Of a DNA stretch of 64,000 nt, positions 1-64,000 are shown piece after piece (position 1 is the stretch's first letter; each line of letters starts with the position of its first letter). The position numbers and the translations under genes are program-made. The notes under the pieces were generated by a model, which was given only the letters and a program-made list of their open reading frames with translations, was not told where the DNA came from and made no database searches. This stretch comes from Rhodovarius lipocyclicus. GTDB lineage: Bacteria; Pseudomonadota; Alphaproteobacteria; Acetobacterales; Acetobacteraceae. The DNA lies in NCBI RefSeq assembly GCF_009900765.1, contig NZ_JAAABL010000017.1, positions 1 to 64,000 on the forward strand, read 5' to 3'.

Positions 1-611
1 TGCCCCCGCCGCCGCCCCAGGTGGCGGAGAACAAGCCGCCGGCACCCCAGACCCCGCCGCCGCCCACCGCGGCGCCGCAGCGGCCCACCCCGCCGAGCAA
101 CACGCCCCCGCCGCCCGAGCCCTCTCGTGAGGCCGGCACCGGCCGCACGCCCGCGCCCCAGCGCCCGCAGGAGCGCAGCCAGTCCGTGCTGAACACGCTG
201 GAACGCCTGCGCGGCGCCCAGCAGCAGGAACCCCCGCGCGCCCGCGCCAACCCCGGCGGCGCCCCCACGCGCGGCGGCGGCGTGCCCCAGGGCACCGACC
301 AGCTGACCGGCGCCGAGCGCACCGGCCTGGCCGACCGTATCGGCGAATGCTGGGCCGTGGACGCGGGTGCGCCCAACCTCAGCAGCGTGATCGTGGAACT
401 GCGCGTGGAGGTGGACGCCGGCGGCACCGTGCGCGTCGTGCGCCCCAACGGCGCCATCCCCGCCGACCCGCGCGCCCGCATGGTGTACGAGGCCGCCCGC
501 CGCGCCCTGCTGGACCCGCGCTGCAACCCGCTGCCCCTGCCGCCCGCCCGCCTCTCGGCCCTGCGCGACGCGGTGTTCCGCTTCAACCCGCGCGATCTGG
601 GGCTGCGGTGA
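1..611 (+). CDS. tolA: TolA-like envelope protein, C-terminal part (5' end outside window)
   Basis: The reading frame (codons in phase with base 3) is open at the left edge, so the start lies upstream of the window. What is visible is a Pro-rich linker of about 100 residues followed by a globular C-terminal domain of about 90 residues with the TolA/TonB C-terminal pattern: a conserved Cys pair (C in GECW and in DPRCNP), an alpha helix rich in Ala/Arg and a final FNPRDLG segment. In the Tol-Pal system TolA spans the periplasm and links the inner-membrane TolQR motor to TolB and Pal. tolB follows 119 bp downstream on the same strand, which supports the assignment. The N-terminal membrane anchor cannot be checked here. 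A generic energy transducer is the alternative, less likely given tolB. Confidence 0.85.
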   Translation, partial: PPPPPQVAENKPPAPQTPPPPTAAPQRPTPPSNTPPPPEPSREAGTGRTPAPQRPQERSQSVLNTLERLRGAQQQEPPRARANPGGAPTRGGGVPQGTDQLTGAERTGLADRIGECWAVDAGAPNLSSVIVELRVEVDAGGTVRVVRPNGAIPADPRARMVYEAARRALLDPRCNPLPLPPARLSALRDAVFRFNPRDLGLR

Positions 612-729
612 TGATGGGCAGCCCGCACCACTCCATCATCAACCATTCCCCGGTCGCTGCGTTGATGCAGGTGCCGGGTTGGTCGCATAAGGCTCTGGCT
701 CGCGCCAAGACATCCGGAGAGTGCCTGTC

Positions 730-2070
730 ATGCTGATGCTGAACCGTCGATCCGCCCTGGCGGCCACCATGGTGGCGCCGGGCATCTGGGCCACGCGCCA
801 TGCCATGGCGCAGAGCAACGTCATCGACATCACCCGCGCGCGGACGGACCCTATTCCGATCGCGATCCCCGACATGGCGGGCACGGGCGGCGAGGGCGCG
901 CGGCTGGGCCGCGACATCGCGCGCGTGATCATGAACAACCTGCGCAGTTCCGGCCTGTTCCGTCCGGTGGACCGCGCCGCCTATATCCAGACCGCCGAGG
1001 CCGCCGCCGCGACCCCGCGTTTCCAGGATTGGCGGGTGATCGGCGCCACCTTCCTGACGACGGGGCGGGTGGATGCCTCGGGCGACCGGCTGCGGGTGGA
1101 ATTCCGCCTGTGGGACGTGCTGCCGGAGCAGCAGTCGATCGGCACGGCCTACAACGCCACCGTCAGCAACTGGCGGCAGATCGCCCATATCATCAGCGAC
1201 GACATCTATAAGCGCGCGCTGGGCGAGGAAGGCTATTTCAACACCCGCGTCGCCTATATCGCCGAGAGCGGGCCGCGCGACCGCCGCAGCCGGCGCTTGG
1301 CGATCATGGACCAGGATGGCGAGAACAACCGCTTCCTGACCGATGGCTCGGCCCAGGCGCTGACGCCGCGCTTCCATCCGAATGCGCAGCAGATCGCGTT
1401 CATGAGCTACGCCAACAACCAGCCGCGGGTGTTCCTGTTCAACATCCAGTCCGGCCGGCAGGAGGTGCTGGGCAATTTCAATGGCATGACGCTGTCGCCG
1501 CGCTTCAGCCCGGATGGGCGGTCGGTGGTGCTGTCGGCCGTGCGCGGGGGCGATGCCAACATCTTCGTGGTGGATGTGGGCAGCCGGCGCGAGCGGCAGC
1601 TGACCTCCGGCGGGGGGCTGGACGTGTCGCCCTGCTTCAGCCCGGACGGCACGCAGATCGTGTTCAACTCCGACCGTGGCGGCGACCAGCAGCTGTATGT
1701 CATGAGCGCGGATGGCGGCGGGGCGCGGCGGATTTCCTTCGGCCAGGGGCGGTACGCGACGCCGGTGTGGTCGCCGCGCGGCGATTTGATCGCCTTCACC
1801 CGCATCGGGCGCGGTGGCTTCGGCATCGGCGTGATGCGGCCGGATGGTTCGGGTGAGCGAATCCTGTCCGAGGGCTGGGGCATGGAGGGGCCTACCTTCG
1901 CGCCCAATGGCCGTGTGCTGATGTTCTACCGCGAGAGCCCGGCGCGGGACGCGCGCGGCAATGGCTACTCGGCGCGGCTGTCGAGCATCGACATCGCCGG
2001 CTTCAATGAGCGCCAGATCGTGACGCCGACGGATGCGAGCGACCCGAGCTGGTCGGCGCTGCTGTCTTGA
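730..2070 (+). CDS. tolB: Tol-Pal system beta-propeller protein TolB
   Basis: This periplasmic protein couples TolA to the peptidoglycan-associated lipoprotein Pal during outer membrane constriction. The protein has an N-terminal signal (NRRSALAA then hydrophobic residues, Ala-X-Ala type end at HAMAQ), the TolB N-terminal alpha/beta domain (about residues 28-170), and a C-terminal six-bladed propeller made of WD40-like PD40 repeats recognisable by repeated FSPDG and PDGT/SPRGD motifs between about residues 200 and 440. I place the start at the ATG at 730 because GGAGAG at 715-720 is 9 nt upstream; the in-frame GTG at 721 is too close to that site. Length about 446 aa is normal. Unlike most alphaproteobacterial clusters, pal does not follow: the next gene is a convergent ChaC homologue whose stop codon abuts this one. 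Confidence 0.95.
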
Positions 2071-2589
2071 TCATGTCGCGGGGCTGATCAGCCCCGCGAT
2101 CCGTTCCAGCCCCAGGTCGCGCAGCCCGAATTCCCGCAACTGCCGCACGGTGTTCAGCAGATAGTCCCGGTTGCTGCCGGCCTTGCCATGGCCGGCCGCG
2201 ATCACCCGCGCCGCCGTTTCGTGGCAGGGGCGGGCATAGGCCGGGTGGCTGCGGTCCGCGACATAGGTGATGCCGCGCACGGCCCGCCCATCCGTCAGGC
2301 GGAGCGCGACTTCGCGGCGGTGGTAGACGTGCTCGCCCTGCGGGTTTTCGCGCGCGTCCAGGTATTCCAGCACCTCCGCGCGCGCCTCCGGTGCCACCTG
2401 GAAAGCGACGCCCTGGCAGCTGCCGCCCCGGTCCAGGCCCAGCACCAGGCCCGGTGCCTCCGGCGTGCCGCGATAATGGCGGGACCACAGGCAGAACCGC
2501 CGATGATAGCCGCGCAGCAGCGCCGGCTGGGCGGCGAGGTAGGGGAAGCCGGGCCGCCAGATCAGGGACCCATAGGCGAAGACGAACAT
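2071..2589 (-). CDS. ChaC-type gamma-glutamylcyclotransferase
   Basis: The 172-aa protein starts with MFVFAYGSLIWRPGF, the cyclotransferase fold nucleotide of the family (YGSL loop that holds the gamma-glutamyl group), followed by GYHRRFCLWS and a mid-protein segment LDARENPQGEHVY carrying acidic residues where the catalytic Glu of ChaC enzymes lies. The C-terminal NRDYLLNTVRQLREFGLRD is typical of ChaC proteins. The family cleaves glutathione in the cytosol to 5-oxoproline and Cys-Gly. The gene is divergent from the DUF2125 gene with a 48-bp gap and convergent with tolB, with adjacent TGA and TCA codons (TGATCA). Length is slightly below that of E. coli ChaC. Substrate specificity cannot be read from the sequence. 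Confidence 0.85.
   Translation of the reverse strand: MFVFAYGSLIWRPGFPYLAAQPALLRGYHRRFCLWSRHYRGTPEAPGLVLGLDRGGSCQGVAFQVAPEARAEVLEYLDARENPQGEHVYHRREVALRLTDGRAVRGITYVADRSHPAYARPCHETAARVIAAGHGKAGSNRDYLLNTVRQLREFGLRDLGLERIAGLISPAT
2077..2098. terminator. Perfect 22-nt palindrome between convergent tolB and chaC-like genes
   Basis: The two 11-nt arms CGCGGGGCTGA and TCAGCCCCGCG are exact reverse complements. The palindrome starts 6 nt after the tolB stop and lies inside the last codons of the convergent cyclotransferase gene. There is no T tract, so it is at best a hairpin that stalls or protects transcripts from either side. Its symmetry fits a bidirectional terminator or 3' end stabiliser; that role is inference. 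Confidence 0.45.
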
Positions 2590-2637
2590 GGTGGTTCAGG
2601 TATATCCCCGGCTCGCCACCCCGCCTATATCCTCGGC

Positions 2638-3765
2638 ATGACCAGGCCTTCCATGCCCCGGCCTCCGGAAACGCGGACCGCGCCGGCCAGGCGCCGTGCC
2701 TCGCGCCTCTGGTGGGCGTTGCCGCTGCTGTGCGCGGCGTTGCTGGCGCTGCACAGCGGGCTGTGGCGCAGCGCCACCAGCACCCTGCAGCAGACCGCGG
2801 AGGATTGGGCCGCCCAGCGCCGCGCCCAGGGCTGGGTCATCACCTATGGCACGCCACGGCGCGGCGGCTGGCCCTTCAGCGCCAGCCTAACCCTGCCGGA
2901 CCTGCAGATCGCCCGCGCCGCGCCGCCCGCCTTCCGCTGGCAGGCGGAGGCGCTGGAACTGCGCCTGACCCCCGCCGAATGGGGCCGGCTGGTGATCGCC
3001 CCGCGCGGGCGGCAGCGGCTGGGCCTGGCGGGGGACGAGATCCCCTTCGCGGCGGACCGGATGGAACTGTCCCTGCCGCTGGAACGCGGCCCGGTGCCGC
3101 GCGATGCCGAGATCGAGGTGGAGCGGCTGCGGCTGAATTCCCCCTTCGGCCCCTTCGAGATGCGGCGCGGCCGGCTGTCCGCCCAGACCCGGCTGACCGC
3201 CACCGAGAGCGAACCGGCCCTGACCCTGGATGGCTCGGCCGAGGACATCACCCTGCCGCGCCCGGGCCCCGGGGCGTTGGGCGGCAGCATCGCCCGGCTG
3301 GCGCTGGAGGGCGGCATCAGCGGCCCGCTGCCCCCGGTGCGCCACATGCGTGAGCGCGCGGAGGCCTGGCGCGACGCCGGCGGCACGCTGGAAATACGCC
3401 ATGCCGAGGCCGAATGGGGGCCGGTGAAGCTGGCCCTGTCCGCCACCGGCACGCTGGACGACAATCTGCAGCCGATGGGTGCCGGGCAATTGCAGGTGAC
3501 CGGCGCCAATGAGGCGCTGGAGGCGCTGGCAGCGCTGGGCTGGATCCAGCGCAATGCCGTGACCGCCGGCCGGGCGCTGGCCATCATGCTGTCGCGCCCC
3601 GGGGCGGATGGCGCGCCGCCGGTGCTGGAACTGCCCTTCACGGTGCAGGACCGGCGGCTGGCGCTGTCGCATATGCGGCTGGGCCGGCTGCCGGAGATCC
3701 GCTGGCCCGCGCCCCCGCCCGAGCCCGACGCCGCGCGCGATCCCTCCTTGCCCTCCCGGGATTGA
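2638..3765 (+). CDS. DUF2125 domain-containing envelope protein
   Basis: The protein of 375 aa has a basic N-terminus followed by one membrane-spanning segment (LWWALPLLCAALLALHSGLW, about residues 23-42). It then runs in the DUF2125 pattern, beginning with an amphipathic helix (TLQQTAEDWAAQRRAQGW) and a GGWPFSASLTLPDL strand region, continuing as amphipathic beta strands to the end. This family is widespread in Alphaproteobacteria and has no established function; the single N-terminal anchor and beta-rich body suggest a periplasmic domain, perhaps lipid-binding in the AsmA/TamB manner, which is speculation. I chose the ATG at 2638; the ATG at 2653 (MPRPPETR) is also possible. The frame is open further upstream but that part overlaps the divergent cyclotransferase gene and is not credible coding sequence. 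Confidence 0.85.
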   Translation: MTRPSMPRPPETRTAPARRRASRLWWALPLLCAALLALHSGLWRSATSTLQQTAEDWAAQRRAQGWVITYGTPRRGGWPFSASLTLPDLQIARAAPPAFRWQAEALELRLTPAEWGRLVIAPRGRQRLGLAGDEIPFAADRMELSLPLERGPVPRDAEIEVERLRLNSPFGPFEMRRGRLSAQTRLTATESEPALTLDGSAEDITLPRPGPGALGGSIARLALEGGISGPLPPVRHMRERAEAWRDAGGTLEIRHAEAEWGPVKLALSATGTLDDNLQPMGAGQLQVTGANEALEALAALGWIQRNAVTAGRALAIMLSRPGADGAPPVLELPFTVQDRRLALSHMRLGRLPEIRWPAPPPEPDAARDPSLPSRD

Positions 3766-3783
3766 GCGGATAGTGTGATCGGC

Positions 3784-3834
3784 ATGGATCGCTTCCACAC
3801 CGTCTCGATGCGAATTACTGGCCCGGCCGCCTGA
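3784..3834 (+). CDS. Possible 16-aa leader peptide upstream of the ACT protein
   Basis: A short frame MDRFHTVSMRITGPAA begins 18 nt after the DUF2125 stop and ends at 3834. Its stop sits in a GC-rich segment with competing stems: AGCCGG (3834-3839) can pair with CCGGCT (3853-3858), while CCCGGCCG (3822-3829) can pair with CGGCCGGG (3864-3871). This is the layout of a translated leader with alternative hairpins. No strong ribosome binding site, no run of regulatory codons and no T tract are visible, so the call is weak. Confidence 0.25.
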   Translation: MDRFHTVSMRITGPAA

Positions 3835-3923
3835 GCCGGTCCGCGCGCGCGGCCGGCTGAGCCCGGCCGGGAAAGCACTCCGAACCCCATCGCGCGCTGC
3901 CCCAGTTTTTCAGCGAGATTTCC

Positions 3924-4190
3924 ATGTCCGAGACCGTTCCCGTCGAATTCCATTGTGTGGCCGAGGCTTGCCCGGGGCTGCTGAGCCGTGTGCTGGAGCC
4001 GCTGGCCAAGCGTGACTTGGTGCCCGACCAGGTGCGTGCGCACCGCGAGGGCCAGAACACCATGCGCGTGGTGATGACCGTGCTGCGCATGCCCGCCGAG
4101 ATGGTGCATCTGGTGGAGGGCAACCTCGGCCAGATCTTCGGCATGCAGCGGCTGGAGACCCTGCTGCTCGCGCAGCGGCGAGCGGCGTAG
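3924..4190 (+). CDS. Small ACT-like domain protein
   Basis: The 88-aa product has the length and alternating pattern of a single ACT domain: a first strand (VPVEFHCVAEAC), a Pro-Gly turn and helix (PGLLSRVLEPLAKRD), central strands around VRAHREGQNTMRVVMTVL and a second helix (MVHLVEGNLGQIFG) with a final strand. It resembles the IlvM/IlvN regulatory subunits of acetohydroxyacid synthase, but no catalytic ilv gene lies nearby, so the partner is unknown. ACT domains usually bind amino acids and control a neighbouring enzyme domain. The ATG at 3924 is the only good start; GAGATT just upstream is a modest ribosome binding site. A structured repeat begins four bases after the stop. Confidence 0.7.
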   Translation: MSETVPVEFHCVAEACPGLLSRVLEPLAKRDLVPDQVRAHREGQNTMRVVMTVLRMPAEMVHLVEGNLGQIFGMQRLETLLLAQRRAA

Positions 4191-4193
4191 TTC

Positions 4194-4307
4194 TGCGCCC
4201 TCAGGCGCCGGGCGCGCGCGTCCGCGCGCTTGGCTTACGGCGCGGCGCTGGATCGCTCTGCCGGAAAGCCTGATGGGCGCCGCGGGCCGCCTTGCGGCCC
4301 GGGGGGG
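4194..4307. repeat. Structured intergenic repeat, copy A (left of mutL)
   Basis: This stretch is homologous to 6099-6208. Conserved blocks are TGCGCCCTCA, GCGCCGGGC, CTTGGCTTACGGCGCG and ATGGGCGCCGC. Between them, two stems differ in sequence from the other copy but keep pairing: here GCGCGCG/GCGCGC and GGGCCGC/GCGGCCC. The element lies between the ACT gene and the end of mutL, followed by a run of ten G. Confidence 0.75.
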
Positions 4308-4310
4308 GGG

Positions 4311-6068
4311 TCAGGCGCGGCCGAACATGCGTTCGAAATCGGCGCGCTGGAAGCGCAGGAAGGTGGGGCGGCCATGGCTGCAGGTGGCGGCGCGGGGCGT
4401 CGCCTCCATCGCGCGCAGCAGCGCGTCCATCTCCGGCAGGGTCAGCCGGCGGCCGGAGCGGATGCTGCCATGGCAGGCCAGCCGCGCCACCGCCGCGTCC
4501 AGCTTGCGGGTCAGCGCCGTGTCCTCCCCCCATTCCGCGATCTCGGCGGCCATGTCGCGCAGCAGGGGGGCGGGGTCGGTCTTGCCCAGCAGGGCGGGCA
4601 GGGCGCGCACCAGCATGGCGCCATTGCCGAAACCCTCGATCTCCAGCCCCAGCTTCATCAGCTCGGGGGCCGCTTCGGCCAGCCGGGCGGCATCGGCCGG
4701 GGGCAAATCCACCACGGCGGGCAGCAGCAGCGGCTGGGCGCGCACGCCGCCCTCCACCAGCTGGGCCGAGAGGCGTTCATGCGTCAGCCGTTCATGCGCC
4801 GCATGCTGGTCCACCAGCACCAGCGCGCCATCGGCGGCCTCGGCCAGGATGTAGCATTCCAGCACCTGTCCGATCGCCCGGCCGAGCGGGCCGGCGGGCG
4901 GGGCCTCGGCCGCGAAGCCCATGGGCAGGGCAGGGGCGGTGGCTGGTGTCGCGGGTGGGGGCAGCAGGTCCAGCCCCGCTTCCTGGAAGCCGCGCGCGGC
5001 CCAGCCGTGGCTGAGCTGGGCGGGGGCGGCGGGGCGCCAGCCCTGCAAGGCCGCGCGCGGTTCGGCGGCGGCCACCACCTCCGTGACACCCACGCCCAGG
5101 GCGCGCCGCAAGGCGGAGATCATGGCCCCCCGCACCGCCCCGGCATCGCGGAAGCGCAGTTCGGTCTTCATCGGGTGCACGTTCACGTCCACCGCATCCG
5201 GCGGCACGTCCAGATACAGCGCGGCCACCGGGTGGCGGCCGGCCTCCATCACGTCCCGATAGGCCACGCGCAGGGCGGCGCGCAGCATCTGGTCGCGCAC
5301 CGGGCGGCGGTTGACCACCAGGTGCTGCTCGGCTGCCGTGGCGCGGGAATGGGCGGGCTGGGCGATCAGCCCGGACAACCGCATGGTCCCGCCCTCCCAC
5401 GCCACCGGCAGGGCGTTGGCGGCGAAATCGGGGCCCAGCACGGCCTTGATGCGGGTGTCGCGGTCGGCGGCGGGCAGGTTCAGCGCCACCCGCCCATCGA
5501 CCGTGGCGTGAAAGGCCACCTGCGGCCAGGCCAGCGCCAGGCGGCGCAGGGCCTCCAGCGCGTGTTCGGCCTCGGTGCGCGGGGCCTTCAGGAATTTGCG
5601 CCGGGCGGGGGTGGCGAAGAACAGGTCCCGCATCTCCACCCGCGTGCCCGGGGCGGCGGCGGCGGGGGTGACGGGCCCGACGCGCCCGCCCTCGACCATG
5701 ATGGCGGCGGCATCCCCGCCGCGCTGGCGCGAGGTCAGGGTCAGCCGCGACACCGCGCCGATGGAGGGCAGCGCCTCTCCCCGGAAGCCGAGGGTGGCGA
5801 TGGCGAAGAGCGTGTCTTCCTCGGGCAGTTTGGAGGTGGCGTGGCGCTGGATGGCGAGCGCCAGCTCCTCGGCCGACATGCCGATGCCGTCATCCTCGAC
5901 CAGGATGCGGCCGGAGCCGCCTTCCTCGATGGTGACGGCGATGCGGGTGGCGCCGGCATCCAGCGCGTTCTCGGCCAGCTCCTTCACCACCGCCGCGGGG
6001 CGCTCCACCACCTCGCCGGCGGCGATGCGGTTGGCGGTGGTTTCGGGGAGGAGTCGCAGGAGTGACAT
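4311..6068 (-). CDS. mutL: DNA mismatch repair protein MutL
   Basis: The 585-aa protein is a GHKL ATPase that links MutS mismatch recognition to strand excision. The ATPase motifs are in place: motif I ENALDAGA near residue 33, motif II DDGIGM near residue 59, motif III GFRGEALPSIGAVS near residues 92-105, and the transducer region with VNRRPV. The C-terminal dimerisation domain contains QVLECYILAEA, LVLVDQHAAHERL and a final segment with CHGSIRSGRRLT and CSHGRPTFLRF. The DQHAAHERL motif is the start of the endonuclease site of MutL proteins; I do not see a clear CPHGRP in its usual spelling but CSHGRP is close, so endonuclease activity is possible. I place the start at the ATG 6068 (MSLLRLLPE); ATG 6080 (MLKAMSLL) is an alternative. 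Both lie in a 14-bp hairpin. Confidence 0.95.
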   Translation of the reverse strand: MSLLRLLPETTANRIAAGEVVERPAAVVKELAENALDAGATRIAVTIEEGGSGRILVEDDGIGMSAEELALAIQRHATSKLPEEDTLFAIATLGFRGEALPSIGAVSRLTLTSRQRGGDAAAIMVEGGRVGPVTPAAAAPGTRVEMRDLFFATPARRKFLKAPRTEAEHALEALRRLALAWPQVAFHATVDGRVALNLPAADRDTRIKAVLGPDFAANALPVAWEGGTMRLSGLIAQPAHSRATAAEQHLVVNRRPVRDQMLRAALRVAYRDVMEAGRHPVAALYLDVPPDAVDVNVHPMKTELRFRDAGAVRGAMISALRRALGVGVTEVVAAAEPRAALQGWRPAAPAQLSHGWAARGFQEAGLDLLPPPATPATAPALPMGFAAEAPPAGPLGRAIGQVLECYILAEAADGALVLVDQHAAHERLTHERLSAQLVEGGVRAQPLLLPAVVDLPPADAARLAEAAPELMKLGLEIEGFGNGAMLVRALPALLGKTDPAPLLRDMAAEIAEWGEDTALTRKLDAAVARLACHGSIRSGRRLTLPEMDALLRAMEATPRAATCSHGRPTFLRFQRADFERMFGRA

Positions 6069-6097
6069 CGCTTTCAGCATAGCATGCTGAAAGCGAT
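6067..6097 (-). promoter_or_regulatory. 14-bp perfect hairpin over the mutL translation start
   Basis: Arms 6067-6080 (ATCGCTTTCAGCAT) and 6084-6097 (ATGCTGAAAGCGAT) are perfect reverse complements with a 3-nt loop. On the mutL mRNA the stem contains both candidate start codons. Such a stem would hide the initiation codon, so mutL translation may be low or conditional. The function is inference; the symmetry is seen directly. Confidence 0.6.
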
Positions 6098-6098
6098 A

Positions 6099-6208
6099 TT
6101 GCGCCCTCAAGCGCCGGGCGGCGGCATCCGCCGCCTTGGCTTACGGCGCGCGCAGGGTGCGCCTGGCCCTAAGGCCTTATGGGCGCCGCCGGCCGCTGTG
6201 CGGCCGGG
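6099..6208. repeat. Structured intergenic repeat, copy B (right of mutL)
   Basis: This is the second copy of the element at 4194-4307, in the same orientation. The first stem reads GGCGGCGG/CCGCCGCC instead of GCGCGCG/GCGCGC, and the last stem CCGGCCGC/GCGGCCGG instead of GGGCCGC/GCGGCCC. Loop and linker blocks such as CTTGGCTTACGGCGCG are unchanged. It fills the gap between the mutL start and the end of hyuB. Confidence 0.75.
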
Positions 6209-6230
6209 AAGCGAGCCCGCAGGGGGCTGT

Positions 6231-7862
6231 TCAGCCCGTCACATACCCCATCGCCTTGTCGCGGGCCTGATCCTCGGCCGGCCGGGCGCTGGGTGGGCCG
6301 AAGCCGCCCCCGCCCGAGGTCACCAGCCGCACGATATCGCCGGCCACCAGCGGCCGGTTGTCCGATTTCGGCGGGATGGGCGTCTCCTTCCCGTCGCGGA
6401 TCAGCGTCAGCGTGCCGGGCGCCGCCGGCTGGCCGCCCGCCAGCCCGTAGGGCGCGCTGAGGAAGCGGTCCATATTCGCCGTGAACAGGCAGCGCGGGCT
6501 GTCCACCCGCCATTCCCGCAGCAGCCCCAAGCCCCCGCGATACCGCCCCGCGCCGCCGCTGTCGGGCTGCAGCTCATAGCGGGTGATGGTCAGCGGCATC
6601 TGGCTCTCGATCATCTCGATCGGGATGTTGCTGTTGTTGTGCATGCCGGACGCATAGGCATTCACGCCATCCTTGTGCGGCGCCGCCCCCGATCCGCCGA
6701 TCTCGATCTCCACCAGCACGTCGCGCTTGGCGTCCGCCTTGATGGTCTGGAAGGTGCAGACATAGGAATTGCCGTAATAAGCGGCCGGAATGCGGTCCGG
6801 GATCGCCTGGTGCAGCGCGCCGAACATGGCGTTGAGCAGGCGGTGGGAGACCGCCACGCGATGCGCCACCGGCGCGGGCGCCTTGGCATTCACCACCAGC
6901 CCCTCGGGCGCGATCACCGTGATGGGCCGGTAGCAGCCGGCATTCATGGCGAAACCGCCGCCCGAGGCGCTCATCAGCGCATACATCACCGCGGCGTTGG
7001 AGGAGGCCAGCGTGGCATTCACCGGCCCCTGGCTCTGCGGCGAGCAGCCCGAAAGGTCCGCCACCGCCTCATCGCCCTTGATGGTCAGCTTCACCTTCAG
7101 CTCGATGATCTTGCCGATGTCCACGCCATCGTCGTCGAGCACGTCGGTGAACTCGTAGGTGCCGTCGGGCATGGCCGCGAGGGCGGCGCGCATCCCGGCC
7201 TCGGACTGGTCCAGGATGCGGGCGCCCGCTTCCAGCATGGCCTCGGCGCCATAGCGGTCGGCCAGGCGGATCAGGGCGGCGCGGCCCACCTCCAGGCTGG
7301 CGATCTGGCTGGTCAGGTCGCCCAGCAGCAGATCGGGCTTGCGGATGTTCTGGCGGATCATCGCCCAGACGCCGTCGTTTCGCTTGCCGTTCTCGATCAG
7401 CTTCACGGGGGGGATGCGCAGCCCCTCCTGGAAGATCTCGGTGGCGGTGGCGGCATAGCTGCCGGCCGCGAGCCCGCCCACATCGATGTGGTGGCACAGC
7501 GCACCGACATAGGCGATGCGCTTGCCCTCATGGAACACCGGCCGATAGGCGATGATGTCCGGCAGGTGCTGGCCGCCGCAATAGGGGTCGTTGGTGATGA
7601 CCACATCATCCGGGCCCCAGGCCTCGGCATCCACGAACTGCGTCAGCAGCGTGCGCAGCGCGGCGGACATGGAGTTCAGATGCCCCGGGATGCGGGCGGA
7701 TTGCGCCAGGTTCCAGCCGTCGGCGTCGAAGACGGCGGTGGAATAGTCCAGCAATTCCCGCACGATGGTGCTGCGGCTGGTGCGCCAGATGGTCACGTCC
7801 ATCTCGGCGGCGGCGGCGGTCAGCGCGTTGCGGATGACCTCGATATCGACAGGGCCAAGCAT
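6231..7862 (-). CDS. hyuB: Hydantoinase B/oxoprolinase family protein
   Basis: The 543-aa protein belongs to the HyuB family, the partner of HyuA in ATP-dependent N-methylhydantoinase, 5-oxoprolinase and acetone/acetophenone carboxylase type enzymes. Family features include an N-terminal DIEVIRNALTAAAAEMD, the metal-site region DPYCGGQHLPDI followed by GALCHHIDVGG, and a Gly-rich C-terminal part with GGAGRYRGGLG. The ATG overlaps the hyuA stop (TAATG), so the two genes are translationally coupled and last in the TRAP-hyu operon. The true substrate is not deducible: acyclic amides, hydantoins and ketones are all known for the family. The frame stays open upstream of the start but there it is a shadow of hyuA. 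Confidence 0.9.
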   Translation of the reverse strand: MLGPVDIEVIRNALTAAAAEMDVTIWRTSRSTIVRELLDYSTAVFDADGWNLAQSARIPGHLNSMSAALRTLLTQFVDAEAWGPDDVVITNDPYCGGQHLPDIIAYRPVFHEGKRIAYVGALCHHIDVGGLAAGSYAATATEIFQEGLRIPPVKLIENGKRNDGVWAMIRQNIRKPDLLLGDLTSQIASLEVGRAALIRLADRYGAEAMLEAGARILDQSEAGMRAALAAMPDGTYEFTDVLDDDGVDIGKIIELKVKLTIKGDEAVADLSGCSPQSQGPVNATLASSNAAVMYALMSASGGGFAMNAGCYRPITVIAPEGLVVNAKAPAPVAHRVAVSHRLLNAMFGALHQAIPDRIPAAYYGNSYVCTFQTIKADAKRDVLVEIEIGGSGAAPHKDGVNAYASGMHNNSNIPIEMIESQMPLTITRYELQPDSGGAGRYRGGLGLLREWRVDSPRCLFTANMDRFLSAPYGLAGGQPAAPGTLTLIRDGKETPIPPKSDNRPLVAGDIVRLVTSGGGGFGPPSARPAEDQARDKAMGYVTG

Positions 7863-9913
7863 TATGCGCCCTCCTTCACGGCGATGATGGCACCGGCGGT
7901 GCCCAGGCGCGCGGTCCAGCCGGGCGCGATGAAATGGGTGGCGAAGGCTTCCTCGATGATGGCGGGGCCGGTGATGGTGTCGGCGGCCGCGATGCTGTCG
8001 CGGTCCCACACCCCGGCCTCATGCCAGCCACCGCCCGTGAAGACGCGGCGGGTGCCCTTCAGCGCCGTGCCGGTGGCGGGGGCCATCGGCGCGGGCTCCG
8101 GGCGGGGCAGGCGGCCGGTGGCGGTGACGCGGATGGTCACGATCTCCACCACCTCATCCTCGGCCGAGTAGCTGAAGCGCTGCTTGTGCTGCTCATGGAA
8201 GCGGGCGGCCAAAGCCGCCAGGTCGGCCGCCGTGGGGGCGGTGATGTCGCCCCAGGGCACCAGCAGCTCGAAGGCCTGGCCGTGATAGCGCATGTCGGCC
8301 GAGACGCTCAGCTCCCGCGCGCCGGCCGCCACGCCATCGCGGGCGAGGGCCGCATCGGCCTCGGCGCGCAGCTCGGCGATCAGTGCCGTCAGGGCGGGCA
8401 GGGCCGCTTCGCCCAGCACCAGCAGGCGGGACCGCGCCAGGTCCTGCTTCAGGTCGCTGAACATGATGCCATAGGCCGAGAGCGTGCCCGGGTTCTGGGG
8501 GAACACCACCTCGGTCATGCTCATCTCATCGGCCACCTCGGTGGCATGCAGGCCGCCGGCGCCGCCGAAGGAGAGCAGGGCGAAATCCTTGGGGTGCAGC
8601 CCCTTCTCGAACAGGGAAAGCCGCACGGCCGCGGCCAGCGCCGCGTTGGTCAGGGTCAGGATGCCCTCGGCCGTCTGCTCGCCCGACAGGCCCAGCCGGT
8701 CGCCGAGGCCCGCCATGGCGCGGCCGGTGGCCGGCATGTCCAGCTTCATGGCCCCGCCCAGGAAGAATTCGGCATCCAGCCGCCCGGTGAACAGGTTGGC
8801 GTCCGTCACCGTGGGCTCCGTGCCGCCGCGCCCGTAGGAGACGGGGCCGGGCCGCGCCCCCGCGCTTTCGGGGCCGACCGTCAGCCGCCCGCCATCGCGC
8901 ACGCGCGCGAGCGACCCGCCGCCGGCGCCGATCGTGCGCATCTCGACCATCGGCAGCCGCACCGGCAGGCCGTCGATCTCGCCCTGGGTGATGATGGAGA
9001 CGGCGCCCCCCTGCACCACGGAGACATCATAGCTGGTGCCGCCCATATCCACGGCCACCAGGTTCGGCTTGCCGAGTTCCTGCGCGAGGCGGGAGGCCGC
9101 GAGCGCCCCGCCCGAGGGGCCCGAGAGCAGCAGCCGCGCGGGCTGCTCGCCCGCCGTCTGCGGGCTGCACACGCCGCCATTGGACTGCACGAGGAAGACG
9201 CGCGGCGTGAACTCGCCCGAGCCCAGCCGCGCCTGGAGCTTTTTCATATAGGCGCTGACGACGGGCATCAGCACCGCGTTCAGCACCGTGGTGCTGGTGC
9301 GCTCGTATTCGCGGATCTCGGGCGAGATCTCCGAGGAGAGCGAGATCGGCAAGCCGGGGAAGGCGGCCGCCACCGCGTCGCGCAGCGCCCGCTCATGCGC
9401 CGGGTTGGCATAGGCGTGCAGCAGGCAGATGGCGATGGCCTCGGGCTTCAGCGCCCGCAGCTTCTCCATCAGCCCGTCCAGCGCCAGCGGGGTTTCCACG
9501 CTGCCATCGGCGCGCAGGCGCTCCGTCACGCCCAGGCGCATGTCGCGGGCGATCAGGCAGGGGAAAGGGTCGGGGGCCAGGGCGTACAGGTCACGGCGGA
9601 AATGGCGCGTGATCTCCAGCACATCCTCGAAGCCGGCGGTGGTCAGCAGCACACCGCGGGCCAGCTTGCGTTCCAGCACCGCGTTGGTGGCGATGGTGGT
9701 GCCGTGCAGCAGCAGCCCCACATCGGACAGCGCGAAGCCGAACTTCTCGGAGGCTTCCTTCACGCCGGTCAGCAGGCCGTCCGACGGGTCGGCGGGGGTG
9801 GTGGGGGTCTTCCAGGCCACCACCTGGCCGCGCCGCGCGTCATAGATCTGCAGGTCGGTGAAGGTGCCGCCGATATCCACGGCGATGCGAACGGGGCGAG
9901 TATCCTCGGTCAT
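7862..9913 (-). CDS. hyuA: Hydantoinase A/oxoprolinase family protein
   Basis: The 683-aa protein carries the ASKHA-type ATP-binding signature DIGGTFTD near residue 15, the HGTTIATNAVLER segment near residue 70, VAVDMGGTSYDVS near 285, and the C-terminal GGAGGLHA segment. It is the ATP-hydrolysing subunit that pairs with HyuB. I place the start at the ATG at 9913 (MTEDTRPVRIAVDIGG); the open frame continues far upstream but only as a shadow of dctM. The gap to dctM is 26 bp. Linkage to a dedicated TRAP transporter suggests that the imported compound, an anionic or zwitterionic amide or lactam, is opened by this enzyme at the cost of ATP. That is inference from context. Confidence 0.92.
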   Translation of the reverse strand: MTEDTRPVRIAVDIGGTFTDLQIYDARRGQVVAWKTPTTPADPSDGLLTGVKEASEKFGFALSDVGLLLHGTTIATNAVLERKLARGVLLTTAGFEDVLEITRHFRRDLYALAPDPFPCLIARDMRLGVTERLRADGSVETPLALDGLMEKLRALKPEAIAICLLHAYANPAHERALRDAVAAAFPGLPISLSSEISPEIREYERTSTTVLNAVLMPVVSAYMKKLQARLGSGEFTPRVFLVQSNGGVCSPQTAGEQPARLLLSGPSGGALAASRLAQELGKPNLVAVDMGGTSYDVSVVQGGAVSIITQGEIDGLPVRLPMVEMRTIGAGGGSLARVRDGGRLTVGPESAGARPGPVSYGRGGTEPTVTDANLFTGRLDAEFFLGGAMKLDMPATGRAMAGLGDRLGLSGEQTAEGILTLTNAALAAAVRLSLFEKGLHPKDFALLSFGGAGGLHATEVADEMSMTEVVFPQNPGTLSAYGIMFSDLKQDLARSRLLVLGEAALPALTALIAELRAEADAALARDGVAAGARELSVSADMRYHGQAFELLVPWGDITAPTAADLAALAARFHEQHKQRFSYSAEDEVVEIVTIRVTATGRLPRPEPAPMAPATGTALKGTRRVFTGGGWHEAGVWDRDSIAAADTITGPAIIEEAFATHFIAPGWTARLGTAGAIIAVKEGA

Positions 9914-9939
9914 GGTATCCGTCACTGGGGAAAGGGGTG

Positions 9940-11301
9940 TCAGGCCATCGCGCGCGGCAGCCACAGGGCGATGCCGGGCACGAGCATGAGCAGCACGATG
10001 GCGAGCAGATAGACGAGCACAAAGGGCATCACCCCCGCGAACACGTCGGTGATGGGGCCGCCCTTGGGGCGCATGCCCTGCAGCACATACATCACCGTGC
10101 CGTCGGGCGGGCTGATCTGCGCGATCTCGACCAGCATGGTCACGATCACGCCGAACCAGATCGGGTCGTAGCCCAGCGCCACCACCACCGGGAACACGAC
10201 CGGCACGGTAGTGATGATCATGGAGAAGCCCTCCATGAAGGTGCCGAGCGCGAAATACAGCCCGATGATGCAGCACATGATGGCCCAGGGCGGCAGCGGC
10301 AGGCCGGAGATGAGCCCCGCCAGCGCCTGCGGCACGTTGATGATGGTCAGCACATAGTTCAGCAGATAGGCGCCGAAGATGATGAGGCCGAGCAGCGCCG
10401 TGTTGCGGGCGGTGGCCTCGGCGCTCGCGTTCAGCAGCCGCAGGGACAGCTTGCCCTCGATCGCGGCGAAGAACAGGGAGCCCACGACGCCCAGCGCCGC
10501 GGCCTCGGTCGGCGTGGCGTAGCCGCCATAGATCGAGCCCAGCACGAGCACGATCAGCAGCACCGTGGGCGTCAGGTCCTTCAGCGCGATCAGCTTGTCG
10601 CGCAGGGGCACGGCGGGGGGCTTGGGCAGCGGATTGCGCCAGCCATGCCAGGCGATTAGCGCCGCGAACAGCGCCACCACTAGGGCGGAAGGCAGCAGGG
10701 CCGCGATGTACAGCGCGCCCACCGAGGTCTCGGTGATCAGGCCATAGATGATGAAGGTGATGCCCGGCGGGATCAGGTTGCCCAGCGCGCCGCCGGCCGC
10801 CAGCGACCCCAGCACCCAGCGCTGGTTGTAGGGCGTGTTGTTGAAATAGGGCAGGGCGACGGAGCCCATGGTGGCGGCCGTGGCGACCGAGGAGCCCGAG
10901 ATGGCGGAAAACACCGCGCAGGAGACGATGTTGGTGTGCAGCAGGCCGCCCGGCAGGCGGTTCAGCCACACGTTCAGCGCCTTGTACAGCCGGTCCGACA
11001 GGCCGGCGCGCAGCAGGATCTCACCCATCAGCAGGAACAGCGGCACCGCCACCAGCACGAAGTTGGAGCTGGGGCCCCACAGCGTCTGCCCGGCGAAATT
11101 CCACCAGGGCCGGTCGCTGAACATGAAGCCGATGAGGAAGGAGAGGATGCCCAGGACCGCCGCGATGTAGACGCCCGAGCCGAAGAACACGACGAAGACG
11201 CCGATCAGCATCAGGATCTCGGCGACCGGCACCGCGGCGGTGCCGGCGGCGGCGAAGACCAGCACGCCCAGCAGGCCGAGCAGAAAGACGATTGCAATCA
11301 C
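9940..11301 (-). CDS. dctM: TRAP transporter large permease, DctM type
   Basis: The 453-aa integral membrane protein has about 12 hydrophobic segments and typical DctM sequence such as VAVPLFLLMGEILLRAG, SAISGSSVATAATMG and GNLIPPGITFIIYG. It forms the sodium-coupled permease of a tripartite ATP-independent periplasmic transporter together with DctQ. The GTG start at 11301 overlaps the dctQ stop (GTGA). Ser-Gly-Ser-Ser and Pro-Pro-Gly motifs correspond to the conserved hairpin loops of the family. It lies between dctQ and hyuA. Confidence 0.93.
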   Translation of the reverse strand: MIAIVFLLGLLGVLVFAAAGTAAVPVAEILMLIGVFVVFFGSGVYIAAVLGILSFLIGFMFSDRPWWNFAGQTLWGPSSNFVLVAVPLFLLMGEILLRAGLSDRLYKALNVWLNRLPGGLLHTNIVSCAVFSAISGSSVATAATMGSVALPYFNNTPYNQRWVLGSLAAGGALGNLIPPGITFIIYGLITETSVGALYIAALLPSALVVALFAALIAWHGWRNPLPKPPAVPLRDKLIALKDLTPTVLLIVLVLGSIYGGYATPTEAAALGVVGSLFFAAIEGKLSLRLLNASAEATARNTALLGLIIFGAYLLNYVLTIINVPQALAGLISGLPLPPWAIMCCIIGLYFALGTFMEGFSMIITTVPVVFPVVVALGYDPIWFGVIVTMLVEIAQISPPDGTVMYVLQGMRPKGGPITDVFAGVMPFVLVYLLAIVLLMLVPGIALWLPRAMA

Positions 11302-11900
11302 TTGCGGGCCATCCCCACGGCGTCCAGCGCCTCTGCGGTTTCGTCCTCGAAGCTGCGGGAGGACAGGATCCGGTCCAGCCGCTCCGGCTCACCGGCCAGC
11401 AGGGCCAGCAGGCTTTCCAGCAGCAGCACCCCCACCATGATCACGAAGGCCATGATGCCCACGAACCAGATCCCCTGCGGGATCACCATGGGGATGTGCA
11501 GGGCGGAATTGTCATGCGCGTCGAACAGCATGCTCTCATCCACCAGGGACCAGGCGGCCCAGGCGCAGAACACCGCGAAGGCGCCCAGCATCAGCAGCGC
11601 GAAGATGTGCATGGGCGCGCGGATGGGCAGCGGGAAGCGGTTGACCAGCACATCCACCCGGATATGCGCCCGCGCCGCCAGCGTGTGCGCCAGCGCCCAG
11701 GCGATGCCGCAGGCCAGAATATAGCCCGTGATCTCGACCGTCGCGGAGGAGGAGAAGCCCAGGAAATTCCGCGTCAGGATGTCGAAGGTGATGAACAGGG
11801 AGGCGGCGACGTAGCTCCATCCCGCCAGATACCCCATCAGGGCGGAGACACCCGCCGCGCCGCGGCGCAGCAGGTCCGCCCCGTTCAGCAGGGCTTTCAC
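11298..11900 (-). CDS. dctQ: TRAP transporter small permease, DctQ type
   Basis: The 200-aa protein has four predicted membrane segments (about residues 18-40, 54-75, 95-120 and 137-165) and the DctQ core with FITFDILTRNFLGF, SATVEITGYILACGIAWALA and HIRVDVLVNRFP. The start is a GTG at 11900 that overlaps the dctP stop as GTGA, an arrangement repeated at the dctQ-dctM border. The extra C-terminal tail of about 30 residues after the last membrane segment is hydrophilic and probably cytoplasmic. It acts with DctM in the inner membrane. Confidence 0.9.
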   Translation of the reverse strand: MKALLNGADLLRRGAAGVSALMGYLAGWSYVAASLFITFDILTRNFLGFSSSATVEITGYILACGIAWALAHTLAARAHIRVDVLVNRFPLPIRAPMHIFALLMLGAFAVFCAWAAWSLVDESMLFDAHDNSALHIPMVIPQGIWFVGIMAFVIMVGVLLLESLLALLAGEPERLDRILSSRSFEDETAEALDAVGMARK

Positions 11901-12976
11901 CCGCCGAACCGCACGCCGGAAATGGGGGCGATGATCTGGTTGTAGACCTCGCCGCAGCGCGCGCCGCAGCGGCGCACCCAGCCGGGCAGCACGTTCTGCT
12001 CGAAGATCTGGCGCGTCAGCGCGCGATCGGCGGGGGTGGCGGGCACCTCCGTCATCGGGCGCGGGGCCAGCTGATGGATGCGGCAGGCGCTGGCATTGCC
12101 GATGTTGCAGTCGATGCCGTCGCGCGTGGCGGCCGCACCCAGCGCCCACAGCTCATCGGACATCTGCTTGAAGGTGCCTTCCAGGAAGGTGCGCACCGCC
12201 GGGTCCAGCCGGTTCCACCAGGTGAGGTTCACCATGTAGCCGGCCACGGCCCAGGAGATGGGCAGGTCGCTGATATGGGTCGAAACCTCCGGCCAGCGGG
12301 CGGCGGCACCCGAGCCGGTGCCGGTGATGGCGCAATCGACCACGCCGCGCTCCAGCGCCGAATACACTTCGGGGAAGCCGATGCTGGTCGGCTGGGCGCC
12401 GAGGGCGGTGAAGAAATCCACCAGCGAATTGCCGAAGGTGCGCACGCGCCGGCCGCGCAGGTCGGTCAGGTTGGTGAAGGGCGCGCGGCAGAACATCACC
12501 TGCGCCGGGAAGGGATAGATCACCACGATGCGGGTGTTGAAGCGTTCCAGGTCGCGGTTGGCGATGGGCAGCATCTGCTCCGCGATGCGGCGGGCATCGC
12601 CGATATCGGGGGCCAGGCCCGCCAGGTCGATGCCGTCCAGGATGGGCACGTCGCCCGACAGGGTGGAGAGGGTGCCGGCCCCGATCTCGACCTGGCCGGA
12701 GCGCACGAGGCGGACGATCTCACTGCCGCCCAGATTGCGCTCGGCGTGGGAGGCGACGGTGACCTGGATGCGGCCGCCGCTGCGCTGGCCCACCAGGTCA
12801 CGCAGGATGGCCTGGTCCACGCGGATGAATTGCGGGTTGGTGGGCACGGGCTGGGTCACGGCCACGATGTTCACGCGGGGGCCGGCGGCCAGGCTTTCGG
12901 GCACCTGGGCCTGCGAGGCCAGGGGCGCCGCCAGCGCCGTGGTGAATGCCAGCGCCTTGAGGGCGGTCTTGATCAT
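11897..12976 (-). CDS. dctP: TRAP transporter substrate-binding protein, DctP family
   Basis: The 359-aa protein begins with a Sec signal peptide (MIKTALKALAFTTALAAPLASQAQ) and then follows the DctP fold. The mid-protein segment CRAPFTNLTDLRGRRVRTFGN contains the conserved Arg that contacts substrate carboxylates, and NLTWWNRLDPAVRTFL is a typical C-terminal helix. GGAGG lies 7 nt before the ATG at 12976, supporting this start. It is the first gene of the five-gene operon dctP-dctQ-dctM-hyuA-hyuB. Two extra Cys pairs near the C-terminus (CNIGNASAC, CGARC) could form disulfides; these are not general for the family. Confidence 0.92.
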   Translation of the reverse strand: MIKTALKALAFTTALAAPLASQAQVPESLAAGPRVNIVAVTQPVPTNPQFIRVDQAILRDLVGQRSGGRIQVTVASHAERNLGGSEIVRLVRSGQVEIGAGTLSTLSGDVPILDGIDLAGLAPDIGDARRIAEQMLPIANRDLERFNTRIVVIYPFPAQVMFCRAPFTNLTDLRGRRVRTFGNSLVDFFTALGAQPTSIGFPEVYSALERGVVDCAITGTGSGAAARWPEVSTHISDLPISWAVAGYMVNLTWWNRLDPAVRTFLEGTFKQMSDELWALGAAATRDGIDCNIGNASACRIHQLAPRPMTEVPATPADRALTRQIFEQNVLPGWVRRCGARCGEVYNQIIAPISGVRFGG

Positions 12977-13205
12977 GAGGGGGCCTCCGCATCGCGTCCT
13001 TGCGTGGGGCGAGCATGGCACAGGCCCGGGGGCCGGCCAGAGAGATTCTGACGGTGAGATACCACACCGCATCCTGGCCGCGAGCATTGCGCAAGCAACC
13101 TGCCCATATCCCGCGCAGCCGGGGCATGTGCGCGGGTCGGGCGATCCCCATATTCTCCGCAAAGGGCGGCCGGCCTATAGGCTGCCACCCGCAAGGAGAA
13201 TGATC

Positions 13206-13658
13206 ATGGAACTGCGCGCCCGTTTCACCGAGGAACTGAAGACCAGCATGAAGGCGGGGGATGCGCCGCGCACCTCCACCATCCGCATGATCATCGCGAA
13301 GATGAAGGATTCCGACATCGCGGCCCGCCCGGGCCCGCCGCTGGAGGAAGCGGCGCTGGTGAGCATGCTGCGCGGCATGGTGAAAAGCCGGCGCGAGTCG
13401 GCGGAGATGTACCGCCAGGGCAACCGGCCGGAGCTGGCGGCGAAGGAGGATGCCGAGATCGCGGTGATCGAGGCCTTCCTGCCGCAGCAGATGGATGACG
13501 CCGCGATGCAGGCCGCCGTCGCCGCCGCCGTGGCGGAAAGCGGGGCCGCCAGCATCAAGGAGATGGGCAAGGTGATGGCCGTGCTGAAGGGCAAGTATGC
13601 CGCCCAGATGGACATGGCCAAGGCCGGGCCGCTGGTGAAGGCGGCTCTGGGCGGGTGA
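13206..13658 (+). CDS. yqeY: GatB/YqeY domain-containing protein
   Basis: The 150-aa protein is a stand-alone YqeY protein: N-terminal helix ELRARFTEELKTSMKAGD, then TSTIRMIIAKMKDSDIAAR, and a C-terminal tail domain with EIAVIEAFLPQQMDD, SIKEMGKVMAVLKGKY. The domain matches the tail of GatB, which helps amidotransferases recognise tRNA; the cellular role of the stand-alone form is not established. AAGGAG at 13193-13198 fits the ATG at 13206 (7-nt spacing) better than ATG 13200. In many alphaproteobacteria this gene directly precedes dnaG and rpoD; here about 1.4 kb of other genes intervenes. Confidence 0.92.
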   Translation: MELRARFTEELKTSMKAGDAPRTSTIRMIIAKMKDSDIAARPGPPLEEAALVSMLRGMVKSRRESAEMYRQGNRPELAAKEDAEIAVIEAFLPQQMDDAAMQAAVAAAVAESGAASIKEMGKVMAVLKGKYAAQMDMAKAGPLVKAALGG

Positions 13659-13662
13659 AGGC

Positions 13663-13681
13663 CGGGGGGCTCAGCCCCCCG
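13663..13681. terminator. GC hairpin between convergent yqeY and DUF3126 genes
   Basis: The arms CGGGGGGC and GCCCCCCG enclose the 3-nt loop TCA. The stem starts 4 nt after the yqeY stop and covers the stop codon of the opposing gene. No T run follows. A shared 3' hairpin for both transcripts is the likely role. Confidence 0.45.
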
Positions 13682-13886
13682 CCAGATCCTCGGAGAGGAT
13701 GGTGATGGTGACGTGGTAGGCCAGGTCGCCATCCTCGTCGTCACGGTCCACCGTGCCGATCACTTCATCATCCGCCAGCAGCTCAACGGGGCCGTTGCGG
13801 GTCTTGGGGGCGCGGATCGTCAGCTTGGCGCTGCCGGTCAGGCGACGGAGTTCGGCCTGGACGGCCTGGATCTCAGCGGGCTTCAT
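13671..13886 (-). CDS. DUF3126 family protein
   Basis: The 71-aa product matches the DUF3126 pattern of small alphaproteobacterial proteins: an N-terminal helix EIQAVQAELRRLTG, then KLTIRAPKTRNGPVELLADDEVIGTVDRDDEDGDLAYHV with the conserved acidic DDEDGDLAY, ending TITILSEDL. Function is unknown. I use the ATG at 13886 (MKPAEIQ); ATG 13898 (MPRCMKP) is an alternative. The gene converges on yqeY with a 12-bp gap occupied by a hairpin. The frame is open upstream to 14000 but without family similarity. Confidence 0.82.
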   Translation of the reverse strand: MKPAEIQAVQAELRRLTGSAKLTIRAPKTRNGPVELLADDEVIGTVDRDDEDGDLAYHVTITILSEDLAGG

Positions 13887-14194
13887 GCAGCGCGGCATAG
13901 CGGGTGTGGGCGTGTCCGGTAAACCCTTGTGACGGAGGCTGGCCGATATGGGTGTGCACCCCGCGCGGTTGCAGTCCAGGGAATTCATGTGTTCATTCAT
14001 TTGAGGTATGGCGGCTCTGCTGGTAGTCCGAAGTGCGCGCGGACATCTTTCAGAAGATCAATATTCCATTGAATTATATGCAAAAGAACGAGAGTGCGGT
14101 GCCTGGCATGACTTCGCCGGCAGGGCAGCGCGCAGCCTGCATCCATCCGCGTGGCGCACTCCGGCGGCGCTCCATGCGGTTCGGAATGAAAAAT
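13887..14194. other. AT-richer intergenic segment upstream of the XRE gene
   Basis: About 300 bp without a convincing gene. Local GC is clearly below the surroundings around 14050-14090. On the minus strand a stretch ending at a TGA (13997-13999) reads HIIQWNIDLLKDVRAHFGL and onward like protein but has no plausible start or ribosome binding site. The sequence TTCCATTGAATT at 14065-14076 also occurs in the core of the repeat at 46850-47095. It may be a relic of an inserted element. Confidence 0.4.
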
Positions 14195-14250
14195 GTCACG
14201 ATGTGTGACGGCCAAGTGGTATCACCCCGCGTCACGACATGTGGCGTGAC
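14195..14250. promoter_or_regulatory. Operator-like inverted repeats upstream of the XRE gene
   Basis: A perfect GTCAC-N5-GTGAC inverted repeat lies at 14195-14209. A second site, GTCAC-GACAT-GTGGC, at 14231-14245 has one mismatch and is followed by another GTGAC half-site at 14246-14250. The sites lie 32-87 bp before the XRE start codon, where a repressor of its own promoter would bind. The same motif occurs twice after the gene. Confidence 0.6.
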
Positions 14251-14281
14251 CTTTTGATGGTGAAAAGGCACCCGTTGGGGC

Positions 14282-14695
14282 ATGCCCAGTTCCTCACCTG
14301 ATTCCGCATTGAAAGAGGCGGTCGGCCGACGCCTGGCCGCCGCCCGCCTGGCGCTCGGCAAGACCCAGGAACAGCTCGCGGCGGAGATCGGCGTCGAGCG
14401 CAACACCTATGCGAACTGGGAAGGCGGCTCCCGTCTGGCGCAGGTGCAGGCCATGTTGCGCCTGATGGCGCGGCATAGGGTTACGCTGGAATGGGTGTAT
14501 GCCGGGGGCTTGCATGGCATGCCTTTCGATCTGCAACGGGACGTGTTCGCCGCCGCTTCCCGGCTGGGGATCGCGGCCGGCAGCCAGGAGATTCCCGTCG
14601 GCGTGCGGGAGCCGGGGCGGGTGAAGAAAGTGGCGTCCCGGGGCGGCAGCCTGCATGAGGAAGCCTCGGCGCCTCTGCGCAAGGGCGATCGATAG
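14282..14695 (+). CDS. XRE-family helix-turn-helix regulator
   Basis: The 137-aa protein has an N-terminal Cro/C1-type HTH at about residues 10-65: helix VGRRLAAARLALG, KTQEQLAAEIGV, ERNTYANWEGGSRLA as recognition helix region, then QVQAMLRLMARHRVTLEWVYAG. The C-terminal half (about 70 residues) has no recognisable domain and ends in a basic tail. It probably represses its own promoter and that of the small gene downstream, because perfect GTCAC-N5-GTGAC repeats lie on both sides of it. The start ATG at 14282 has only a weak TGGGG ribosome binding site. The surroundings have lower GC than the flanking housekeeping genes, which suggests a later insertion between yqeY and dnaG. Confidence 0.82.
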   Translation: MPSSSPDSALKEAVGRRLAAARLALGKTQEQLAAEIGVERNTYANWEGGSRLAQVQAMLRLMARHRVTLEWVYAGGLHGMPFDLQRDVFAAASRLGIAAGSQEIPVGVREPGRVKKVASRGGSLHEEASAPLRKGDR

Positions 14696-14741
14696 TCACG
14701 TGGCGTGACGTATCGACTTGTCTCATGTCACGTGATGTGAC
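14695..14741. promoter_or_regulatory. Two perfect operator-like inverted repeats downstream of the XRE gene
   Basis: GTCAC-GTGGC-GTGAC lies at 14695-14709, starting on the last base of the XRE stop codon, and GTCAC-GTGAT-GTGAC at 14727-14741, the latter flanked by T and A so that it reads TGTCAC/GTGACA. Their centres are 32 bp apart, about three helical turns. They precede the small gene at 14780 and are the best candidates for the promoter-control region of that gene. Confidence 0.6.
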
Positions 14742-14779
14742 ATGCGGTGAGTGTGCGCGGCGGTGCGCTTGGAGGTGCT

Positions 14780-15067
14780 ATGCCCGAGGGCCCTAGGCAG
14801 TCCAGTGCGGTTCATGAACTTCTCGGCCATGCCCCGGCCACGTCTCGGCCTAGCCAGCAGGATGCCGCCATCGCGGCCCGGCTGCCGATCGTGGAACGCG
14901 CGCTCTATCTGCTGCTGATGGAGTTGGAACTGGACGGCTTCATCCGCGCCCAGGACAACAGCCCCCTGCGCTTCGCGGTCAGCAATGCCTGGTCCGTGCT
15001 GCATGAGGCGCCGCGGGCATCCCTGCTGAACGATATCCTGCAGCGTCGCCGCGGCCCCTGGGGCTGA
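14780..15067 (+). CDS. Small hypothetical protein downstream of the XRE regulator
   Basis: The 95-aa product is not recognised. The ATG at 14780 is preceded by GGAGG at 14771-14775; a GTG at 14747 in frame is possible but would place the start in the operator region. Residues 1-30 are low in order-promoting residues; residues 31-95 look helical (AIAARLPIVERALYLLLMELELDGFIRAQ, then SNAWSVLHEAPRASLLNDIL). No signal peptide or membrane segment. Two operator-like repeats lie 39-85 bp upstream, so it is probably a target of the XRE protein. Codon use is typical of the genome. It ends 52 bp before dnaG. Confidence 0.6.
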   Translation: MPEGPRQSSAVHELLGHAPATSRPSQQDAAIAARLPIVERALYLLLMELELDGFIRAQDNSPLRFAVSNAWSVLHEAPRASLLNDILQRRRGPWG

Positions 15068-15119
15068 GGGGGCGGGGCGTACCGTTGCGGGCGCGCGCCG
15101 GCCGGCGCTAATAGCCCCG

Positions 15120-16895
15120 ATGGCCCTGCCTCCACATTTCCTCGATGAATTGCGCGCGCGCACCCCGCTCGCTCCCCTCATCGGGCGCGCAACCCGGCTG
15201 GAAAAGGCCGGGCGCCAATGGAAGGCCTGCTGCCCGTTCCACGGCGAGAAATCCCCCTCCTTCTATATCTACGACGACCACTTCCACTGCTTCGGCTGTG
15301 GCGCGCATGGCGATGCCATCACCTTCGTCATGCGCCAGTCCGGCGCCACCTTCATGGAGGCGATCGAGCGCCTGTCGGCCGAGGCCGGGCTGGAGGTGCC
15401 CAAACCCACCCCCGAGGCCGCCGCGCGCGACCGCCGCGCCAAGGACATCCACGGCGTGCTGGCCGCCGCCGAGGCCGCCTTCACCCGCCGCCTGCACCTG
15501 CCCGAGGGCCGCGCCGCCCTGGAATACCTGCGCCGCCGCCGCCTGACGGACGAAACCATTGCCCGCTTCGGCCTGGGCTGGTCTGGCGAGGGGCGCGGCG
15601 CGCTGGCCGCCGACCTGCGCGACCAGGGGGTGGAGACCGCCCAGCTGATCGAGGCCGGGCTGATGCAGGAACGCGATCGCGGCCCGGTGGACCTGTTCTT
15701 CAACCGGGTGATGTTCCCCATCCGCGACAAGCGCGGCCGCACCATCAGCTTCGGGGGCCGCATCCTGGGCGACGGCCAGCCCAAATACGTGAACGGCCCG
15801 GAAACCCCGGTCTTTTCCAAGCGCCGCAACCTCTATGGCCTGGACCTGGCGCGGGAGGCGGTGTTCCGCGGCGCCCGGCTGGTGGCGGTGGAGGGGTATA
15901 TGGATGTCATCTCCCTGCACCAGAACGGTTTCGGCGGCGCCGTCGCCCCCCTGGGCACCGCGCTGACGCCCGAGCAGCTGGAAGCCATGTGGGCCATCGG
16001 CCCCGAGCCCGTGCTGTGCCTGGATGGCGACAGCGCCGGCCTGCGCGCCATGGCCCGCGCGGCGGAGGTGGCGCTGCCCCTGCTCTCGCCCGCGCGCACC
16101 CTGCGCTTCGCCATCCTGCCCGCCGGGGAGGACCCGGACACGCTGGTGGCGAACAAGGGGCCGGAGGCGTTCAACGCCGTGCTCGACGCGGCCCGCCCGA
16201 TGGATGAGGCGCTGTTCGACCTGCTGCGCCCCCAGGGCAAGATGGACCGGCCGGAGCAGCGCGCCGCCTTCCGCAACAAATTGATGGAGGCGGTGGGCCA
16301 GATCCCGGACAAGGCGCTGGCCGGGGAATACCGCCGGGCGCTGCTGGACCGCCTGTTCGCCAGCAACAAGCGCGGCGGCAAGCCCGCCCCCGTCACCATC
16401 CAGCGCCCCGTGCCGGGCGGCGGCGTGCGGCTGGCCCAGGCCCGGGCGCTGATGGCCTGCCTGGTCAACCACCCCTGGCTGCTGCCGGAGGTGGAGGAAC
16501 CCCTGATGCTGCTGGACCTGCCCGAGGGCGAGGCCACGCAACTCAGGGCTGCGCTGCTGAAGCTGTTTTCCGAGGGCGCGCCGCTTGACCCGGAGGCGGT
16601 CGCCGATCATTTGCGGTCCTCCGGCGCGGGCGACGCCCTGGTCTGGGCCCGGCGCACGCCGGCCCTGCCCCTGGGGGCCCGGGCGGAGGCCCAGCAGTCC
16701 GAGACGCTGGAATGTTTCTGGCACTTCTTCGCCAGGTTGCGGGGCAACGGCCCGCTGAAGGAAGATCTGGAAGCGGCGATCCATGCCGCTGAACGGAATC
16801 CTTCGACGGAAACCCAGCGCCGCGTCACGCTTTTGAAAGAGGCGCTGGACGCTTTTGGGCGTGGCGAAACCGGATCGGAGGGTCCGGAGGGTTGA
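15120..16895 (+). CDS. dnaG: DNA primase DnaG
   Basis: The 591-aa protein synthesises RNA primers at the replication fork. The N-terminal zinc finger is visible as CPFHGEKSPSF...HCFGCGAHGD (Cys37, His40, Cys58, Cys61 approximately). The catalytic core contains the TOPRIM segment RLVAVEGYMDVISLHQNGF and the acidic cluster CLDGDSAGLRA. The C-terminal part is the helicase-interaction domain and is poorly conserved as usual. The start ATG at 15120 lacks a clear ribosome binding site. rpoD follows 239 bp downstream after a large hairpin, the conserved dnaG-rpoD part of the macromolecular synthesis operon. Confidence 0.96.
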   Translation: MALPPHFLDELRARTPLAPLIGRATRLEKAGRQWKACCPFHGEKSPSFYIYDDHFHCFGCGAHGDAITFVMRQSGATFMEAIERLSAEAGLEVPKPTPEAAARDRRAKDIHGVLAAAEAAFTRRLHLPEGRAALEYLRRRRLTDETIARFGLGWSGEGRGALAADLRDQGVETAQLIEAGLMQERDRGPVDLFFNRVMFPIRDKRGRTISFGGRILGDGQPKYVNGPETPVFSKRRNLYGLDLAREAVFRGARLVAVEGYMDVISLHQNGFGGAVAPLGTALTPEQLEAMWAIGPEPVLCLDGDSAGLRAMARAAEVALPLLSPARTLRFAILPAGEDPDTLVANKGPEAFNAVLDAARPMDEALFDLLRPQGKMDRPEQRAAFRNKLMEAVGQIPDKALAGEYRRALLDRLFASNKRGGKPAPVTIQRPVPGGGVRLAQARALMACLVNHPWLLPEVEEPLMLLDLPEGEATQLRAALLKLFSEGAPLDPEAVADHLRSSGAGDALVWARRTPALPLGARAEAQQSETLECFWHFFARLRGNGPLKEDLEAAIHAAERNPSTETQRRVTLLKEALDAFGRGETGSEGPEG

Positions 16896-16952
16896 TCCTG
16901 CCACACGATGTGGCAAATCCTGCGCGGATTCGCGCCCCAGAGGCATTTGCTG

Positions 16953-17019
16953 CTGGAGCAGCTTGAATTTGCTCCAACGAAACCGCAAAGCAGTTTCGTT
17001 GGAGCAAATGCTGCTCCAG
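16953..17019. other. Long intergenic hairpin between dnaG and rpoD
   Basis: An inner perfect 17-bp stem (16967-16983 with 16993-17009, 9-nt loop CGCAAAGCA) is extended by a further 10 perfect pairs (16953-16962 with 17010-17019) after a 4-nt bulge TTGA. The 27 bp of pairing is far longer than a terminator needs, has no T tract, and is less GC-rich than its surroundings. It could be a processing site, an attenuator between the two genes, or an inserted palindromic element. Confidence 0.65.
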
Positions 17020-17076
17020 GGCTGGCGGACGGCCTCGGCGCGTTCCATATGCGCCTTTGGCGGCTTTTGGGTTGGT

Positions 17077-17116
17077 ATGCCCCGTGCGGGGTGCGGTTTC
17101 CGCGCCTCCGGGGCAT
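17077..17116 (+). promoter_or_regulatory. Structured rpoD leader hairpin
   Basis: ATGCCCCG (17077-17084) pairs with CGGGGCAT (17109-17116), enclosing an inner GCGG-TTT-CCGC stem. It ends just before the rpoD ribosome binding site (GGAG about 9 nt before the ATG at 17135). It may affect ribosome access or mark the mRNA 5' end; role inferred. Confidence 0.4.
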
Positions 17117-17134
17117 GTGAACGGAGTTTAATAT

Positions 17135-19045
<1,911 letters not shown>

Positions 19046-19048
19046 GCG

Positions 19049-19612
19049 GTGGCCGTCGCCGCCCATCACCTGCGGGTCCATGTGACGTTCCTGCGCATGG
19101 ACACGCCGCCGGCCACACCCGTGCCCGTGCTGCCCCCGGAAGCGGAGGTGGTGCGGGTGCCGCGCTGCACCGTGCCCTTCTACCGCTACCTCTACAACAC
19201 GGTGGGCGAGGACTATCTGTGGTGGCTGCGCCGCACGCTGAACGACAGCCAGCTGACGGCCATCCTCGCGCAGTCCGGCATCTCCATCCATGTGCTGATG
19301 CTGAAGGGCGAACCGGCCGGCTTCTATGAGCTGGACCGGATGGGCTCGCCCATCACCAACCTCTCCTATTTCGGGCTGATGCCCTGGGCGGTGGGGCGGG
19401 GACTCGGGATGGCCTTCCTGCACCACGCCATCGCCCAGGCCTGGGGCGACGGCTGCGGGGCGCTGACGGTGAACACCTGCACCGCCGACCACCCCCGCGC
19501 CCTGCCCAACTACATCCGCGCGGGCTTCCGCAAGCTGCGGACAGTGGCCGAAGACTGGCCTGTGCCGGTTTCCCTGGGTTTGCGCGTGCCCGCACACCTG
19601 ATGGCGGGTTGA
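19049..19612 (+). CDS. GNAT family N-acetyltransferase
   Basis: The 187-aa protein has the acetyl-CoA binding loop of GNAT enzymes, [20 protein letters not shown] (pattern R/Q-x-x-G-x-G/A), preceded by strands [11 protein letters not shown] and LSYFGLMP, and the CoA-side helix [17 protein letters not shown] near the C-terminus. The substrate is unknown. The GTG start lies 3 bp after the rpoD stop, so it is probably co-transcribed and translated from the sigma factor message; an internal ATG at residue 17 (MDTPPATP) is an alternative start. The first 40 residues precede the conserved fold. Confidence 0.8.
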
Positions 19613-19692
19613 CGCGGGCAGGCTCGCTGCGTAGAAGCACGGCCTCTGCCGGGCCTAGCGCCAGGCCCCCATTCACTTGCGCAGGTTCCGTC

Positions 19693-19818
19693 ATGAAGAT
19701 CCGTAACAGCCTGAAGTCCGCCAAGACGCGCGACAAGAACTGCGTGGTGGTCCGCCGCCGTGGCCGCCTGTACGTTCTGAACAAGAAGAACCCCCGCATG
19801 AAGGCGCGCCAGGGCTAA
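19693..19818 (+). CDS. rpmJ: 50S ribosomal protein bL36 (zinc-free type)
   Basis: The 41-aa protein [16 protein letters not shown]... with [14 protein letters not shown] and final RMKARQG is bL36 of the alphaproteobacterial type. It lacks the four zinc-binding Cys/His residues of the C+ form (a single Cys remains), as usual for this group. It sits alone between the GNAT gene and a good terminator, so it is a single-gene transcript. Start by family length and a purine-rich site GCAGG upstream. Confidence 0.95.
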
Positions 19819-19843
19819 CCAGCCCGGGCACAGCCCGCACAGC

Positions 19844-19876
19844 AAACCCGCCCGCCACCAGGCCGGCGGGTTTTGT
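19844..19876 (+). terminator. Rho-independent terminator after rpmJ
   Basis: AACCCGCC and GGCGGGTT pair across a GC-rich loop and the right arm runs into TTTTGTTGTTT. This is one of the clearest intrinsic terminators in the window. Confidence 0.75.
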
Positions 19877-19897
19877 TGTTTCTGGGGGCGGGCTGCG

Positions 19898-19916
19898 AGA
19901 GGGGCTTTGCCCCCCT
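19898..19916. repeat. GGGGCTTTGCCCC hairpin module
   Basis: GAGGGG-CTTTG-CCCCCTC hairpin in the space before glcD. The same GGGGC-TTT-GCCCC core recurs at 38376-38390 and, as its complement, at the ends of the repeats at 42401-42415 and 47081-47094. Confidence 0.45.
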
Positions 19917-20011
19917 CATGCGGCCTTCCCCCAAAAACAACCCGCCCTTGCGGCGTATCGCGGGGCGCCGCATGTTCGGGGTGGCTTCACGCGCAAGAAA
20001 CGAGACGTTCC

Positions 20012-21457
20012 ATGATCAGGCTGCCCGCCCCCAAGCCCGAGGTGTTGGCCCGCCGGCCCGAGATTCTGGCCGGGCTGGCGCGGCTTGTGCCGGCGGATGC
20101 GCTGATCACGGAGGAATTGCGCCTCCGGCCTTATGAGACGGATGGGCTTTCGGCCTATCGGCAGATGCCGATGGCGGTGGTGTTGCCGCGCACGACGGCG
20201 GAGGTGGCGGCCGTGCTGCGGTTTTGCCATCAGCAGGGGGTGCGGGTGATCCCGCGCGGGGCGGGCACGTCGCTGTCGGGTGGGGCCTTGCCGTTGGCCG
20301 ATGCGGTGGTGATCGGGCTGATGCGGATGAACCGCATCCTGGAGATGAATTTCGAGGACCGTTTCGCGGTGGTCGAGGCGGGAGTGACGAATATCGGCAT
20401 CACCCAGGCGGTGGCGGGGGAGGGGTTCTTCTATGCCCCGGACCCGTCCAGCCAGCTGGCCTGCATGATCGGCGGCAATGTGATGATGAATTCGGGTGGC
20501 GCGCATTGCCTGAAATACGGGGTCACGGCGAACAACCTGTTGGGCGTGAAGTTCGTCACCATCGAGGGCGAGATTTTCGAAGTTGGCGGCACGCATCTGG
20601 ATGGTGCTGGCTACGACTGGCTCGGTTTGATTACCGGCTCCGAGGGGCAACTCGGCATGGTCACCGAGGTGACGGTGCGCATCCTGCGGGGCCCCGAGGG
20701 CGCGCGGGCCATGCTGGCGGCGTTTTCCTCGATCCCGGTGGCGGGCCAGGCGGTGGATGCCATCATCGGCAGCGGCATCATCCCCGTGGCGCTGGAATTC
20801 ATGGACCGCCCCTGCATCCATGCCTGCGAGGCCTTCGCCCATGCCGGCTACCCGCTGGATGCGGAGGCGATGCTGATCATCGAGGTGGAGGGCAGCGAGG
20901 CGGAGCAGGACGCGCTGCTGGCCCGCATCCGCGACATCTGCGCGCGGTTCGACCCCATCAGCATGAAGGTGGCTGAAAGCGCCGAGCAGTCGCTGGCGAT
21001 CTGGAAGGGGCGCAAGGGCGCCTTCGGCGCGGTGGGGCGGATCAGCCCGGACTATCTGTGCATGGACGGCACCATCCCCACCGGCGAGCTGCCGCGCGTG
21101 CTGGGCCGCATCACGGAGATGAGCGAGGAATACGGGTTGAAGGTAGCCAATGTGTTCCACGCCGGCGACGGCAACCTGCACCCGCTGATCATGTTCGACG
21201 CCAATGACCCCGAAAGCTTCCGCAAGGCCGAGGCCTTCGGCGCCGATATCCTGAAGCTGTGCGTGGAGGTGGGCGGCTGCCTGACCGGCGAGCACGGGGT
21301 AGGGGTGGAAAAGCGCGACCTGATGCATGTGCAGTTCACCGCCGATGAGCTGGCCTTGCAGCGTTCCATCAAATCCGCCTTCGACCCCGACTGGCTGCTG
21401 AACCCGGCCAAGGTGTTTCCCTTGCTGGGCGAGACCGTGCTGGCGGGCGCGGCATGA
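20012..21457 (+). CDS. glcD: Glycolate oxidase subunit GlcD, FAD-linked
   Basis: The 481-aa flavoprotein is the catalytic subunit of membrane-associated glycolate (2-hydroxy acid) dehydrogenase. The PCMH-type FAD domain covers about residues 45-225 with VIPRGAGTSLSGGALPL and SQLACMIGGNVMMNSGGAHCLKYG (FAD pyrophosphate and Gly-rich loops); the FAD-oxidase C domain follows, with NVFHAGDGNLHPLI and GGCLTGEHGVGVEKRD carrying the active-site His residues. I use the ATG at 20012; the frame extends upstream to 19907 but without family similarity. glcE starts within the stop codon (ATGA overlap), followed by glcF: a complete glcDEF set. D-lactate dehydrogenase is a related alternative, but the E and F partners favour glycolate. 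Confidence 0.93.
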   Translation: MIRLPAPKPEVLARRPEILAGLARLVPADALITEELRLRPYETDGLSAYRQMPMAVVLPRTTAEVAAVLRFCHQQGVRVIPRGAGTSLSGGALPLADAVVIGLMRMNRILEMNFEDRFAVVEAGVTNIGITQAVAGEGFFYAPDPSSQLACMIGGNVMMNSGGAHCLKYGVTANNLLGVKFVTIEGEIFEVGGTHLDGAGYDWLGLITGSEGQLGMVTEVTVRILRGPEGARAMLAAFSSIPVAGQAVDAIIGSGIIPVALEFMDRPCIHACEAFAHAGYPLDAEAMLIIEVEGSEAEQDALLARIRDICARFDPISMKVAESAEQSLAIWKGRKGAFGAVGRISPDYLCMDGTIPTGELPRVLGRITEMSEEYGLKVANVFHAGDGNLHPLIMFDANDPESFRKAEAFGADILKLCVEVGGCLTGEHGVGVEKRDLMHVQFTADELALQRSIKSAFDPDWLLNPAKVFPLLGETVLAGAA

Positions 21458-22617
21458 TGACCCCCGGCACCGAGCAGGCCCTGGCCGAGGCCGTCCGGGC
21501 CGCCCATGCGGCGCGGGAGCCGCTGGCGATCGAGGGCGCGGGCAGCAAGCGCGCCATGCTGCGCCCGGTTCAGGCCGCGCGCACCCTCTCCACCCGGGGG
21601 CTGACCGGCATCACCCTGTACAAGCCGGCGGAGCTGGTGATCTCCGCCCGCGCCGGCACGCCGGTGGCCGAGATCGAGGCCGCCTTGGCCGAGCAGGGCC
21701 AGCAGATCATCGCGGAGCCGCCGGACCTCTCGGCCCTGCTGGGGGCGGGCGGGGCGACGCTGGGGGGCGTGGTGGCGACCAACCTCTCGGGGCCGCGCCG
21801 CATCGCCTGGGGCTCCATGCGCGACCATGTGCTGGGCATCCGCGCGGTGAAGGGCGATGGCGAGATCTTCCGCTCCGGCGGGCGGGTGTTGAAGAACGTG
21901 ACGGGACTCGACCTGTGCAAGCTGCTGGCGGGCAGCCACGGCACGCTGGGCGTGCTGACCGAGATCACCTTCAAGGTGCTGCCCGCCGCCGAGGCCACGG
22001 GCACGCTGGCCTTGGCGGTGCCGGATCTCGGGGCGGGGGTGCGGGCGCTGTCGGCGGGGCTGGGCTCGCCCTTCGGGGTGTCGGGGGCCGCGCTGCTGCC
22101 GATGGGCATGGCGGCGATGGGCCTGCCGGGCCCGGTGGCGCTGCTGCGCATCGAGGATTTTTCGGAGAGCGTGACCTATCGCACCGGCAGGCTGCGTGAG
22201 GTTCTGGCCCCCTTCGGCGAGATCTCCCTGTTCGACGGCCAGGCGGCGCGCAGCCTGTGGCGCGGCGTGCGGGACGCGACCTTCTTGGATGCCGCGCCGG
22301 AGGATGCCGTGTGGCGGCTGTCGGTCGCGCCCTCGGCGGCGCCGGCGGTCTGCGCGGCCTTGCCGGGGGCGAAGCTGCTGCTGGACTGGGGCGGGGGGCT
22401 GATCTGGGTGGCGGGCGAGGCCAGCGAGGCCATGCATCAGGCCGTGGTGGCCGCCGCCGGCACTGGCAGCTTCACCCTGTTCCGCGCACCCGACGCGCTG
22501 CGCCACGCCGTGGCCGTGCTGCCGCCCGAACCGCCGGCGCTGGCCGCCATCTCCACCCGGGTGAAGGCGCTGCTGGACCCCGCGGGCATTCTCAACCCCG
22601 GCCGCATGGGGCGCTGA
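21454..22617 (+). CDS. glcE: Glycolate oxidase subunit GlcE, FAD-binding
   Basis: The 387-aa protein is a shortened relative of GlcD with only the PCMH FAD domain well conserved: AIEGAGSKR, ELVISARAGTPVAEIEAALAEQG, LLGAGGATLGGVVATNLSGPRR and NVTGLDLCKLLAGSHGTLGVLTEI. The FAD-oxidase C-terminal part is reduced, as in known GlcE proteins. It is required for activity of the GlcDEF complex. The ATG overlaps the glcD stop and the stop lies 7 bp before glcF. The presence of this subunit separates the locus from stand-alone D-lactate dehydrogenases. Confidence 0.93.
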   Translation: MMTPGTEQALAEAVRAAHAAREPLAIEGAGSKRAMLRPVQAARTLSTRGLTGITLYKPAELVISARAGTPVAEIEAALAEQGQQIIAEPPDLSALLGAGGATLGGVVATNLSGPRRIAWGSMRDHVLGIRAVKGDGEIFRSGGRVLKNVTGLDLCKLLAGSHGTLGVLTEITFKVLPAAEATGTLALAVPDLGAGVRALSAGLGSPFGVSGAALLPMGMAAMGLPGPVALLRIEDFSESVTYRTGRLREVLAPFGEISLFDGQAARSLWRGVRDATFLDAAPEDAVWRLSVAPSAAPAVCAALPGAKLLLDWGGGLIWVAGEASEAMHQAVVAAAGTGSFTLFRAPDALRHAVAVLPPEPPALAAISTRVKALLDPAGILNPGRMGR

Positions 22618-22624
22618 ACACCGG

Positions 22625-23923
22625 ATGCAAACCCATTTCTCCCCCGAGCAGCTCCAGGACCCGGAGCTGAAGGTCGCCAACGGCATCCTGCGCAGCTGCG
22701 TGCATTGCGGCTTCTGCACCGCCACCTGCCCCACCTTCGTGGAGCTGGGCGACGAGCTGGATTCCCCGCGCGGCCGCATCTACCTGATCAAGGACATGCT
22801 GGAGAGCGGCCGCCCCGCCAGTGAGCTGGAGGCACGGCATATCGACCGCTGCCTGTCCTGCCTGTCCTGCATGACCACCTGCCCGTCGGGGGTGCACTAC
22901 ATGCACCTGATCGACCACGCCCGGCGGCATGTGGAGGAAACCTATACCCGCCCGCTGCCGGAACGCGCGCTGCGCGCCGTGCTGGCCGCGCTGCTGCCCC
23001 ATCCCGGCCGCTTCCGCTGGGCGATGCGGCTGGCGGCGCTGGCGCGGCCCCTGCGGGGCCTGGTGCCGGGGCGGGGCGTGACCTCCCGCCGGCTGCGCGC
23101 CATGCTGGAGCTGGCGCCGCAGGCCCTGCCGGCCGCCCGCCCCGTCACCGGCACCCACCCCGCCGAGGGCAACCGGCGCGGCCGCGTGGCACTGCTGGCC
23201 GGCTGCGCCCAGCAGGTGCTGGACCCAGAGATCAACGCCGCCACCATCCGCCTGTTGACGCGCATGGGGCTGGAGGTGGTGGTGCCGCCCGCCGCCGGCT
23301 GCTGCGGCTCGCTCACGCATCACATGGGTCGGCACGACCCGGCCATGGCCGCCGCGCGCGCCAATATCCAGGCCTGGGAGGCGGAGGCCCGCCAGGGCGG
23401 GCTGGATGCCATCATCGTCAATGCCTCCGGCTGCGGCACCACGGTGAAGGATTACGGCTTCATGTTCCGCGAGGAGCCGGAGGCCGAGGCCGCCGCCCGT
23501 GTCTCCGCCCTGGCGATGGACGTGACGGAGGCGCTGGCGAAGTTCGACTATGCCCCCAGCCGCGCGGCCCCGGGCATCACGGTGGCCTATCACAGTGCTT
23601 GCTCCCTGCAGCATGGCCAGAAGATCACGGCCCTGCCCAAGCAGTTGCTGACCCGGGCGGGCTTCACGGTGAAGGAACCGGCCGAGGGGCATCTGTGCTG
23701 CGGCAGCGCCGGCACCTACAACATGATGCAGCCCGAGATCGCGGCGAAGCTGAAGGCGCGCAAGCTGGCCAATATCGCCCGCACCGGCGCCAGCGTGGTG
23801 GCCGCGGGCAATATCGGCTGCCTGACGCAGATCGGCGCCGGCGGGCCGCCCACCGTGCACACCGTGCAATTGCTGGATTGGATGGCGGGCGGGCCCAAGC
23901 CGCAGGCATTGGCGGGGGTTTAG
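22625..23923 (+). CDS. glcF: Glycolate oxidase iron-sulfur subunit GlcF
   Basis: The 432-aa protein carries two 4Fe-4S motifs, CVHCGFCTATCP (about residues 19-30) and CLSCLSCMTTCP (about 75-86), and two CCG domains with AAGCCGSLTHHMG and GHLCCGSAGTYN. It takes electrons from GlcD/GlcE flavins and passes them to the quinone pool at the inner membrane. The gene overlaps nothing but sits 7 bp after glcE. A hairpin with arms CACCGGGG and CCCCGGTG (about 23941-23965) follows the stop. Confidence 0.95.
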   Translation: MQTHFSPEQLQDPELKVANGILRSCVHCGFCTATCPTFVELGDELDSPRGRIYLIKDMLESGRPASELEARHIDRCLSCLSCMTTCPSGVHYMHLIDHARRHVEETYTRPLPERALRAVLAALLPHPGRFRWAMRLAALARPLRGLVPGRGVTSRRLRAMLELAPQALPAARPVTGTHPAEGNRRGRVALLAGCAQQVLDPEINAATIRLLTRMGLEVVVPPAAGCCGSLTHHMGRHDPAMAAARANIQAWEAEARQGGLDAIIVNASGCGTTVKDYGFMFREEPEAEAAARVSALAMDVTEALAKFDYAPSRAAPGITVAYHSACSLQHGQKITALPKQLLTRAGFTVKEPAEGHLCCGSAGTYNMMQPEIAAKLKARKLANIARTGASVVAAGNIGCLTQIGAGGPPTVHTVQLLDWMAGGPKPQALAGV

Positions 23924-23983
23924 CCCTCGCTGCGGCGCAACACCGGGGCGGCGAAGCCCCCGGTGCCGCGCTACACTGCGCCC

Positions 23984-24598
23984 ATGGCCACTTCCACCGC
24001 CCCCCATCGCCACACGCCCGTCGAGGATCTGGCGGCCCTCGCCCTGGGCTGCCTGTTCGTCGCCCTGGGCAGCAACCTGTATGCCGAGGCCCGCATCCTG
24101 ACCGGGGGCACCGTCGGCCTGTCCCTGCTGCTGCACCAGGTCACGGGCATCAGCTTCGGGGCCATCTTCTTCGTCACCAACCTGCCCTTCTACTGGGTGG
24201 CGGCGCGGCGCATGGGCTGGCGCATCACGCTGCGCACCTTCGTGGCGGTGGGGCTGGTCTCTCTGCTGTCGCGCCTGACGCCGCTGTGGATCGGGTTCGA
24301 GCATCTGAACCCCATCTATGCCTCGGTCACCGGGGGCGGGCTGTTCGGCATCGGCATGCTGATCATGGTGCGGCACCGCATCGGGCTGGGCGGCGTGAAC
24401 ATCCTGGCGCTGTATTTACAGGAGCGCCACGGCATCCGCGCCGGCTACTTCCAGCTGGCCGTGGACCTGACCATCATGCTGGCCGCCTGCTTCGTGCTGC
24501 AGCCGGTCCAGCTCGCGCTGTCGGTGCTGGGGGTGGTGGTGCTGAACCTGATCATCGCCATGAACCACCGCCCGGGGCGCTATGTGGCGCTGAGCTGA
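23984..24598 (+). CDS. YitT/DUF161-type membrane protein
   Basis: The 204-aa protein has about five membrane segments and the DUF161 (YitT_membrane) signature: AEARILTGGTVGLSLLLHQVTG, GAIFFVTNLPFYWVA, then a GGGLFGIGMLIMVRHRIGLGGVNILALYLQ repeat of the same theme, and YFQLAVDLTIMLAA. Function of the family is unknown; transport of an anion has been suggested but is not established. The ATG at 23984 is used; a GTG at 23963 is less likely. The C-terminal cytoplasmic DUF2179 domain found in Bacillus YitT is absent. It is separated by 60 bp from glcF and may share its transcript, so a link to glycolate uptake is conceivable but unproven. Confidence 0.8.
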   Translation: MATSTAPHRHTPVEDLAALALGCLFVALGSNLYAEARILTGGTVGLSLLLHQVTGISFGAIFFVTNLPFYWVAARRMGWRITLRTFVAVGLVSLLSRLTPLWIGFEHLNPIYASVTGGGLFGIGMLIMVRHRIGLGGVNILALYLQERHGIRAGYFQLAVDLTIMLAACFVLQPVQLALSVLGVVVLNLIIAMNHRPGRYVALS

Positions 24599-24605
24599 CG
24601 CCCGG

Positions 24606-25601
24606 TTACCGCAGCCCCCAGAAGTGGGCGATATGCAGCGCGGCCGGAACGCCGATATCGACCACCGAAGGCCCGGCGCGCCCGCCATCCAGCGCCGGTG
24701 CCACGGGAAAGCCGTGCGCCAGCCCCTCGATGGTCCAGGCCTCCACCACATCCTGCGCGCGGTTCCGCCAGGCCCGGCGCCTGATGCCGGGCGCGGGCGC
24801 CGTATCGGTGGCCGGCTCGGCGTCCAGCCCATGCACGCCGCTCCACTGGTCCGCGAGAAGTTCGGCATTCGCGGGGTCCACGGTGCGGTCGGCCAGGCCC
24901 TGCCAGATGGAGACGCGCGGCCAGGGCCGGTGGTCGCGCCCCGGTGAGATGGCGCGGACAGCGGCCACCAGCGCCGCGCGGGTGCTGAACGGCACCGCCC
25001 GGTACATGCGGCGCAGCGCCATCAGGGAGCTGTGGGCGGTGCCGGCCGGCAGGCCCGCCACGATCGCGCCCCCGGCGAAGACGGCGGGATAGGCGGCCAG
25101 CATGGCGGCCGTCATGGCGCCTCCCGCGGAAAGCCCGACGATGAAGACCCGGCTGCGATCGGTGCCGAGGCGCTTCATCGTGTGGCTCAGCATCTGGCGG
25201 ATCGATGCCGCCTCGCCCCTGCCGCGCAGGACATCGCCGTCGAGATACCAATGGAAGCAGCGGTTGGGGTGGTTGGCGGCGCGCTGTTCCGGCAGCAGCA
25301 GGGGAATACGCAGCTGGTCGGACAGCGCCTGCCAGCCGGACGCGGCGGCGAAGCCCCGGGCATCCTGCCCGCAACCGTGCAGGACGACGATCAGGGCCGC
25401 CCCCGCCTTGGCGCCGGGCGGCAGGTGAAGGTGCATGTCCAAGGCGCCCGGGTTCGAGCCGAAGACCGAGGCCTTCGAGGGCGCCTTTTTGCGCCGCACG
25501 GCGCGGGCAGCCGGAAGCGCGGGGCTGGCGAGGCGCAGGACAGAGGATTGCAGCCGCGCCCAGGAGCGCGCCAGCCGCAGGAAGTTGGGTTTGCGCGCCA
25601 T
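24606..25601 (-). CDS. PHB depolymerase-family (LpqC-like) alpha/beta hydrolase
   Basis: The 331-aa protein matches the esterase family that includes poly(3-hydroxybutyrate) depolymerases and LpqC: oxyanion segment IVVLHGCGQDARGFAAASGW, HPNRCFHWYLDGD, nucleophile elbow VGLSAGGAMTAAML (Ser in G-x-S-x-G), IWQGLADRTVDPAN with the acid residue, and EGLAHGFPV with the catalytic His. The N-terminus is basic and has no clear signal peptide, so an intracellular role on short-chain polyesters or soluble esters is more likely than secretion. It converges on the YitT gene with 7 bp between the stops. Confidence 0.85.
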   Translation of the reverse strand: MARKPNFLRLARSWARLQSSVLRLASPALPAARAVRRKKAPSKASVFGSNPGALDMHLHLPPGAKAGAALIVVLHGCGQDARGFAAASGWQALSDQLRIPLLLPEQRAANHPNRCFHWYLDGDVLRGRGEAASIRQMLSHTMKRLGTDRSRVFIVGLSAGGAMTAAMLAAYPAVFAGGAIVAGLPAGTAHSSLMALRRMYRAVPFSTRAALVAAVRAISPGRDHRPWPRVSIWQGLADRTVDPANAELLADQWSGVHGLDAEPATDTAPAPGIRRRAWRNRAQDVVEAWTIEGLAHGFPVAPALDGGRAGPSVVDIGVPAALHIAHFWGLR

Positions 25602-25670
25602 CTGGCTCCGCTCGGTAGGATACGTGGTTAACGCACCGGACGGGCCCGCGGCTGACCCTGGAAGGCGGGT

Positions 25671-25856
25671 TCAGCCGTAGCCGGTGAAGCCGAAGCTGTT
25701 CGCGGGTTCCGCCCCGAAGGGCCGTGGCGTGCGCAGCCGGCCCGCCACGCCCCGGACATGGGGCGCGGCCGAGGCCAGCAGGTCGAACCGCCGCGCCGTC
25801 GATCGCGCTGAGGGCAGCGCGATCCTGGGCCTTGGCGATGGTTGCGGCTCGGTCAT
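25671..25856 (-). CDS. Small hypothetical protein coupled to the amidase gene
   Basis: A 61-aa reading frame begins in the stop codon of the amidase gene (ATGA overlap at 25853-25856). The product is Arg- and Pro-rich with no recognised domain (core ARRFDLLASAAPHVRGVAGRL, end FGAEPANSFGFTGYG). Translational coupling and ordinary codon use argue for a real gene, but I cannot name a family. It could also be an accidental frame. Confidence 0.4.
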   Translation of the reverse strand: MTEPQPSPRPRIALPSARSTARRFDLLASAAPHVRGVAGRLRTPRPFGAEPANSFGFTGYG

Positions 25857-27253
25857 GGCCAGCTCTCCGGCGGGCGGCGGGCGGCGTGATCCGTGGCGGT
25901 TTCCAGCGCGTGGGCGATGCGCAGCAGCGTGGCTTCGTCGAAGGCGCGGCCCGCGAATTGCAGCGACAGCGGCAGCCCGTTCGCCCCGAAGCCGCCGGGC
26001 ACGCAGATCGCCGGATGGCCGGTCAGGTTGAAGGGCGCGGTCAGCGGCTGCTGCTTACGCCAGGGCAGTTCGTCCACCGCCGACAGGGCCGGCGCGGTGC
26101 CGGAGGCCGGGGCGCAGAGGATGGCGTCGCACCGGTCGAACACCGCGTTCATCTCCTCCGTCAGCAGGGTGCGCAGGCGCTGGGCCTGCACGTAATGCGG
26201 CCCGGTGACGAAGGCGCCGAGGCTGAGGCGCTCCCGCGTGACGCGGCCATACAGTTCGGGCGTGCGGCGCAGGTGGTCCTGATGGATGGCGAAGGACTCA
26301 GCGTGCAGGATGGTCCACATCGCGGCTTCCATGCGGCGCATGGGCGGCAGGGCCACGTCGATCACGGTCGCCCCCAGGGCGCGCAGCACGCACACCGCTT
26401 CCTCCTGCGCGGCCACGGATTCGGCGGACAGCGCAGCACCCTCGTTGAAGGCCCGGGCATAGCCGATGGTCAGGCCCTTGATGCCGTCCTTGAGGCCCGA
26501 GAGGTAGTCGCCCGGCGGCACGGGGGCGGAGCCGGGGTCGAGCGGATCATGCCCGGCCAGCACCTGCATGCTCAGCGCGCAATCCTCGGCGGTGCGGGTC
26601 AGCGGCCCGGTGTGGTCGAGGCCGAAGGAGAGCGGCACGACGCCCCGCCGGGACACGCGGCCATAGGTCGGCTTCAACCCGGTGATGCCGCAGAACACGG
26701 CGGGCAGGCGGATGGAGCCGCCGGTGTCGCTGCCCATGGCCATCGCCACCAGCCCCGCCGCCACCGCCGAGCCGGACCCCGAGGACGACCCGCCCGCGAA
26801 GTGATCCAGGTTCCAAGGGTTCTTCGCCGAGGGCCAGTGCAGCTTGTCGGTCGGCCCGCCGCGCGCGAATTCATGCGTCGCCAGCTTGCCCAGCAGCACC
26901 ATGCCCGCGGCTTCAAGGCGCGCGGTGGTCTCGGCATCCTGGGTGGGGATGTTGCCCAGCAGCACGCGCGAATGCGCCGTGGTGGGCACGCCCGCCACGT
27001 CGTAGATGTCCTTCAGCGCATAGGGGATGCCGTGCAGCGGGCCGCGCCGGTGCCCGGCGGCCATCTCGGCCTCGGCGGTTTTCGCGGCGGCCAGCGCCCG
27101 GTCGCCGGTGACGGTGATGAAGGCGTTCAGGCGCGGATCCAGCGCCGCGATACGCCCCAGCGCCTGTTCGGTCAGCGCGGTCGGGGTGGTGCTGCCCTCC
27201 GCGATCATGTGGGAGGCTTCGGCCAGGCTGGGCAGCGGGGCGGGGGTGCTCAT
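25853..27253 (-). CDS. AtzE-like amidase (amidase signature family)
   Basis: The 466-aa enzyme has the amidase-signature triad: Lys in IPYALKDIYDVAG (about residue 81), cis-Ser in HFAGGSSSGSGSAVAAG (about 156-157) and nucleophile Ser in GSDTGGSIRLPA (about 180). The partner gene directly upstream encodes a DUF4089 protein, the AtzG type, which forms a complex with AtzE (1-carboxybiuret hydrolase in s-triazine degradation). AtzE homologues are common outside triazine pathways, so the physiological substrate here is unknown; an amide or allophanate-like compound is plausible. Start ATG 27253 overlaps the stop of the upstream gene (ATGA). GatA is the main alternative, disfavoured by the DUF4089 partner. 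Confidence 0.85.
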   Translation of the reverse strand: MSTPAPLPSLAEASHMIAEGSTTPTALTEQALGRIAALDPRLNAFITVTGDRALAAAKTAEAEMAAGHRRGPLHGIPYALKDIYDVAGVPTTAHSRVLLGNIPTQDAETTARLEAAGMVLLGKLATHEFARGGPTDKLHWPSAKNPWNLDHFAGGSSSGSGSAVAAGLVAMAMGSDTGGSIRLPAVFCGITGLKPTYGRVSRRGVVPLSFGLDHTGPLTRTAEDCALSMQVLAGHDPLDPGSAPVPPGDYLSGLKDGIKGLTIGYARAFNEGAALSAESVAAQEEAVCVLRALGATVIDVALPPMRRMEAAMWTILHAESFAIHQDHLRRTPELYGRVTRERLSLGAFVTGPHYVQAQRLRTLLTEEMNAVFDRCDAILCAPASGTAPALSAVDELPWRKQQPLTAPFNLTGHPAICVPGGFGANGLPLSLQFAGRAFDEATLLRIAHALETATDHAARRPPESWP

Positions 27254-27456
27254 GCCCGGGGCTCCTCAAGCCGGAACTCCGCCAGCCTGGGGGCCGCGGC
27301 GGGTTCGACCGCCAGCGGCAGGGGTTCGTCCAGCACCTCCACCAGCTTCAGCCAGCTTCTGTAGGCATCGAGCATCACCGGATAGCGGTCCTCGGTGAAG
27401 CTGATGCCGGCGATGCGCAGCAGGGCCTGGAAGTCGGCCTCCGTGGTGTCGCTCAT
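27250..27456 (-). CDS. DUF4089 (AtzG-like) small subunit
   Basis: The 68-aa protein is predicted to be mostly helical (FQALLRIAGISF, YPVMLDAYRSWLKLVEVLDEPLPL, EPAAAPRLAEF), the DUF4089 pattern, and has the proline-rich end typical of GatC-like subunits that thread along the amidase. In the AtzE-AtzG complex this subunit stabilises the catalytic subunit. Position immediately upstream and overlapping the amidase start supports the pairing. Confidence 0.8.
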   Translation of the reverse strand: MSDTTEADFQALLRIAGISFTEDRYPVMLDAYRSWLKLVEVLDEPLPLAVEPAAAPRLAEFRLEEPRA

Positions 27457-27473
27457 CGGTCGTCCTTTCCCAA

Positions 27474-27656
27474 TCAGCCCATGCTGATCGGGGCCAGGTC
27501 CTGCGACCAGAAGCGTGGCCGCACGAATCCCTTCACCCGGCGGCTCATCGCGCGCGGATTTGGGTCATGTGCCACGAAAAGGAACAGCGCCTCGTCCACG
27601 ATGCGGATGGAGGCAGGGCCTTGGCGCGGCATGAAAGCGCCGCGCCCGGGCATCAA
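27474..27656 (-). CDS. Possible small hypothetical protein before the AtzG-like gene
   Basis: A 60-aa frame ends 17 bp before the AtzG-like start and runs in the same direction. The C-terminal two thirds (SIRIVDEALFLFVAHDPNPRAMSRRVKGF) look coding, with G/C at most third positions. There is no good ribosome binding site before either ATG (27656 or 27632). No family recognised. It could be the first gene of the amidase operon or a chance frame. Confidence 0.35.
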   Translation of the reverse strand: MMPGRGAFMPRQGPASIRIVDEALFLFVAHDPNPRAMSRRVKGFVRPRFWSQDLAPISMG

Positions 27657-27697
27657 CGCCGGGGCGTCAACGGATGAATGCTATGTCATTCACGAAT

Positions 27698-28744
27698 TCA
27701 GCCGCGTCCCAGCATCCGGCGCAGCGGCGCGGTCAGGCGCCAGCTGGTGCTGCGGTGTATCGCCTCCAGGCTCGCCTCGGCATCCCGCAGCACGGCCAGG
27801 GCGTGGTCGCGCTCGGCCAGCAATTCCCGCTCCCGCGCGATGCGGTGGTCCAGTTCCTCACGCAGTACGCGGGCGGTTTCCGCAGCCTCGGCGTTCAGGG
27901 CCTGGCGCAGGGCTTCTTTTTCACGGCTCTGCACCTCGCGTTCTTCCTCGCGGCCCAGATGCTTCCAGTGCTGCTCCTGCCAATCGAGGCGGGAGGTGGC
28001 GATGTAGTGGGTGGCCAGCGGCACCGTCACCGGCTGGTCGGAGCACACGGCCACCAGGTACACCCCGCGCGGCAGCCCTTCATTGGTCTCGAAGGCATCC
28101 TCGCCGCGCTGCTCGAAGGTCATGGTGCGGGGTTCGGCCGCCGCGGGCTCCGTCGCCGCCAGCACGGAGCCGATCATGGGCCGCTGCGCCATCAGCACCA
28201 CATGCGGGAAGACGGCGCGCAGCCCCGCCTCGAACTCCGCGCGGGACAATTCGCGCACATGGTGCATGTTCGCGCGGGAACCCTCGGGCGAATACACCTC
28301 GCGCTCCGGCGTGCTGATCAGCAGCTTGCCGCCCGGGCGCAGCACCCGCCGCGCCTCAGCGTAGAACAGCTCATGCTCATAGAAATGCTCGAGCGTCTCG
28401 AAGGAGGTGAGCAGATCGACCGAGGCATCGGGCGCGTCCAGTTTGCGGGCATCGCCCAGCGCGAAGCGCAGGTTGTCGCGCTTGTAGTTCCGCGCGGCAT
28501 GGGCCACCGCCTCGATCGAGACATCCATGCCCAGCACGGAGGTGGCGACCTGGGCCATCATCGCCGCGCCATAGCCCTCGCCGCAGGCGATCTCCAGCAC
28601 CTCCTGCCCGCGCGCCATCTCGCGCGCCAGGAAGTAGCGGTGCAGGTGCTCGATCTCGATCTGGCCGCGGATGGAGCCGGTCATCCGCTCACCCGTGAAA
28701 TGCAGCTCGGTCTTGGCGCGTTCGCGCGGGAAGATTTCGCCCAA
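27698..28744 (-). CDS. Class I SAM-dependent methyltransferase with C-terminal coiled coil
   Basis: The 348-aa protein has a methyltransferase domain at about residues 30-160: motif I EVLEIACGEGYGAAMM, acidic end of strand 2 GMDVSIEAV, motif around LGDARKLDAPDASVDLLTSFETLEHF and RRVLRPGGKLLIST. Residues about 260-330 form a heptad-rich coiled coil (REEEREVQSREKEALRQALNAEAAETARVL), and the protein ends with STSWRLTAPLRRMLG, a linker seen in proteins of bacterial polysaccharide and rhamnan synthesis. It is next to a two-domain glycosyltransferase, so it probably methylates or caps a surface glycan. The target is not known. Confidence 0.82.
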   Translation of the reverse strand: MGEIFPRERAKTELHFTGERMTGSIRGQIEIEHLHRYFLAREMARGQEVLEIACGEGYGAAMMAQVATSVLGMDVSIEAVAHAARNYKRDNLRFALGDARKLDAPDASVDLLTSFETLEHFYEHELFYAEARRVLRPGGKLLISTPEREVYSPEGSRANMHHVRELSRAEFEAGLRAVFPHVVLMAQRPMIGSVLAATEPAAAEPRTMTFEQRGEDAFETNEGLPRGVYLVAVCSDQPVTVPLATHYIATSRLDWQEQHWKHLGREEEREVQSREKEALRQALNAEAAETARVLREELDHRIARERELLAERDHALAVLRDAEASLEAIHRSTSWRLTAPLRRMLGRG

Positions 28745-28789
28745 GGCGGTTCTCCTGTGCCCCCGGTCGGGGGCGGTCAGCGGGGCGGC

Positions 28790-30994
28790 TCAGCCCGGAT
28801 GGGATGCGGCGCGGGCGGCGGCGGCCGAGAAGGCATCCTCCAGCGCGCGGCTCATGGCGGCAAGGGTAAAGCGCCCCTCCACATAGGCCCGTTGAGAGCG
28901 CGAGCGCGCGGCCCACAGGGCCTCGTCCTCCAGCAGGCGCAGCACGGCGGCGGCGAAGGCGGCGGGATCGTCGGTCACGTCGCAGGCCTGCTCCACATCC
29001 GTCAGGCCCTGGGCGCCGGTGGTCGTCATCACCAGCGGCACGCCGGAATGCAGCGCCTCCACCACCTTCATCTTCACCCCCGCGCCGAAGCGCAGCGGGC
29101 AGAGGACCACGCGGGTGCCGGCATAGCGGCGGGCCAGCTCCTCGTCGCTGACGAAGCCCGTCACCTCGGTCAGCGCGTCGGCCAGGGCCTTCACCTCCGC
29201 GGTGGGGTTGGAGCCGACGAGAGAGAGCCGCAGCCCCGGCCGCTGGGCGCGCAGGATGGGCATGATCTCCCGCACCAGCCACTGAGCCGCGTCCACATTG
29301 GGGGAGTGCCCGAAGCCGGCCACGAACATCACGCCATCACGCCCCGCGGGCGTCATCGCGGCGGTGCTGGTGGGGGGCAGGGCATAGGGTACGATGCCGC
29401 TCGCCGGCACGCCGGGTTCCAGCCGCCGGACCTCGATCGCCTCGTCCTCGCTGGGGTAGAGCACCAGGTCCACCGCGCGCCACACCGCGCGCTCGCGGGC
29501 CTGCATCTCCTCGGCCTCCCGCAGGCAGGTCTGGCTCTGGGCCGCCTCGGCCTCGCGCCGCATGCGGGCATGGTGCAGGTCGTGGCCATAGAACACCACC
29601 GGGGCCGAGCAGTGCTGGCGGATCAGCGCCAGGTTTTCCTCCGCGACATGCGGGCGGGAGAGCAGGATCTCGTCGATCTCCGCGCCCTGTTCCTGGATGA
29701 AGGCGCGGAAGCTGCCGTACCAGGGCGTGTAGAACACCTGCACGCCCATCTGCTGCAGCGCCCGGGTATAGCCGGGGGTGGCATAGCCGTTGGTGGGCCA
29801 GAATTTCACGATGCGGCCGGTGGCCTGCAACGCCTGGATAAAGGCCAGCATGGTGCGGGAGCCGGCGTCGCGGTCGGGCTCGGGCACGTTGTTGTCCATC
29901 ACCAGCGTGACGCGGCTGCCGAAGGCGCGGTCGCGCGCGCGCATCACATGGGTGCCGCCGGGGAAATGCCCCGCCAGCTCCGCCGCCCAGCGGGCGTGCA
30001 GCTTGGCGGTGTTGGCCACCTGATAGGCCTTCAGCCCCGCATTCACGTCCCGCCCATGGCTGACGCCTTCATAGTGAATGACCTGGGCCTCGGGCTGGTA
30101 CAGCACCTTCATCCCCGCCGCGCGCAGGCGGAAGGCCAGGTCGCTGTCCTCGCAATAGGCGGGGACGTAGTGCTCGTCGAAGCCGCCCATGCGGTTCCAC
30201 ACCGCCAGCGGCAGCATGATGGCCGCGCCGGAGATATAGTCGGCCTCTCGCAGGTAATTGTATTCGGGCTTGGTCGGGTCGTCCCGGTGGCCATAGTTCC
30301 AGGCCGAGCCATCCTGCCAGACGATGCCCCCGGCCTCCTGCTGGTAGCCGTCGGGGTAGAGCAAGCGGGCGCCCGCCATGCCGGCCTCGGGGTGGTCGCG
30401 CAGGGTCCGCACCAGCGCGTCGATGGCGCCGGGCATCACCTCGGTGTCGTTGTTCAGCAGGAAGATGAACTCGCCCCGCGCCCGCTTCGCCGCATCGTTG
30501 CAGGAGAGCAGGAAACCCAGGTTCTTCTCGCGCTCCAGCAGGCGCAGCCCGGCCACCCGCCGCAGTTCGGGGATGCGCGGATCGCCCGAGGCATCCTCGG
30601 CCACGATCACCTCGATGGGCGTCTCGGGCGGGAACTGCGCCAGGCTGTTCAGGCAGAGCAGCGTGTAGTCCACCTGGCCATAGGTGGGGATCAGCACCGT
30701 CACCACCGGCGTCTCGCTGACGCTCAGCCGGATGGCCTCGGGCTTCGGGGCCTTCTTCAGGTCAGGCAGGCCGAGTTCCGCGCGCAGCATGCTGGGCCGG
30801 CGGGGCAGGCGCAGCCCGATGCGGGACAGCAGGTAGTCCAGCCGGGCCAGCAGGGGTTCTTTGCGCTTGCGCAATTCCGGGAGAAGTTCCGCGGTGAGTG
30901 TCCAGCCGACCAGCCGGCGCGCGCGCCTCATTTGGCGAGAGACCCAGCGCCGCCCCGGCCTTGGGGGCGGTCGCGGCGCTTCCGGCTTTGGCAT
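28790..30994 (-). CDS. Two-domain glycosyltransferase (GT2 followed by GT4-like)
   Basis: The protein of about 734 aa starts (from ATG 30994) with a basic helical region, then a GT2/GT-A domain: VVTVLIPTYGQVDYTLLCLNSL, VIVAEDASGD, FIFLLNNDTEVMPGA (the metal-binding acid motif) and GAAIMLPLAVWNRMGGFDEHYVPAYCEDSDLAFRL. Residues from about 370 onward form a GT-B domain with FVAGFGHSPNVDAAQWLV, LSLVGSNPT, GFVSDEELARRYAGTRVVLCPLRFGAGVKMKVVEALHSGVPLV. Such fusions add two sugars to surface polysaccharides. A TTG at 31081 is an alternative start, with GGAG about 12 nt upstream. The neighbouring methyltransferase ends in a glycan-associated linker, so the two genes likely act on one glycan. Confidence 0.85.
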   Translation of the reverse strand: MPKPEAPRPPPRPGRRWVSRQMRRARRLVGWTLTAELLPELRKRKEPLLARLDYLLSRIGLRLPRRPSMLRAELGLPDLKKAPKPEAIRLSVSETPVVTVLIPTYGQVDYTLLCLNSLAQFPPETPIEVIVAEDASGDPRIPELRRVAGLRLLEREKNLGFLLSCNDAAKRARGEFIFLLNNDTEVMPGAIDALVRTLRDHPEAGMAGARLLYPDGYQQEAGGIVWQDGSAWNYGHRDDPTKPEYNYLREADYISGAAIMLPLAVWNRMGGFDEHYVPAYCEDSDLAFRLRAAGMKVLYQPEAQVIHYEGVSHGRDVNAGLKAYQVANTAKLHARWAAELAGHFPGGTHVMRARDRAFGSRVTLVMDNNVPEPDRDAGSRTMLAFIQALQATGRIVKFWPTNGYATPGYTRALQQMGVQVFYTPWYGSFRAFIQEQGAEIDEILLSRPHVAEENLALIRQHCSAPVVFYGHDLHHARMRREAEAAQSQTCLREAEEMQARERAVWRAVDLVLYPSEDEAIEVRRLEPGVPASGIVPYALPPTSTAAMTPAGRDGVMFVAGFGHSPNVDAAQWLVREIMPILRAQRPGLRLSLVGSNPTAEVKALADALTEVTGFVSDEELARRYAGTRVVLCPLRFGAGVKMKVVEALHSGVPLVMTTTGAQGLTDVEQACDVTDDPAAFAAAVLRLLEDEALWAARSRSQRAYVEGRFTLAAMSRALEDAFSAAAARAASHPG

Positions 30995-31164
30995 GACAGG
31001 CGACGTGGCGTTCAATGCTGCGGAGTCCTGATCGATGGGCGTGCGGATGGCCTGAACACGCCAGGATGTCCAGTCCCGCAACCAGAAGTAGTTCTCCGTT
31101 CAATACGAGCGGTTTGCGTCAGCAATGGGGCCGCGCCGCCTCGATGGCGCGGTCGGGGTCGGGA

Positions 31165-32145
31165 TCAGCCCTGATACAGCCCGGCGGCCTGGGCGGCCTG
31201 CCGCGCCAGCGCCACGCACAGGTCCAGCGTGGGCGTTTCCACCCCCGCCTGGCGCGCCAGCAGCAGCGGCAGGTCGAAGATCGCCGCCACCTCCATCGGC
31301 CGCCCCGCCTCCAGGTCCTGCAGGATGGAGGGCTTGTGCGCCGTGTCCACGCTGCGGGCGAAACGGTCCTGCGCGTTGATCTGCAGGGGGATGCCCAGCC
31401 CATGGGCGATGGCGATCGATTCCTCCAGGCTGCGCAGGGCGGCGGCGCGGATGGCGGGCTCGGCCAGGGTGGTGCGCATGTCCTGCCGCGACAGCACGCA
31501 TAGCGGCCCCTGGGAGAGGTTGCCGATCAGCTTGGCCCACAGCTCCGTGCGGATGTCGGGCACCGCCTTGGCGCCCAGCCCGCCGGCCTTCAGGATGCCG
31601 GCGATGGCTTCCGCACGGGGCGAGACCGTCCCGTCCGGCTCACCCAGGATGAGGCGGGAGGTGGGGCTGCGCACCTCCACCACCCCGGGCTCGGTCACGG
31701 TGCAGGCGGACCACACCACGCCGCCGATGGTGCGTTCGATGCCCACGGCCTGGCGCATGGCGTCGCCGGGATCGACCTGCGGCAGGCGGGTGCCCTGGTT
31801 CGGCCCGCCTTCGGAGTCGTAATACCACCAGGGAATGCCGTTCACGACGAAGGTCACGCTGGTTTCGGGGCCCAGCAGCGGCGCGATGCTGGCCGCGACC
31901 GAGGGCAGGGCCGTCTGCTTGGTGGTGACCAGCACGGCATCCTGCGGGCCCAGCGCCGCCGGGTCCGCCGCGGCACGGGGCATGCAGTGCAGTTCGCCGT
32001 CCGGGGCGCGGACGGTGATGCCCTTTTCCTGGATGGCGGCCAGCTGGGCGCCGCGCGCCACGATGGACAGCTCGGCGCCGCCCTTGGCCAGGCGGCCGGC
32101 CAGGTGGCTGCCGATGGCGCCGGTTCCGAAGACGCAGATCTTCAT
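31165..32145 (-). CDS. Ketopantoate reductase-family (PanE/ApbA) oxidoreductase
   Basis: The 326-aa protein begins with the NAD(P) motif MKICVFGTGAIGSHLAGRLA (GxGxxG), followed by VLVTTKQTALPSVAASIAPLL and FVVNGIPWWY, a variant of the Asn-containing segment of PanE. The C-terminal domain has ELWAKLIGNLSQGPLCVLSRQDM with the catalytic Lys, and a helix around HKPSILQDLEAGRPMEVAAI with the family Ser/Asp/Glu. Many PanE paralogues reduce 2-oxo acids other than ketopantoate. Its location in an operon with creatininase- and M20-type hydrolases, opposite a TctCBA transporter, suggests a catabolic 2-oxo acid reductase. The ATG overlaps the preceding stop (ATGA). Confidence 0.85.
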   Translation of the reverse strand: MKICVFGTGAIGSHLAGRLAKGGAELSIVARGAQLAAIQEKGITVRAPDGELHCMPRAAADPAALGPQDAVLVTTKQTALPSVAASIAPLLGPETSVTFVVNGIPWWYYDSEGGPNQGTRLPQVDPGDAMRQAVGIERTIGGVVWSACTVTEPGVVEVRSPTSRLILGEPDGTVSPRAEAIAGILKAGGLGAKAVPDIRTELWAKLIGNLSQGPLCVLSRQDMRTTLAEPAIRAAALRSLEESIAIAHGLGIPLQINAQDRFARSVDTAHKPSILQDLEAGRPMEVAAIFDLPLLLARQAGVETPTLDLCVALARQAAQAAGLYQG

Positions 32146-32930
32146 GCGGGATTGTCCTTCATCGCGGCGAGGCTGTCACGGATGGCGGCCGCCAGCGCGG
32201 CGACCACGTGTTCGCCATGTTCGGCGGTGATGCCGCGCGGGTCCGGGGCCTGCACGCCGCCGGGCGCGATCTCCTCGATCCGCGCCGGGATGGCGAGGTT
32301 CATGTTCCCCATCCGCAGCGTGCCGAAGCCTGAGACAGCGTGGCCGAACAGGCTGCCGGCGCTGGCGCGCGGGGCCAGCTCCCACGGGCGGCAGCGTTCG
32401 GGGAACAGCCGCAGCGTCGTGCCCAGCACCGGGTTGCCGCCATGGCCGATGGTCTCGGGCGGGACGCCGAAGCCCGTCAGCAGGGGCGTCACCTCCCGCC
32501 AGATGTGCAGGGCGGGCACGACGAGGCCATGGGCCTCACGCAGGCGGCGCTGGACTTCCTCGACCGCGGGGATGTTGCCGCCATGGCCGCTGACGATCAG
32601 CAGCCGCTTCGCCCCGGACAGGCGCAGCGCCTCCAGGCATTCCCCGATCACGGCGGCGAGCGTGGCGTGGCTGAGCGCGATGCCGCCGGGCACGCCGCGG
32701 AAGAAATCCTCGCCGCCGAAGGGCAGGGGCGGGGCGACCAGCGCATCGTCGCCGGCGGCCTTCGCGGCCTCGGCGCCGGCCAGCGCGATGGCTTCGGCCA
32801 GCAGATAGTCGCCCATCGGCGTGGCGGGGCCATGCGTCTCCGTGCTGCCGAGCGGCAGCATGACGGCGGCTCCGGCGGCGATGCGGGCCGAGACCTCGGG
32901 CGCGGTCAGTCGGGCGATGGAGTGGCTCAC
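32142..32930 (-). CDS. Creatininase-family amidohydrolase
   Basis: The 262-aa protein has the metal ligands of the creatininase fold: MLPLGSTETHGPATPMGDYLL (Glu, His and Asp ligands), LIVSGHGGNIPAV (His ligand in GHGGN) and IPARIEEIAPGGVQAPDP, AEHGEHVVAALAAAI (Glu near the C-terminus). The family includes creatininase, MftE-type peptidases and formylamide hydrolases, so the exact amide is unknown. The GTG start at 32930 overlaps the stop of the M20 gene, and its stop overlaps the start of the PanE-like gene: the three genes are tightly coupled. An alternative longer frame upstream is a shadow of the M20 gene. Confidence 0.85.
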   Translation of the reverse strand: MSHSIARLTAPEVSARIAAGAAVMLPLGSTETHGPATPMGDYLLAEAIALAGAEAAKAAGDDALVAPPLPFGGEDFFRGVPGGIALSHATLAAVIGECLEALRLSGAKRLLIVSGHGGNIPAVEEVQRRLREAHGLVVPALHIWREVTPLLTGFGVPPETIGHGGNPVLGTTLRLFPERCRPWELAPRASAGSLFGHAVSGFGTLRMGNMNLAIPARIEEIAPGGVQAPDPRGITAEHGEHVVAALAAAIRDSLAAMKDNPA

Positions 32931-34105
32931 CGCAGGCGCTCGGCCACGATCCGCGTCAGCGCCCGCACGCCCAGGCCGATGCAGGCCTCGTCCGGCTGAT
33001 AGAAGGCGTTGTGCAACCGATCCGCCCGGCCAGGCGCCCCCGCGCCCACCAGCAGATGAAAACTCGGCACCCGGTCGGCGAAGGCCGAGAAATCCTCGGC
33101 CCCCATGGAGGGGTCCTTCTCGATCAGCGGCTTGCCGAAATGCTGGGCCACGGCGGCGATCGCCGGTTCCAGCACAGTGTCGTCGTTCATCAGGGAGGGC
33201 ACCATGCGGCGGTAGTTGATCTCGGTCTTCACACGCATCGCGGTGCCGACCCCTTCGCACAGGCGGCGGATGGCGCTCTCGGCCACGTCGCGCGCTTCCT
33301 TGTGCAGGGTGCGGACGGTGCCCTTCAGCGCCACGCGCTCAGGGATGATGTTGTAGGTGGTGCCGCCCTGGAACATGCCCACCGTCACCACGCAGGGGTG
33401 GATGGCCTTCTGCTCGCGGCTGACCACGGTCTGCAACTGGGTGACCAGATGCGCCGCGGCCACGATGGGGTCCACGGCGGCATAGGGGTGGGCGGCGTGG
33501 CCCGACTTGCCCTGGACCACGATGTCGAACCGGTCCGAGGCGGCGAGCGCCGCGCCGCGCACGAAGCCGAATTCGCCCACCGGCATGTCCGGCATGTTGT
33601 GGAAGCCGATGGCCAGATCGAGCCCATCCGCCGCGCCGTCGGCGATCATGGCGGGCGCGCCTTCCAGCACTTCCTCGGCCGGCTGGAAGATCAGGCGGAT
33701 GGTGCCCGCCAGGTCGGGGGCCAGGGCCTTCAGCACCTCCGCCGCGCCCAGCAGGGTGGTGGTGTGAATGTCATGCCCGCAGGCGTGCATCTGGCCGTCG
33801 ATGGTGCTGGCGAAGGCCTGGCCGGTTTCCTCATGGATCGGCAGGGCGTCCATGTCCGCCCGGATGGCGATGGTGGGGCCGGGGCGGCCGCCCTTGATCT
33901 CTCCCACCACGCCGGTGCGGCCCACGCCCGTGCGGTGCGGGATGCCCAGGCGCGTCAGCTCCGCGGCGACGATGCCGGCGGTGCGCACCTCCTGGAAGGC
34001 CAGCTCCGGGTGGCTGTGGATGTCGCGCCTGATCTCGATCAGCCGGGGCTCCAGCGCCCTGGTGGTGTCATCGAGGAAGGCCTGGATGTCATTGGTGATC
34101 GCCAT
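32927..34105 (-). CDS. M20 family metallo-amidohydrolase (hippurate hydrolase-like)
   Basis: The 392-aa protein matches M20D amidohydrolases: IRRDIHSHPELAFQE near the N-terminus, IAIRADMDALPI, MHACGHDIHTTTLLGAAEVL (Cys-Gly-His-Asp metal site), IFQPAEEVLEGAPAMIADG (Glu-Glu catalytic and metal residues), GFHNMPDMPVGEFGF and SMGAEDFSAFADRVP. The lid domain lies at about residues 185-295. Such enzymes hydrolyse N-acyl amino acids or amides of aromatic acids. It is the promoter-proximal gene of the operon with the creatininase-like and PanE-like genes, and faces the TctC gene across 145 bp that contain a clear inverted repeat. Confidence 0.9.
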   Translation of the reverse strand: MAITNDIQAFLDDTTRALEPRLIEIRRDIHSHPELAFQEVRTAGIVAAELTRLGIPHRTGVGRTGVVGEIKGGRPGPTIAIRADMDALPIHEETGQAFASTIDGQMHACGHDIHTTTLLGAAEVLKALAPDLAGTIRLIFQPAEEVLEGAPAMIADGAADGLDLAIGFHNMPDMPVGEFGFVRGAALAASDRFDIVVQGKSGHAAHPYAAVDPIVAAAHLVTQLQTVVSREQKAIHPCVVTVGMFQGGTTYNIIPERVALKGTVRTLHKEARDVAESAIRRLCEGVGTAMRVKTEINYRRMVPSLMNDDTVLEPAIAAVAQHFGKPLIEKDPSMGAEDFSAFADRVPSFHLLVGAGAPGRADRLHNAFYQPDEACIGLGVRALTRIVAERLR

Positions 34106-34181
34106 GGGTGCCCCGCGCGCCGAGTGTGCTGCCTGTCGGTATCCGCCGCCCGGCGGCTTGAGTCCAGATCGTGAGCGCGAT

Positions 34182-34213
34182 CCTGACTTGGAGGGTTGAT
34201 CGTACAAGTCAGG
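34182..34213. promoter_or_regulatory. Inverted repeat in the divergent M20/TctC promoter region
   Basis: CCTGACTTG (34182-34190) and CAAGTCAGG (34205-34213) are perfect 9-nt arms separated by 14 nt. They lie almost in the middle between the two divergent start codons, where a regulator could control both operons. No regulator gene is adjacent, so the factor is unknown. Confidence 0.5.
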
Positions 34214-34250
34214 GCTGCGATAGCTTGCGCCATAAGGTTGGGAGTAACCC

Positions 34251-35246
34251 ATGTCCAAGATCGCGCGCCGCGGGCTGATCGCCCGGGCTGGCCTTGCTGT
34301 TCCCTTTCTGGCGGCGCCCCTGCTGGCGCGGGCCCAAGGTGGGGCGCCAGGATTTCCGAACGGCCCCATCCGGCTGATCGTGCCCTTCGCGCCCGGCGGC
34401 AGCACCGACCTGGTGGCCCGGCTGATCGCCACCCCCCTGGCGGAGCGGCTGGGTGTCGCCGTCACCATCGACAACCGCGCGGGGGCCGGGGCCACGGTGG
34501 GCAGCATCGCCGCCATGCAGGCCAACCCCGATGGCCAGACCCTGCTGATGAGCAACATCGCCAGCCAGGCGATCGCGCCCTTCCTGTATCCGGGCCTGCG
34601 TTACGATGTGATGCGGGATTTCACGCATATCGCCATGGTCACCACCAACCCCTCGGTGTTCGTGGCCAATAAGGATTGCGGCATCCGCACCATGGCGGAC
34701 CTGGCGCGCATCCACCGCGCGAGCGCGGAGGGGCTGGACATGGCCAGCTCCGGCGTGGGTTCATCCAATCATATGCTGATTGTCATGCTGGGCCAGCTGC
34801 TGGGCAAGACGGTCAACCACATCCCCTTCCGCGGCGCGGGGCCGGCCATGACCGCCGTGATCGCGGGCCAGGTGCCGATGATGAGCGACAGCCTGCCATC
34901 CTCCGCCGCCTATCTGCGCCAGGGGGTGGTGAATGCCATCGGCATGGCGAGTCCCGAGCGCCATCCGCTGTTCCCGGATGTGCCGACGCTGCGCGAACAG
35001 GGCTTCGACCTGGCCAGCACCAGCTGGTTCGGACTTTCCGGCCCGGCCGGAATGCACGCGGCGGTAGTGGAGCGTTTGAATCGGGAAGTGGGCGTGATCC
35101 TCTCCAACCCCGACGTTCAGCTTCGGTTCAGGGAACTCGGCGGCACGGCGCAGGCGATGCAGGCATCTGAATTCCAAGAATTTGTGCGGCGCGAGATGGA
35201 AAAGTGGGGTCCCGTGGTGCGCGCTTCGGGTGCCCGTGTGGAATAG
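34251..35246 (+). CDS. tctC: Bug/TctC-family tripartite tricarboxylate transporter substrate-binding protein
   Basis: The 331-aa periplasmic protein has a twin-arginine-like signal (IARRGLIARAGLAVPFLAAPLLARAQ) and the Bug fold: PIRLIVPFAPGGSTDLVARL (first substrate loop, SGGSTD-type), VTIDNRAGAGATVGSIAA, MASSGVGSSNHML, HIPFRGAGPAMTAVIAGQVPMM and a C-terminal LNREVGVILSNPDV. It delivers a small organic acid to the TctAB permease encoded downstream. GGGAG (34240 region) precedes the ATG. It is divergent from the M20/creatininase/PanE-like operon. The gap to tctB is 173 bp. Confidence 0.92.
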   Translation: MSKIARRGLIARAGLAVPFLAAPLLARAQGGAPGFPNGPIRLIVPFAPGGSTDLVARLIATPLAERLGVAVTIDNRAGAGATVGSIAAMQANPDGQTLLMSNIASQAIAPFLYPGLRYDVMRDFTHIAMVTTNPSVFVANKDCGIRTMADLARIHRASAEGLDMASSGVGSSNHMLIVMLGQLLGKTVNHIPFRGAGPAMTAVIAGQVPMMSDSLPSSAAYLRQGVVNAIGMASPERHPLFPDVPTLREQGFDLASTSWFGLSGPAGMHAAVVERLNREVGVILSNPDVQLRFRELGGTAQAMQASEFQEFVRREMEKWGPVVRASGARVE

Positions 35247-35419
35247 TCCTTGTAATGTTGCGGTGCAGCATGGGTTTCGGCAATCCTGTTGCGCTTGGGG
35301 CTGGACGCGCGCAAGACGATTTGCATGATGGCGCAAACCCGCTAAGCCCCGGCTGGCGCATCCCTAGTTTGCGGGATGTGCCTCCCCCGTGGGCTGGATG
35401 GTCTGGGAAAGGCTAGAGG

Positions 35420-36022
35420 ATGAAAATCAATCAACGGGACATCGCCTCAGGCGTGTTCCTGATCGTGGTTGCCGCGATCGGCTTGTGGCTCAACACCGAG
35501 CACACGATGGGAACGGCCCGCCGTATGGGCCCTGGTTACATGCCATGGCTGGTGTTCTGGCTGCAGATCGCGCTTGGCGCCGGCGCTGTGCTGGTCGGCC
35601 TGGCCAGCGGCCCCGAGAAGATGCCCCGCTGGAAGACCGACGAGATCGGCGCCTTCGTGGGCAGCCTGGTCGTGGGCTTCGCGGTGTGGTGGCTGCTCAG
35701 CGGCACCGAGGGCTTCCTGGGCACCGGCTACAACGCGCTCGGCGTGGGCATGCTGGCTGGCTTCCTGGTTCTGAGCATCTCGCCCGGCTGGCGCTTCCTC
35801 GGCATGATCTCGGCCTCCATGGCCATCTTCGCCCTGCTGCTGGAGCGGTTCGGCTTTTTCGCGGCGCTGGCGGGCATCATCATCTGCTCCTGCCTGCCGG
35901 AACGCGACCACACCAAGAGCCCGCTCGGCGTGCTCGGCCTGGTCGCCTTCCTGCTCGCGCTGTGCTGGTTCGTGTTCATCTACGAGCTGGATATCCGCGT
36001 GAACCTGTGGCCGACCGCCTGA
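35420..36022 (+). CDS. tctB: Tripartite tricarboxylate transporter small permease TctB
   Basis: The 200-aa membrane protein has four to five hydrophobic segments and the TctB pattern: N-terminal DIASGVFLIVVAAIGLWLNTEHTMGTARRMGPGYMPWLVFWL and a C-terminal GVLGLVAFLLALCWFVFIYELDI. It is the small subunit of the permease with TctA, which starts 10 bp downstream. An AGAGG site before the ATG supports the start. Confidence 0.9.
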   Translation: MKINQRDIASGVFLIVVAAIGLWLNTEHTMGTARRMGPGYMPWLVFWLQIALGAGAVLVGLASGPEKMPRWKTDEIGAFVGSLVVGFAVWWLLSGTEGFLGTGYNALGVGMLAGFLVLSISPGWRFLGMISASMAIFALLLERFGFFAALAGIIICSCLPERDHTKSPLGVLGLVAFLLALCWFVFIYELDIRVNLWPTA

Positions 36023-36032
36023 GGGAAATGAC

Positions 36033-37535
36033 ATGGAACTGCTTCTCAGCAACCTCGCGCACGGCTTCGGCGTCGCCGTCACCTTCACCAATCTGGGTGC
36101 GGCGCTCCTCGGTGCGCTGATCGGCACGGCGATCGGCGTGCTGCCGGGCATCGGCCCGGTGGCGACGATCTCGCTGCTGCTGCCGATCACCTTCGGCATG
36201 ACGGCGACCACCGCCATCATCATGCTCGCGGGCATCTTCTACGGCGCCCAGTACGGCGGCTCCACCACGGCCATCCTGCTCAACCTGCCCGGCGAAGTCT
36301 CCTCGGTCGTGACCACGCTCGAGGGCTACAAGATGGCCCGCAACGGGCGCGCGGGCGCGGCTCTCGCCACCTCGGCGATCGGCAGCTTCTTCGCGGGTTC
36401 CGTGGCCACCATCCTGGTCGCGGCCTCTGGCCCGCTGCTCACGCAGGTGGCGCTGTCCTTCGGCCCGGCCGACTACTTCTCCCTCATGCTGCTCGGCCTC
36501 ATCATCGCCTCGGTGCTGGCGCAGGGCTCGGTCATCAAGGCCATCGGCATGGTGGTGGTGGGCGTGGCGCTCGGCCTGGTCGGCACGGACGTGCAGACCG
36601 GCCAGCAGCGCTTCACCTTCGGCATCCCTGAACTGTCCGACGGCATCGGCTTCGTGCCGGTCGCCATGGGCATGTTCGGCATCGCCGAGATCGTGCTGAA
36701 CCTGGAACGCCCGGAAAGCCGCTCGGTGCTCTCGACCAAGGTCGGCAGCCTGTGGCTGACCCGCGAGGAGTTCCGCCGCGCCATCCCGCCCGTGCTGCGC
36801 GGTACCGTGATCGGCAGCTTCCTGGGCATCCTGCCCGGTGGCGGCGCGTCGCTCGCGGCCTTCGGCAGCTACATGATGGAGCGCAAGATCTCCAAGGGCC
36901 GCCACCAGTTCGGCAACGGCGCCATCGAGGGCGTGGCCGGTCCGGAATCCGCGAACAACGCGGCCGCCCAGACCAGCTTCATCCCGCTGCTGACGCTCGG
37001 CATCCCCTCCAACGCCGTGATGGCGCTGATGGTGGGCGCGCTGATCATCCAGGGCATCCAGCCCGGCCCCCGCATGGTGGAGGCCCAGCCGGACCTGTTC
37101 TGGGGCCTCATCGCCTCCATGTGGGTCGGCAACCTGATGCTGCTCGTGATCAACCTGCCGCTCATCGGCATGTGGGTCAGCCTGCTGAAGGTTCCCTACA
37201 AGTACATGTACCCGTCCATCCTGGTGTTCTGCTCCATCGGTGTGTACTCGCTGAACAACAACGTGTTCGACGTGTACATGACGATCGGGTTCTCCCTCTT
37301 CGGCTACCTCTGCAACAAGCTGCGCCTTGAGGCCGCTCCGTTGCTGATCGGCTTCGTGCTGGGCCCGATGATGGAAGAACACCTGCGCCGCGCCATGCTG
37401 CTTTCCCGCGGCGATGCGATGGTCTTCCTGCAGCGCCCGATCTCGGCCACGCTGCTGGGCATCGGCGCCGCCGCCCTGCTGGCGATGGCCCTGCCCTCGC
37501 TGCGCAAGGGCAAGGACGCCGCGCTGGCCGAATAA
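36033..37535 (+). CDS. tctA: Tripartite tricarboxylate transporter large permease TctA
   Basis: The 500-aa permease has about 11 membrane segments and the conserved TctA motifs: GALIGTAIGVLPGIGPVATISLLLPITFGM, FYGAQYGGSTTAILLNLPGE near the N-terminus and their repeat in the second half, IGSFLGILPGGGASLAAFGSYMMERK, with GVAGPESANNAAAQTSFIPLLTLGIPSNAVMALM. It forms the proton- or sodium-coupled channel of the TctCBA system in the inner membrane. A clear intrinsic terminator follows 25 bp after the stop, closing the operon. Confidence 0.95.
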   Translation: MELLLSNLAHGFGVAVTFTNLGAALLGALIGTAIGVLPGIGPVATISLLLPITFGMTATTAIIMLAGIFYGAQYGGSTTAILLNLPGEVSSVVTTLEGYKMARNGRAGAALATSAIGSFFAGSVATILVAASGPLLTQVALSFGPADYFSLMLLGLIIASVLAQGSVIKAIGMVVVGVALGLVGTDVQTGQQRFTFGIPELSDGIGFVPVAMGMFGIAEIVLNLERPESRSVLSTKVGSLWLTREEFRRAIPPVLRGTVIGSFLGILPGGGASLAAFGSYMMERKISKGRHQFGNGAIEGVAGPESANNAAAQTSFIPLLTLGIPSNAVMALMVGALIIQGIQPGPRMVEAQPDLFWGLIASMWVGNLMLLVINLPLIGMWVSLLKVPYKYMYPSILVFCSIGVYSLNNNVFDVYMTIGFSLFGYLCNKLRLEAAPLLIGFVLGPMMEEHLRRAMLLSRGDAMVFLQRPISATLLGIGAAALLAMALPSLRKGKDAALAE

Positions 37536-37560
37536 GGCCAGCCCGGAGGTTCACAATCAG

Positions 37561-37592
37561 CGCCTCGGAGGGCAACCTCCGGGGCGTTTTTC
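37561..37592 (+). terminator. Rho-independent terminator after tctA
   Basis: CGCC-T-CGGAGG pairs with CCTCCG-G-GGCG around a GCAA tetraloop and is followed directly by TTTTTC. The GNRA-like loop and the T run make this a strong intrinsic terminator. Confidence 0.85.
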
Positions 37593-37606
37593 ATTGGGGG
37601 GTTGGG

Positions 37607-38359
37607 ATGGATCTGCGGCTTCAGGGGCGCGTGGCGCTCGTCACCGGGGCGTCGGCCGGGTTGGGGCGCACCATCGCCCGCATCCTGGCCGAGGAAGGCT
37701 GCCGCCTGGCCATCCTGGGCCGCCGCCGCCCGCTGCTGGACAGCCTGGCCGCCGAGCTGCCCGCCACCGCCGAGACCCTGGTCATCGAGGAAGACATCAC
37801 CGACCCTACGGCCGCCGCGCGCATCCGCGATGCGGTGCTGGGCCGCTTCGGCTGCTGCGACATCCTGGTGAACAACGCCGGCGGCAGCCGCCCGCAGCCG
37901 GACCTGGGCGCGCCCGAGGTGTGGATGGAGGCGATGGAGCTGAACTTCCACGCCGGGCTGCGCATCACCCACGCCCTGGTCCCCGCGATGCAGGAACGCC
38001 AGTTCGGCCGCATCATCAACATCACGGGCCAGGACGAACCGCACAACGTGAACGCGGCCAACGCCCCCAACGGCGCCGTGCATATCTGGGCCAAGGCGCT
38101 GTCCCGCACCCTGGGGAAGGACGGCATCACGGTGAATTCCATCCCGCCCGGGCGCATCCATTCCGAGCAGATCGACAACCGCATCATGCCCACGCCCGAA
38201 GCGCAGCGCGCCTGGGCGGAAACCCAGGTGCCCGTCGGCTACATCGGCGACGCAGAAGACCTGGCGGTGCTGGTGGCCTTCCTCGCCTCGCCCCGCGCCC
38301 GCTACATCACCGGCCAGGTGGTGCACGTCGACGGCGGCACCCGGCGGTTCTCGCACTGA
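37607..38359 (+). CDS. SDR-family protein without the canonical catalytic Tyr and Lys
   Basis: The 250-aa protein has the SDR Rossmann elements TGASAGLG (about residues 13-20) and NNAGG (about 89-93), and a normal C-terminal FLASPRARYITGQVVHVDGG. Where active SDRs have YxxxK just before the GAVH helix, this one reads NAANAPNGAVH, so Ala151 and Asn155 occupy the expected Tyr and Lys positions; the Ser position is near NITG. A HxxxK (His159, Lys163) lies one turn later. The cofactor site is intact but classical chemistry is doubtful. It precedes the ring-hydroxylating oxygenase locus, where a dihydrodiol dehydrogenase would be expected. Confidence 0.8.
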   Translation: MDLRLQGRVALVTGASAGLGRTIARILAEEGCRLAILGRRRPLLDSLAAELPATAETLVIEEDITDPTAAARIRDAVLGRFGCCDILVNNAGGSRPQPDLGAPEVWMEAMELNFHAGLRITHALVPAMQERQFGRIINITGQDEPHNVNAANAPNGAVHIWAKALSRTLGKDGITVNSIPPGRIHSEQIDNRIMPTPEAQRAWAETQVPVGYIGDAEDLAVLVAFLASPRARYITGQVVHVDGGTRRFSH

Positions 38360-38375
38360 GGCAGGGTGGCGCCGC

Positions 38376-38390
38376 GGGGGCTTTGCCCCC
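38376..38390. repeat. GGGGGCTTTGCCCCC hairpin module
   Basis: A perfect inverted repeat of GGGGGC and GCCCCC with a TTT loop lies between the convergent SDR and ABM-like genes. The same module occurs at 19901 and in the two repeats at 42211-42415 and 46850-47095. No T run follows; it may act as a 3' end hairpin for both genes. Confidence 0.45.
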
Positions 38391-38403
38391 GGCCCCGGTG
38401 GCG

Positions 38404-38772
38404 CTACCCCGCCTTGTTCAGGATCTCCTCCGGCGTGGACGACACCACGTTCACGTAGCGCGGCTTGAAGGCTGCCGGGCCGCCTTCGATGTACTGGATG
38501 AATTCGGGCTTCATCGCCTTCAGCACCGGCAGGATGGCCGCGTGTTCCTCGATGCTGGCCCATTCCGCGATCAGGAAGAAGCGCGTCTTGTCCGTCGCGT
38601 CCTGGCACAGCACCCCATCCTTCCGCTGGGCGGGGGATTTGTGCATGGGGTTGTCGTCGCCGTAGTCGAACGCCTCGAACAGGCGGATGAATTCCTCCTG
38701 GAAGCCGTCCTTCACATGGAAGTCGTAGATGTGGAGAATGTTGCCGCGCTGGGCGAGCGGTTCCTGGGCCAT
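38404..38772 (-). CDS. ABM-like (antibiotic biosynthesis monooxygenase fold) protein
   Basis: The 122-aa protein fits a single dimeric alpha/beta-barrel domain: ILHIYDFHVKDGFQEEFIRLFEAF, RFFLIAEWASIEEHAAIL, then AMKPEFIQYIEG. The strand-helix pattern, size and the EW...EEHAA segment are like ABM or Dabb proteins, often oxygenases or isomerases of aromatic compounds, but the match is by pattern only. It is divergent from the fused oxygenase gene over 135 bp and convergent with the SDR. A role in the same aromatic pathway is likely from context. Confidence 0.6.
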   Translation of the reverse strand: MAQEPLAQRGNILHIYDFHVKDGFQEEFIRLFEAFDYGDDNPMHKSPAQRKDGVLCQDATDKTRFFLIAEWASIEEHAAILPVLKAMKPEFIQYIEGGPAAFKPRYVNVVSSTPEEILNKAG

Positions 38773-38811
38773 AGCGTTGCCTTTCTGCCATCCCGGTGTG
38801 CAATTAGAGGG

Positions 38812-38877
38812 TATACTGACGAATTGATCCGGCGCAATGCCTGTTGCGCGGGCATGGCGAAATCCTCAATATACTGA
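38812..38877. promoter_or_regulatory. Direct and inverted repeats in the divergent oxygenase promoter region
   Basis: TATACTGA occurs at 38812-38819 and again at 38870-38877, 58 bp apart in the same orientation. Between them GCGCAA-N6-TTGCGC (38832-38849) is a perfect inverted repeat. The region lies between the ABM-like gene and the oxygenase gene and is AT-richer than its surroundings, consistent with binding sites for a pathway regulator that is not encoded in the immediate vicinity. Confidence 0.45.
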
Positions 38878-38907
38878 GCATCTGGGGCTTCGATGGAGGG
38901 GCCGCGC

Positions 38908-41691
38908 ATGGCGTGGCAGATGGCGGCGCAAGCGTCCGCGCTGAATGAGGGGCAGGTGCTGGGCGTGCGGCTGGGCGAGACCGAGGTCGCGCTCTACCGG
39001 CTCGACGGGCAGGTCTTCGCCACCCATGGCGTCTGCACCCATGCGCTGGCCTTCATGAAGGATGGCTTCCTGGAGGATGGGCAGATCGAATGCCCGCTGC
39101 ACCAGGGCCGCTTCGACGTGCGCACGGGCCGCGCGCTCTGCGCCCCGCTCAGCCGCGACCTGCCGACCTATGCGGTGGAGCGGCGCGGGGCGGAGATCTG
39201 GGTGGATTTGGACCAGCCCGGCCAGGCCGCGCCCAGGCCCGCGCCCCAGCCCCTGGCCAGCGAAACCCGCCGCCTGGTGGTGGTGGGTGCCGGCCAGGCC
39301 GCGGCCGCCGCCATCCGCGCGGCGCGGGAGGCCGGTTTCGCCGGCCCCATCGCCCTGGTGGGCGAGGAACCGCATCTTCCCTACGAACGCCCGCCCCTGT
39401 CGAAGGAGGCGCTGCTCGACCCCGCAGCCGCCATCCCCGATTGCCTGGACCCCACGGCGCTGAACGTGGACCTGCATCTGGGCCTGCGGGTGGAGAGCGT
39501 CGGCGAGGGGCGCGTCACCCTCTCGGGTGGCGCGGTGCTGGAATACGATGCGCTGCTGCTGGCCACCGGCGGCCGGGCGCGGCGCCTGTCGGTGCCGGGC
39601 GCGAACCTGCCCGGCGTGTTCCACCTGCGCACGCGGGAGGACGCGGAGGACATCGCCCGCGCCCTGCGCCAGGCCCGGCGCGTGGTGGTGGTGGGCGGCG
39701 GCTTCATCGGGCTGGAACTGGCCTCGGCCGCGCGCCGGCTGGGCGTGGCCGTCACCCTGCTGGAACAGGCGCCCGAGCTGATGGCCCGCCTGCTGCCCGC
39801 CCCGATCGGCGCCGCCTTCCGCCATCTGGCCGAAAGCCACGGCGTGGAGGTGCGGCGCGGCCTGGCGGTGGAGGCCATCGCGCAGCATGGCCAGGCCCTG
39901 CTGGTCTCGACCGGCGAGGAGCATTTCGAAGCCGACGCCGTGCTGGTGGGGGTGGGGCTGGAGCCCGACACCGCCCTGGCCGCCACCGCCGGTTGCGCCC
40001 TGAAGGCCGGGGCCGTGGCGATCGACGAGGCGGGCCGCACCTCCATCCCCGGCATCTGGGCGGCGGGCGATTGCGCGGCCTATCCCACCGCCCTGCGCGG
40101 TGCCGCGCGCCGGCTGGAAAGCTGGCAATTCGCCGAGGATTCGGGGGCCGCCGCCGGGCGTTCCATCGCGGGCGCCGCGCCCCAGCCCCTGCGAAAGCCC
40201 TGGTTCTGGTCCGACCAGTTCGGGGTGAACATCCAGATGCTGGGCCTGCCCCTGGCCACAGACCGCGTGGCCCGCGCCGGCGCCTGTTTCCACACCGCCG
40301 ATGCCGCGGGCCAGCCCACCGCCATCATCGCCTTCAACGACGCGGCCGCCATCCGCGCCGCGCGCACCGCCCTGACCATCCCCGCCGAGGCCCGCTGGCT
40401 CGACCAGCCTGAGGAGGAACCGCCCATGGACACGCATGCGGAAAATCGCGGCATCACCCTCTCCCGCCGCTACGCCTGGCCCGCCGAGGGCCTGACCCGC
40501 ATCCCGGACTGGGTCTACACCGACCCCTGGATCTACGAGCGCGAGGTGGAGCGCATCTTCAAGGGCCGCAGCTGGAACTACGTGGCGCTCGAATCCGAGA
40601 TCCCGAATTCCGGCGACTATATCCGCAGCCATGTCGGGCCCACCCCCGTGGTGGTCTCGCGCGCCGAGGACGGCAGCATCAACGTCTTCGAGAACCGCTG
40701 CACCCACCGTGCCGCCGAGTTCTGCCGGGAGCTGAAGGGCAATGTCGCGGAATTCGTCTGCCCTTATCACCAGTGGACCTATGACCTGAAGGGCAACCTG
40801 CAGGGCGTGCCGTTCCGGCGCGGGGCCGCGGGCAAGGGCGGCATGCCGGCCGACTTCAAGGTGGAGGATCACGGCCCGCGCAAGCTGTCCGTCACCACCC
40901 ATCGCGGCGTGGTCTTCGCCAGCTATGCCGACGACATGGAAAGCTTGGCCGACTATCTGGGCCCCGAGGTGATGCGCGAGTTCGAGGCCACCTTCGACGG
41001 CCGCAAGCTGGTGATCCTGGGCCATTACCGCCACACCCTACCGGGCAACTGGAAGCTCTATCACGAGAACCTCAAGGACCCGTATCACGCGACCCTGCTG
41101 CACACCTTCCTGGTCGCCTTCGGCCTGCTGGTGGCGGGCAACCGCAGCCTGATGCTGGCCGATGCCAGCGGCCGGCATGGCGTGATGTGCTCGGCCAAAT
41201 CCGACCCGTCCAAGATCGCGGCGGAGGACAAGAAGGAAATGCGGGCCTTCCATGACGGCATGAAGCTGGAAGACCCGCGCATGATGGATTTCTTCGACGA
41301 GTTCGACAGCGAATGGTCCGTCACCATGTCCACCATCTGGCCGAACCTGATCGTCCAGCGGGAGATGAACACGCTGGGCATCCGCCAGATCGTGCCGACC
41401 GGCCCGAACGAGTTCATCATGAAATGGACCATGTTCGGTTTCGAGGGCGACACCCCCGAGATGACCGCCCACCGCCTGCGCCAGGGCAACCTGATGGGCC
41501 CCGCGGGCTTCCTGGGCCTGGAAGACAACGAAGCGATGAAGTTCGTCCAGGACGGCATGCTGCGCGTGCCGGACGGCGAGCACTATGTCGCGCTCGACCC
41601 CGCGACGCCGGAGGGCACCTCCGACACGCTCATTTCCGAATCCGCGATCCGCGCCATGTACCGCCATTGGCGCGAGGTGATGGGGCTCTGA
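38908..41691 (+). CDS. Single-frame Rieske ferredoxin / FAD reductase / Rieske oxygenase alpha subunit
   Basis: One uninterrupted frame of 927 codons encodes a whole ring-hydroxylating system. Residues 1-105: Rieske ferredoxin domain, ligands Cys43, His45, Cys62, His65. Residues about 120-500: ferredoxin reductase with FAD motif VVVGAGQAA (about 125-132), NAD motif VVVVGGGFIGLE (about 259-270) and IWAAGDCAAYPT. From Met507: oxygenase alpha subunit, with Rieske ligands at Cys92, His94, Cys112 and His115 of that part, and mononuclear iron motif NLKDPYHATLLH (Asp218, His221, His226). AGGAGG at 40412-40417 lies 8 nt before Met507 (ATG 40426), so the oxygenase may also be made alone. Start ATG 38908 follows GGAGG; ATG 38893 is an alternative. 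The beta subunit gene follows. A benzoate/anthranilate-type substrate is likely but not proven. Confidence 0.88.
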   Translation: MAWQMAAQASALNEGQVLGVRLGETEVALYRLDGQVFATHGVCTHALAFMKDGFLEDGQIECPLHQGRFDVRTGRALCAPLSRDLPTYAVERRGAEIWVDLDQPGQAAPRPAPQPLASETRRLVVVGAGQAAAAAIRAAREAGFAGPIALVGEEPHLPYERPPLSKEALLDPAAAIPDCLDPTALNVDLHLGLRVESVGEGRVTLSGGAVLEYDALLLATGGRARRLSVPGANLPGVFHLRTREDAEDIARALRQARRVVVVGGGFIGLELASAARRLGVAVTLLEQAPELMARLLPAPIGAAFRHLAESHGVEVRRGLAVEAIAQHGQALLVSTGEEHFEADAVLVGVGLEPDTALAATAGCALKAGAVAIDEAGRTSIPGIWAAGDCAAYPTALRGAARRLESWQFAEDSGAAAGRSIAGAAPQPLRKPWFWSDQFGVNIQMLGLPLATDRVARAGACFHTADAAGQPTAIIAFNDAAAIRAARTALTIPAEARWLDQPEEEPPMDTHAENRGITLSRRYAWPAEGLTRIPDWVYTDPWIYEREVERIFKGRSWNYVALESEIPNSGDYIRSHVGPTPVVVSRAEDGSINVFENRCTHRAAEFCRELKGNVAEFVCPYHQWTYDLKGNLQGVPFRRGAAGKGGMPADFKVEDHGPRKLSVTTHRGVVFASYADDMESLADYLGPEVMREFEATFDGRKLVILGHYRHTLPGNWKLYHENLKDPYHATLLHTFLVAFGLLVAGNRSLMLADASGRHGVMCSAKSDPSKIAAEDKKEMRAFHDGMKLEDPRMMDFFDEFDSEWSVTMSTIWPNLIVQREMNTLGIRQIVPTGPNEFIMKWTMFGFEGDTPEMTAHRLRQGNLMGPAGFLGLEDNEAMKFVQDGMLRVPDGEHYVALDPATPEGTSDTLISESAIRAMYRHWREVMGL

Positions 41692-41693
41692 CC

Positions 41694-42203
41694 ATGCCGG
41701 ACACGCTGACCCTGGACCCGCGCCTCTCGGCCCTGCTGCTGCGGGCGGAGGTGGACGCCTTCAACACCGCATACTGCGCGGCGCTGGACGCGCAGAAGCT
41801 GATGGAATGGACGGAATTCTTCACCGAGGACGCGTTCTATTCCGTCATCAGCCGGGAGAATTTCGACAGCGGCCTGCCCGTGGGCCTGATCCATTGCGAG
41901 GGCCGCGCGATGGTCAAGGACCGCGCCTTCGCCCTGCTGAAGACCGCGATGTTCGGGCCGCGCTACCTGCGGCACATGGTCTCCAACCTGGCGGTGGAAG
42001 CCCCCCGCGCGGATGGCAGCTTCGAGGCGCGGGCGAACTACATCGTGTTCGAAGTGCTGACCGACCGGCCCGATGCCCGCATCCTGCAGGTGGGCAGCTT
42101 CCTGGACGTGTTCCGGCGGGTGGATGGGGCGCTGAAACTGGCGTCGCGGCGCTGCGTGTACGATACGCTGCTGGTGCCGACGGCGCTGTGCATTCCCGTG
42201 TGA
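41694..42203 (+). CDS. Ring-hydroxylating dioxygenase beta subunit
   Basis: The 169-aa protein has the NTF2/SnoaL-like fold of oxygenase beta subunits: RAEVDAFNTAYCAALDAQKLMEWTEFFTEDAFYSVI, then RYLRHMVSNLAVEAPRADGSFEARANYIVFEVLTD and the C-terminal RVDGALKLASRRCVYDT. It is a structural partner of the alpha subunit in an alpha3beta3 hexamer. It begins 2 bp after the fused gene's stop, so the ratio of fusion protein and beta subunit is presumably set by coupling. A modular hairpin repeat starts just after the stop. Confidence 0.92.
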   Translation: MPDTLTLDPRLSALLLRAEVDAFNTAYCAALDAQKLMEWTEFFTEDAFYSVISRENFDSGLPVGLIHCEGRAMVKDRAFALLKTAMFGPRYLRHMVSNLAVEAPRADGSFEARANYIVFEVLTDRPDARILQVGSFLDVFRRVDGALKLASRRCVYDTLLVPTALCIPV

Positions 42204-42210
42204 GCAAGGA

Positions 42211-42415
42211 CGAGAGGGCGCTGCCCTCTCGTGCTCTCCCGCAAAGGGTTGTAGCAACCCTTTGAGCCCATGGATTGGCGCCATTTTCATTATAAATATC
42301 AATGGGAAGTGCCTTTCCAGGACCCGCGCCAAACTGATGGGGTCCAGGGGCCTTTCGGCTCCTGGCGGGTGTCCAGAGGGCAGAGCCCTCTGGTGGGGTC
42401 CGGGGGCAAAGCCCC
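42211..42415. repeat. Modular hairpin element with AT-rich core, copy 1 (core reversed)
   Basis: Order on the plus strand: hairpin CGAGAGGGC/GCCCTCTCG, hairpin CAAAGGGTTG/CAACCCTTTG (42242-42264), an AT-rich core of about 75 nt (42270-42346, containing CATTTTCATTATAAATATC), hairpin CCAGG...CCTGG, spacer GCGGGTGTC, hairpin CCAGAGGGC/GCCCTCTGG (42372-42392) and hairpin GGGGGC-AAA-GCCCCC (42401-42415). The core is the reverse complement of that in 46850-47095 with roughly 75-80 percent identity by eye. Confidence 0.8.
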
Positions 42416-42421
42416 CGCCTT

Positions 42422-43003
42422 TCACCCCCTGAATTCCGGCATGCTGGCATGCCCTTCCGCCGTCACCCCTTGCCCGCCCAGCACCACCCGCGCGCAGGCC
42501 AGGATGATCCTTGCATCCCGCCCCAGCGTCACCTTGCGGGCGTAATCCGCATCCAGCCGCAGGCGCAGGGCCCAGGGCACGGCGTTGCGCCCGGCGGCCT
42601 GGGCCAGGCCGCACAGGCCGGGGCGCACCGCCAGCCGCCGGCGTTGCCGGGCGGAGTAGCGCGGCACATAGGCCAAGGGCAGCGGGCGGGGGCCGACCAG
42701 GCTCATCTCTCCGCGCAGCACGTTCAGCAGTTGCGGCAACTCGTCCAGCGCGCTGGCGCGCAGGGCGCGGCCGAAGCGGGTCAGGCGGGCGGCGTCCTCG
42801 CCGGGGCCCGCCAGCATGCTGCGCAGCTTCAGCACGGCGAAGGGGCGGCCATGCAGCCCCGCGCGCTGCTGCCGGAACAGGATGGGCCGGCCGAGGCACA
42901 GCCACACCCCCAGCGCGGCCAGCCCCAGCAGGGGGACGGCCAGGGCCAGCAGGGCCAGGGCGCCGGCGATGTCCAGCGCGCGCTTGCCCCAGGCCTCATA
43001 CAT
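42422..43003 (-). CDS. Bacterial sugar transferase (undecaprenyl-phosphate glycosyl-1-phosphate transferase)
   Basis: The 193-aa protein is the catalytic core of a polyprenyl-phosphate glycosyl-1-phosphate transferase without the large N-terminal membrane domain of WbaP. It begins with KRALDIAGALALLALAVPLLGLAALGVWLCLGRPILFRQQRAGLHG (re-entrant helix and the Arg/Gln-rich loop), then FAVLKLRSML, LRASALDELPQLLNVLRGEMSLVGPRPLP (catalytic Asp-Glu and Gly-Pro-Arg-Pro) and VRPGLCGLAQAAGR. It starts glycan assembly on the lipid carrier. Its start overlaps the end of the ligase-like gene by 8 bp. The last 40 residues after VTLGRDARIIL are family-typical but slightly shortened. Confidence 0.9.
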   Translation of the reverse strand: MYEAWGKRALDIAGALALLALAVPLLGLAALGVWLCLGRPILFRQQRAGLHGRPFAVLKLRSMLAGPGEDAARLTRFGRALRASALDELPQLLNVLRGEMSLVGPRPLPLAYVPRYSARQRRRLAVRPGLCGLAQAAGRNAVPWALRLRLDADYARKVTLGRDARIILACARVVLGGQGVTAEGHASMPEFRG

Positions 43004-44204
43004 CCAGCCGCTCCACCGCGACGGAGAGTGCCAGGCCCAGCGCGAACCAGGCCATGCGGTTGGTCAGGTCGGTGGAGACCATGACGGTGATGGCCATGGG
43101 CAGCACCAGGGCCAGGATGCGGGCGGCGCGCCCGGCCTCCAGCCGCCAGGCGCCCGCGAGCAGCAGCGCCAGCCCGCCGCCGAAGGCACCGAGCCACAGG
43201 AGTAGGCCGGGAAAGCCGCCCTCGGCCACGGCCTCCAGCGCGTGGTTGTGCGGGTACATGCCGGGGTTCACGCCGAAACCCGCCGCCTGCGGAAAGCCGC
43301 CGGGGCCGAGGCCGAAAGGCTCCGCCAGCCGCCAGGCGGCGGACCACAGCTGCAGCCGGGCCTCGGGCGCGGAGCCGGGGTCGCCCATCAGCCGGTCGAG
43401 CGTGCGCAGGCGCTCCGCGCGTTCGGGGTCGAGCGCCACCACGGCCAGGGCGGCGGCCCCCGCCAGCCCCACCAGCGCCAGCCAGCCCAGCGCGGCGGCG
43501 GGCCGGCGGGCGACCCACAGGCGAAAGGCCGGCACCAGCGCCACGCCCGCGCCCAGCACCAGCAGCGCGGCGCGCCCGCCCGGCAGGAACACGCCGCCCA
43601 TCAGCGGCAGGGACAGCGCCAGCCAGAACAGCCGCGCCCGGGTGCCGCGGGCCTCCACACAGCGCAGCACGGCCAGGATGGCGCCGCTGGCCATGGCCAG
43701 CCCCGCCAGCTGGTACTGCACGCGCACGCGCTGCAGGTCCTCCGGGCCCCGCCCGCCCAGCTGCACGCTGTCGGTCGCCAGCCCCCAGGCCAGGGCGGCC
43801 GCCACCAGCAGCCCGATGCCGATCACGGCCGCCACCAGCAGGCGGCGGGCGGTGGGGTCGGCGCCCACCAGCAGCCCGGCCAGCAGCATCAGCGGGCCCA
43901 TCAGCACCAGGGGGGCCAGCTTCTCGATCGCGGCTTGGCCATTGGGGGCCCAGGCGCCGGCCACCACCCACCACAGCCACAGCCCGGCCGCGGCCAGCGC
44001 CGGCAGGGCGATACCCCGCCCCAGCCGCCAGCCGCCACCGGCCAGCATCAGCGCCAGCAGCGGCAGCAGCGCGGCCAGCGCCAGCAGAGTGATATCCAGC
44101 GGCGCGCGGGCCAGCAGGGGGGATGTCTTCAGCGCGCCCGCGTAATGCAGGGTGGCGGCCGCCATCCCGGCCAGCCCCGCGAAGGCGGGGGCGGCCCTGA
44201 TCAT
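42996..44204 (-). CDS. O-antigen ligase/polymerase-like membrane protein
   Basis: The 402-aa protein has about 11 membrane segments and in its second half the Wzy_C/WaaL-like feature: a large periplasmic loop with RTLDRLMGDPGSAPEARLQLWSAAWRLAEPFGLGPGGFPQAAGFGVNPGMYPHNHALEAVAEGGFPGLLLW. The conserved PHNHALE (His in H-x-x-x-E/L) and GLGPGGF are typical of O-antigen ligases and polymerases. It likely polymerises or transfers the exported glycan. ATG 44204 overlaps the stop of the Wzz-like gene (ATGA), and its end overlaps the sugar transferase gene. Confidence 0.85.
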   Translation of the reverse strand: MIRAAPAFAGLAGMAAATLHYAGALKTSPLLARAPLDITLLALAALLPLLALMLAGGGWRLGRGIALPALAAAGLWLWWVVAGAWAPNGQAAIEKLAPLVLMGPLMLLAGLLVGADPTARRLLVAAVIGIGLLVAAALAWGLATDSVQLGGRGPEDLQRVRVQYQLAGLAMASGAILAVLRCVEARGTRARLFWLALSLPLMGGVFLPGGRAALLVLGAGVALVPAFRLWVARRPAAALGWLALVGLAGAAALAVVALDPERAERLRTLDRLMGDPGSAPEARLQLWSAAWRLAEPFGLGPGGFPQAAGFGVNPGMYPHNHALEAVAEGGFPGLLLWLGAFGGGLALLLAGAWRLEAGRAARILALVLPMAITVMVSTDLTNRMAWFALGLALSVAVERLDV

Positions 44205-45097
44205 GCATCCACCCCGTGGCGGGCGCGCGCGGCCTGGCGGCGGGGCAGGGCGGGCAGCCAGGGCGGCGGCGCGGGGCCCCGCAGCAGCGCCACGCACAGC
44301 GCCAGCACCAGCACGAAGCCCGGCACCGCCACCCCCAGCAGCGCCAGCAGCAGCGGCCGGTTGGGCACGCTGGGCCGGATCTCCACCATGGGGGCGGAGA
44401 CGAGCCGCGCCGCCACCACCGCGTCGGCCGCCACCACCAGCGCGGCGCGCTGCTGCTGCGCCAGCAGGTCGAACAGGGCGCCGCGCTGGTACAGGTCGCG
44501 CTCCTGCGCGATGCGGGCGTTCAGGGCCTGGATGCGGCCCTGGGCCAGCAGCAGCAGGTCGTCGCGCACCTTGGCCTCGGCGAAGCCATGCAGGCGGCGC
44601 AGCATGTCCAGCGCCAGCGCCCGGTCGCGCCAGGGCAGGGTGATGGACCAGGTCATCGCCGCGCCATCCTGGTCGGTGGCCAGCGAGCGGTCGAGGAAGC
44701 CGCGCAGATCGTCCAGATCGGCCTCGATGCGCAAATCCAGCGCGCGGCGCAACGCGCCCATCGCGCCCTCGGCCCGGCGTTCGGTCATCTGCGCCAGGAT
44801 GGGGGTGTCGCGGGCCAGCATCTCCGCCGCCTCGGCCGAGCCCAGCGCCGAGAGATACACCGCGAAATTGCCCCCCGGCCGGCTGTCCAGCAGGCCCGAC
44901 TGCATCAAGGGCACCGGGGAGAGCAGGGCGGAGGTGGCCATGGAGGTGGTCTCGGCGGGTGCCACATCCATGGCGGCGACATAGCTGCGCGGCCAGGACC
45001 AGATCAGGCTGGCCGCGGCGGCATAGAGCAGGACCACCGCCGCCAGCATGCGCCAGCGCCAGCCCCACACCCTCCGCAGCAATTCCTCCAGCGGCAT
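44201..45097 (-). CDS. Wzz-like polysaccharide chain-length/export protein
   Basis: The 298-aa protein has one membrane segment near the N-terminus (RMLAAVVLLYAAAASLIW, about residues 16-33) and one near the C-terminus (LLLALLGVAVPGFVLVLALCVALL, about 246-269), with a periplasmic domain rich in helices between them, the topology of Wzz/GumC chain-length proteins. The loop RPSVPNRP just before the second segment is the typical PxxPxxP-like motif. No kinase domain follows. It is the first gene of a three-gene polysaccharide operon and is divergent from fdhD over 116 bp. Confidence 0.82.
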   Translation of the reverse strand: MPLEELLRRVWGWRWRMLAAVVLLYAAAASLIWSWPRSYVAAMDVAPAETTSMATSALLSPVPLMQSGLLDSRPGGNFAVYLSALGSAEAAEMLARDTPILAQMTERRAEGAMGALRRALDLRIEADLDDLRGFLDRSLATDQDGAAMTWSITLPWRDRALALDMLRRLHGFAEAKVRDDLLLLAQGRIQALNARIAQERDLYQRGALFDLLAQQQRAALVVAADAVVAARLVSAPMVEIRPSVPNRPLLLALLGVAVPGFVLVLALCVALLRGPAPPPWLPALPRRQAARARHGVDA

Positions 45098-45213
45098 CCT
45101 GCCCCGCGATGAAGCTCTCGCTTACTGATGCGTGCAAAAGGCGCGCCGTGCAACCATTCCGTGCATCGCGGCCACCCCTTGCGCCGGGCCCCGCGCGGGG
45201 GCACCTGCGAGGG

Positions 45214-46098
45214 ATGGCCCCCTTGCTCGTCCAGCCCGACCCCTCCGACCCGCGCCTGACGCGGCGCGTCACCGGCATCGACCAGACCGGCGCGCCGGTC
45301 GAGACCGCCGTCACGGTCGAGCGCCCGCTGACCCTGTACCTGAACGGGCAGGAGATCGTGACGATGATGACCATCCTGGACCGGCCGGAGGATTTGGCCG
45401 TCGGCTATCTGCTGAACCAGGGCATGCTGAAGGCCCATTCGGTGGTGGAGGGCGTCGATTACGACGAGGACCTGTCCGTCGTCGTCGTCCGCACGCCGGA
45501 GCGCACGAATTTCGAGGAAAAGCTGCGCAAGAAGACCCTGACCAGCGGCTGCGCCCAGGGCACCGCCTTCGGCGACCTGATGGAGGATTTCTCCGAGGTG
45601 CGGCTTCCGGCGGAGGCCGCGTTGCGCACCTCCGACCTCTATCGCCTGCTGCACGCCATCAACACCCTGCCCAGCCTGTATCTGGAGGCAGGCGCCATCC
45701 ATGGCTGCGCGCTGTGCCAGGGCGACCAGCCGCTGGTCTATATGGAGGATGTCGGCCGCCACAACGCGGTGGACAAGATCGCGGGCTGGATGTTCCGCAA
45801 CGGCGTGGGGGGCGGGGACAAGCTGTTCTACACCACCGGCCGGCTGACCAGCGAAATGGTCATCAAGACGGTGCGGATGGGCATTCCCATCCTGGTCTCG
45901 CGCTCGGGCTTCACCGCCTGGGGGGTGGAGCTGGCGCGGGAGGCCAACCTGACCCTGATCGGCCGCTGCAAGGGCAAGCGCTTCACCGCGCTGGCGGGGC
46001 TGGAGCGCATCGTCTTCGACGCCGACCTGGCCTATGTGCCCGAGGAAAGCGCGAAGCACTGGCGCAAGAACAGCCGGGAGGCCGGCGATGAGGGCTGA
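45214..46098 (+). CDS. fdhD: FdhD sulfur carrier for formate dehydrogenase
   Basis: The 294-aa protein matches Fdh[63 protein letters not shown] and [49 protein letters not shown]. FdhD transfers sulfur from IscS to the molybdenum cofactor of formate dehydrogenase. In E. coli the loop reads C-G-x-C-G; here it reads [10 protein letters not shown], so only the first Cys is present. I use ATG 45214; ATG 45109 is an in-frame alternative with no better ribosome binding site. mobA starts within its end (11-bp overlap). The upstream region contains CGTGCA three times and an 8-bp inverted repeat. Confidence 0.93.
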
Positions 46099-46720
46099 CA
46101 CCGCCGCCGTGGTGCTGGCCGGGGGCCTGGCGCGGCGCATGGGCGGCGGGGACAAGCCGCTGCGCGAAGTGGCCGGCCGCACCATGCTCGACCGCGTGCT
46201 CGGCGCCCTGCGCCCCCAGGCCGCCCCGCTCGCCATCAACGCCAATGGCGACCCCGCGCGCTTCGCCGCCTGGGGCCTGCCGGTTCTGCCCGACCCGATG
46301 GAGGGTTTCCCCGGCCCGCTGGCCGGCATCCTGGCCGCGATGGATTGGGCCGCGGGGCTCGGCCTGCGCTGGGTGGTGACGGCGCCGGGCGACAGCCCTT
46401 TCCTGCCCGCCGACTACATCGCCCGCCTGCACGCGGTGCGACAGGAAGCGGGCGTGCCGCTGGCCTGCGCCGAATCGGGCGGCCACACTCACCCGCCCTG
46501 CGCCCTGTGGGAGACCGGCCTGCGCGACGCCCTGCGCGATGCCCTGGCCGGGGGCGAGCGCAAGATCGACCGCTGGACCGCGCGGCACGGCGTGGCCCAT
46601 GCGCAATGGCCCAGCCTGCCGCTTGATCCCTTCTTCAACGCCAACACATGGGAAGAACTGGCGGAGGCCGAGGCACTTCTGCATAAGGCCACAGCCAGTC
46701 CTTCGAGGAGCCAGCCATGA
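46088..46720 (+). CDS. mobA: Molybdenum cofactor guanylyltransferase MobA
   Basis: The 210-aa protein attaches GMP to molybdopterin, giving the bis-MGD cofactor used by formate dehydrogenases. Motifs: [32 protein letters not shown] (P-loop-like nucleotide binding with Gly-rich stretch and Lys), [42 protein letters not shown] and the C-terminal [14 protein letters not shown]. It overlaps fdhD and its stop overlaps the start of the small membrane protein gene. The grouping fits maturation of a molybdoenzyme, although no formate dehydrogenase gene is in the window. Confidence 0.92.
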
Positions 46721-46839
46721 AAGCCATCCTGTTCGGCATCGCCGCCGCCATCATCATCGCCGCCGGTGCGGCCTATGTGCTGGATACCAAGGTGCAGCGG
46801 ACCGCCGAGAGCTTCCACACCCAGGGCGTGCGGCTGTAG
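46717..46839 (+). CDS. Small single-pass membrane protein downstream of mobA
   Basis: The 40-aa product starts [20 protein letters not shown], one membrane segment, followed by a hydrophilic tail [26 protein letters not shown] lies 7 nt before the ATG, which overlaps the mobA stop (ATGA), so it is very likely translated. Too short for most gene finders. Orientation with a short N-terminus inside suggests a periplasmic tail. It may assist the assembly of a membrane-bound molybdoenzyme such as formate dehydrogenase; that is inference from position only. Confidence 0.65.
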
Positions 46840-46849
46840 GGCTGTCTCA

Positions 46850-47095
46850 GGGGCTTCGCCCCCGCACCCCGACCAGGGGCGCCGCCCCTGGACCCCGCCA
46901 GGACCGTGCTCGGTCCTGGACCTAGATCAGTTGGGCGCTGATCCTGGGAAGGTGTTTTCCATTGAATTTTATAATGAAAATGGCACCATACTTGCCGAGG
47001 TAAGGCGCCAGTTCCTGGGTTCCAAGGGCCTTTCGGCCTTTGGCGGGTGTCCAGAGGGCAGAGCCCTCTGGTGGGGGTTCGGGGGCAAAGCCCCT
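46850..47095. repeat. Modular hairpin element with AT-rich core, copy 2 (core forward)
   Basis: Order: hairpin GGGGC-TTC-GCCCC (46850-46862), CCAGGGGC/GCCCCTGG (46873-46891), CCAGGACCG/CGGTCCTGG (46898-46919), AT-rich core (about 46925-46990, containing CCATTGAATTTTATAATG), hairpin CCAAGGGCC/GGCCTTTGG, spacer GCGGGTGTC, CCAGAGGGC/GCCCTCTGG (47051-47071), and GGGGGCAAAGCCCC (47081-47094). An open frame crosses it on the plus strand but is shared only by shifts with the other copy, so I do not call it coding. Confidence 0.8.
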
Positions 47096-47114
47096 GAGCT
47101 TCCCGCCGCCATCC

Positions 47115-48044
47115 CTACAACCCCAGCCGCACCCGCCCCTTCCCGCGTGAGACGCAGGTGATGATCTGCCCGGCGCGCTCGCCGGGCTTCAGGCACATGT
47201 CCCGGTGCTCCGCCTCGCCGCCTTCCAGCGGCACGGCACAGGCCCCACACACCCCGCCTTCGCAGGCCGAATCGACCCGTTGGCCCGCCGCGCGCAGGGC
47301 GGCCAGCAGGGTCACGCCCGCCGGCACCGCGATCACCGCGCCGGTCGAGGCGATTTCGGCCTCGAAGGCCGCGCCCTCCCCGGCGGCGCCGGGGGGCAGG
47401 CCGGAAAAATGTTCCAGATGCGCCTGGCCCGCCGGCCAATGGGCGGTGGCGGCGGAAAACGCCTCCAGCAGCCGCGCGGGGCCGCAGGCATAGGCATGGG
47501 TGCCGGGTGCCGGGGCGGCCAGCAGGGCGGGCAGGTCCAGGCGGCGGCCCTCGCTGGCGAACCAGGTCACCAGGCGCGGGCCCAGCAGGGCGCGCAGCTC
47601 CGGCAGGAAGGCCGCGTCCTCCGGCGCGCGGGCGCAGTAGTGCAGCTCGGCCCCGGGGGCCTCCGCCAGCATGGACAGGAAGGGGGTGATGCCGATGCCG
47701 CCCGCGATGAGGATGTGCCGCGTGGCGCCCTCGGCCAGGACGAAATTCTGCTGCGGGAAGCTGGCGGCGATGGGGCTGCCCACCACCGCTTCCTCATGCA
47801 GCCACCGGCTGCCGCCGCGGCCCTCCGGCTCCCGCAGCACCGCCACCTCCCAGCTTTCGGGGCGGGTGGGGTCGGAGGTGATGGAGTAGGGCCGCCGCAG
47901 CCCGGGGCGCAGTTGCAGGATGGTGTGCGCGCCGCCGCGAAAGGGCGGAAAGGCCGGGCGCTTGCGCGGCTTGATGGTGAACAGCCGGATGCGCGGCGTC
48001 AGGTCCCGGATGGCCGTGACCTCCGCTGGCATCAGGATCTTCAT
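47115..48044 (-). CDS. Flavin/2Fe-2S oxidoreductase of the phthalate dioxygenase reductase (VanB) type
   Basis: The 309-aa protein has an N-terminal flavin-binding barrel (LRRPYSITSDPTRPESWEVAVLREPEGRGGSRWLH; the RxYS motif for FMN), an NAD domain (ILIAGGIGITPFLSML, YCARAPEDAAF, AYACGPARLLEA), and a C-terminal plant-type 2Fe-2S ferredoxin with Cys in SACEGGVCGACAVPLEGG and ITCVSRGKG. It passes electrons from NADH to a partner protein. The MOSC gene starts within its start codon region (ATGA at 48041), so the pair is co-translated. Vanillate demethylase reductase is the family model, but no oxygenase gene lies adjacent; the MOSC protein is the natural partner. Confidence 0.88.
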   Translation of the reverse strand: MKILMPAEVTAIRDLTPRIRLFTIKPRKRPAFPPFRGGAHTILQLRPGLRRPYSITSDPTRPESWEVAVLREPEGRGGSRWLHEEAVVGSPIAASFPQQNFVLAEGATRHILIAGGIGITPFLSMLAEAPGAELHYCARAPEDAAFLPELRALLGPRLVTWFASEGRRLDLPALLAAPAPGTHAYACGPARLLEAFSAATAHWPAGQAHLEHFSGLPPGAAGEGAAFEAEIASTGAVIAVPAGVTLLAALRAAGQRVDSACEGGVCGACAVPLEGGEAEHRDMCLKPGERAGQIITCVSRGKGRVRLGL

Positions 48045-48508
48045 GCGGGGCGGATCGTGTCGCCGGGGCGGATCACGCCGCCCTCGATGATGCGGCAGTT
48101 CAGGCCCGAGCGGTTGAGCAGCGGGTTGAACAGCGGCCGGCCCAGCAGATCATCGAAATACTTGCAGGGCTTGTTCAGGCGGCCGCCGAACAGCAGCACC
48201 TCCCCCACGCGGAAATGCCGGCCCACCAGATGGTTCAGCGGCACGCCGCGCGTGGTCAGGTTGCGGCGGCTTTCCTGCGGCGTCAGCGGCAGGCCGTGGT
48301 CGCGCTCCAGCGCCTCCATGGTCTCGATTTCCATCAGCGTGCACTGGCGGTCCTCATGCGGCATGTGGCTGTAGGTGCCCTGGGCGGTGGCGTAGCGGTC
48401 GCCCTCGATGCCCACGCCTGGGATCATGCGCCCCTCGGCCAGTTCCTCCATTTCCATCGAGGCGGCCTCGGCGATGAAGATGTGCAGGAGTTCGCCTTGC
48501 CAGGTCAT
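48041..48508 (-). CDS. MOSC domain protein
   Basis: The 155-aa protein is a single MOSC (molybdenum cofactor sulfurase C-terminal) domain: GVGIEGDRYATAQGTYS, MEIETMEALERDHGLPLTPQESRRNLTTRGVPLNHLVGRHFRVGEVLLFGGRLNKPCKYFDDLLG and final IRPGDTIRP. The RRNL motif and the conserved Cys of NKPC, the molybdenum ligand in mARC and YcbX/YiiM proteins, are in place. MOSC proteins of this type reduce N-hydroxylated bases and amines when supplied with electrons. It is translated with a 2Fe-2S flavin reductase, which supports a two-protein reductase. fdhD and mobA lie nearby. Start ATG 48508 with GAGAGG upstream. Confidence 0.85.
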   Translation of the reverse strand: MTWQGELLHIFIAEAASMEMEELAEGRMIPGVGIEGDRYATAQGTYSHMPHEDRQCTLMEIETMEALERDHGLPLTPQESRRNLTTRGVPLNHLVGRHFRVGEVLLFGGRLNKPCKYFDDLLGRPLFNPLLNRSGLNCRIIEGGVIRPGDTIRPA

Positions 48509-48570
48509 GGAGCCTCTCGGGATGCGTGTTTCCTGATAGGAAACACGCGGCGCGGGGGCCGTCAACCGCT

Positions 48571-49839
48571 TCAGCCCATCAGCCCGTGCAGATACCAGCG
48601 CGGGTCCGGGTCGTCGGGCTTGCCGGTGCGGCACACCCACCAGCGCGGGCCGTCGGCCAGCTGCACGGCGTAATAGTCGCGGGAACGGGCGCGTGCGTTG
48701 CGCCACCATTCGGGTTCCAGCCGCTCCGGGCCCCAGGCGTGCAGCACCTGGTGGGTGCGGCCTTCCAGCTCCAGCCGCAGCGGCGCGCCGGCGGGGGTGG
48801 CGGTGGCGTGCAACACCTTCGGGCGGCGCAGCAGCCGCACCGGGCGGGGCACGGGCGTGATCCATTCCGGCGCCACCTGGGCATGCGCGTCCAGCCGCTG
48901 CGTGCTGCGTTCGGGCCAATAGCTGGGCAAGGGCTGCAGCCGCCACAGCTCCACCCGCTGGGCCAGCCGGTCCAGCAGCCGGCCCAGCACCTCGGGCGGG
49001 GTGCTGGCATCCAGCCCCGGCTGGCTGGCGCGCAGCGGGTCCACATGGTCGGTCGAGAGCGCGAAGCGTTCGAAGCCCAGCTCCGGCCGCAGCTTGCCCA
49101 GCGGCTCCCGGAACAGCATCGCCCATTTCTCCGCCTGGCAGGAGGCGAGGCCGCTGCCCGCCGTCACCTCCTGCCAGCTGCCATCCATCCGCCAGCCGGC
49201 CAGCGCCATGCGGCGGGCGCCCAGCCCCGCCTCATGCAGATGCGCGCACAGCCGGGTCAGCAGGCGTTCCAGCGCCATGTCCAGCGCGGGGCGGGTGATG
49301 AGGGGGGCGGTGTAGTCTTCCGTCACCGACTGGATGGGCGGTTCGCGCACCGGGGCGATGGGGGCGGGTGCCTCGCCCGCCACCTGGTCCAGGATCTTCA
49401 GCAGCCCGTCCCGCATGCGATAGGTGACGACGGCGCGGTGCTGGTCCCGGATATCCTGCAACCGCCGCAGCCCGGCGCGGTGCAGGGTCACGATGTCCCG
49501 CTTCGGCAAAGGCAGGGTGCGCGGGTGCAGGGTGGGCCAGGCGTGGGCCTGTTCCGCCGGGCTCAGCACCCGGTCGCGCCAGCCGCCGCGCAGCAGGGCC
49601 AGCAGCGCGGGCCAGGCGCCGCCCAGCAGGGCCGGCACGTCCTGCCCCGCGCGGGCGAAGCCTTGCCGCACCTGGTCCAGGAAGCCTTCCTCCCCGCCTG
49701 ACAGATGCGTCAGGCCCGAGACCTCCATGGCCAGCGCGTCCTCCGCCACCACGCCGACGAGGGGGGAGAAGCGGCGGGACCATTCCGCCCAGCGGGCGGC
49801 ATCGGGGATCAGCAGGACCAGATGGCGGGCGGCGCCCAT
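48571..49839 (-). CDS. imuB: ImuB, inactive Y-family polymerase homologue
   Basis: The 422-aa protein is related to DinB-type polymerases but lacks the acidic catalytic motifs, as known for ImuB, which is an adapter linking ImuA and DnaE2 to the sliding clamp in SOS mutagenesis. Recognisable parts: GLTHLSGGEEGFLDQVRQGFARAG, PKRDIVTLHRAGLRRLQDIRDQ (helix-hairpin-helix region), EDYTAPLITRPALDMALERLLTRLCAHLHEAGLGARRMAL (little finger-like domain) and a conserved C-terminal SRDYYAVQLADGPRWWVCR. It is shorter at the N-terminus than many homologues, which are about 500 aa. It follows imuA by 7 bp. No dnaE2 follows. Confidence 0.88.
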   Translation of the reverse strand: MGAARHLVLLIPDAARWAEWSRRFSPLVGVVAEDALAMEVSGLTHLSGGEEGFLDQVRQGFARAGQDVPALLGGAWPALLALLRGGWRDRVLSPAEQAHAWPTLHPRTLPLPKRDIVTLHRAGLRRLQDIRDQHRAVVTYRMRDGLLKILDQVAGEAPAPIAPVREPPIQSVTEDYTAPLITRPALDMALERLLTRLCAHLHEAGLGARRMALAGWRMDGSWQEVTAGSGLASCQAEKWAMLFREPLGKLRPELGFERFALSTDHVDPLRASQPGLDASTPPEVLGRLLDRLAQRVELWRLQPLPSYWPERSTQRLDAHAQVAPEWITPVPRPVRLLRRPKVLHATATPAGAPLRLELEGRTHQVLHAWGPERLEPEWWRNARARSRDYYAVQLADGPRWWVCRTGKPDDPDPRWYLHGLMG

Positions 49840-49846
49840 GGCGGCC

Positions 49847-50572
49847 TCACCCGCGCCGCCTGCGCTCGGTGGGGGAGGATTCCAGCACCGAGAGGCGGTC
49901 CTGCACCGGGTTCCAGGTGCAGTTCCAGCGCCGGGGCACGCCGCCGCGATGCAGCAGCAGCTCCAGCTCCCAGGCGGGCTGGCCGTGGCCGGCGCCCTCG
50001 GCCGCGGCGCGCACGCGCCAGCGGCTGCGGGCGGGGCTGGGGGCGGGGGTGTCGGTGTCGGGGCCCAGCAGCACCGTCAGCCCGCCGCCGGTTTCGGCCG
50101 CCAGCTGCAGGCGGCGGCAGGCGGTCATGTCCGGCCCCTCCCGCAGGGGCGAGTGCAGCAGGGTGGCGGCCACGGCGGGGCAGCGGGCGGCTTCCTCGGT
50201 GGCCCACAGCGCATCCTGCGCGCGGGGGGCGCGCACCAGCACCAGATGCTGCGGCGCCAGCCCCAGCCGGGCCAGCCCCTGCGGATAGGCATCCGGGTCC
50301 TGGCTGATCCACAGCACGCTGCCTGAGGGGTTCAGCGCCTGGGCGCGGGCCAGCAGCAGGGTGGCGAAGCCGGTGGCGGCCCCGGGCTCCGCCGCCAGGA
50401 TCTCATGCAGGCAGGCACCGGGCAGGCCGCCCTCGGGCAGGGTGGCGTCGATTTCCGGGCACAGGCTGATGCGCGGGCGGGTGCCCTGGGCGGCGCTGCC
50501 GCGCGCCAGCCGGGCCCGCAGGCTGGCCAGCAGGGCGGCGCGATCGGTCTCCATTTCTGTGGTGGTGGACAT
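49847..50572 (-). CDS. imuA: ImuA, SOS mutagenesis accessory protein
   Basis: The 241-aa protein is a RecA-like ImuA (SulA/recA-related): SLCPEIDATLPEGGLPGACLHEILAAEPGAATGFATLLLARA, VLWISQDPDAYPQGLARLGL, LVLVRAPRAQDALWATEEAARCPAVAATLL and LQLAAETGGGLTVLLGP. It forms the ImuA-ImuB-DnaE2 translesion complex in known systems. I start it at ATG 50572 (MSTTTEMETD); the frame is open to 50620 but there it overlaps the LexA box, which should be at or upstream of the promoter. ATG 50596 is inside the box and less likely. Confidence 0.88.
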   Translation of the reverse strand: MSTTTEMETDRAALLASLRARLARGSAAQGTRPRISLCPEIDATLPEGGLPGACLHEILAAEPGAATGFATLLLARAQALNPSGSVLWISQDPDAYPQGLARLGLAPQHLVLVRAPRAQDALWATEEAARCPAVAATLLHSPLREGPDMTACRRLQLAAETGGGLTVLLGPDTDTPAPSPARSRWRVRAAAEGAGHGQPAWELELLLHRGGVPRRWNCTWNPVQDRLSVLESSPTERRRRG

Positions 50573-50590
50573 GGGGGTGCCGGGAGGTTT

Positions 50591-50605
50591 GTTCATAATA
50601 TGTTC
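50591..50605. promoter_or_regulatory. LexA (SOS) box controlling imuAB
   Basis: GTTC-ATAATAT-GTTC (reading GAAC-ATATTAT-GAAC on the other strand) is an exact match to the direct-repeat LexA box of Alphaproteobacteria, GTTC-N7-GTTC. On the minus strand a -35-like TTGACT (50627-50622) lies 16 nt before it, so the box covers the -10 region of imuA. LexA repression with induction after DNA damage is expected. Confidence 0.85.
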
Positions 50606-50688
50606 TGTTTTTGCGGGCATGAGTCAAGCGCCTGGCGATGCAACCCGCCCGGGCTTCCGCCGTTGCCGCCGCAAGGGAGACGCCGTCC

Positions 50689-51423
50689 ATGGCTCGCCAC
50701 CTCATCGCCTCCGCCGGGCTGGCTCTGCTGTTGCAGGGCTGCGCCGGCCTGCCCGCCGACCAGGCGCAGGGCACCCCGGCCGAGCGCGTGGCGCGCGACA
50801 GCATGCTCAGCCTGCAGGCGAACGGGGTGTCGGTGGGGGCGGCGGTGGCGGTGCGGGATGCCGCCACCGGCGCCGCCCTGCTGCTGACCAACGCCCATGT
50901 CACCCGCCAGGCCGGAGAGGGGCTGACCGCCCGCCGCGCCGATGGGCAGCCGATGGGGGCGGTGCGGGTGCTGGCGACCTCCACGCGGATGGACCTGGCG
51001 GTGCTGTCCCTGCCCGAATCCACGCTGACCCCGGCCAGCCCCGGCACCGCCCCGCGCCCCGGCGCCCCGGTCTGGGCTATGGGGCCGGAGGGTCTGGGCC
51101 GCGCGCTGGCCAGCGGCGCGGTGGAGCGCCCCAGCCTGCGCCTGCGCCGCTTCGGCCTGGGCTTCACCGCCCGGCTGGGCGCGCTGATGGGGTTTTCCGG
51201 CGGGCCGGTGGTGGCGCGCGACGGCCGGGTGCTGGGCCTGACCACGGCCCTGGGCGATTCGGGGGCCGACCCCGTGGTCGCCAGCCTGACCGGCATGGAT
51301 CTGGGCGGGCTGGCCGGAGAGGGCAGGGAGGTCTTCGTCCTCTCGATCCAGGAGGCGGTGGCCGAGGCCCGGCGCCTGACCGCCCAGCCTTCGGCCGCCA
51401 CCCAGCGCGTCGCGGCGCGCTGA
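50689..51423 (+). CDS. Trypsin-like serine protease lipoprotein
   Basis: The 244-aa protein starts with a lipoprotein signal MARHLIASAGLALLLQGCAG (lipobox LLQG-C). Mature part: Asn-Ala-His in LLLTNAHVTR (catalytic His), RMDLAVLSL (catalytic Asp) and GFSGGPVVARDG (nucleophile Ser in GxSGGP), the S1 trypsin-like order of the DegP/HtrA family, without a PDZ domain. It would be anchored in the envelope and face the periplasm. It is divergent from imuA across the LexA box, so some SOS response is conceivable, but a site on its own side was not seen. The stop abuts the convergent motA stop (TGATCA). Confidence 0.85.
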   Translation: MARHLIASAGLALLLQGCAGLPADQAQGTPAERVARDSMLSLQANGVSVGAAVAVRDAATGAALLLTNAHVTRQAGEGLTARRADGQPMGAVRVLATSTRMDLAVLSLPESTLTPASPGTAPRPGAPVWAMGPEGLGRALASGAVERPSLRLRRFGLGFTARLGALMGFSGGPVVARDGRVLGLTTALGDSGADPVVASLTGMDLGGLAGEGREVFVLSIQEAVAEARRLTAQPSAATQRVAAR

Positions 51424-52290
51424 TCAGGCGATCTGCAATTCCTGCAGGCTGACTTCCAGCTCCTGGAAGCTGGGCATGGAGTGGCTGGGCGCCACCTTGC
51501 GGCCGGTCTCCACGCTGACCTGCGGCGCGTTGCCCTGCAGATGCGCCACGATCACGGCGCGGATCACCTCGTAATAGAGGCATTCCTCCTCCACCACCGC
51601 CGTCAGCCGGGCCGCGATCGGGCCCATCAGCCCATAGGCCAGCAGCACGCCCAGGAAGGTGCCGACCAGCGCGCCGCCGATCATGCCGCCCAGCACGGTG
51701 GGGGGCTGGTCGATGCTGCCCATGGTCTTCACCACGCCCAGCACGGCCGCCACGATGCCCAGCGCCGGCAGGGCGTCGGCGATGTTCTGGATGGCGTGGG
51801 CCGCGTGCATCTCCTCGTGCTTGATCTTCTTCAGCTCGCGCGCCATCACGTCCTCGATCTGGTGCGGATCGTCGGCGTTCATGCCCACCATGCGCAGGTA
51901 ATCGCAGATCAGCGCCGTGGCGTGGTGGTCGGCCTTGATCTTGGGGAATTTGGCGAAGGCGGCGCTTTCCTCCGGCTTCTCGATGTGGGGTTCGAGGGCC
52001 ATGGCGCCCTTGGTCTGGGCCAGGCGCACGAAATAGAACATCAGCGACAGCAGCTCGACATAGTCGTGCTTGTGGAAGCGGCAGCCCTTCATGGTCTTTC
52101 CGAAGCCGCCGAGCGTGTGCTTCAGGTCATGCGTGGAGTTGGACATGATGAAGGCGCCGATGGCGGCGCCGCCGATCATCATCCCCTCCAGCGGGACGGC
52201 GTGCAGGATGATGCCGAAGCTGCCGCCGGAGATGGCATAGCCGCCGAACACCGTGCCCAGCAGGAACAGGAAGCCACCGATCGTGTTCAT
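51424..52290 (-). CDS. motA: Flagellar motor stator protein MotA
   Basis: The 288-aa membrane protein has four membrane segments, N-terminal IGGFLFLLGTVFGGYAISGG and PLEGMMIGGAAIGAFIM, and two in the second half, NIADALPALGIVAAVLGVVKTMG (with the conserved Pro of the proton path) and MIGGALVGTFLGVLLAYGLMGPIAARL. The cytoplasmic loop between contains the charged region that contacts FliG. It pairs with MotB to form the stator unit. MotB overlaps its start by 4 bp. Confidence 0.96.
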   Translation of the reverse strand: MNTIGGFLFLLGTVFGGYAISGGSFGIILHAVPLEGMMIGGAAIGAFIMSNSTHDLKHTLGGFGKTMKGCRFHKHDYVELLSLMFYFVRLAQTKGAMALEPHIEKPEESAAFAKFPKIKADHHATALICDYLRMVGMNADDPHQIEDVMARELKKIKHEEMHAAHAIQNIADALPALGIVAAVLGVVKTMGSIDQPPTVLGGMIGGALVGTFLGVLLAYGLMGPIAARLTAVVEEECLYYEVIRAVIVAHLQGNAPQVSVETGRKVAPSHSMPSFQELEVSLQELQIA

Positions 52291-53366
52291 CGGGCGCGGT
52301 CTCCGGCGGTGGGGGCTGGGGTGGCGCGGGGCGCGTCGCTCAGCCGCAGCATGGTGATGGCCACGCGGCGGTTGCCGGCGGCCTGGGGGTTGTCGGGGAT
52401 GTGCAGGTCCCGGTCGGCCGCCCCGGTCACGGCGCGGAAGCGCTGGTCGGCCACGCCCGCCTCGGTCAGCAGGCGGCGGGCGGCGTTGGCGCGCTCGGCC
52501 GAGAGTTCCCAGTTGCTGCGCCCCTCCCCGCGGAAGGGCACCGAATCGGTGTGGCCGGTGATCTGGATCGGATTGGGCAGACGGGCCGCGGCCAGCGCCA
52601 CGGCGCGGATCAGCGCCCGGGTGCGGTCATTGGGCTGGGCACTGCCGGAGGTGAACATGGCCTGGCCATCCGCGTCGATCAGCTGGATTCGCAGCCCCTC
52701 GGGCGTGATCTCCACCGAGACCTGCTGCGCCATCTCGGCGGTGGCGGGGTTCTGGCGGATCTCCTCCCGCAGCTGGTCGGCGGCCTGTTCCATCGCCGCC
52801 TGCTCCCGCCGGGCGAGCTCGGCGCGCAGGGCCATGTCGGTCAGCCGGGCGGCGTCGCTGTCGCGCGCGGCGGCCTGGGCCGCGCCCTGGTCCCGGCCGG
52901 CGCCTTGGCGCCCACCCCCGGGCTGGCCCGGCTGGGCCATGGCCACGGTGCGCTGGGCTTCCTCCGCCTCCCCGGGTGGGCCCTGGCGGGAAGAGGTGGG
53001 GGGCTGTTCCAGCTCGTCCGACTCATCCTCGATGTCCAGCCGGGTGGGGTTGTGGCCGCGTTCCGCCCGGATGGCGCCGGCGTCGCGCGCCATCTGGCCC
53101 ACGCTGTTCATGGTGGTGCCGCCGAAGGGCTGCCCCATGCCGGAGGAGCCGGAGGACAGCGCGTTGCTGGGGGCGAAGTAGTCCGCCAGGCCCCGGCGCT
53201 GTTCCTCCGTGGTGGCGTTCAGCAGCCACATCAGCAGGAAGAAGGCCATCATCGCGGTCACGAAATCGGCGTAGGCGACCTTCCAGGCACCGCCATGGTG
53301 GCCGCCGCCGCCTTCCTCGTATTTCTTGACGACGATGGTCACGCCATCGCCCTTCTTCCTGGCCAT
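52287..53366 (-). CDS. motB: Flagellar motor stator protein MotB
   Basis: The 359-aa protein has the N-terminal MotB signature KVAYADFVTAMMAFFLLMWLLNAT with the Asp of the proton channel (Asp in YADFVTAMMAFF) and a C-terminal OmpA-like peptidoglycan-binding domain (ITGHTDSVPFRGEGRSNWELSAERANAARRLLTEAGV, NRRVAITMLR). Between them lies a long Gln/Ala/Arg-rich linker with a helical segment. A start at ATG 53366 gives MARKKGDGVTIVVKKYEEGGGGHHGGAWK, normal for the family. The stop-start overlap with motA indicates coupling. Confidence 0.95.
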   Translation of the reverse strand: MARKKGDGVTIVVKKYEEGGGGHHGGAWKVAYADFVTAMMAFFLLMWLLNATTEEQRRGLADYFAPSNALSSGSSGMGQPFGGTTMNSVGQMARDAGAIRAERGHNPTRLDIEDESDELEQPPTSSRQGPPGEAEEAQRTVAMAQPGQPGGGRQGAGRDQGAAQAAARDSDAARLTDMALRAELARREQAAMEQAADQLREEIRQNPATAEMAQQVSVEITPEGLRIQLIDADGQAMFTSGSAQPNDRTRALIRAVALAAARLPNPIQITGHTDSVPFRGEGRSNWELSAERANAARRLLTEAGVADQRFRAVTGAADRDLHIPDNPQAAGNRRVAITMLRLSDAPRATPAPTAGDRAR

Positions 53367-53675
53367 TCTGCGCCCTGTTCCGCTTTTGGGGTCGGCTTCT
53401 GCGGCGGGCGCGCCGCCCCCCTGGCGGGGGAGGCGGGGCACACCGCGGGCGCAGCATGGCCGCCCGCGATGAACGCCCGCCTAACGCCGGCGAGCGGAGC
53501 CGGAGGGGCCCGAACCGGGGCTTAAAGCGGGCATCGGTTACAAAATGGCATATTTCTGCGCCGCAGCGGCGTGGGCTTGGTTGCGGGGGCTGCTTCCCCA
53601 TGGTAAGGCCGCCCGGCCGCCGCGACAGGGGTTCCTCTGCCGTGGCAACCGCACATCAAAAGCCGGGTATCGCCA
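53367..53675. other. Intergenic region between motB and atpH
   Basis: About 309 bp without a credible gene. It must hold the promoters of the divergent motBA and atpHAGDC operons. GC content is high except for 53525-53560, an AT-richer patch. Several weak GC hairpins occur; I cannot point to a convincing promoter. Confidence 0.5.
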
Positions 53676-55804
<2,129 letters not shown>

Positions 55805-55813
55805 GAGGGCAGG

Positions 55814-56689
55814 ATGCCGAGCCTCAAGAGCCTCAGGCTCCGGATCAACAGCGTCAAATCGACGCGCAAGATCACGGAAGCCATGAAGCTGGTGGCCGCC
55901 GCCAAGCTGCGCCGCGCGCAGCAGCAGGCCGAGGCCGCCCGCCCCTATGCCGAGCGCATGGCCCGCATGCTGGGTGCCCTGGGCGCCGCCGTCGCCGGCG
56001 AGCCCGAGGCGCCGAAGCTGCTGGTCGGCACCGGCAAGTCCGACATCTACCTGCTGGTGGTGGTGTCCGCCGAGCGCGGCCTGTGCGGCCCGTTCAACAG
56101 CAATATCGGCCGTTTCGCCCGCAACCGCGTCCGTGAACTGGAAGCGGCGGGCAAGACGGTGAAGCTGATGTCGGTGGGCCGCAAGGCGGCCTCCTATCTG
56201 AAGCGCGAATTCGCGGACCGTTTCGTGGGCGAGGTCTCCTTCGCCAACCAGAAGCGCGTCAGCTTCGATGACGCCTCCTCCGTCGCTGCCTCGATCACGG
56301 CGCAGCTCGAGGACGGCGCCTTCGACGTGTGCGAGCTGCTGTACAACCGCTTCGTCAGCGTCATCAGCCAGACGCCTTCCGCCCAGCAGCTGATCCCGGC
56401 CGAAGTGCCGGAGGCCGCCGGCGAAAGCGCCCAGGCCCAGTATGACTTCGAGCCGTCGGAAGAAGAGATCCTGACCAAGCTGCTGCCGCGGAACCTGGCG
56501 ATCCAGGTCTATCGCGCGCTGCTGGAATCGGGTGCCGGCTTCTACGGCAGCCAGATGGCCGCGATGGACAGCGCGACGCGCAACGCCGGCCAGATGATCA
56601 ACAAGCTTACGCTGAATTACAACCGCACCCGCCAGGCCAACATCACCCGCGAGCTGATCGAGATCATCTCCGGGGCTGAGGCGGTTTAA
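55814..56689 (+). CDS. atpG: ATP synthase F1 subunit gamma
   Basis: The 291-aa central stalk subunit begins with the N-terminal helix MPSLKSLRLRINSVKSTRKITEAMKLVAAAKLRRAQ, has SAERGLCGPFNSNIGRFARNRV (conserved GLCG), and ends with the C-terminal helix MAAMDSATRNAGQMINKLTLNYNRTRQANITRELIEIISGAEA. Rotation of this subunit drives catalysis in the beta subunits. Located between atpA and atpD. Confidence 0.97.
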   Translation: MPSLKSLRLRINSVKSTRKITEAMKLVAAAKLRRAQQQAEAARPYAERMARMLGALGAAVAGEPEAPKLLVGTGKSDIYLLVVVSAERGLCGPFNSNIGRFARNRVRELEAAGKTVKLMSVGRKAASYLKREFADRFVGEVSFANQKRVSFDDASSVAASITAQLEDGAFDVCELLYNRFVSVISQTPSAQQLIPAEVPEAAGESAQAQYDFEPSEEEILTKLLPRNLAIQVYRALLESGAGFYGSQMAAMDSATRNAGQMINKLTLNYNRTRQANITRELIEIISGAEAV

Positions 56690-58132
<1,443 letters not shown>

Positions 58133-58136
58133 TCAC

Positions 58137-58550
58137 ATGGCCGGCACTTTCCTCCTCGAACTGGTGAGCCCTGAGAAGCTCCTCCTCTCCCGCCAGGTGG
58201 AGATGGTGGTGATCCCGGCCGCCGAAGGCGAGCTGGGCGTGCTGCCGGGCCACGTGCCTGCGATCGTGAGCCTGCGCGGCGGCGCCGTGCGCGTGTATGA
58301 AGGCGGCCAGGTGACGGAGAGCCTCTTCGTCCCCGCCGGCTTCGCCGAGGTGACGCCCGAGCGCGTGACGGTGCTGGCCGATGAGGCCTCCCCGCTCGCC
58401 ACGCTCAGCCGCGCCAAGGCCGAGGCCGACCTGGCGGCAGCCGAGGCGGATTACGCCGCCGCGGCCACCGACACCCCGGAAAAGCGGGAGGCCGCCATGG
58501 ACCGCCTGCTGTCCATGCGGGTGAAGAAGGAGCTGGCGGAGGCGGCCTGA
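58137..58550 (+). CDS. atpC: ATP synthase F1 subunit epsilon
   Basis: The 137-aa subunit has the N-terminal beta sandwich (LLSRQVEMVVIPAAEGELGVLPGHVPAIVSLRGGAVRVYE) and a C-terminal helical hairpin (RAKAEADLAAAEADYAAA, KREAAMDRLLSMRVKKELAEAA). It sits on the central stalk and can inhibit hydrolysis. It is the last gene of the operon, followed by a strong terminator. The F0 genes are not in this window, the usual split in Alphaproteobacteria. Confidence 0.95.
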   Translation: MAGTFLLELVSPEKLLLSRQVEMVVIPAAEGELGVLPGHVPAIVSLRGGAVRVYEGGQVTESLFVPAGFAEVTPERVTVLADEASPLATLSRAKAEADLAAAEADYAAAATDTPEKREAAMDRLLSMRVKKELAEAA

Positions 58551-58576
58551 GGCCCCTTTGCCAAGCCAAGCGGAAG

Positions 58577-58601
58577 GGCGGCCCCAGCGGCCGCCTTTTT
58601 T
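58577..58601 (+). terminator. Rho-independent terminator after atpC
   Basis: GGCGGCC (58577-58583) pairs with GGCCGCC (58589-58595) around a 5-nt loop and is followed by six T. It closes the atpHAGDC operon. Confidence 0.85.
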
Positions 58602-58664
58602 GTGTCCGCTCGCAGCGAATCCACCGCTTGCATCCGGCCCCGCAAACGGGAAAAAACCCAATCC

Positions 58665-59501
58665 ATGAAGCACTGGAATCTGGAAGACATCGCCTGGGAC
58701 CGATTCGACCCGAGCCTTGTCGATCCCGACATCATCCCCCTGGTCAAGGCCGCGGCCATGGTGGAGCGCAATGGGGATGATTACGCGCTCTATCTGCACG
58801 GCGTGTTCGCCGATGACCCGGACTTCCACGCGGCCTCCGAGCACTGGGCGACCGAGGAGGTGCAGCATGGCGACGCGCTGGGCCGCTGGGCCTCGCTGGC
58901 CGACCCCTCCTTCGACTACATGTCGGCCTTCGCGCGCTATCGCGCCGGCTACAAGATCGACGTGAAGGCCGATGCCTCGATCCGGGGTTCGCGCTCCGGC
59001 GAGCTGGTGGCGCGCTGCATCGTGGAGACGGGCACCTCCAGCTACTACACCGCCCTGGCGGATGCGACGCGGGAGCCGGTGCTGCAGCAGGTCTGCCGCC
59101 TGATCGCGGCCGACGAGTACCGCCACTTCAAGCTGTTCTATGACCACCTGAAGCGCTACCTGGAGCGGGAGAAGCTGTCCCACTGGCAGCGGCTGAAGGT
59201 GGCGGCGGGCCGGGCCACGGAATCCGAGGATGACGAGCTGGCCTTCGCCTTCCACTGCTCGAACGAGACGGAAGGCACGCCCTATGACCACACCCGCTGC
59301 ATCACGGGCTACATGGCGCGGGCCATGCGCTTCTATCAGTTCTCGCACCTGGACCGGGGGATGGGCATGATGTTCAAGGCGGTGGGCTTCAGCCCGCGCG
59401 GCCGTGCCTCGCGCCTCGCGGCCCATGCGGCCTTCCGGCTGGTGAAATGGCGCCAGAAGAAATACGAACGCGCGCTGGACAGCTACAAGGCCGCGGCGTG
59501 A
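58665..59501 (+). CDS. Ferritin-like diiron protein (four-helix bundle)
   Basis: The 278-aa protein has a complete set of diiron ligands in the order of ferritin-like and acyl-ACP desaturase proteins: Glu in AAAMVERNGDDYALYL, ExxH in WATEEVQHGDAL, Glu in RCIVETGTSSYYTAL and ExxH in AADEYRHFKLF. The C-terminal 90 residues are basic and helical and might bind a membrane or nucleic acid. The fold suggests an oxidase, desaturase or peroxide scavenger; the substrate is unknown. The ATG at 58665 is preceded by a poor ribosome binding site. Its stop overlaps the GTG of the xylanase gene (GTGA), an unusual pairing. Confidence 0.82.
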   Translation: MKHWNLEDIAWDRFDPSLVDPDIIPLVKAAAMVERNGDDYALYLHGVFADDPDFHAASEHWATEEVQHGDALGRWASLADPSFDYMSAFARYRAGYKIDVKADASIRGSRSGELVARCIVETGTSSYYTALADATREPVLQQVCRLIAADEYRHFKLFYDHLKRYLEREKLSHWQRLKVAAGRATESEDDELAFAFHCSNETEGTPYDHTRCITGYMARAMRFYQFSHLDRGMGMMFKAVGFSPRGRASRLAAHAAFRLVKWRQKKYERALDSYKAAA

Positions 59502-60595
59502 GGCGCCGCACGGCGCTGGGTCTGGCCGCCGCCCTGCCTGCCTGCGCCAGGGCCCAGCAGGCCCCCCGGCCCGACACGCTGCGCGCCATCGCGCGCGCTG
59601 CCGGCCGTGGCTTCGGCGCCGCCGTCCGCGCGGACCTGCTGGCCAGCGACCCCGCCTATGCGGCCCTGTTCGCGGCCGAGGCGGAATTGCTGACCCCCGA
59701 ATGGGAAGGCAAATGGCTGGCCCTGCAGCCGGAGGAAGGCAAGTTCGACTTCTCCGCCCTCAACGCCATCATCGCCTTCGCCCAGGCCAACCGCCAGCGC
59801 GTGCGCGGCCACGCCCTGCTGTGGCAGGAGGCGATCCCCCCCTGGGTCGCCACCGCCCTGGCCGAGAGCCCGGAGCGCGCCCGCGCGGTGATGGAGGCCC
59901 ATTTCTCCACCGTGCTGAACACCACCCGCGCGCATATCCGCGACTGGGATGTGGTGAATGAGCCCATCGCCAACCCCGCCGGCGCCGATGTGCCGCAGGC
60001 GGGCGACAACCCGATGCGCGACACCCCCTGGTTCCGCGCCCTGGGCCCCGATTATGTCGAGATCGCGCTGCGCGCCGCCCGCGCCCAGGACGCGACGCTG
60101 CGCCTGACGCTGAACGAATACGGCATTGAGGAAGCCACCCCGGACGCGGAGGAAAAGCGCACCCGCCTGCTCGCGCTGCTGCGCCGGCTGCTGGACCGCA
60201 ACTGCCCGCTGGATGCGCTGGGCATCCAGGCGCATCTGCAGATGCGCAAGCCCTTCGACCCCGCGCCCTTCGCCCGCTTCCTGGAGCAGGTGCGGGTCAT
60301 GGGCCTGGCCATCCTGATCACGGAGCTGGACGTGCGCGAGCCCGACACGCTGGCCGCGGACATCCCCGCCCGCGACGCGGCGGTGGCCGAGCGGGTGAAG
60401 CTGTTCCTGGATACCGCGATCGGCGCGGGCTGCCGCACCGTCATCACCTGGGGCCTGACCGACCGCAATTCCTGGCTGGGCAGCGAGCCGGGCGTGGCCC
60501 GCCCCGATGGCGTGGCCACCCGGGGCCTGCCCTTCGACGAGGCGCTGCAACGCAAGCCGATGTGGCAGGCGATCGCCTCGGCGCTGCGCGGATAG
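59498..60595 (+). CDS. GH10 family endo-1,4-beta-xylanase-like glycoside hydrolase
   Basis: The 365-aa protein has a signal-like N-terminus (MRRRTALGLAAALPACARAQ; twin-arginine-like and possibly lipoprotein) and then the GH10 barrel: FDFSALNAIIAFAQANRQRVRGHALLWQ, acid/base Glu in RDWDVVNEPIANP, GIQAHLQMRKPFD, nucleophile Glu in ILITELDVREPD and ITWGLTDRNSWLG. Xylanases hydrolyse xylan or related glycans. The GTG at 59498 overlaps the stop of the diiron gene. The N-terminal part before the barrel is shorter than in many secreted xylanases and no binding module is present, so a periplasmic role on oligosaccharides or on the cell's own glycans is possible. Confidence 0.88.
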   Translation: MRRRTALGLAAALPACARAQQAPRPDTLRAIARAAGRGFGAAVRADLLASDPAYAALFAAEAELLTPEWEGKWLALQPEEGKFDFSALNAIIAFAQANRQRVRGHALLWQEAIPPWVATALAESPERARAVMEAHFSTVLNTTRAHIRDWDVVNEPIANPAGADVPQAGDNPMRDTPWFRALGPDYVEIALRAARAQDATLRLTLNEYGIEEATPDAEEKRTRLLALLRRLLDRNCPLDALGIQAHLQMRKPFDPAPFARFLEQVRVMGLAILITELDVREPDTLAADIPARDAAVAERVKLFLDTAIGAGCRTVITWGLTDRNSWLGSEPGVARPDGVATRGLPFDEALQRKPMWQAIASALRG

Positions 60596-60699
60596 CGCGC
60601 AGAAATCCCGCCCGGCGGGCACCGCGCCTCCATAACCCATCTTGGAACCGGCGCGCAGCCGTTCCACCATGGCGCCGATAGACTGGAGCCTGACCCGCC

Positions 60700-61665
60700 A
60701 TGACCCTGACGCGCCGCAACGCCCTGGCCGCGCCCCTCGCGCTGGCCGCCACCAACGCCCGGGCCCAGGCATGGCCGGACCGGCCGCTGCGCTGGGTGGT
60801 GGGCTATCCGCCCGGCGGTGCCTCCGATGCCTTCGCGCGGCTCATCGCGGGGCTGATGGGCCCGAAGCTGGGGCAGAATGTGGTGGTCGAGAACCGCCCC
60901 GGCGGCGGCGCCGTGCTGGCCAGCGAGATCGTGGCCCGCGCCCCCGCCGACGGCTACACCTGGATGCATGTGGACAACGGCATCCTGACCTATAACCCCG
61001 CCCTCTACAGCCGCCTGCCCTACAACCCGGATACCGATTTCACCGGGGTCGGCTTCATCGGCCGCTTCCCGCTTTATATCGTGGTACCGGCCAATTCGCC
61101 CTGGAGCACCTTCGCCGAGTATCTGGCGGCCTCACGCCGGCAGGCGCCGAATTACGGCACCCCCGCCGTCGCCAGCCCGCACCACCTGGCGATGGAGATG
61201 GTGAAGCGCCGCACGGGCCTGGAAGCCACGCATGTGCCCTTCCGCGGCGGCCCCGCCGCCATTCAGGAGCTGCTGGCCGGCAATATCGAAAGCGTGGTGA
61301 TCGATTGCGCCACCGGCCTGCCCTATATCCGCGATGGCCGGGTGAAGGCGCTGGCGGTGTTCAATGAGGCCCGCAGCCCCGAGGCCCCCAACGTGCCCAC
61401 CCTGCGCGAACTCGGCTATGCCGATGCCGTGGCCTATGGCTGGCAGGGCATGAGCGTGGCCAAGGCCACCCCCGCCCCCATCGTGGAGCGCCTGTCGCGC
61501 GACATGATGGCCGTGATCCAGGGGCCGGAGCTGACCAGCCGCTTCGCCACGCTGGGCATCGAGTACCGCCCCTGGAGCCCCGCCGAATTCGCCACCTTCG
61601 TCGAGGGCGAGAACCGCGTGTGGCGCCCGCTGATCCGGGAGCTGGGCATCCGGCTGGACGGCTGA
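60700..61665 (+). CDS. Bug/TctC-family substrate-binding protein (orphan)
   Basis: The 321-aa protein has an unusually short signal (MTLTRRNALAAPLALAATNARAQ) with a twin-arginine, then the Bug fold: PLRWVVGYPPGGASDAFARLIAGLM, VVVENRPGGGAVLASEIVARAPADGYT, GTPAVASPHHLAMEMVKRRTG, HVPFRGGPAAIQELLAGNIESVVID and a C-terminal LSRDMMAVIQGPELTSRFATLG. No TctA or TctB gene lies next to it, as is common for orphan Bug proteins, which may serve a distant permease or act in sensing. It is preceded by 104 bp after the xylanase gene. Confidence 0.88.
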   Translation: MTLTRRNALAAPLALAATNARAQAWPDRPLRWVVGYPPGGASDAFARLIAGLMGPKLGQNVVVENRPGGGAVLASEIVARAPADGYTWMHVDNGILTYNPALYSRLPYNPDTDFTGVGFIGRFPLYIVVPANSPWSTFAEYLAASRRQAPNYGTPAVASPHHLAMEMVKRRTGLEATHVPFRGGPAAIQELLAGNIESVVIDCATGLPYIRDGRVKALAVFNEARSPEAPNVPTLRELGYADAVAYGWQGMSVAKATPAPIVERLSRDMMAVIQGPELTSRFATLGIEYRPWSPAEFATFVEGENRVWRPLIRELGIRLDG

Positions 61666-61728
61666 TCCGCGCCGGCGGCATGGGTGGGCGCCTGGACCCC
61701 CATCCGGCCGCCGCCTATCCTCCCGGCC

Positions 61729-61779
61729 ATGGAGGAAACCCAGCTGCACCCTGACAGCACGCGGCCCCGCGCCGCATGA
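61729..61779 (+). CDS. Possible 16-aa leader peptide coupled to the MFS gene
   Basis: The short frame MEETQLHPDSTRPRAA starts at 61729 and its TGA overlaps the ATG of the MFS gene (ATGA at 61776-61779). There is no other ribosome binding site before the MFS start, so translation of the exporter may depend on re-initiation after this peptide. The upstream site for the leader itself is weak, so the call is tentative. Confidence 0.3.
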   Translation: MEETQLHPDSTRPRAA

Positions 61780-63131
61780 GCGAGGCCATCCAGCAGGACG
61801 GCCTGCCGCCCGCCCGCCGCCGAGCCGCCGTCGCCTGCCTGTGCGTGGGCCTGTCCATGACGGTGCTGGACGTGTCCATGGTGAATGTGGCGCTGCCCGG
61901 TATCGCGCGGGACCTCGATGTCTCGCCCTCCTCCGTCACCTGGGTGGTCAATGCCTTCCAGCTGGTGCTGGTGGGGCTGCTGCTGCCGGCGGCCTCGCTG
62001 GGAGAGGTGCTGGGCTTCCGCCGCGTCTATCAATGGGGCGTGGCGGTCTATGTGCTCGGCGCGCTGGGGGCCACCTTCGCGCCGACCCTGCCCATGCTGG
62101 TGCTGTGCCGCGCCCTGCAGGGCATCGGCTGCGCCGCGATGATGAGCCTGAACGCCGGGCTCATGCGCTTCATCTACCCGAGCCGGATGCTCGGCAGCGC
62201 CATCGCCATCATCGCGCTGACGGTGGCGCTGTCCTCCGCCGCCGGGCCCACGGTGGGCAGCATCATCATCACGCTGGGCGGCTGGTCCTCCCTGTTTCTG
62301 CTTGCGGTGCCGATCGGGCTCGGCGTGCTGCTGCTGGGCGCGCGCGCCCTGCCGGAGGTGCCGGCCCAGCCCCGGCGCTTCGACGGGCTGTCGGCGCTGC
62401 TGAACCTGCTGGGCTTCGTCAGCCTGTTCCTGGGCCTGGATATGCTGCCGCACATCCTGCTGCTGGGGCTGGTGCTGATGGTGTTCGCCGCGGGCTGCCT
62501 GTTCCTGCTGGTGGCGCGGCTGACGCATGACCCGGCGCCGCTGCTGCCGCTGGACCTGCTGCGCATCCGCCCGGTGCGGCTCGCGATCAGCGCGTCCTCC
62601 TGCATGTTCGCGGCCCAGGCCATGCTGTATGTCGCGCTGCCCTTCCACCTGACCGCCGCCGGGCGCAGCGTGGCGGAGATCGGGCTGATGGTCTCCCCCT
62701 GGCCGCTGGCGGTGGCCATGGCCGCCTCCATCGCCGGGCGCATCGTGGACCGCATCAATTCGGCCCTGCCCTGCATCGTGGGGTCCTGCGTGGTGGGGGC
62801 GGGGCTGGTCACGATGGCGCTGCTGCCGCCGCAGGGGGCGGTCTGGCCCTTTATGGTCGCGATGTTCTGCAGCGGGCTGGGCTTCGGCAGTTTCCAGACG
62901 CCGAACAACCGCACCATTCTGGGCGCGGCACCCCGCCACCGCGCCGCCAGTGCCGGGGGCATGCAGTCTACGGCGCGGGTGCTGGGCCAGGCGGCGGGCA
63001 CCACCACGGTCGCCATGGTGTTCCATTTCGGTGCCCAGGCCGGGGGCGTGCGGGCCGAATTCGCCCTGCTGATGGGCGCCGCGCTGGCGGTGATGGCCGC
63101 CTTGTTCAACACCGTGCGCAGCCGGGCCTGA
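61776..63131 (+). CDS. MFS transporter, DHA2 (EmrB-like) family
   Basis: The 451-aa membrane protein has 12-14 hydrophobic segments. Features: LSMTVLDVSMVNVALPGIARDLDVSPSSVTWVVNAFQLVLVGLLLPAASLGEVLGFRRVYQWGV (motif A/D1 region with Asp, typical of DHA2), ARALQ-type LCRALQGIGCAAMMSLNAGLMRF (motif C), GPTVGSIIITLGGWSSLFLLAVPIG. It is likely a proton-driven exporter of toxic compounds or metabolites. The small frame upstream overlaps its start. It is preceded by an orphan Bug protein gene and followed by a glycosyltransferase gene. Confidence 0.9.
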   Translation: MSEAIQQDGLPPARRRAAVACLCVGLSMTVLDVSMVNVALPGIARDLDVSPSSVTWVVNAFQLVLVGLLLPAASLGEVLGFRRVYQWGVAVYVLGALGATFAPTLPMLVLCRALQGIGCAAMMSLNAGLMRFIYPSRMLGSAIAIIALTVALSSAAGPTVGSIIITLGGWSSLFLLAVPIGLGVLLLGARALPEVPAQPRRFDGLSALLNLLGFVSLFLGLDMLPHILLLGLVLMVFAAGCLFLLVARLTHDPAPLLPLDLLRIRPVRLAISASSCMFAAQAMLYVALPFHLTAAGRSVAEIGLMVSPWPLAVAMAASIAGRIVDRINSALPCIVGSCVVGAGLVTMALLPPQGAVWPFMVAMFCSGLGFGSFQTPNNRTILGAAPRHRAASAGGMQSTARVLGQAAGTTTVAMVFHFGAQAGGVRAEFALLMGAALAVMAALFNTVRSRA

Positions 63132-63194
63132 CCGGCGCGCCCGGTTCATGCCATGCTGGCGCATGAACCAGAATCCAGGATAGCCCCGGCCGGC

Positions 63195-64000
63195 ATGCGC
63201 ATCGCCTATTGCACCATCTGCTCGGCCAACTACCTGGCCTATGCCCGCGCGCTGCATGCCTCCCTGCGCGCGGCCGGAGAGGAAGCGCCGTTCTTCCTGT
63301 TCCTGGCCGATGAGGTCTCGGGCCGCTTCGACCCCGGGCTGCTGGGCTTTCCCTGCATCGAGACCCGCTCCCTGCCCATCCCCAACCATTTCGACATGGC
63401 CATGCGCTATTCGGTGATGGAGATGAACACGGCGGTGAAGCCCTTCGCGCTCGAATGGCTGATGGCGGAGCAGGGCTTCGACGCGGTGGTCTATCTGGAC
63501 CCGGACATCCTGGTGCAGCGCCCGCTGGCCCATGTGCACGCGCTGTTGGAACAGGGCGCGGAGCTGGTGCTGACCCCGCATCTGCTGGCCCCGCTGGACG
63601 ACGAGTTCCAGCCCGACGACCTCGCGATCATGCGCTCCGGCACCTACAATCTTGGCTTCTGCGCGGTGCGGCGCACGCCGGGGGCGCGGGCGCTGCTGCG
63701 CTGGTGGGGCACGCAGCTGGAAACCCGCTGCCTGGTGGATCTGCGCCACGGCCTGTTCGTGGACCAGCGCTTCATGGACATGGCGCCGGGCTTCGTGGCG
63801 GGCACGGCCATCCTGCGCCACCCGGGCTACAACCTCGCCTATTGGAACCTGTCCCAGCGGCCGGTGGAGGAAGTGCCCGGCGGCTTCCTGGCAGCCGGGG
63901 AGCCGCTGCATTTCACCCATTTCAGCGGGGTGGTGCCGGGCGAGCGCACCATCTTCTCCAAGCACCAGAACCGCTTCACCGTGGCGGGGCTCGGCGGGCT
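63195..64000 (+). CDS. Glycosyltransferase with DxD motif (3' end outside window)
   Basis: The frame is open from ATG 63195 to the right edge (268 complete codons visible). The protein begins MRIAYCTICSANYLAYARALHASLRAAG, as in GT8-like and related nucleotide-sugar transferases, and has VVYLDPDILVQ with a DxD metal motif near residue 103, SGTYNLGFCAVRRTPGARALLRWW, FVDQRFMDMAP and LHFTHFSGV. AGGATA a few bases upstream of ATG is a plausible ribosome binding site. It probably adds a sugar to a surface glycan; the rest of the gene is not visible. Confidence 0.82.
   Translation, partial: MRIAYCTICSANYLAYARALHASLRAAGEEAPFFLFLADEVSGRFDPGLLGFPCIETRSLPIPNHFDMAMRYSVMEMNTAVKPFALEWLMAEQGFDAVVYLDPDILVQRPLAHVHALLEQGAELVLTPHLLAPLDDEFQPDDLAIMRSGTYNLGFCAVRRTPGARALLRWWGTQLETRCLVDLRHGLFVDQRFMDMAPGFVAGTAILRHPGYNLAYWNLSQRPVEEVPGGFLAAGEPLHFTHFSGVVPGERTIFSKHQNRFTVAGLGG

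Follow-up and report, generated by a model that had tools for sequence, protein, structure and literature searches.

Does one reading frame of this Rhodovarius lipocyclicus stretch encode an entire Rieske oxygenase electron chain, and is more than one protein made from it? The window is the whole stretch of DNA analyzed, 64,000 nucleotides in length. Positions 38908-41691 of its plus strand hold a single frame of 927 codons in which a Rieske ferredoxin, an FAD/NADH reductase, and an oxygenase alpha subunit follow one another (Table 1). The original prediction had described this frame as uninterrupted, and it is indeed open from 38893 to 41691. The ATG at 38908 is a likelier start than 38893, given its Shine-Dalgarno (SD) duplex energy (-9.8 vs. 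-4.7) and homologues that start at the same residue.

The closest solved structure to the ferredoxin domain is the naphthalene dioxygenase ferredoxin (2qpz), and the reductase domain is HcaD/AndAa-like. The oxygenase part is composed of a second Rieske domain followed by Ring_hydroxyl_A (Pfam, residues 707-926). All of the predicted ligands of both Rieske centres and of the D-x2-H-x4-H iron site are present, with D873 as the third iron ligand. These residues (C43/H45/C62/H65, C598/H600/C618/H621, and D724/H727/H732/D873) are invariant in 28/28 aligned fusions. The beta subunit gene likewise lies where it had been placed, 2 bp after the fusion stop, and matches PF00866 from 41694. The AlphaFold model of the fusion is of no more than fair quality (mean pLDDT 69.5); the linker and the oxygenase are modelled with low confidence, and the oxygenase half is too uncertain for judging inter-domain geometry.

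Features of the alpha-beta Rieske ring-hydroxylating oxygenases are found here, namely the Rieske CxH...CxxH motif, a 2-His-1-carboxylate site with a bridging Asp, and an adjacent beta subunit. A GR-type FAD/NADH reductase with Reductase_C and a Rieske ferredoxin are shared with the three-component Rieske oxygenases; instead of being separate proteins, however, the components occupy a conserved single frame. As a whole, the locus is best explained as a naturally self-sufficient three-component Rieske oxygenase, probably with two products and with ring monohydroxylation as its putative reaction. This reading of the sequence is considered quite likely. Activity of the fusion is predicted to be driven by NADH, from which electrons would pass to the FAD of the reductase domain and then to the Rieske [2Fe-2S] cluster of the tethered ferredoxin. 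The tethered ferredoxin would in turn reduce the Rieske centre of the alpha subunit, which would supply the mononuclear iron.

Table 1. Positions of the fused gene, its domains, and neighbouring features in the window.
Feature	Position	Strand	Evidence or remark
tctC-tctB-tctA, tripartite tricarboxylate-type transporter genes	34251..37535	+	order tctCBA-SDR-fusion-beta common to congener
Short-chain dehydrogenase (SDR)	37607..38359	+	upstream of fusion, same direction, syntenic in congener
Divergent 122-aa protein, weak ABM-domain match	38404..38772	-	kept beside oxygenase in several relatives
Fused gene, ferredoxin-reductase-oxygenase, 927 aa	38908..41691	+	ORF and Pfam; fusion recurs in ~30 genomes
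Rieske ferredoxin domain, aa 3-99, ligands C43 H45 C62 H65	38914..39204	+	Pfam Rieske 3-88
FAD/NADH ferredoxin reductase domain, aa 121-490	39268..40377	+	Pyr_redox_2 122-413, Pyr_redox, Reductase_C 432-490
Variable reductase/oxygenase linker	40378..40473	+	non-alignable; core aa 502-539, pLDDT 25-36
Internal Shine-Dalgarno AGGAGG	40412..40417	+	8 nt before ATG 40426
Putative second product, free oxygenase alpha, 421 aa	40426..41691	+	conserved SD-start at junction
Oxygenase Rieske cluster motif C598-x-H600...C618-x2-H621	40699..40770	+	invariant in aligned fusions
Mononuclear iron site D724-x2-H727-x4-H732	41077..41103	+	third ligand D873 at 41524-41526
Oxygenase beta subunit, AndAd-like	41694..42203	+	PF00866; adjoins oxygenase in relatives

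Substrate and gene context

The picolinate pathway includes picA and picB1B2B3B4, where PicB is 6-hydroxypicolinate monooxygenase (PMC10142695). In Variovorax sp. SRS16, split genes for ferredoxin, reductase, oxygenase, and beta subunit are flanked on one side by a gene for a PicA-type molybdenum hydroxylase and on the other by PicC-, PicD-, and PicF-type genes. The split oxygenase of this strain is ~61% identical to that of the window. Paracoccus seriniphilus (L113) carries the fused gene within a full pic cluster, and many other fused homologues have pic-type genes next to them. Orthology to the pic-cluster oxygenase is evident from the fused orthologue in P. seriniphilus and from the position of the fused sequences as sister to split pic-type operons. 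The relatives in pic clusters are apparently fused forms of PicB, i.e., 6-hydroxypicolinate monooxygenases.

Among solved structures, the closest oxygenase alpha subunit is that of salicylate 5-hydroxylase, NagG (7c8z, E 1e-118). The proposed chemistry is monohydroxylation of a hydroxylated N-heteroaromatic or aromatic acid, based on descent from 6-hydroxypicolinate 3-monooxygenase (PicB) and on the likeness to NagG, and this reaction type is fairly likely. Assignment as anthranilate 1,2-dioxygenase was rejected, with NCBIfam equivalog scores below the cut-offs for AndAc (407/750 bits), AndAa (246/650 bits), and AndAb (102/150 bits).

Aromatic acids had been predicted as substrates. For the family, hydroxypyridine carboxylates or related compounds are the narrower expectation. 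No such choice is firm for the genus of the window, where the substrate is uncertain because PicA is present while PicC and a close PicD are absent. PicC was looked for in the window genome and its congener (L140) and was not found, and PicD is matched in both only by a distant NicX-like protein (34%). The window genome encodes this protein at G000:C40, among unrelated genes. On these grounds, a simple pic pathway was rejected for that genome.

Rather than on a picolinate derivative, the enzyme of this genus could act on a different aromatic hydroxy-acid that enters through TctCBA and is processed by the neighbouring short-chain dehydrogenase. The prospect is rated a little short of even, concerns the substrate only, and is compatible with the self-sufficient enzyme described above. 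Besides the missing PicC and close PicD, it draws on the tctCBA-SDR-fusion-beta synteny in the congener and on the NagG-like oxygenase. Against it stand orthologues of PicA1-3 with MarR in both genomes (PicA3 62%), which lie away from the fused gene; in the congener the distance is 25 kb within one contig. TctCBA is the probable uptake system of the substrate.

Other features of the region were also recorded. The sequence AATATACTGA is located at window positions 38868-38877, ~30 bp before the start of the fused gene, and is identical and in the same place in the congener and in an Acetobacteraceae MAG (L034). It is absent from all other loci compared; a role as a -10 element or as an operator is possible. 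Downstream of the oxygenase, at 44959-46720, are genes resembling fdhD and mobA (molybdenum cofactor), and the window genome has at least 11 strong matches to molybdenum hydroxylase large subunits.

The internal start and its predicted products

A perfect AGGAGG 8 nt before an internal ATG had suggested that free alpha subunit is also made. The motif is there, with an SD energy (-12.1) that is the strongest among the in-frame start codons of the ORF and stronger than at any ORF start tested in the window. Linkers between reductase and oxygenase vary in length and are non-alignable among the fusions. An in-frame ATG or GTG follows a GGAG-type sequence in 26 of the 28 fusions, at most ~25 codons from the conserved YxWP motif of the oxygenase; in the remaining two (L025/L104) the SD-preceded start is a GTG that lies farther upstream. 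Weaker internal SDs are seen in Alloalcanivorax and Paracoccus.

Each ORF has 44-70 further in-frame start codons, and few or none of them have as favourable an SD energy as the junction start. In a window permutation test, the reductase/oxygenase junction gave a Fisher combined p of ~2e-14 (14 lineages, one value each), which is indicative rather than exact because lineages share ancestry. The ferredoxin/reductase junction, used as a control in the same test, gave p ~1. The SD core occurs in differing codon phases and encodes differing residues (EE, KE, LED, RGD, LRRGT). This points to the nucleotide signal, and not the peptide, as the target of selection. The internal SD-start is evolutionarily conserved.

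The gene is predicted to have two products. One is the 927-aa fusion, probably started at ATG 38908; the other is the alpha subunit alone (421 aa), started at ATG 40426, which has a strong SD of its own. Alpha would assemble with the separately encoded beta as (alpha-beta)3, and a hexamer (alpha3beta3) would contain alpha subunits both with and without the tether. Its complement of tethered reductases would be below three, and the reductase:oxygenase ratio would be set within one mRNA. Several relatives in the clade encode only oxygenase and beta, indicating that alpha is functional without the tether. The original preference for a whole chain in one polypeptide plus free alpha gains support from the conserved fusion, its ligands, and the internal SD-start, as far as sequence comparison reaches. 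It is rated somewhat likely that this is a natural self-sufficient Rieske oxygenase in which a conserved internal ribosome-binding site yields both fusion and bare alpha, and hence sub-stoichiometric, translationally set ferredoxin-reductase modules per (alpha-beta)3. Full-length and truncated products of one gene are reportedly established elsewhere, for the internal starts of ClpB and SctQ.

Translation of the fusion at full length only is an unlikely alternative, in which the internal SD-start would be left over from the time when the oxygenase had its own gene, or would arise incidentally from the acidic residues of the linker (GAG GAG). A genuine oxygenase start does occupy the same point in split relatives, and most SD cores encode Glu in the linker; the start and SD nevertheless persist in nearly all lineages despite non-alignable linkers. 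In L029, L153, and Alloalcanivorax, moreover, the SD sits in other codon contexts that give RGD, KGD, or LRRGT, and the ferredoxin/reductase junction, equally old, has kept no start.

A functional enzyme composed of free alpha and beta, with reductases acting in trans and a fused half that is not needed or is produced only in trace amounts, is very improbable. In its favour, the upstream SD is weaker than the internal one, and within the clade the reductase is gone in L035 and L037 and both ferredoxin and reductase are gone in L033, L051, L094-L097, and L100; the genomes of these carrier-losing relatives hold only other reductases elsewhere (34-45% identity). Where the fusion is intact, however, purifying selection acts on ferredoxin and reductase alike, and both keep every ligand. 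Ferredoxin, reductase, and oxygenase have dN/dS values of 0.19, 0.25, and 0.045, respectively, between the window and its congener, and of 0.19, 0.11, and 0.009 between two Xanthobacter, the two pairs on which these figures rest. Every domain of the fusion is under purifying selection, and the fused half is maintained. In a separate comparison of L001 and L009, the oxygenase domain is 98% conserved vs. 87% for ferredoxin and reductase of the same polypeptide.

Distribution and origin of the fusion

The original prediction allowed for a recent loss of the stop codon of a separate reductase gene and called for a search of related genomes for the same in-frame junction. The congener has identical architecture and the same junction at 91% identity. 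The same complete in-frame fusion recurs in ~30 further genomes, among them finished ones and a plasmid, and the most distant copies are 53-60% identical; some records are near copies of one another, and distinct fused sequences number a little under 30. A scan of species genomes located carriers in Bradyrhizobium, Xanthobacter, Azospirillum, Oceanibaculum, Pseudolabrys, Alloalcanivorax, and others; Paracoccus is a further carrier, and a family member has a 1028-aa form. Whole-genome samples held the fusion in five Alphaproteobacteria of 385, and further samples added one more alphaproteobacterial genome and one genome of another class of the same phylum. No fused relative was found in the viral contigs searched.

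Although an out-of-frame TGA (40410-40412) overlaps the SD, as expected of a former operon junction, the joining of two genes by recent stop-codon loss, frameshift, or assembly error is refuted to a practically negligible chance, since homologues in ~30 independent assemblies carry the same fusion and it is ancestral in a clade spanning Alpha- and Gammaproteobacteria.

The P. seriniphilus sequence, from the plasmid collection, was suspected of a frameshift due to a half-length gene-table entry. This was rejected, as the fused frame is intact at 7038-9851. In the PLSDB gene table for this species, the frame is entered only as its oxygenase half, beginning at an internal ATG, and annotation may miss similar fusions in other records.

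In the oxygenase-domain tree, all fused sequences form one clade (39 rows, SH-aLRT 98) that is sister to split ferredoxin/reductase/oxygenase/beta operons with the same gene order. Fused reductases also form one group, the sister of which is four split pic-type reductases; the exception is L115, a split row on a very long branch that falls among the fused reductases. On this evidence, the fusion is ancient and most probably has a single origin in an operon, with several later breakdowns. In L035 (1657-3336) and L037 (4842-6692), ferredoxin is joined straight to oxygenase, a second natural fusion type.

Comparison with known systems

PicB1B2B3B4 of Alcaligenes faecalis JQ135 and Bordetella RB50 (PMC10142695) has the gene order ferredoxin, reductase, oxygenase, beta, as seen in Variovorax. 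Read from this order, PicB1-4 are apparently those four components. The fusion differs in joining three of the four and keeping an internal start, and the window genome differs in its lack of PicC and a close PicD. The three-component systems AndAabcd, HcaCDEF, and BphA1-4, with their GR-type reductases, have an identical domain and cofactor set, but as separate proteins. NagGH hydroxylates para to the ring hydroxyl, like PicB. Its alpha subunit is the closest one solved, but its electron carriers are separate.

A 2025 review states that no natural self-sufficient Rieske oxygenase has been identified, in contrast to P450s, and treats such enzymes as an engineering goal (PMC12445004). None was found in the open-access literature, to which the search was confined, and priority is therefore not assured. 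If the reading of the locus is true, dozens of natural templates with linkers are available from several bacterial orders, along with an evolved answer to the reductase:oxygenase stoichiometry problem. Questions of electron transfer through a tether, of uncoupling, and of how linkers should be designed could then be put to direct test in Rieske oxygenases.

Self-sufficient P450s (CYP116B, BM3) also hold the whole electron chain in one polypeptide but are heme enzymes of unrelated fold. In the caffeine N-demethylase NdmCDE, NdmD has a Rieske domain fused to a reductase, and the oxygenase is separate (PMC4408171). NdmD is thus a partial precedent for the fusion, but its reductase is FMN-type and its oxygenase unfused. 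The styrene monooxygenase StyA1/StyA2B has a free oxygenase beside a fused oxygenase-reductase (PMC6017014) and is the nearest functional parallel among oxygenases, although it is a flavin epoxidase made from two genes rather than from one gene with two starts.
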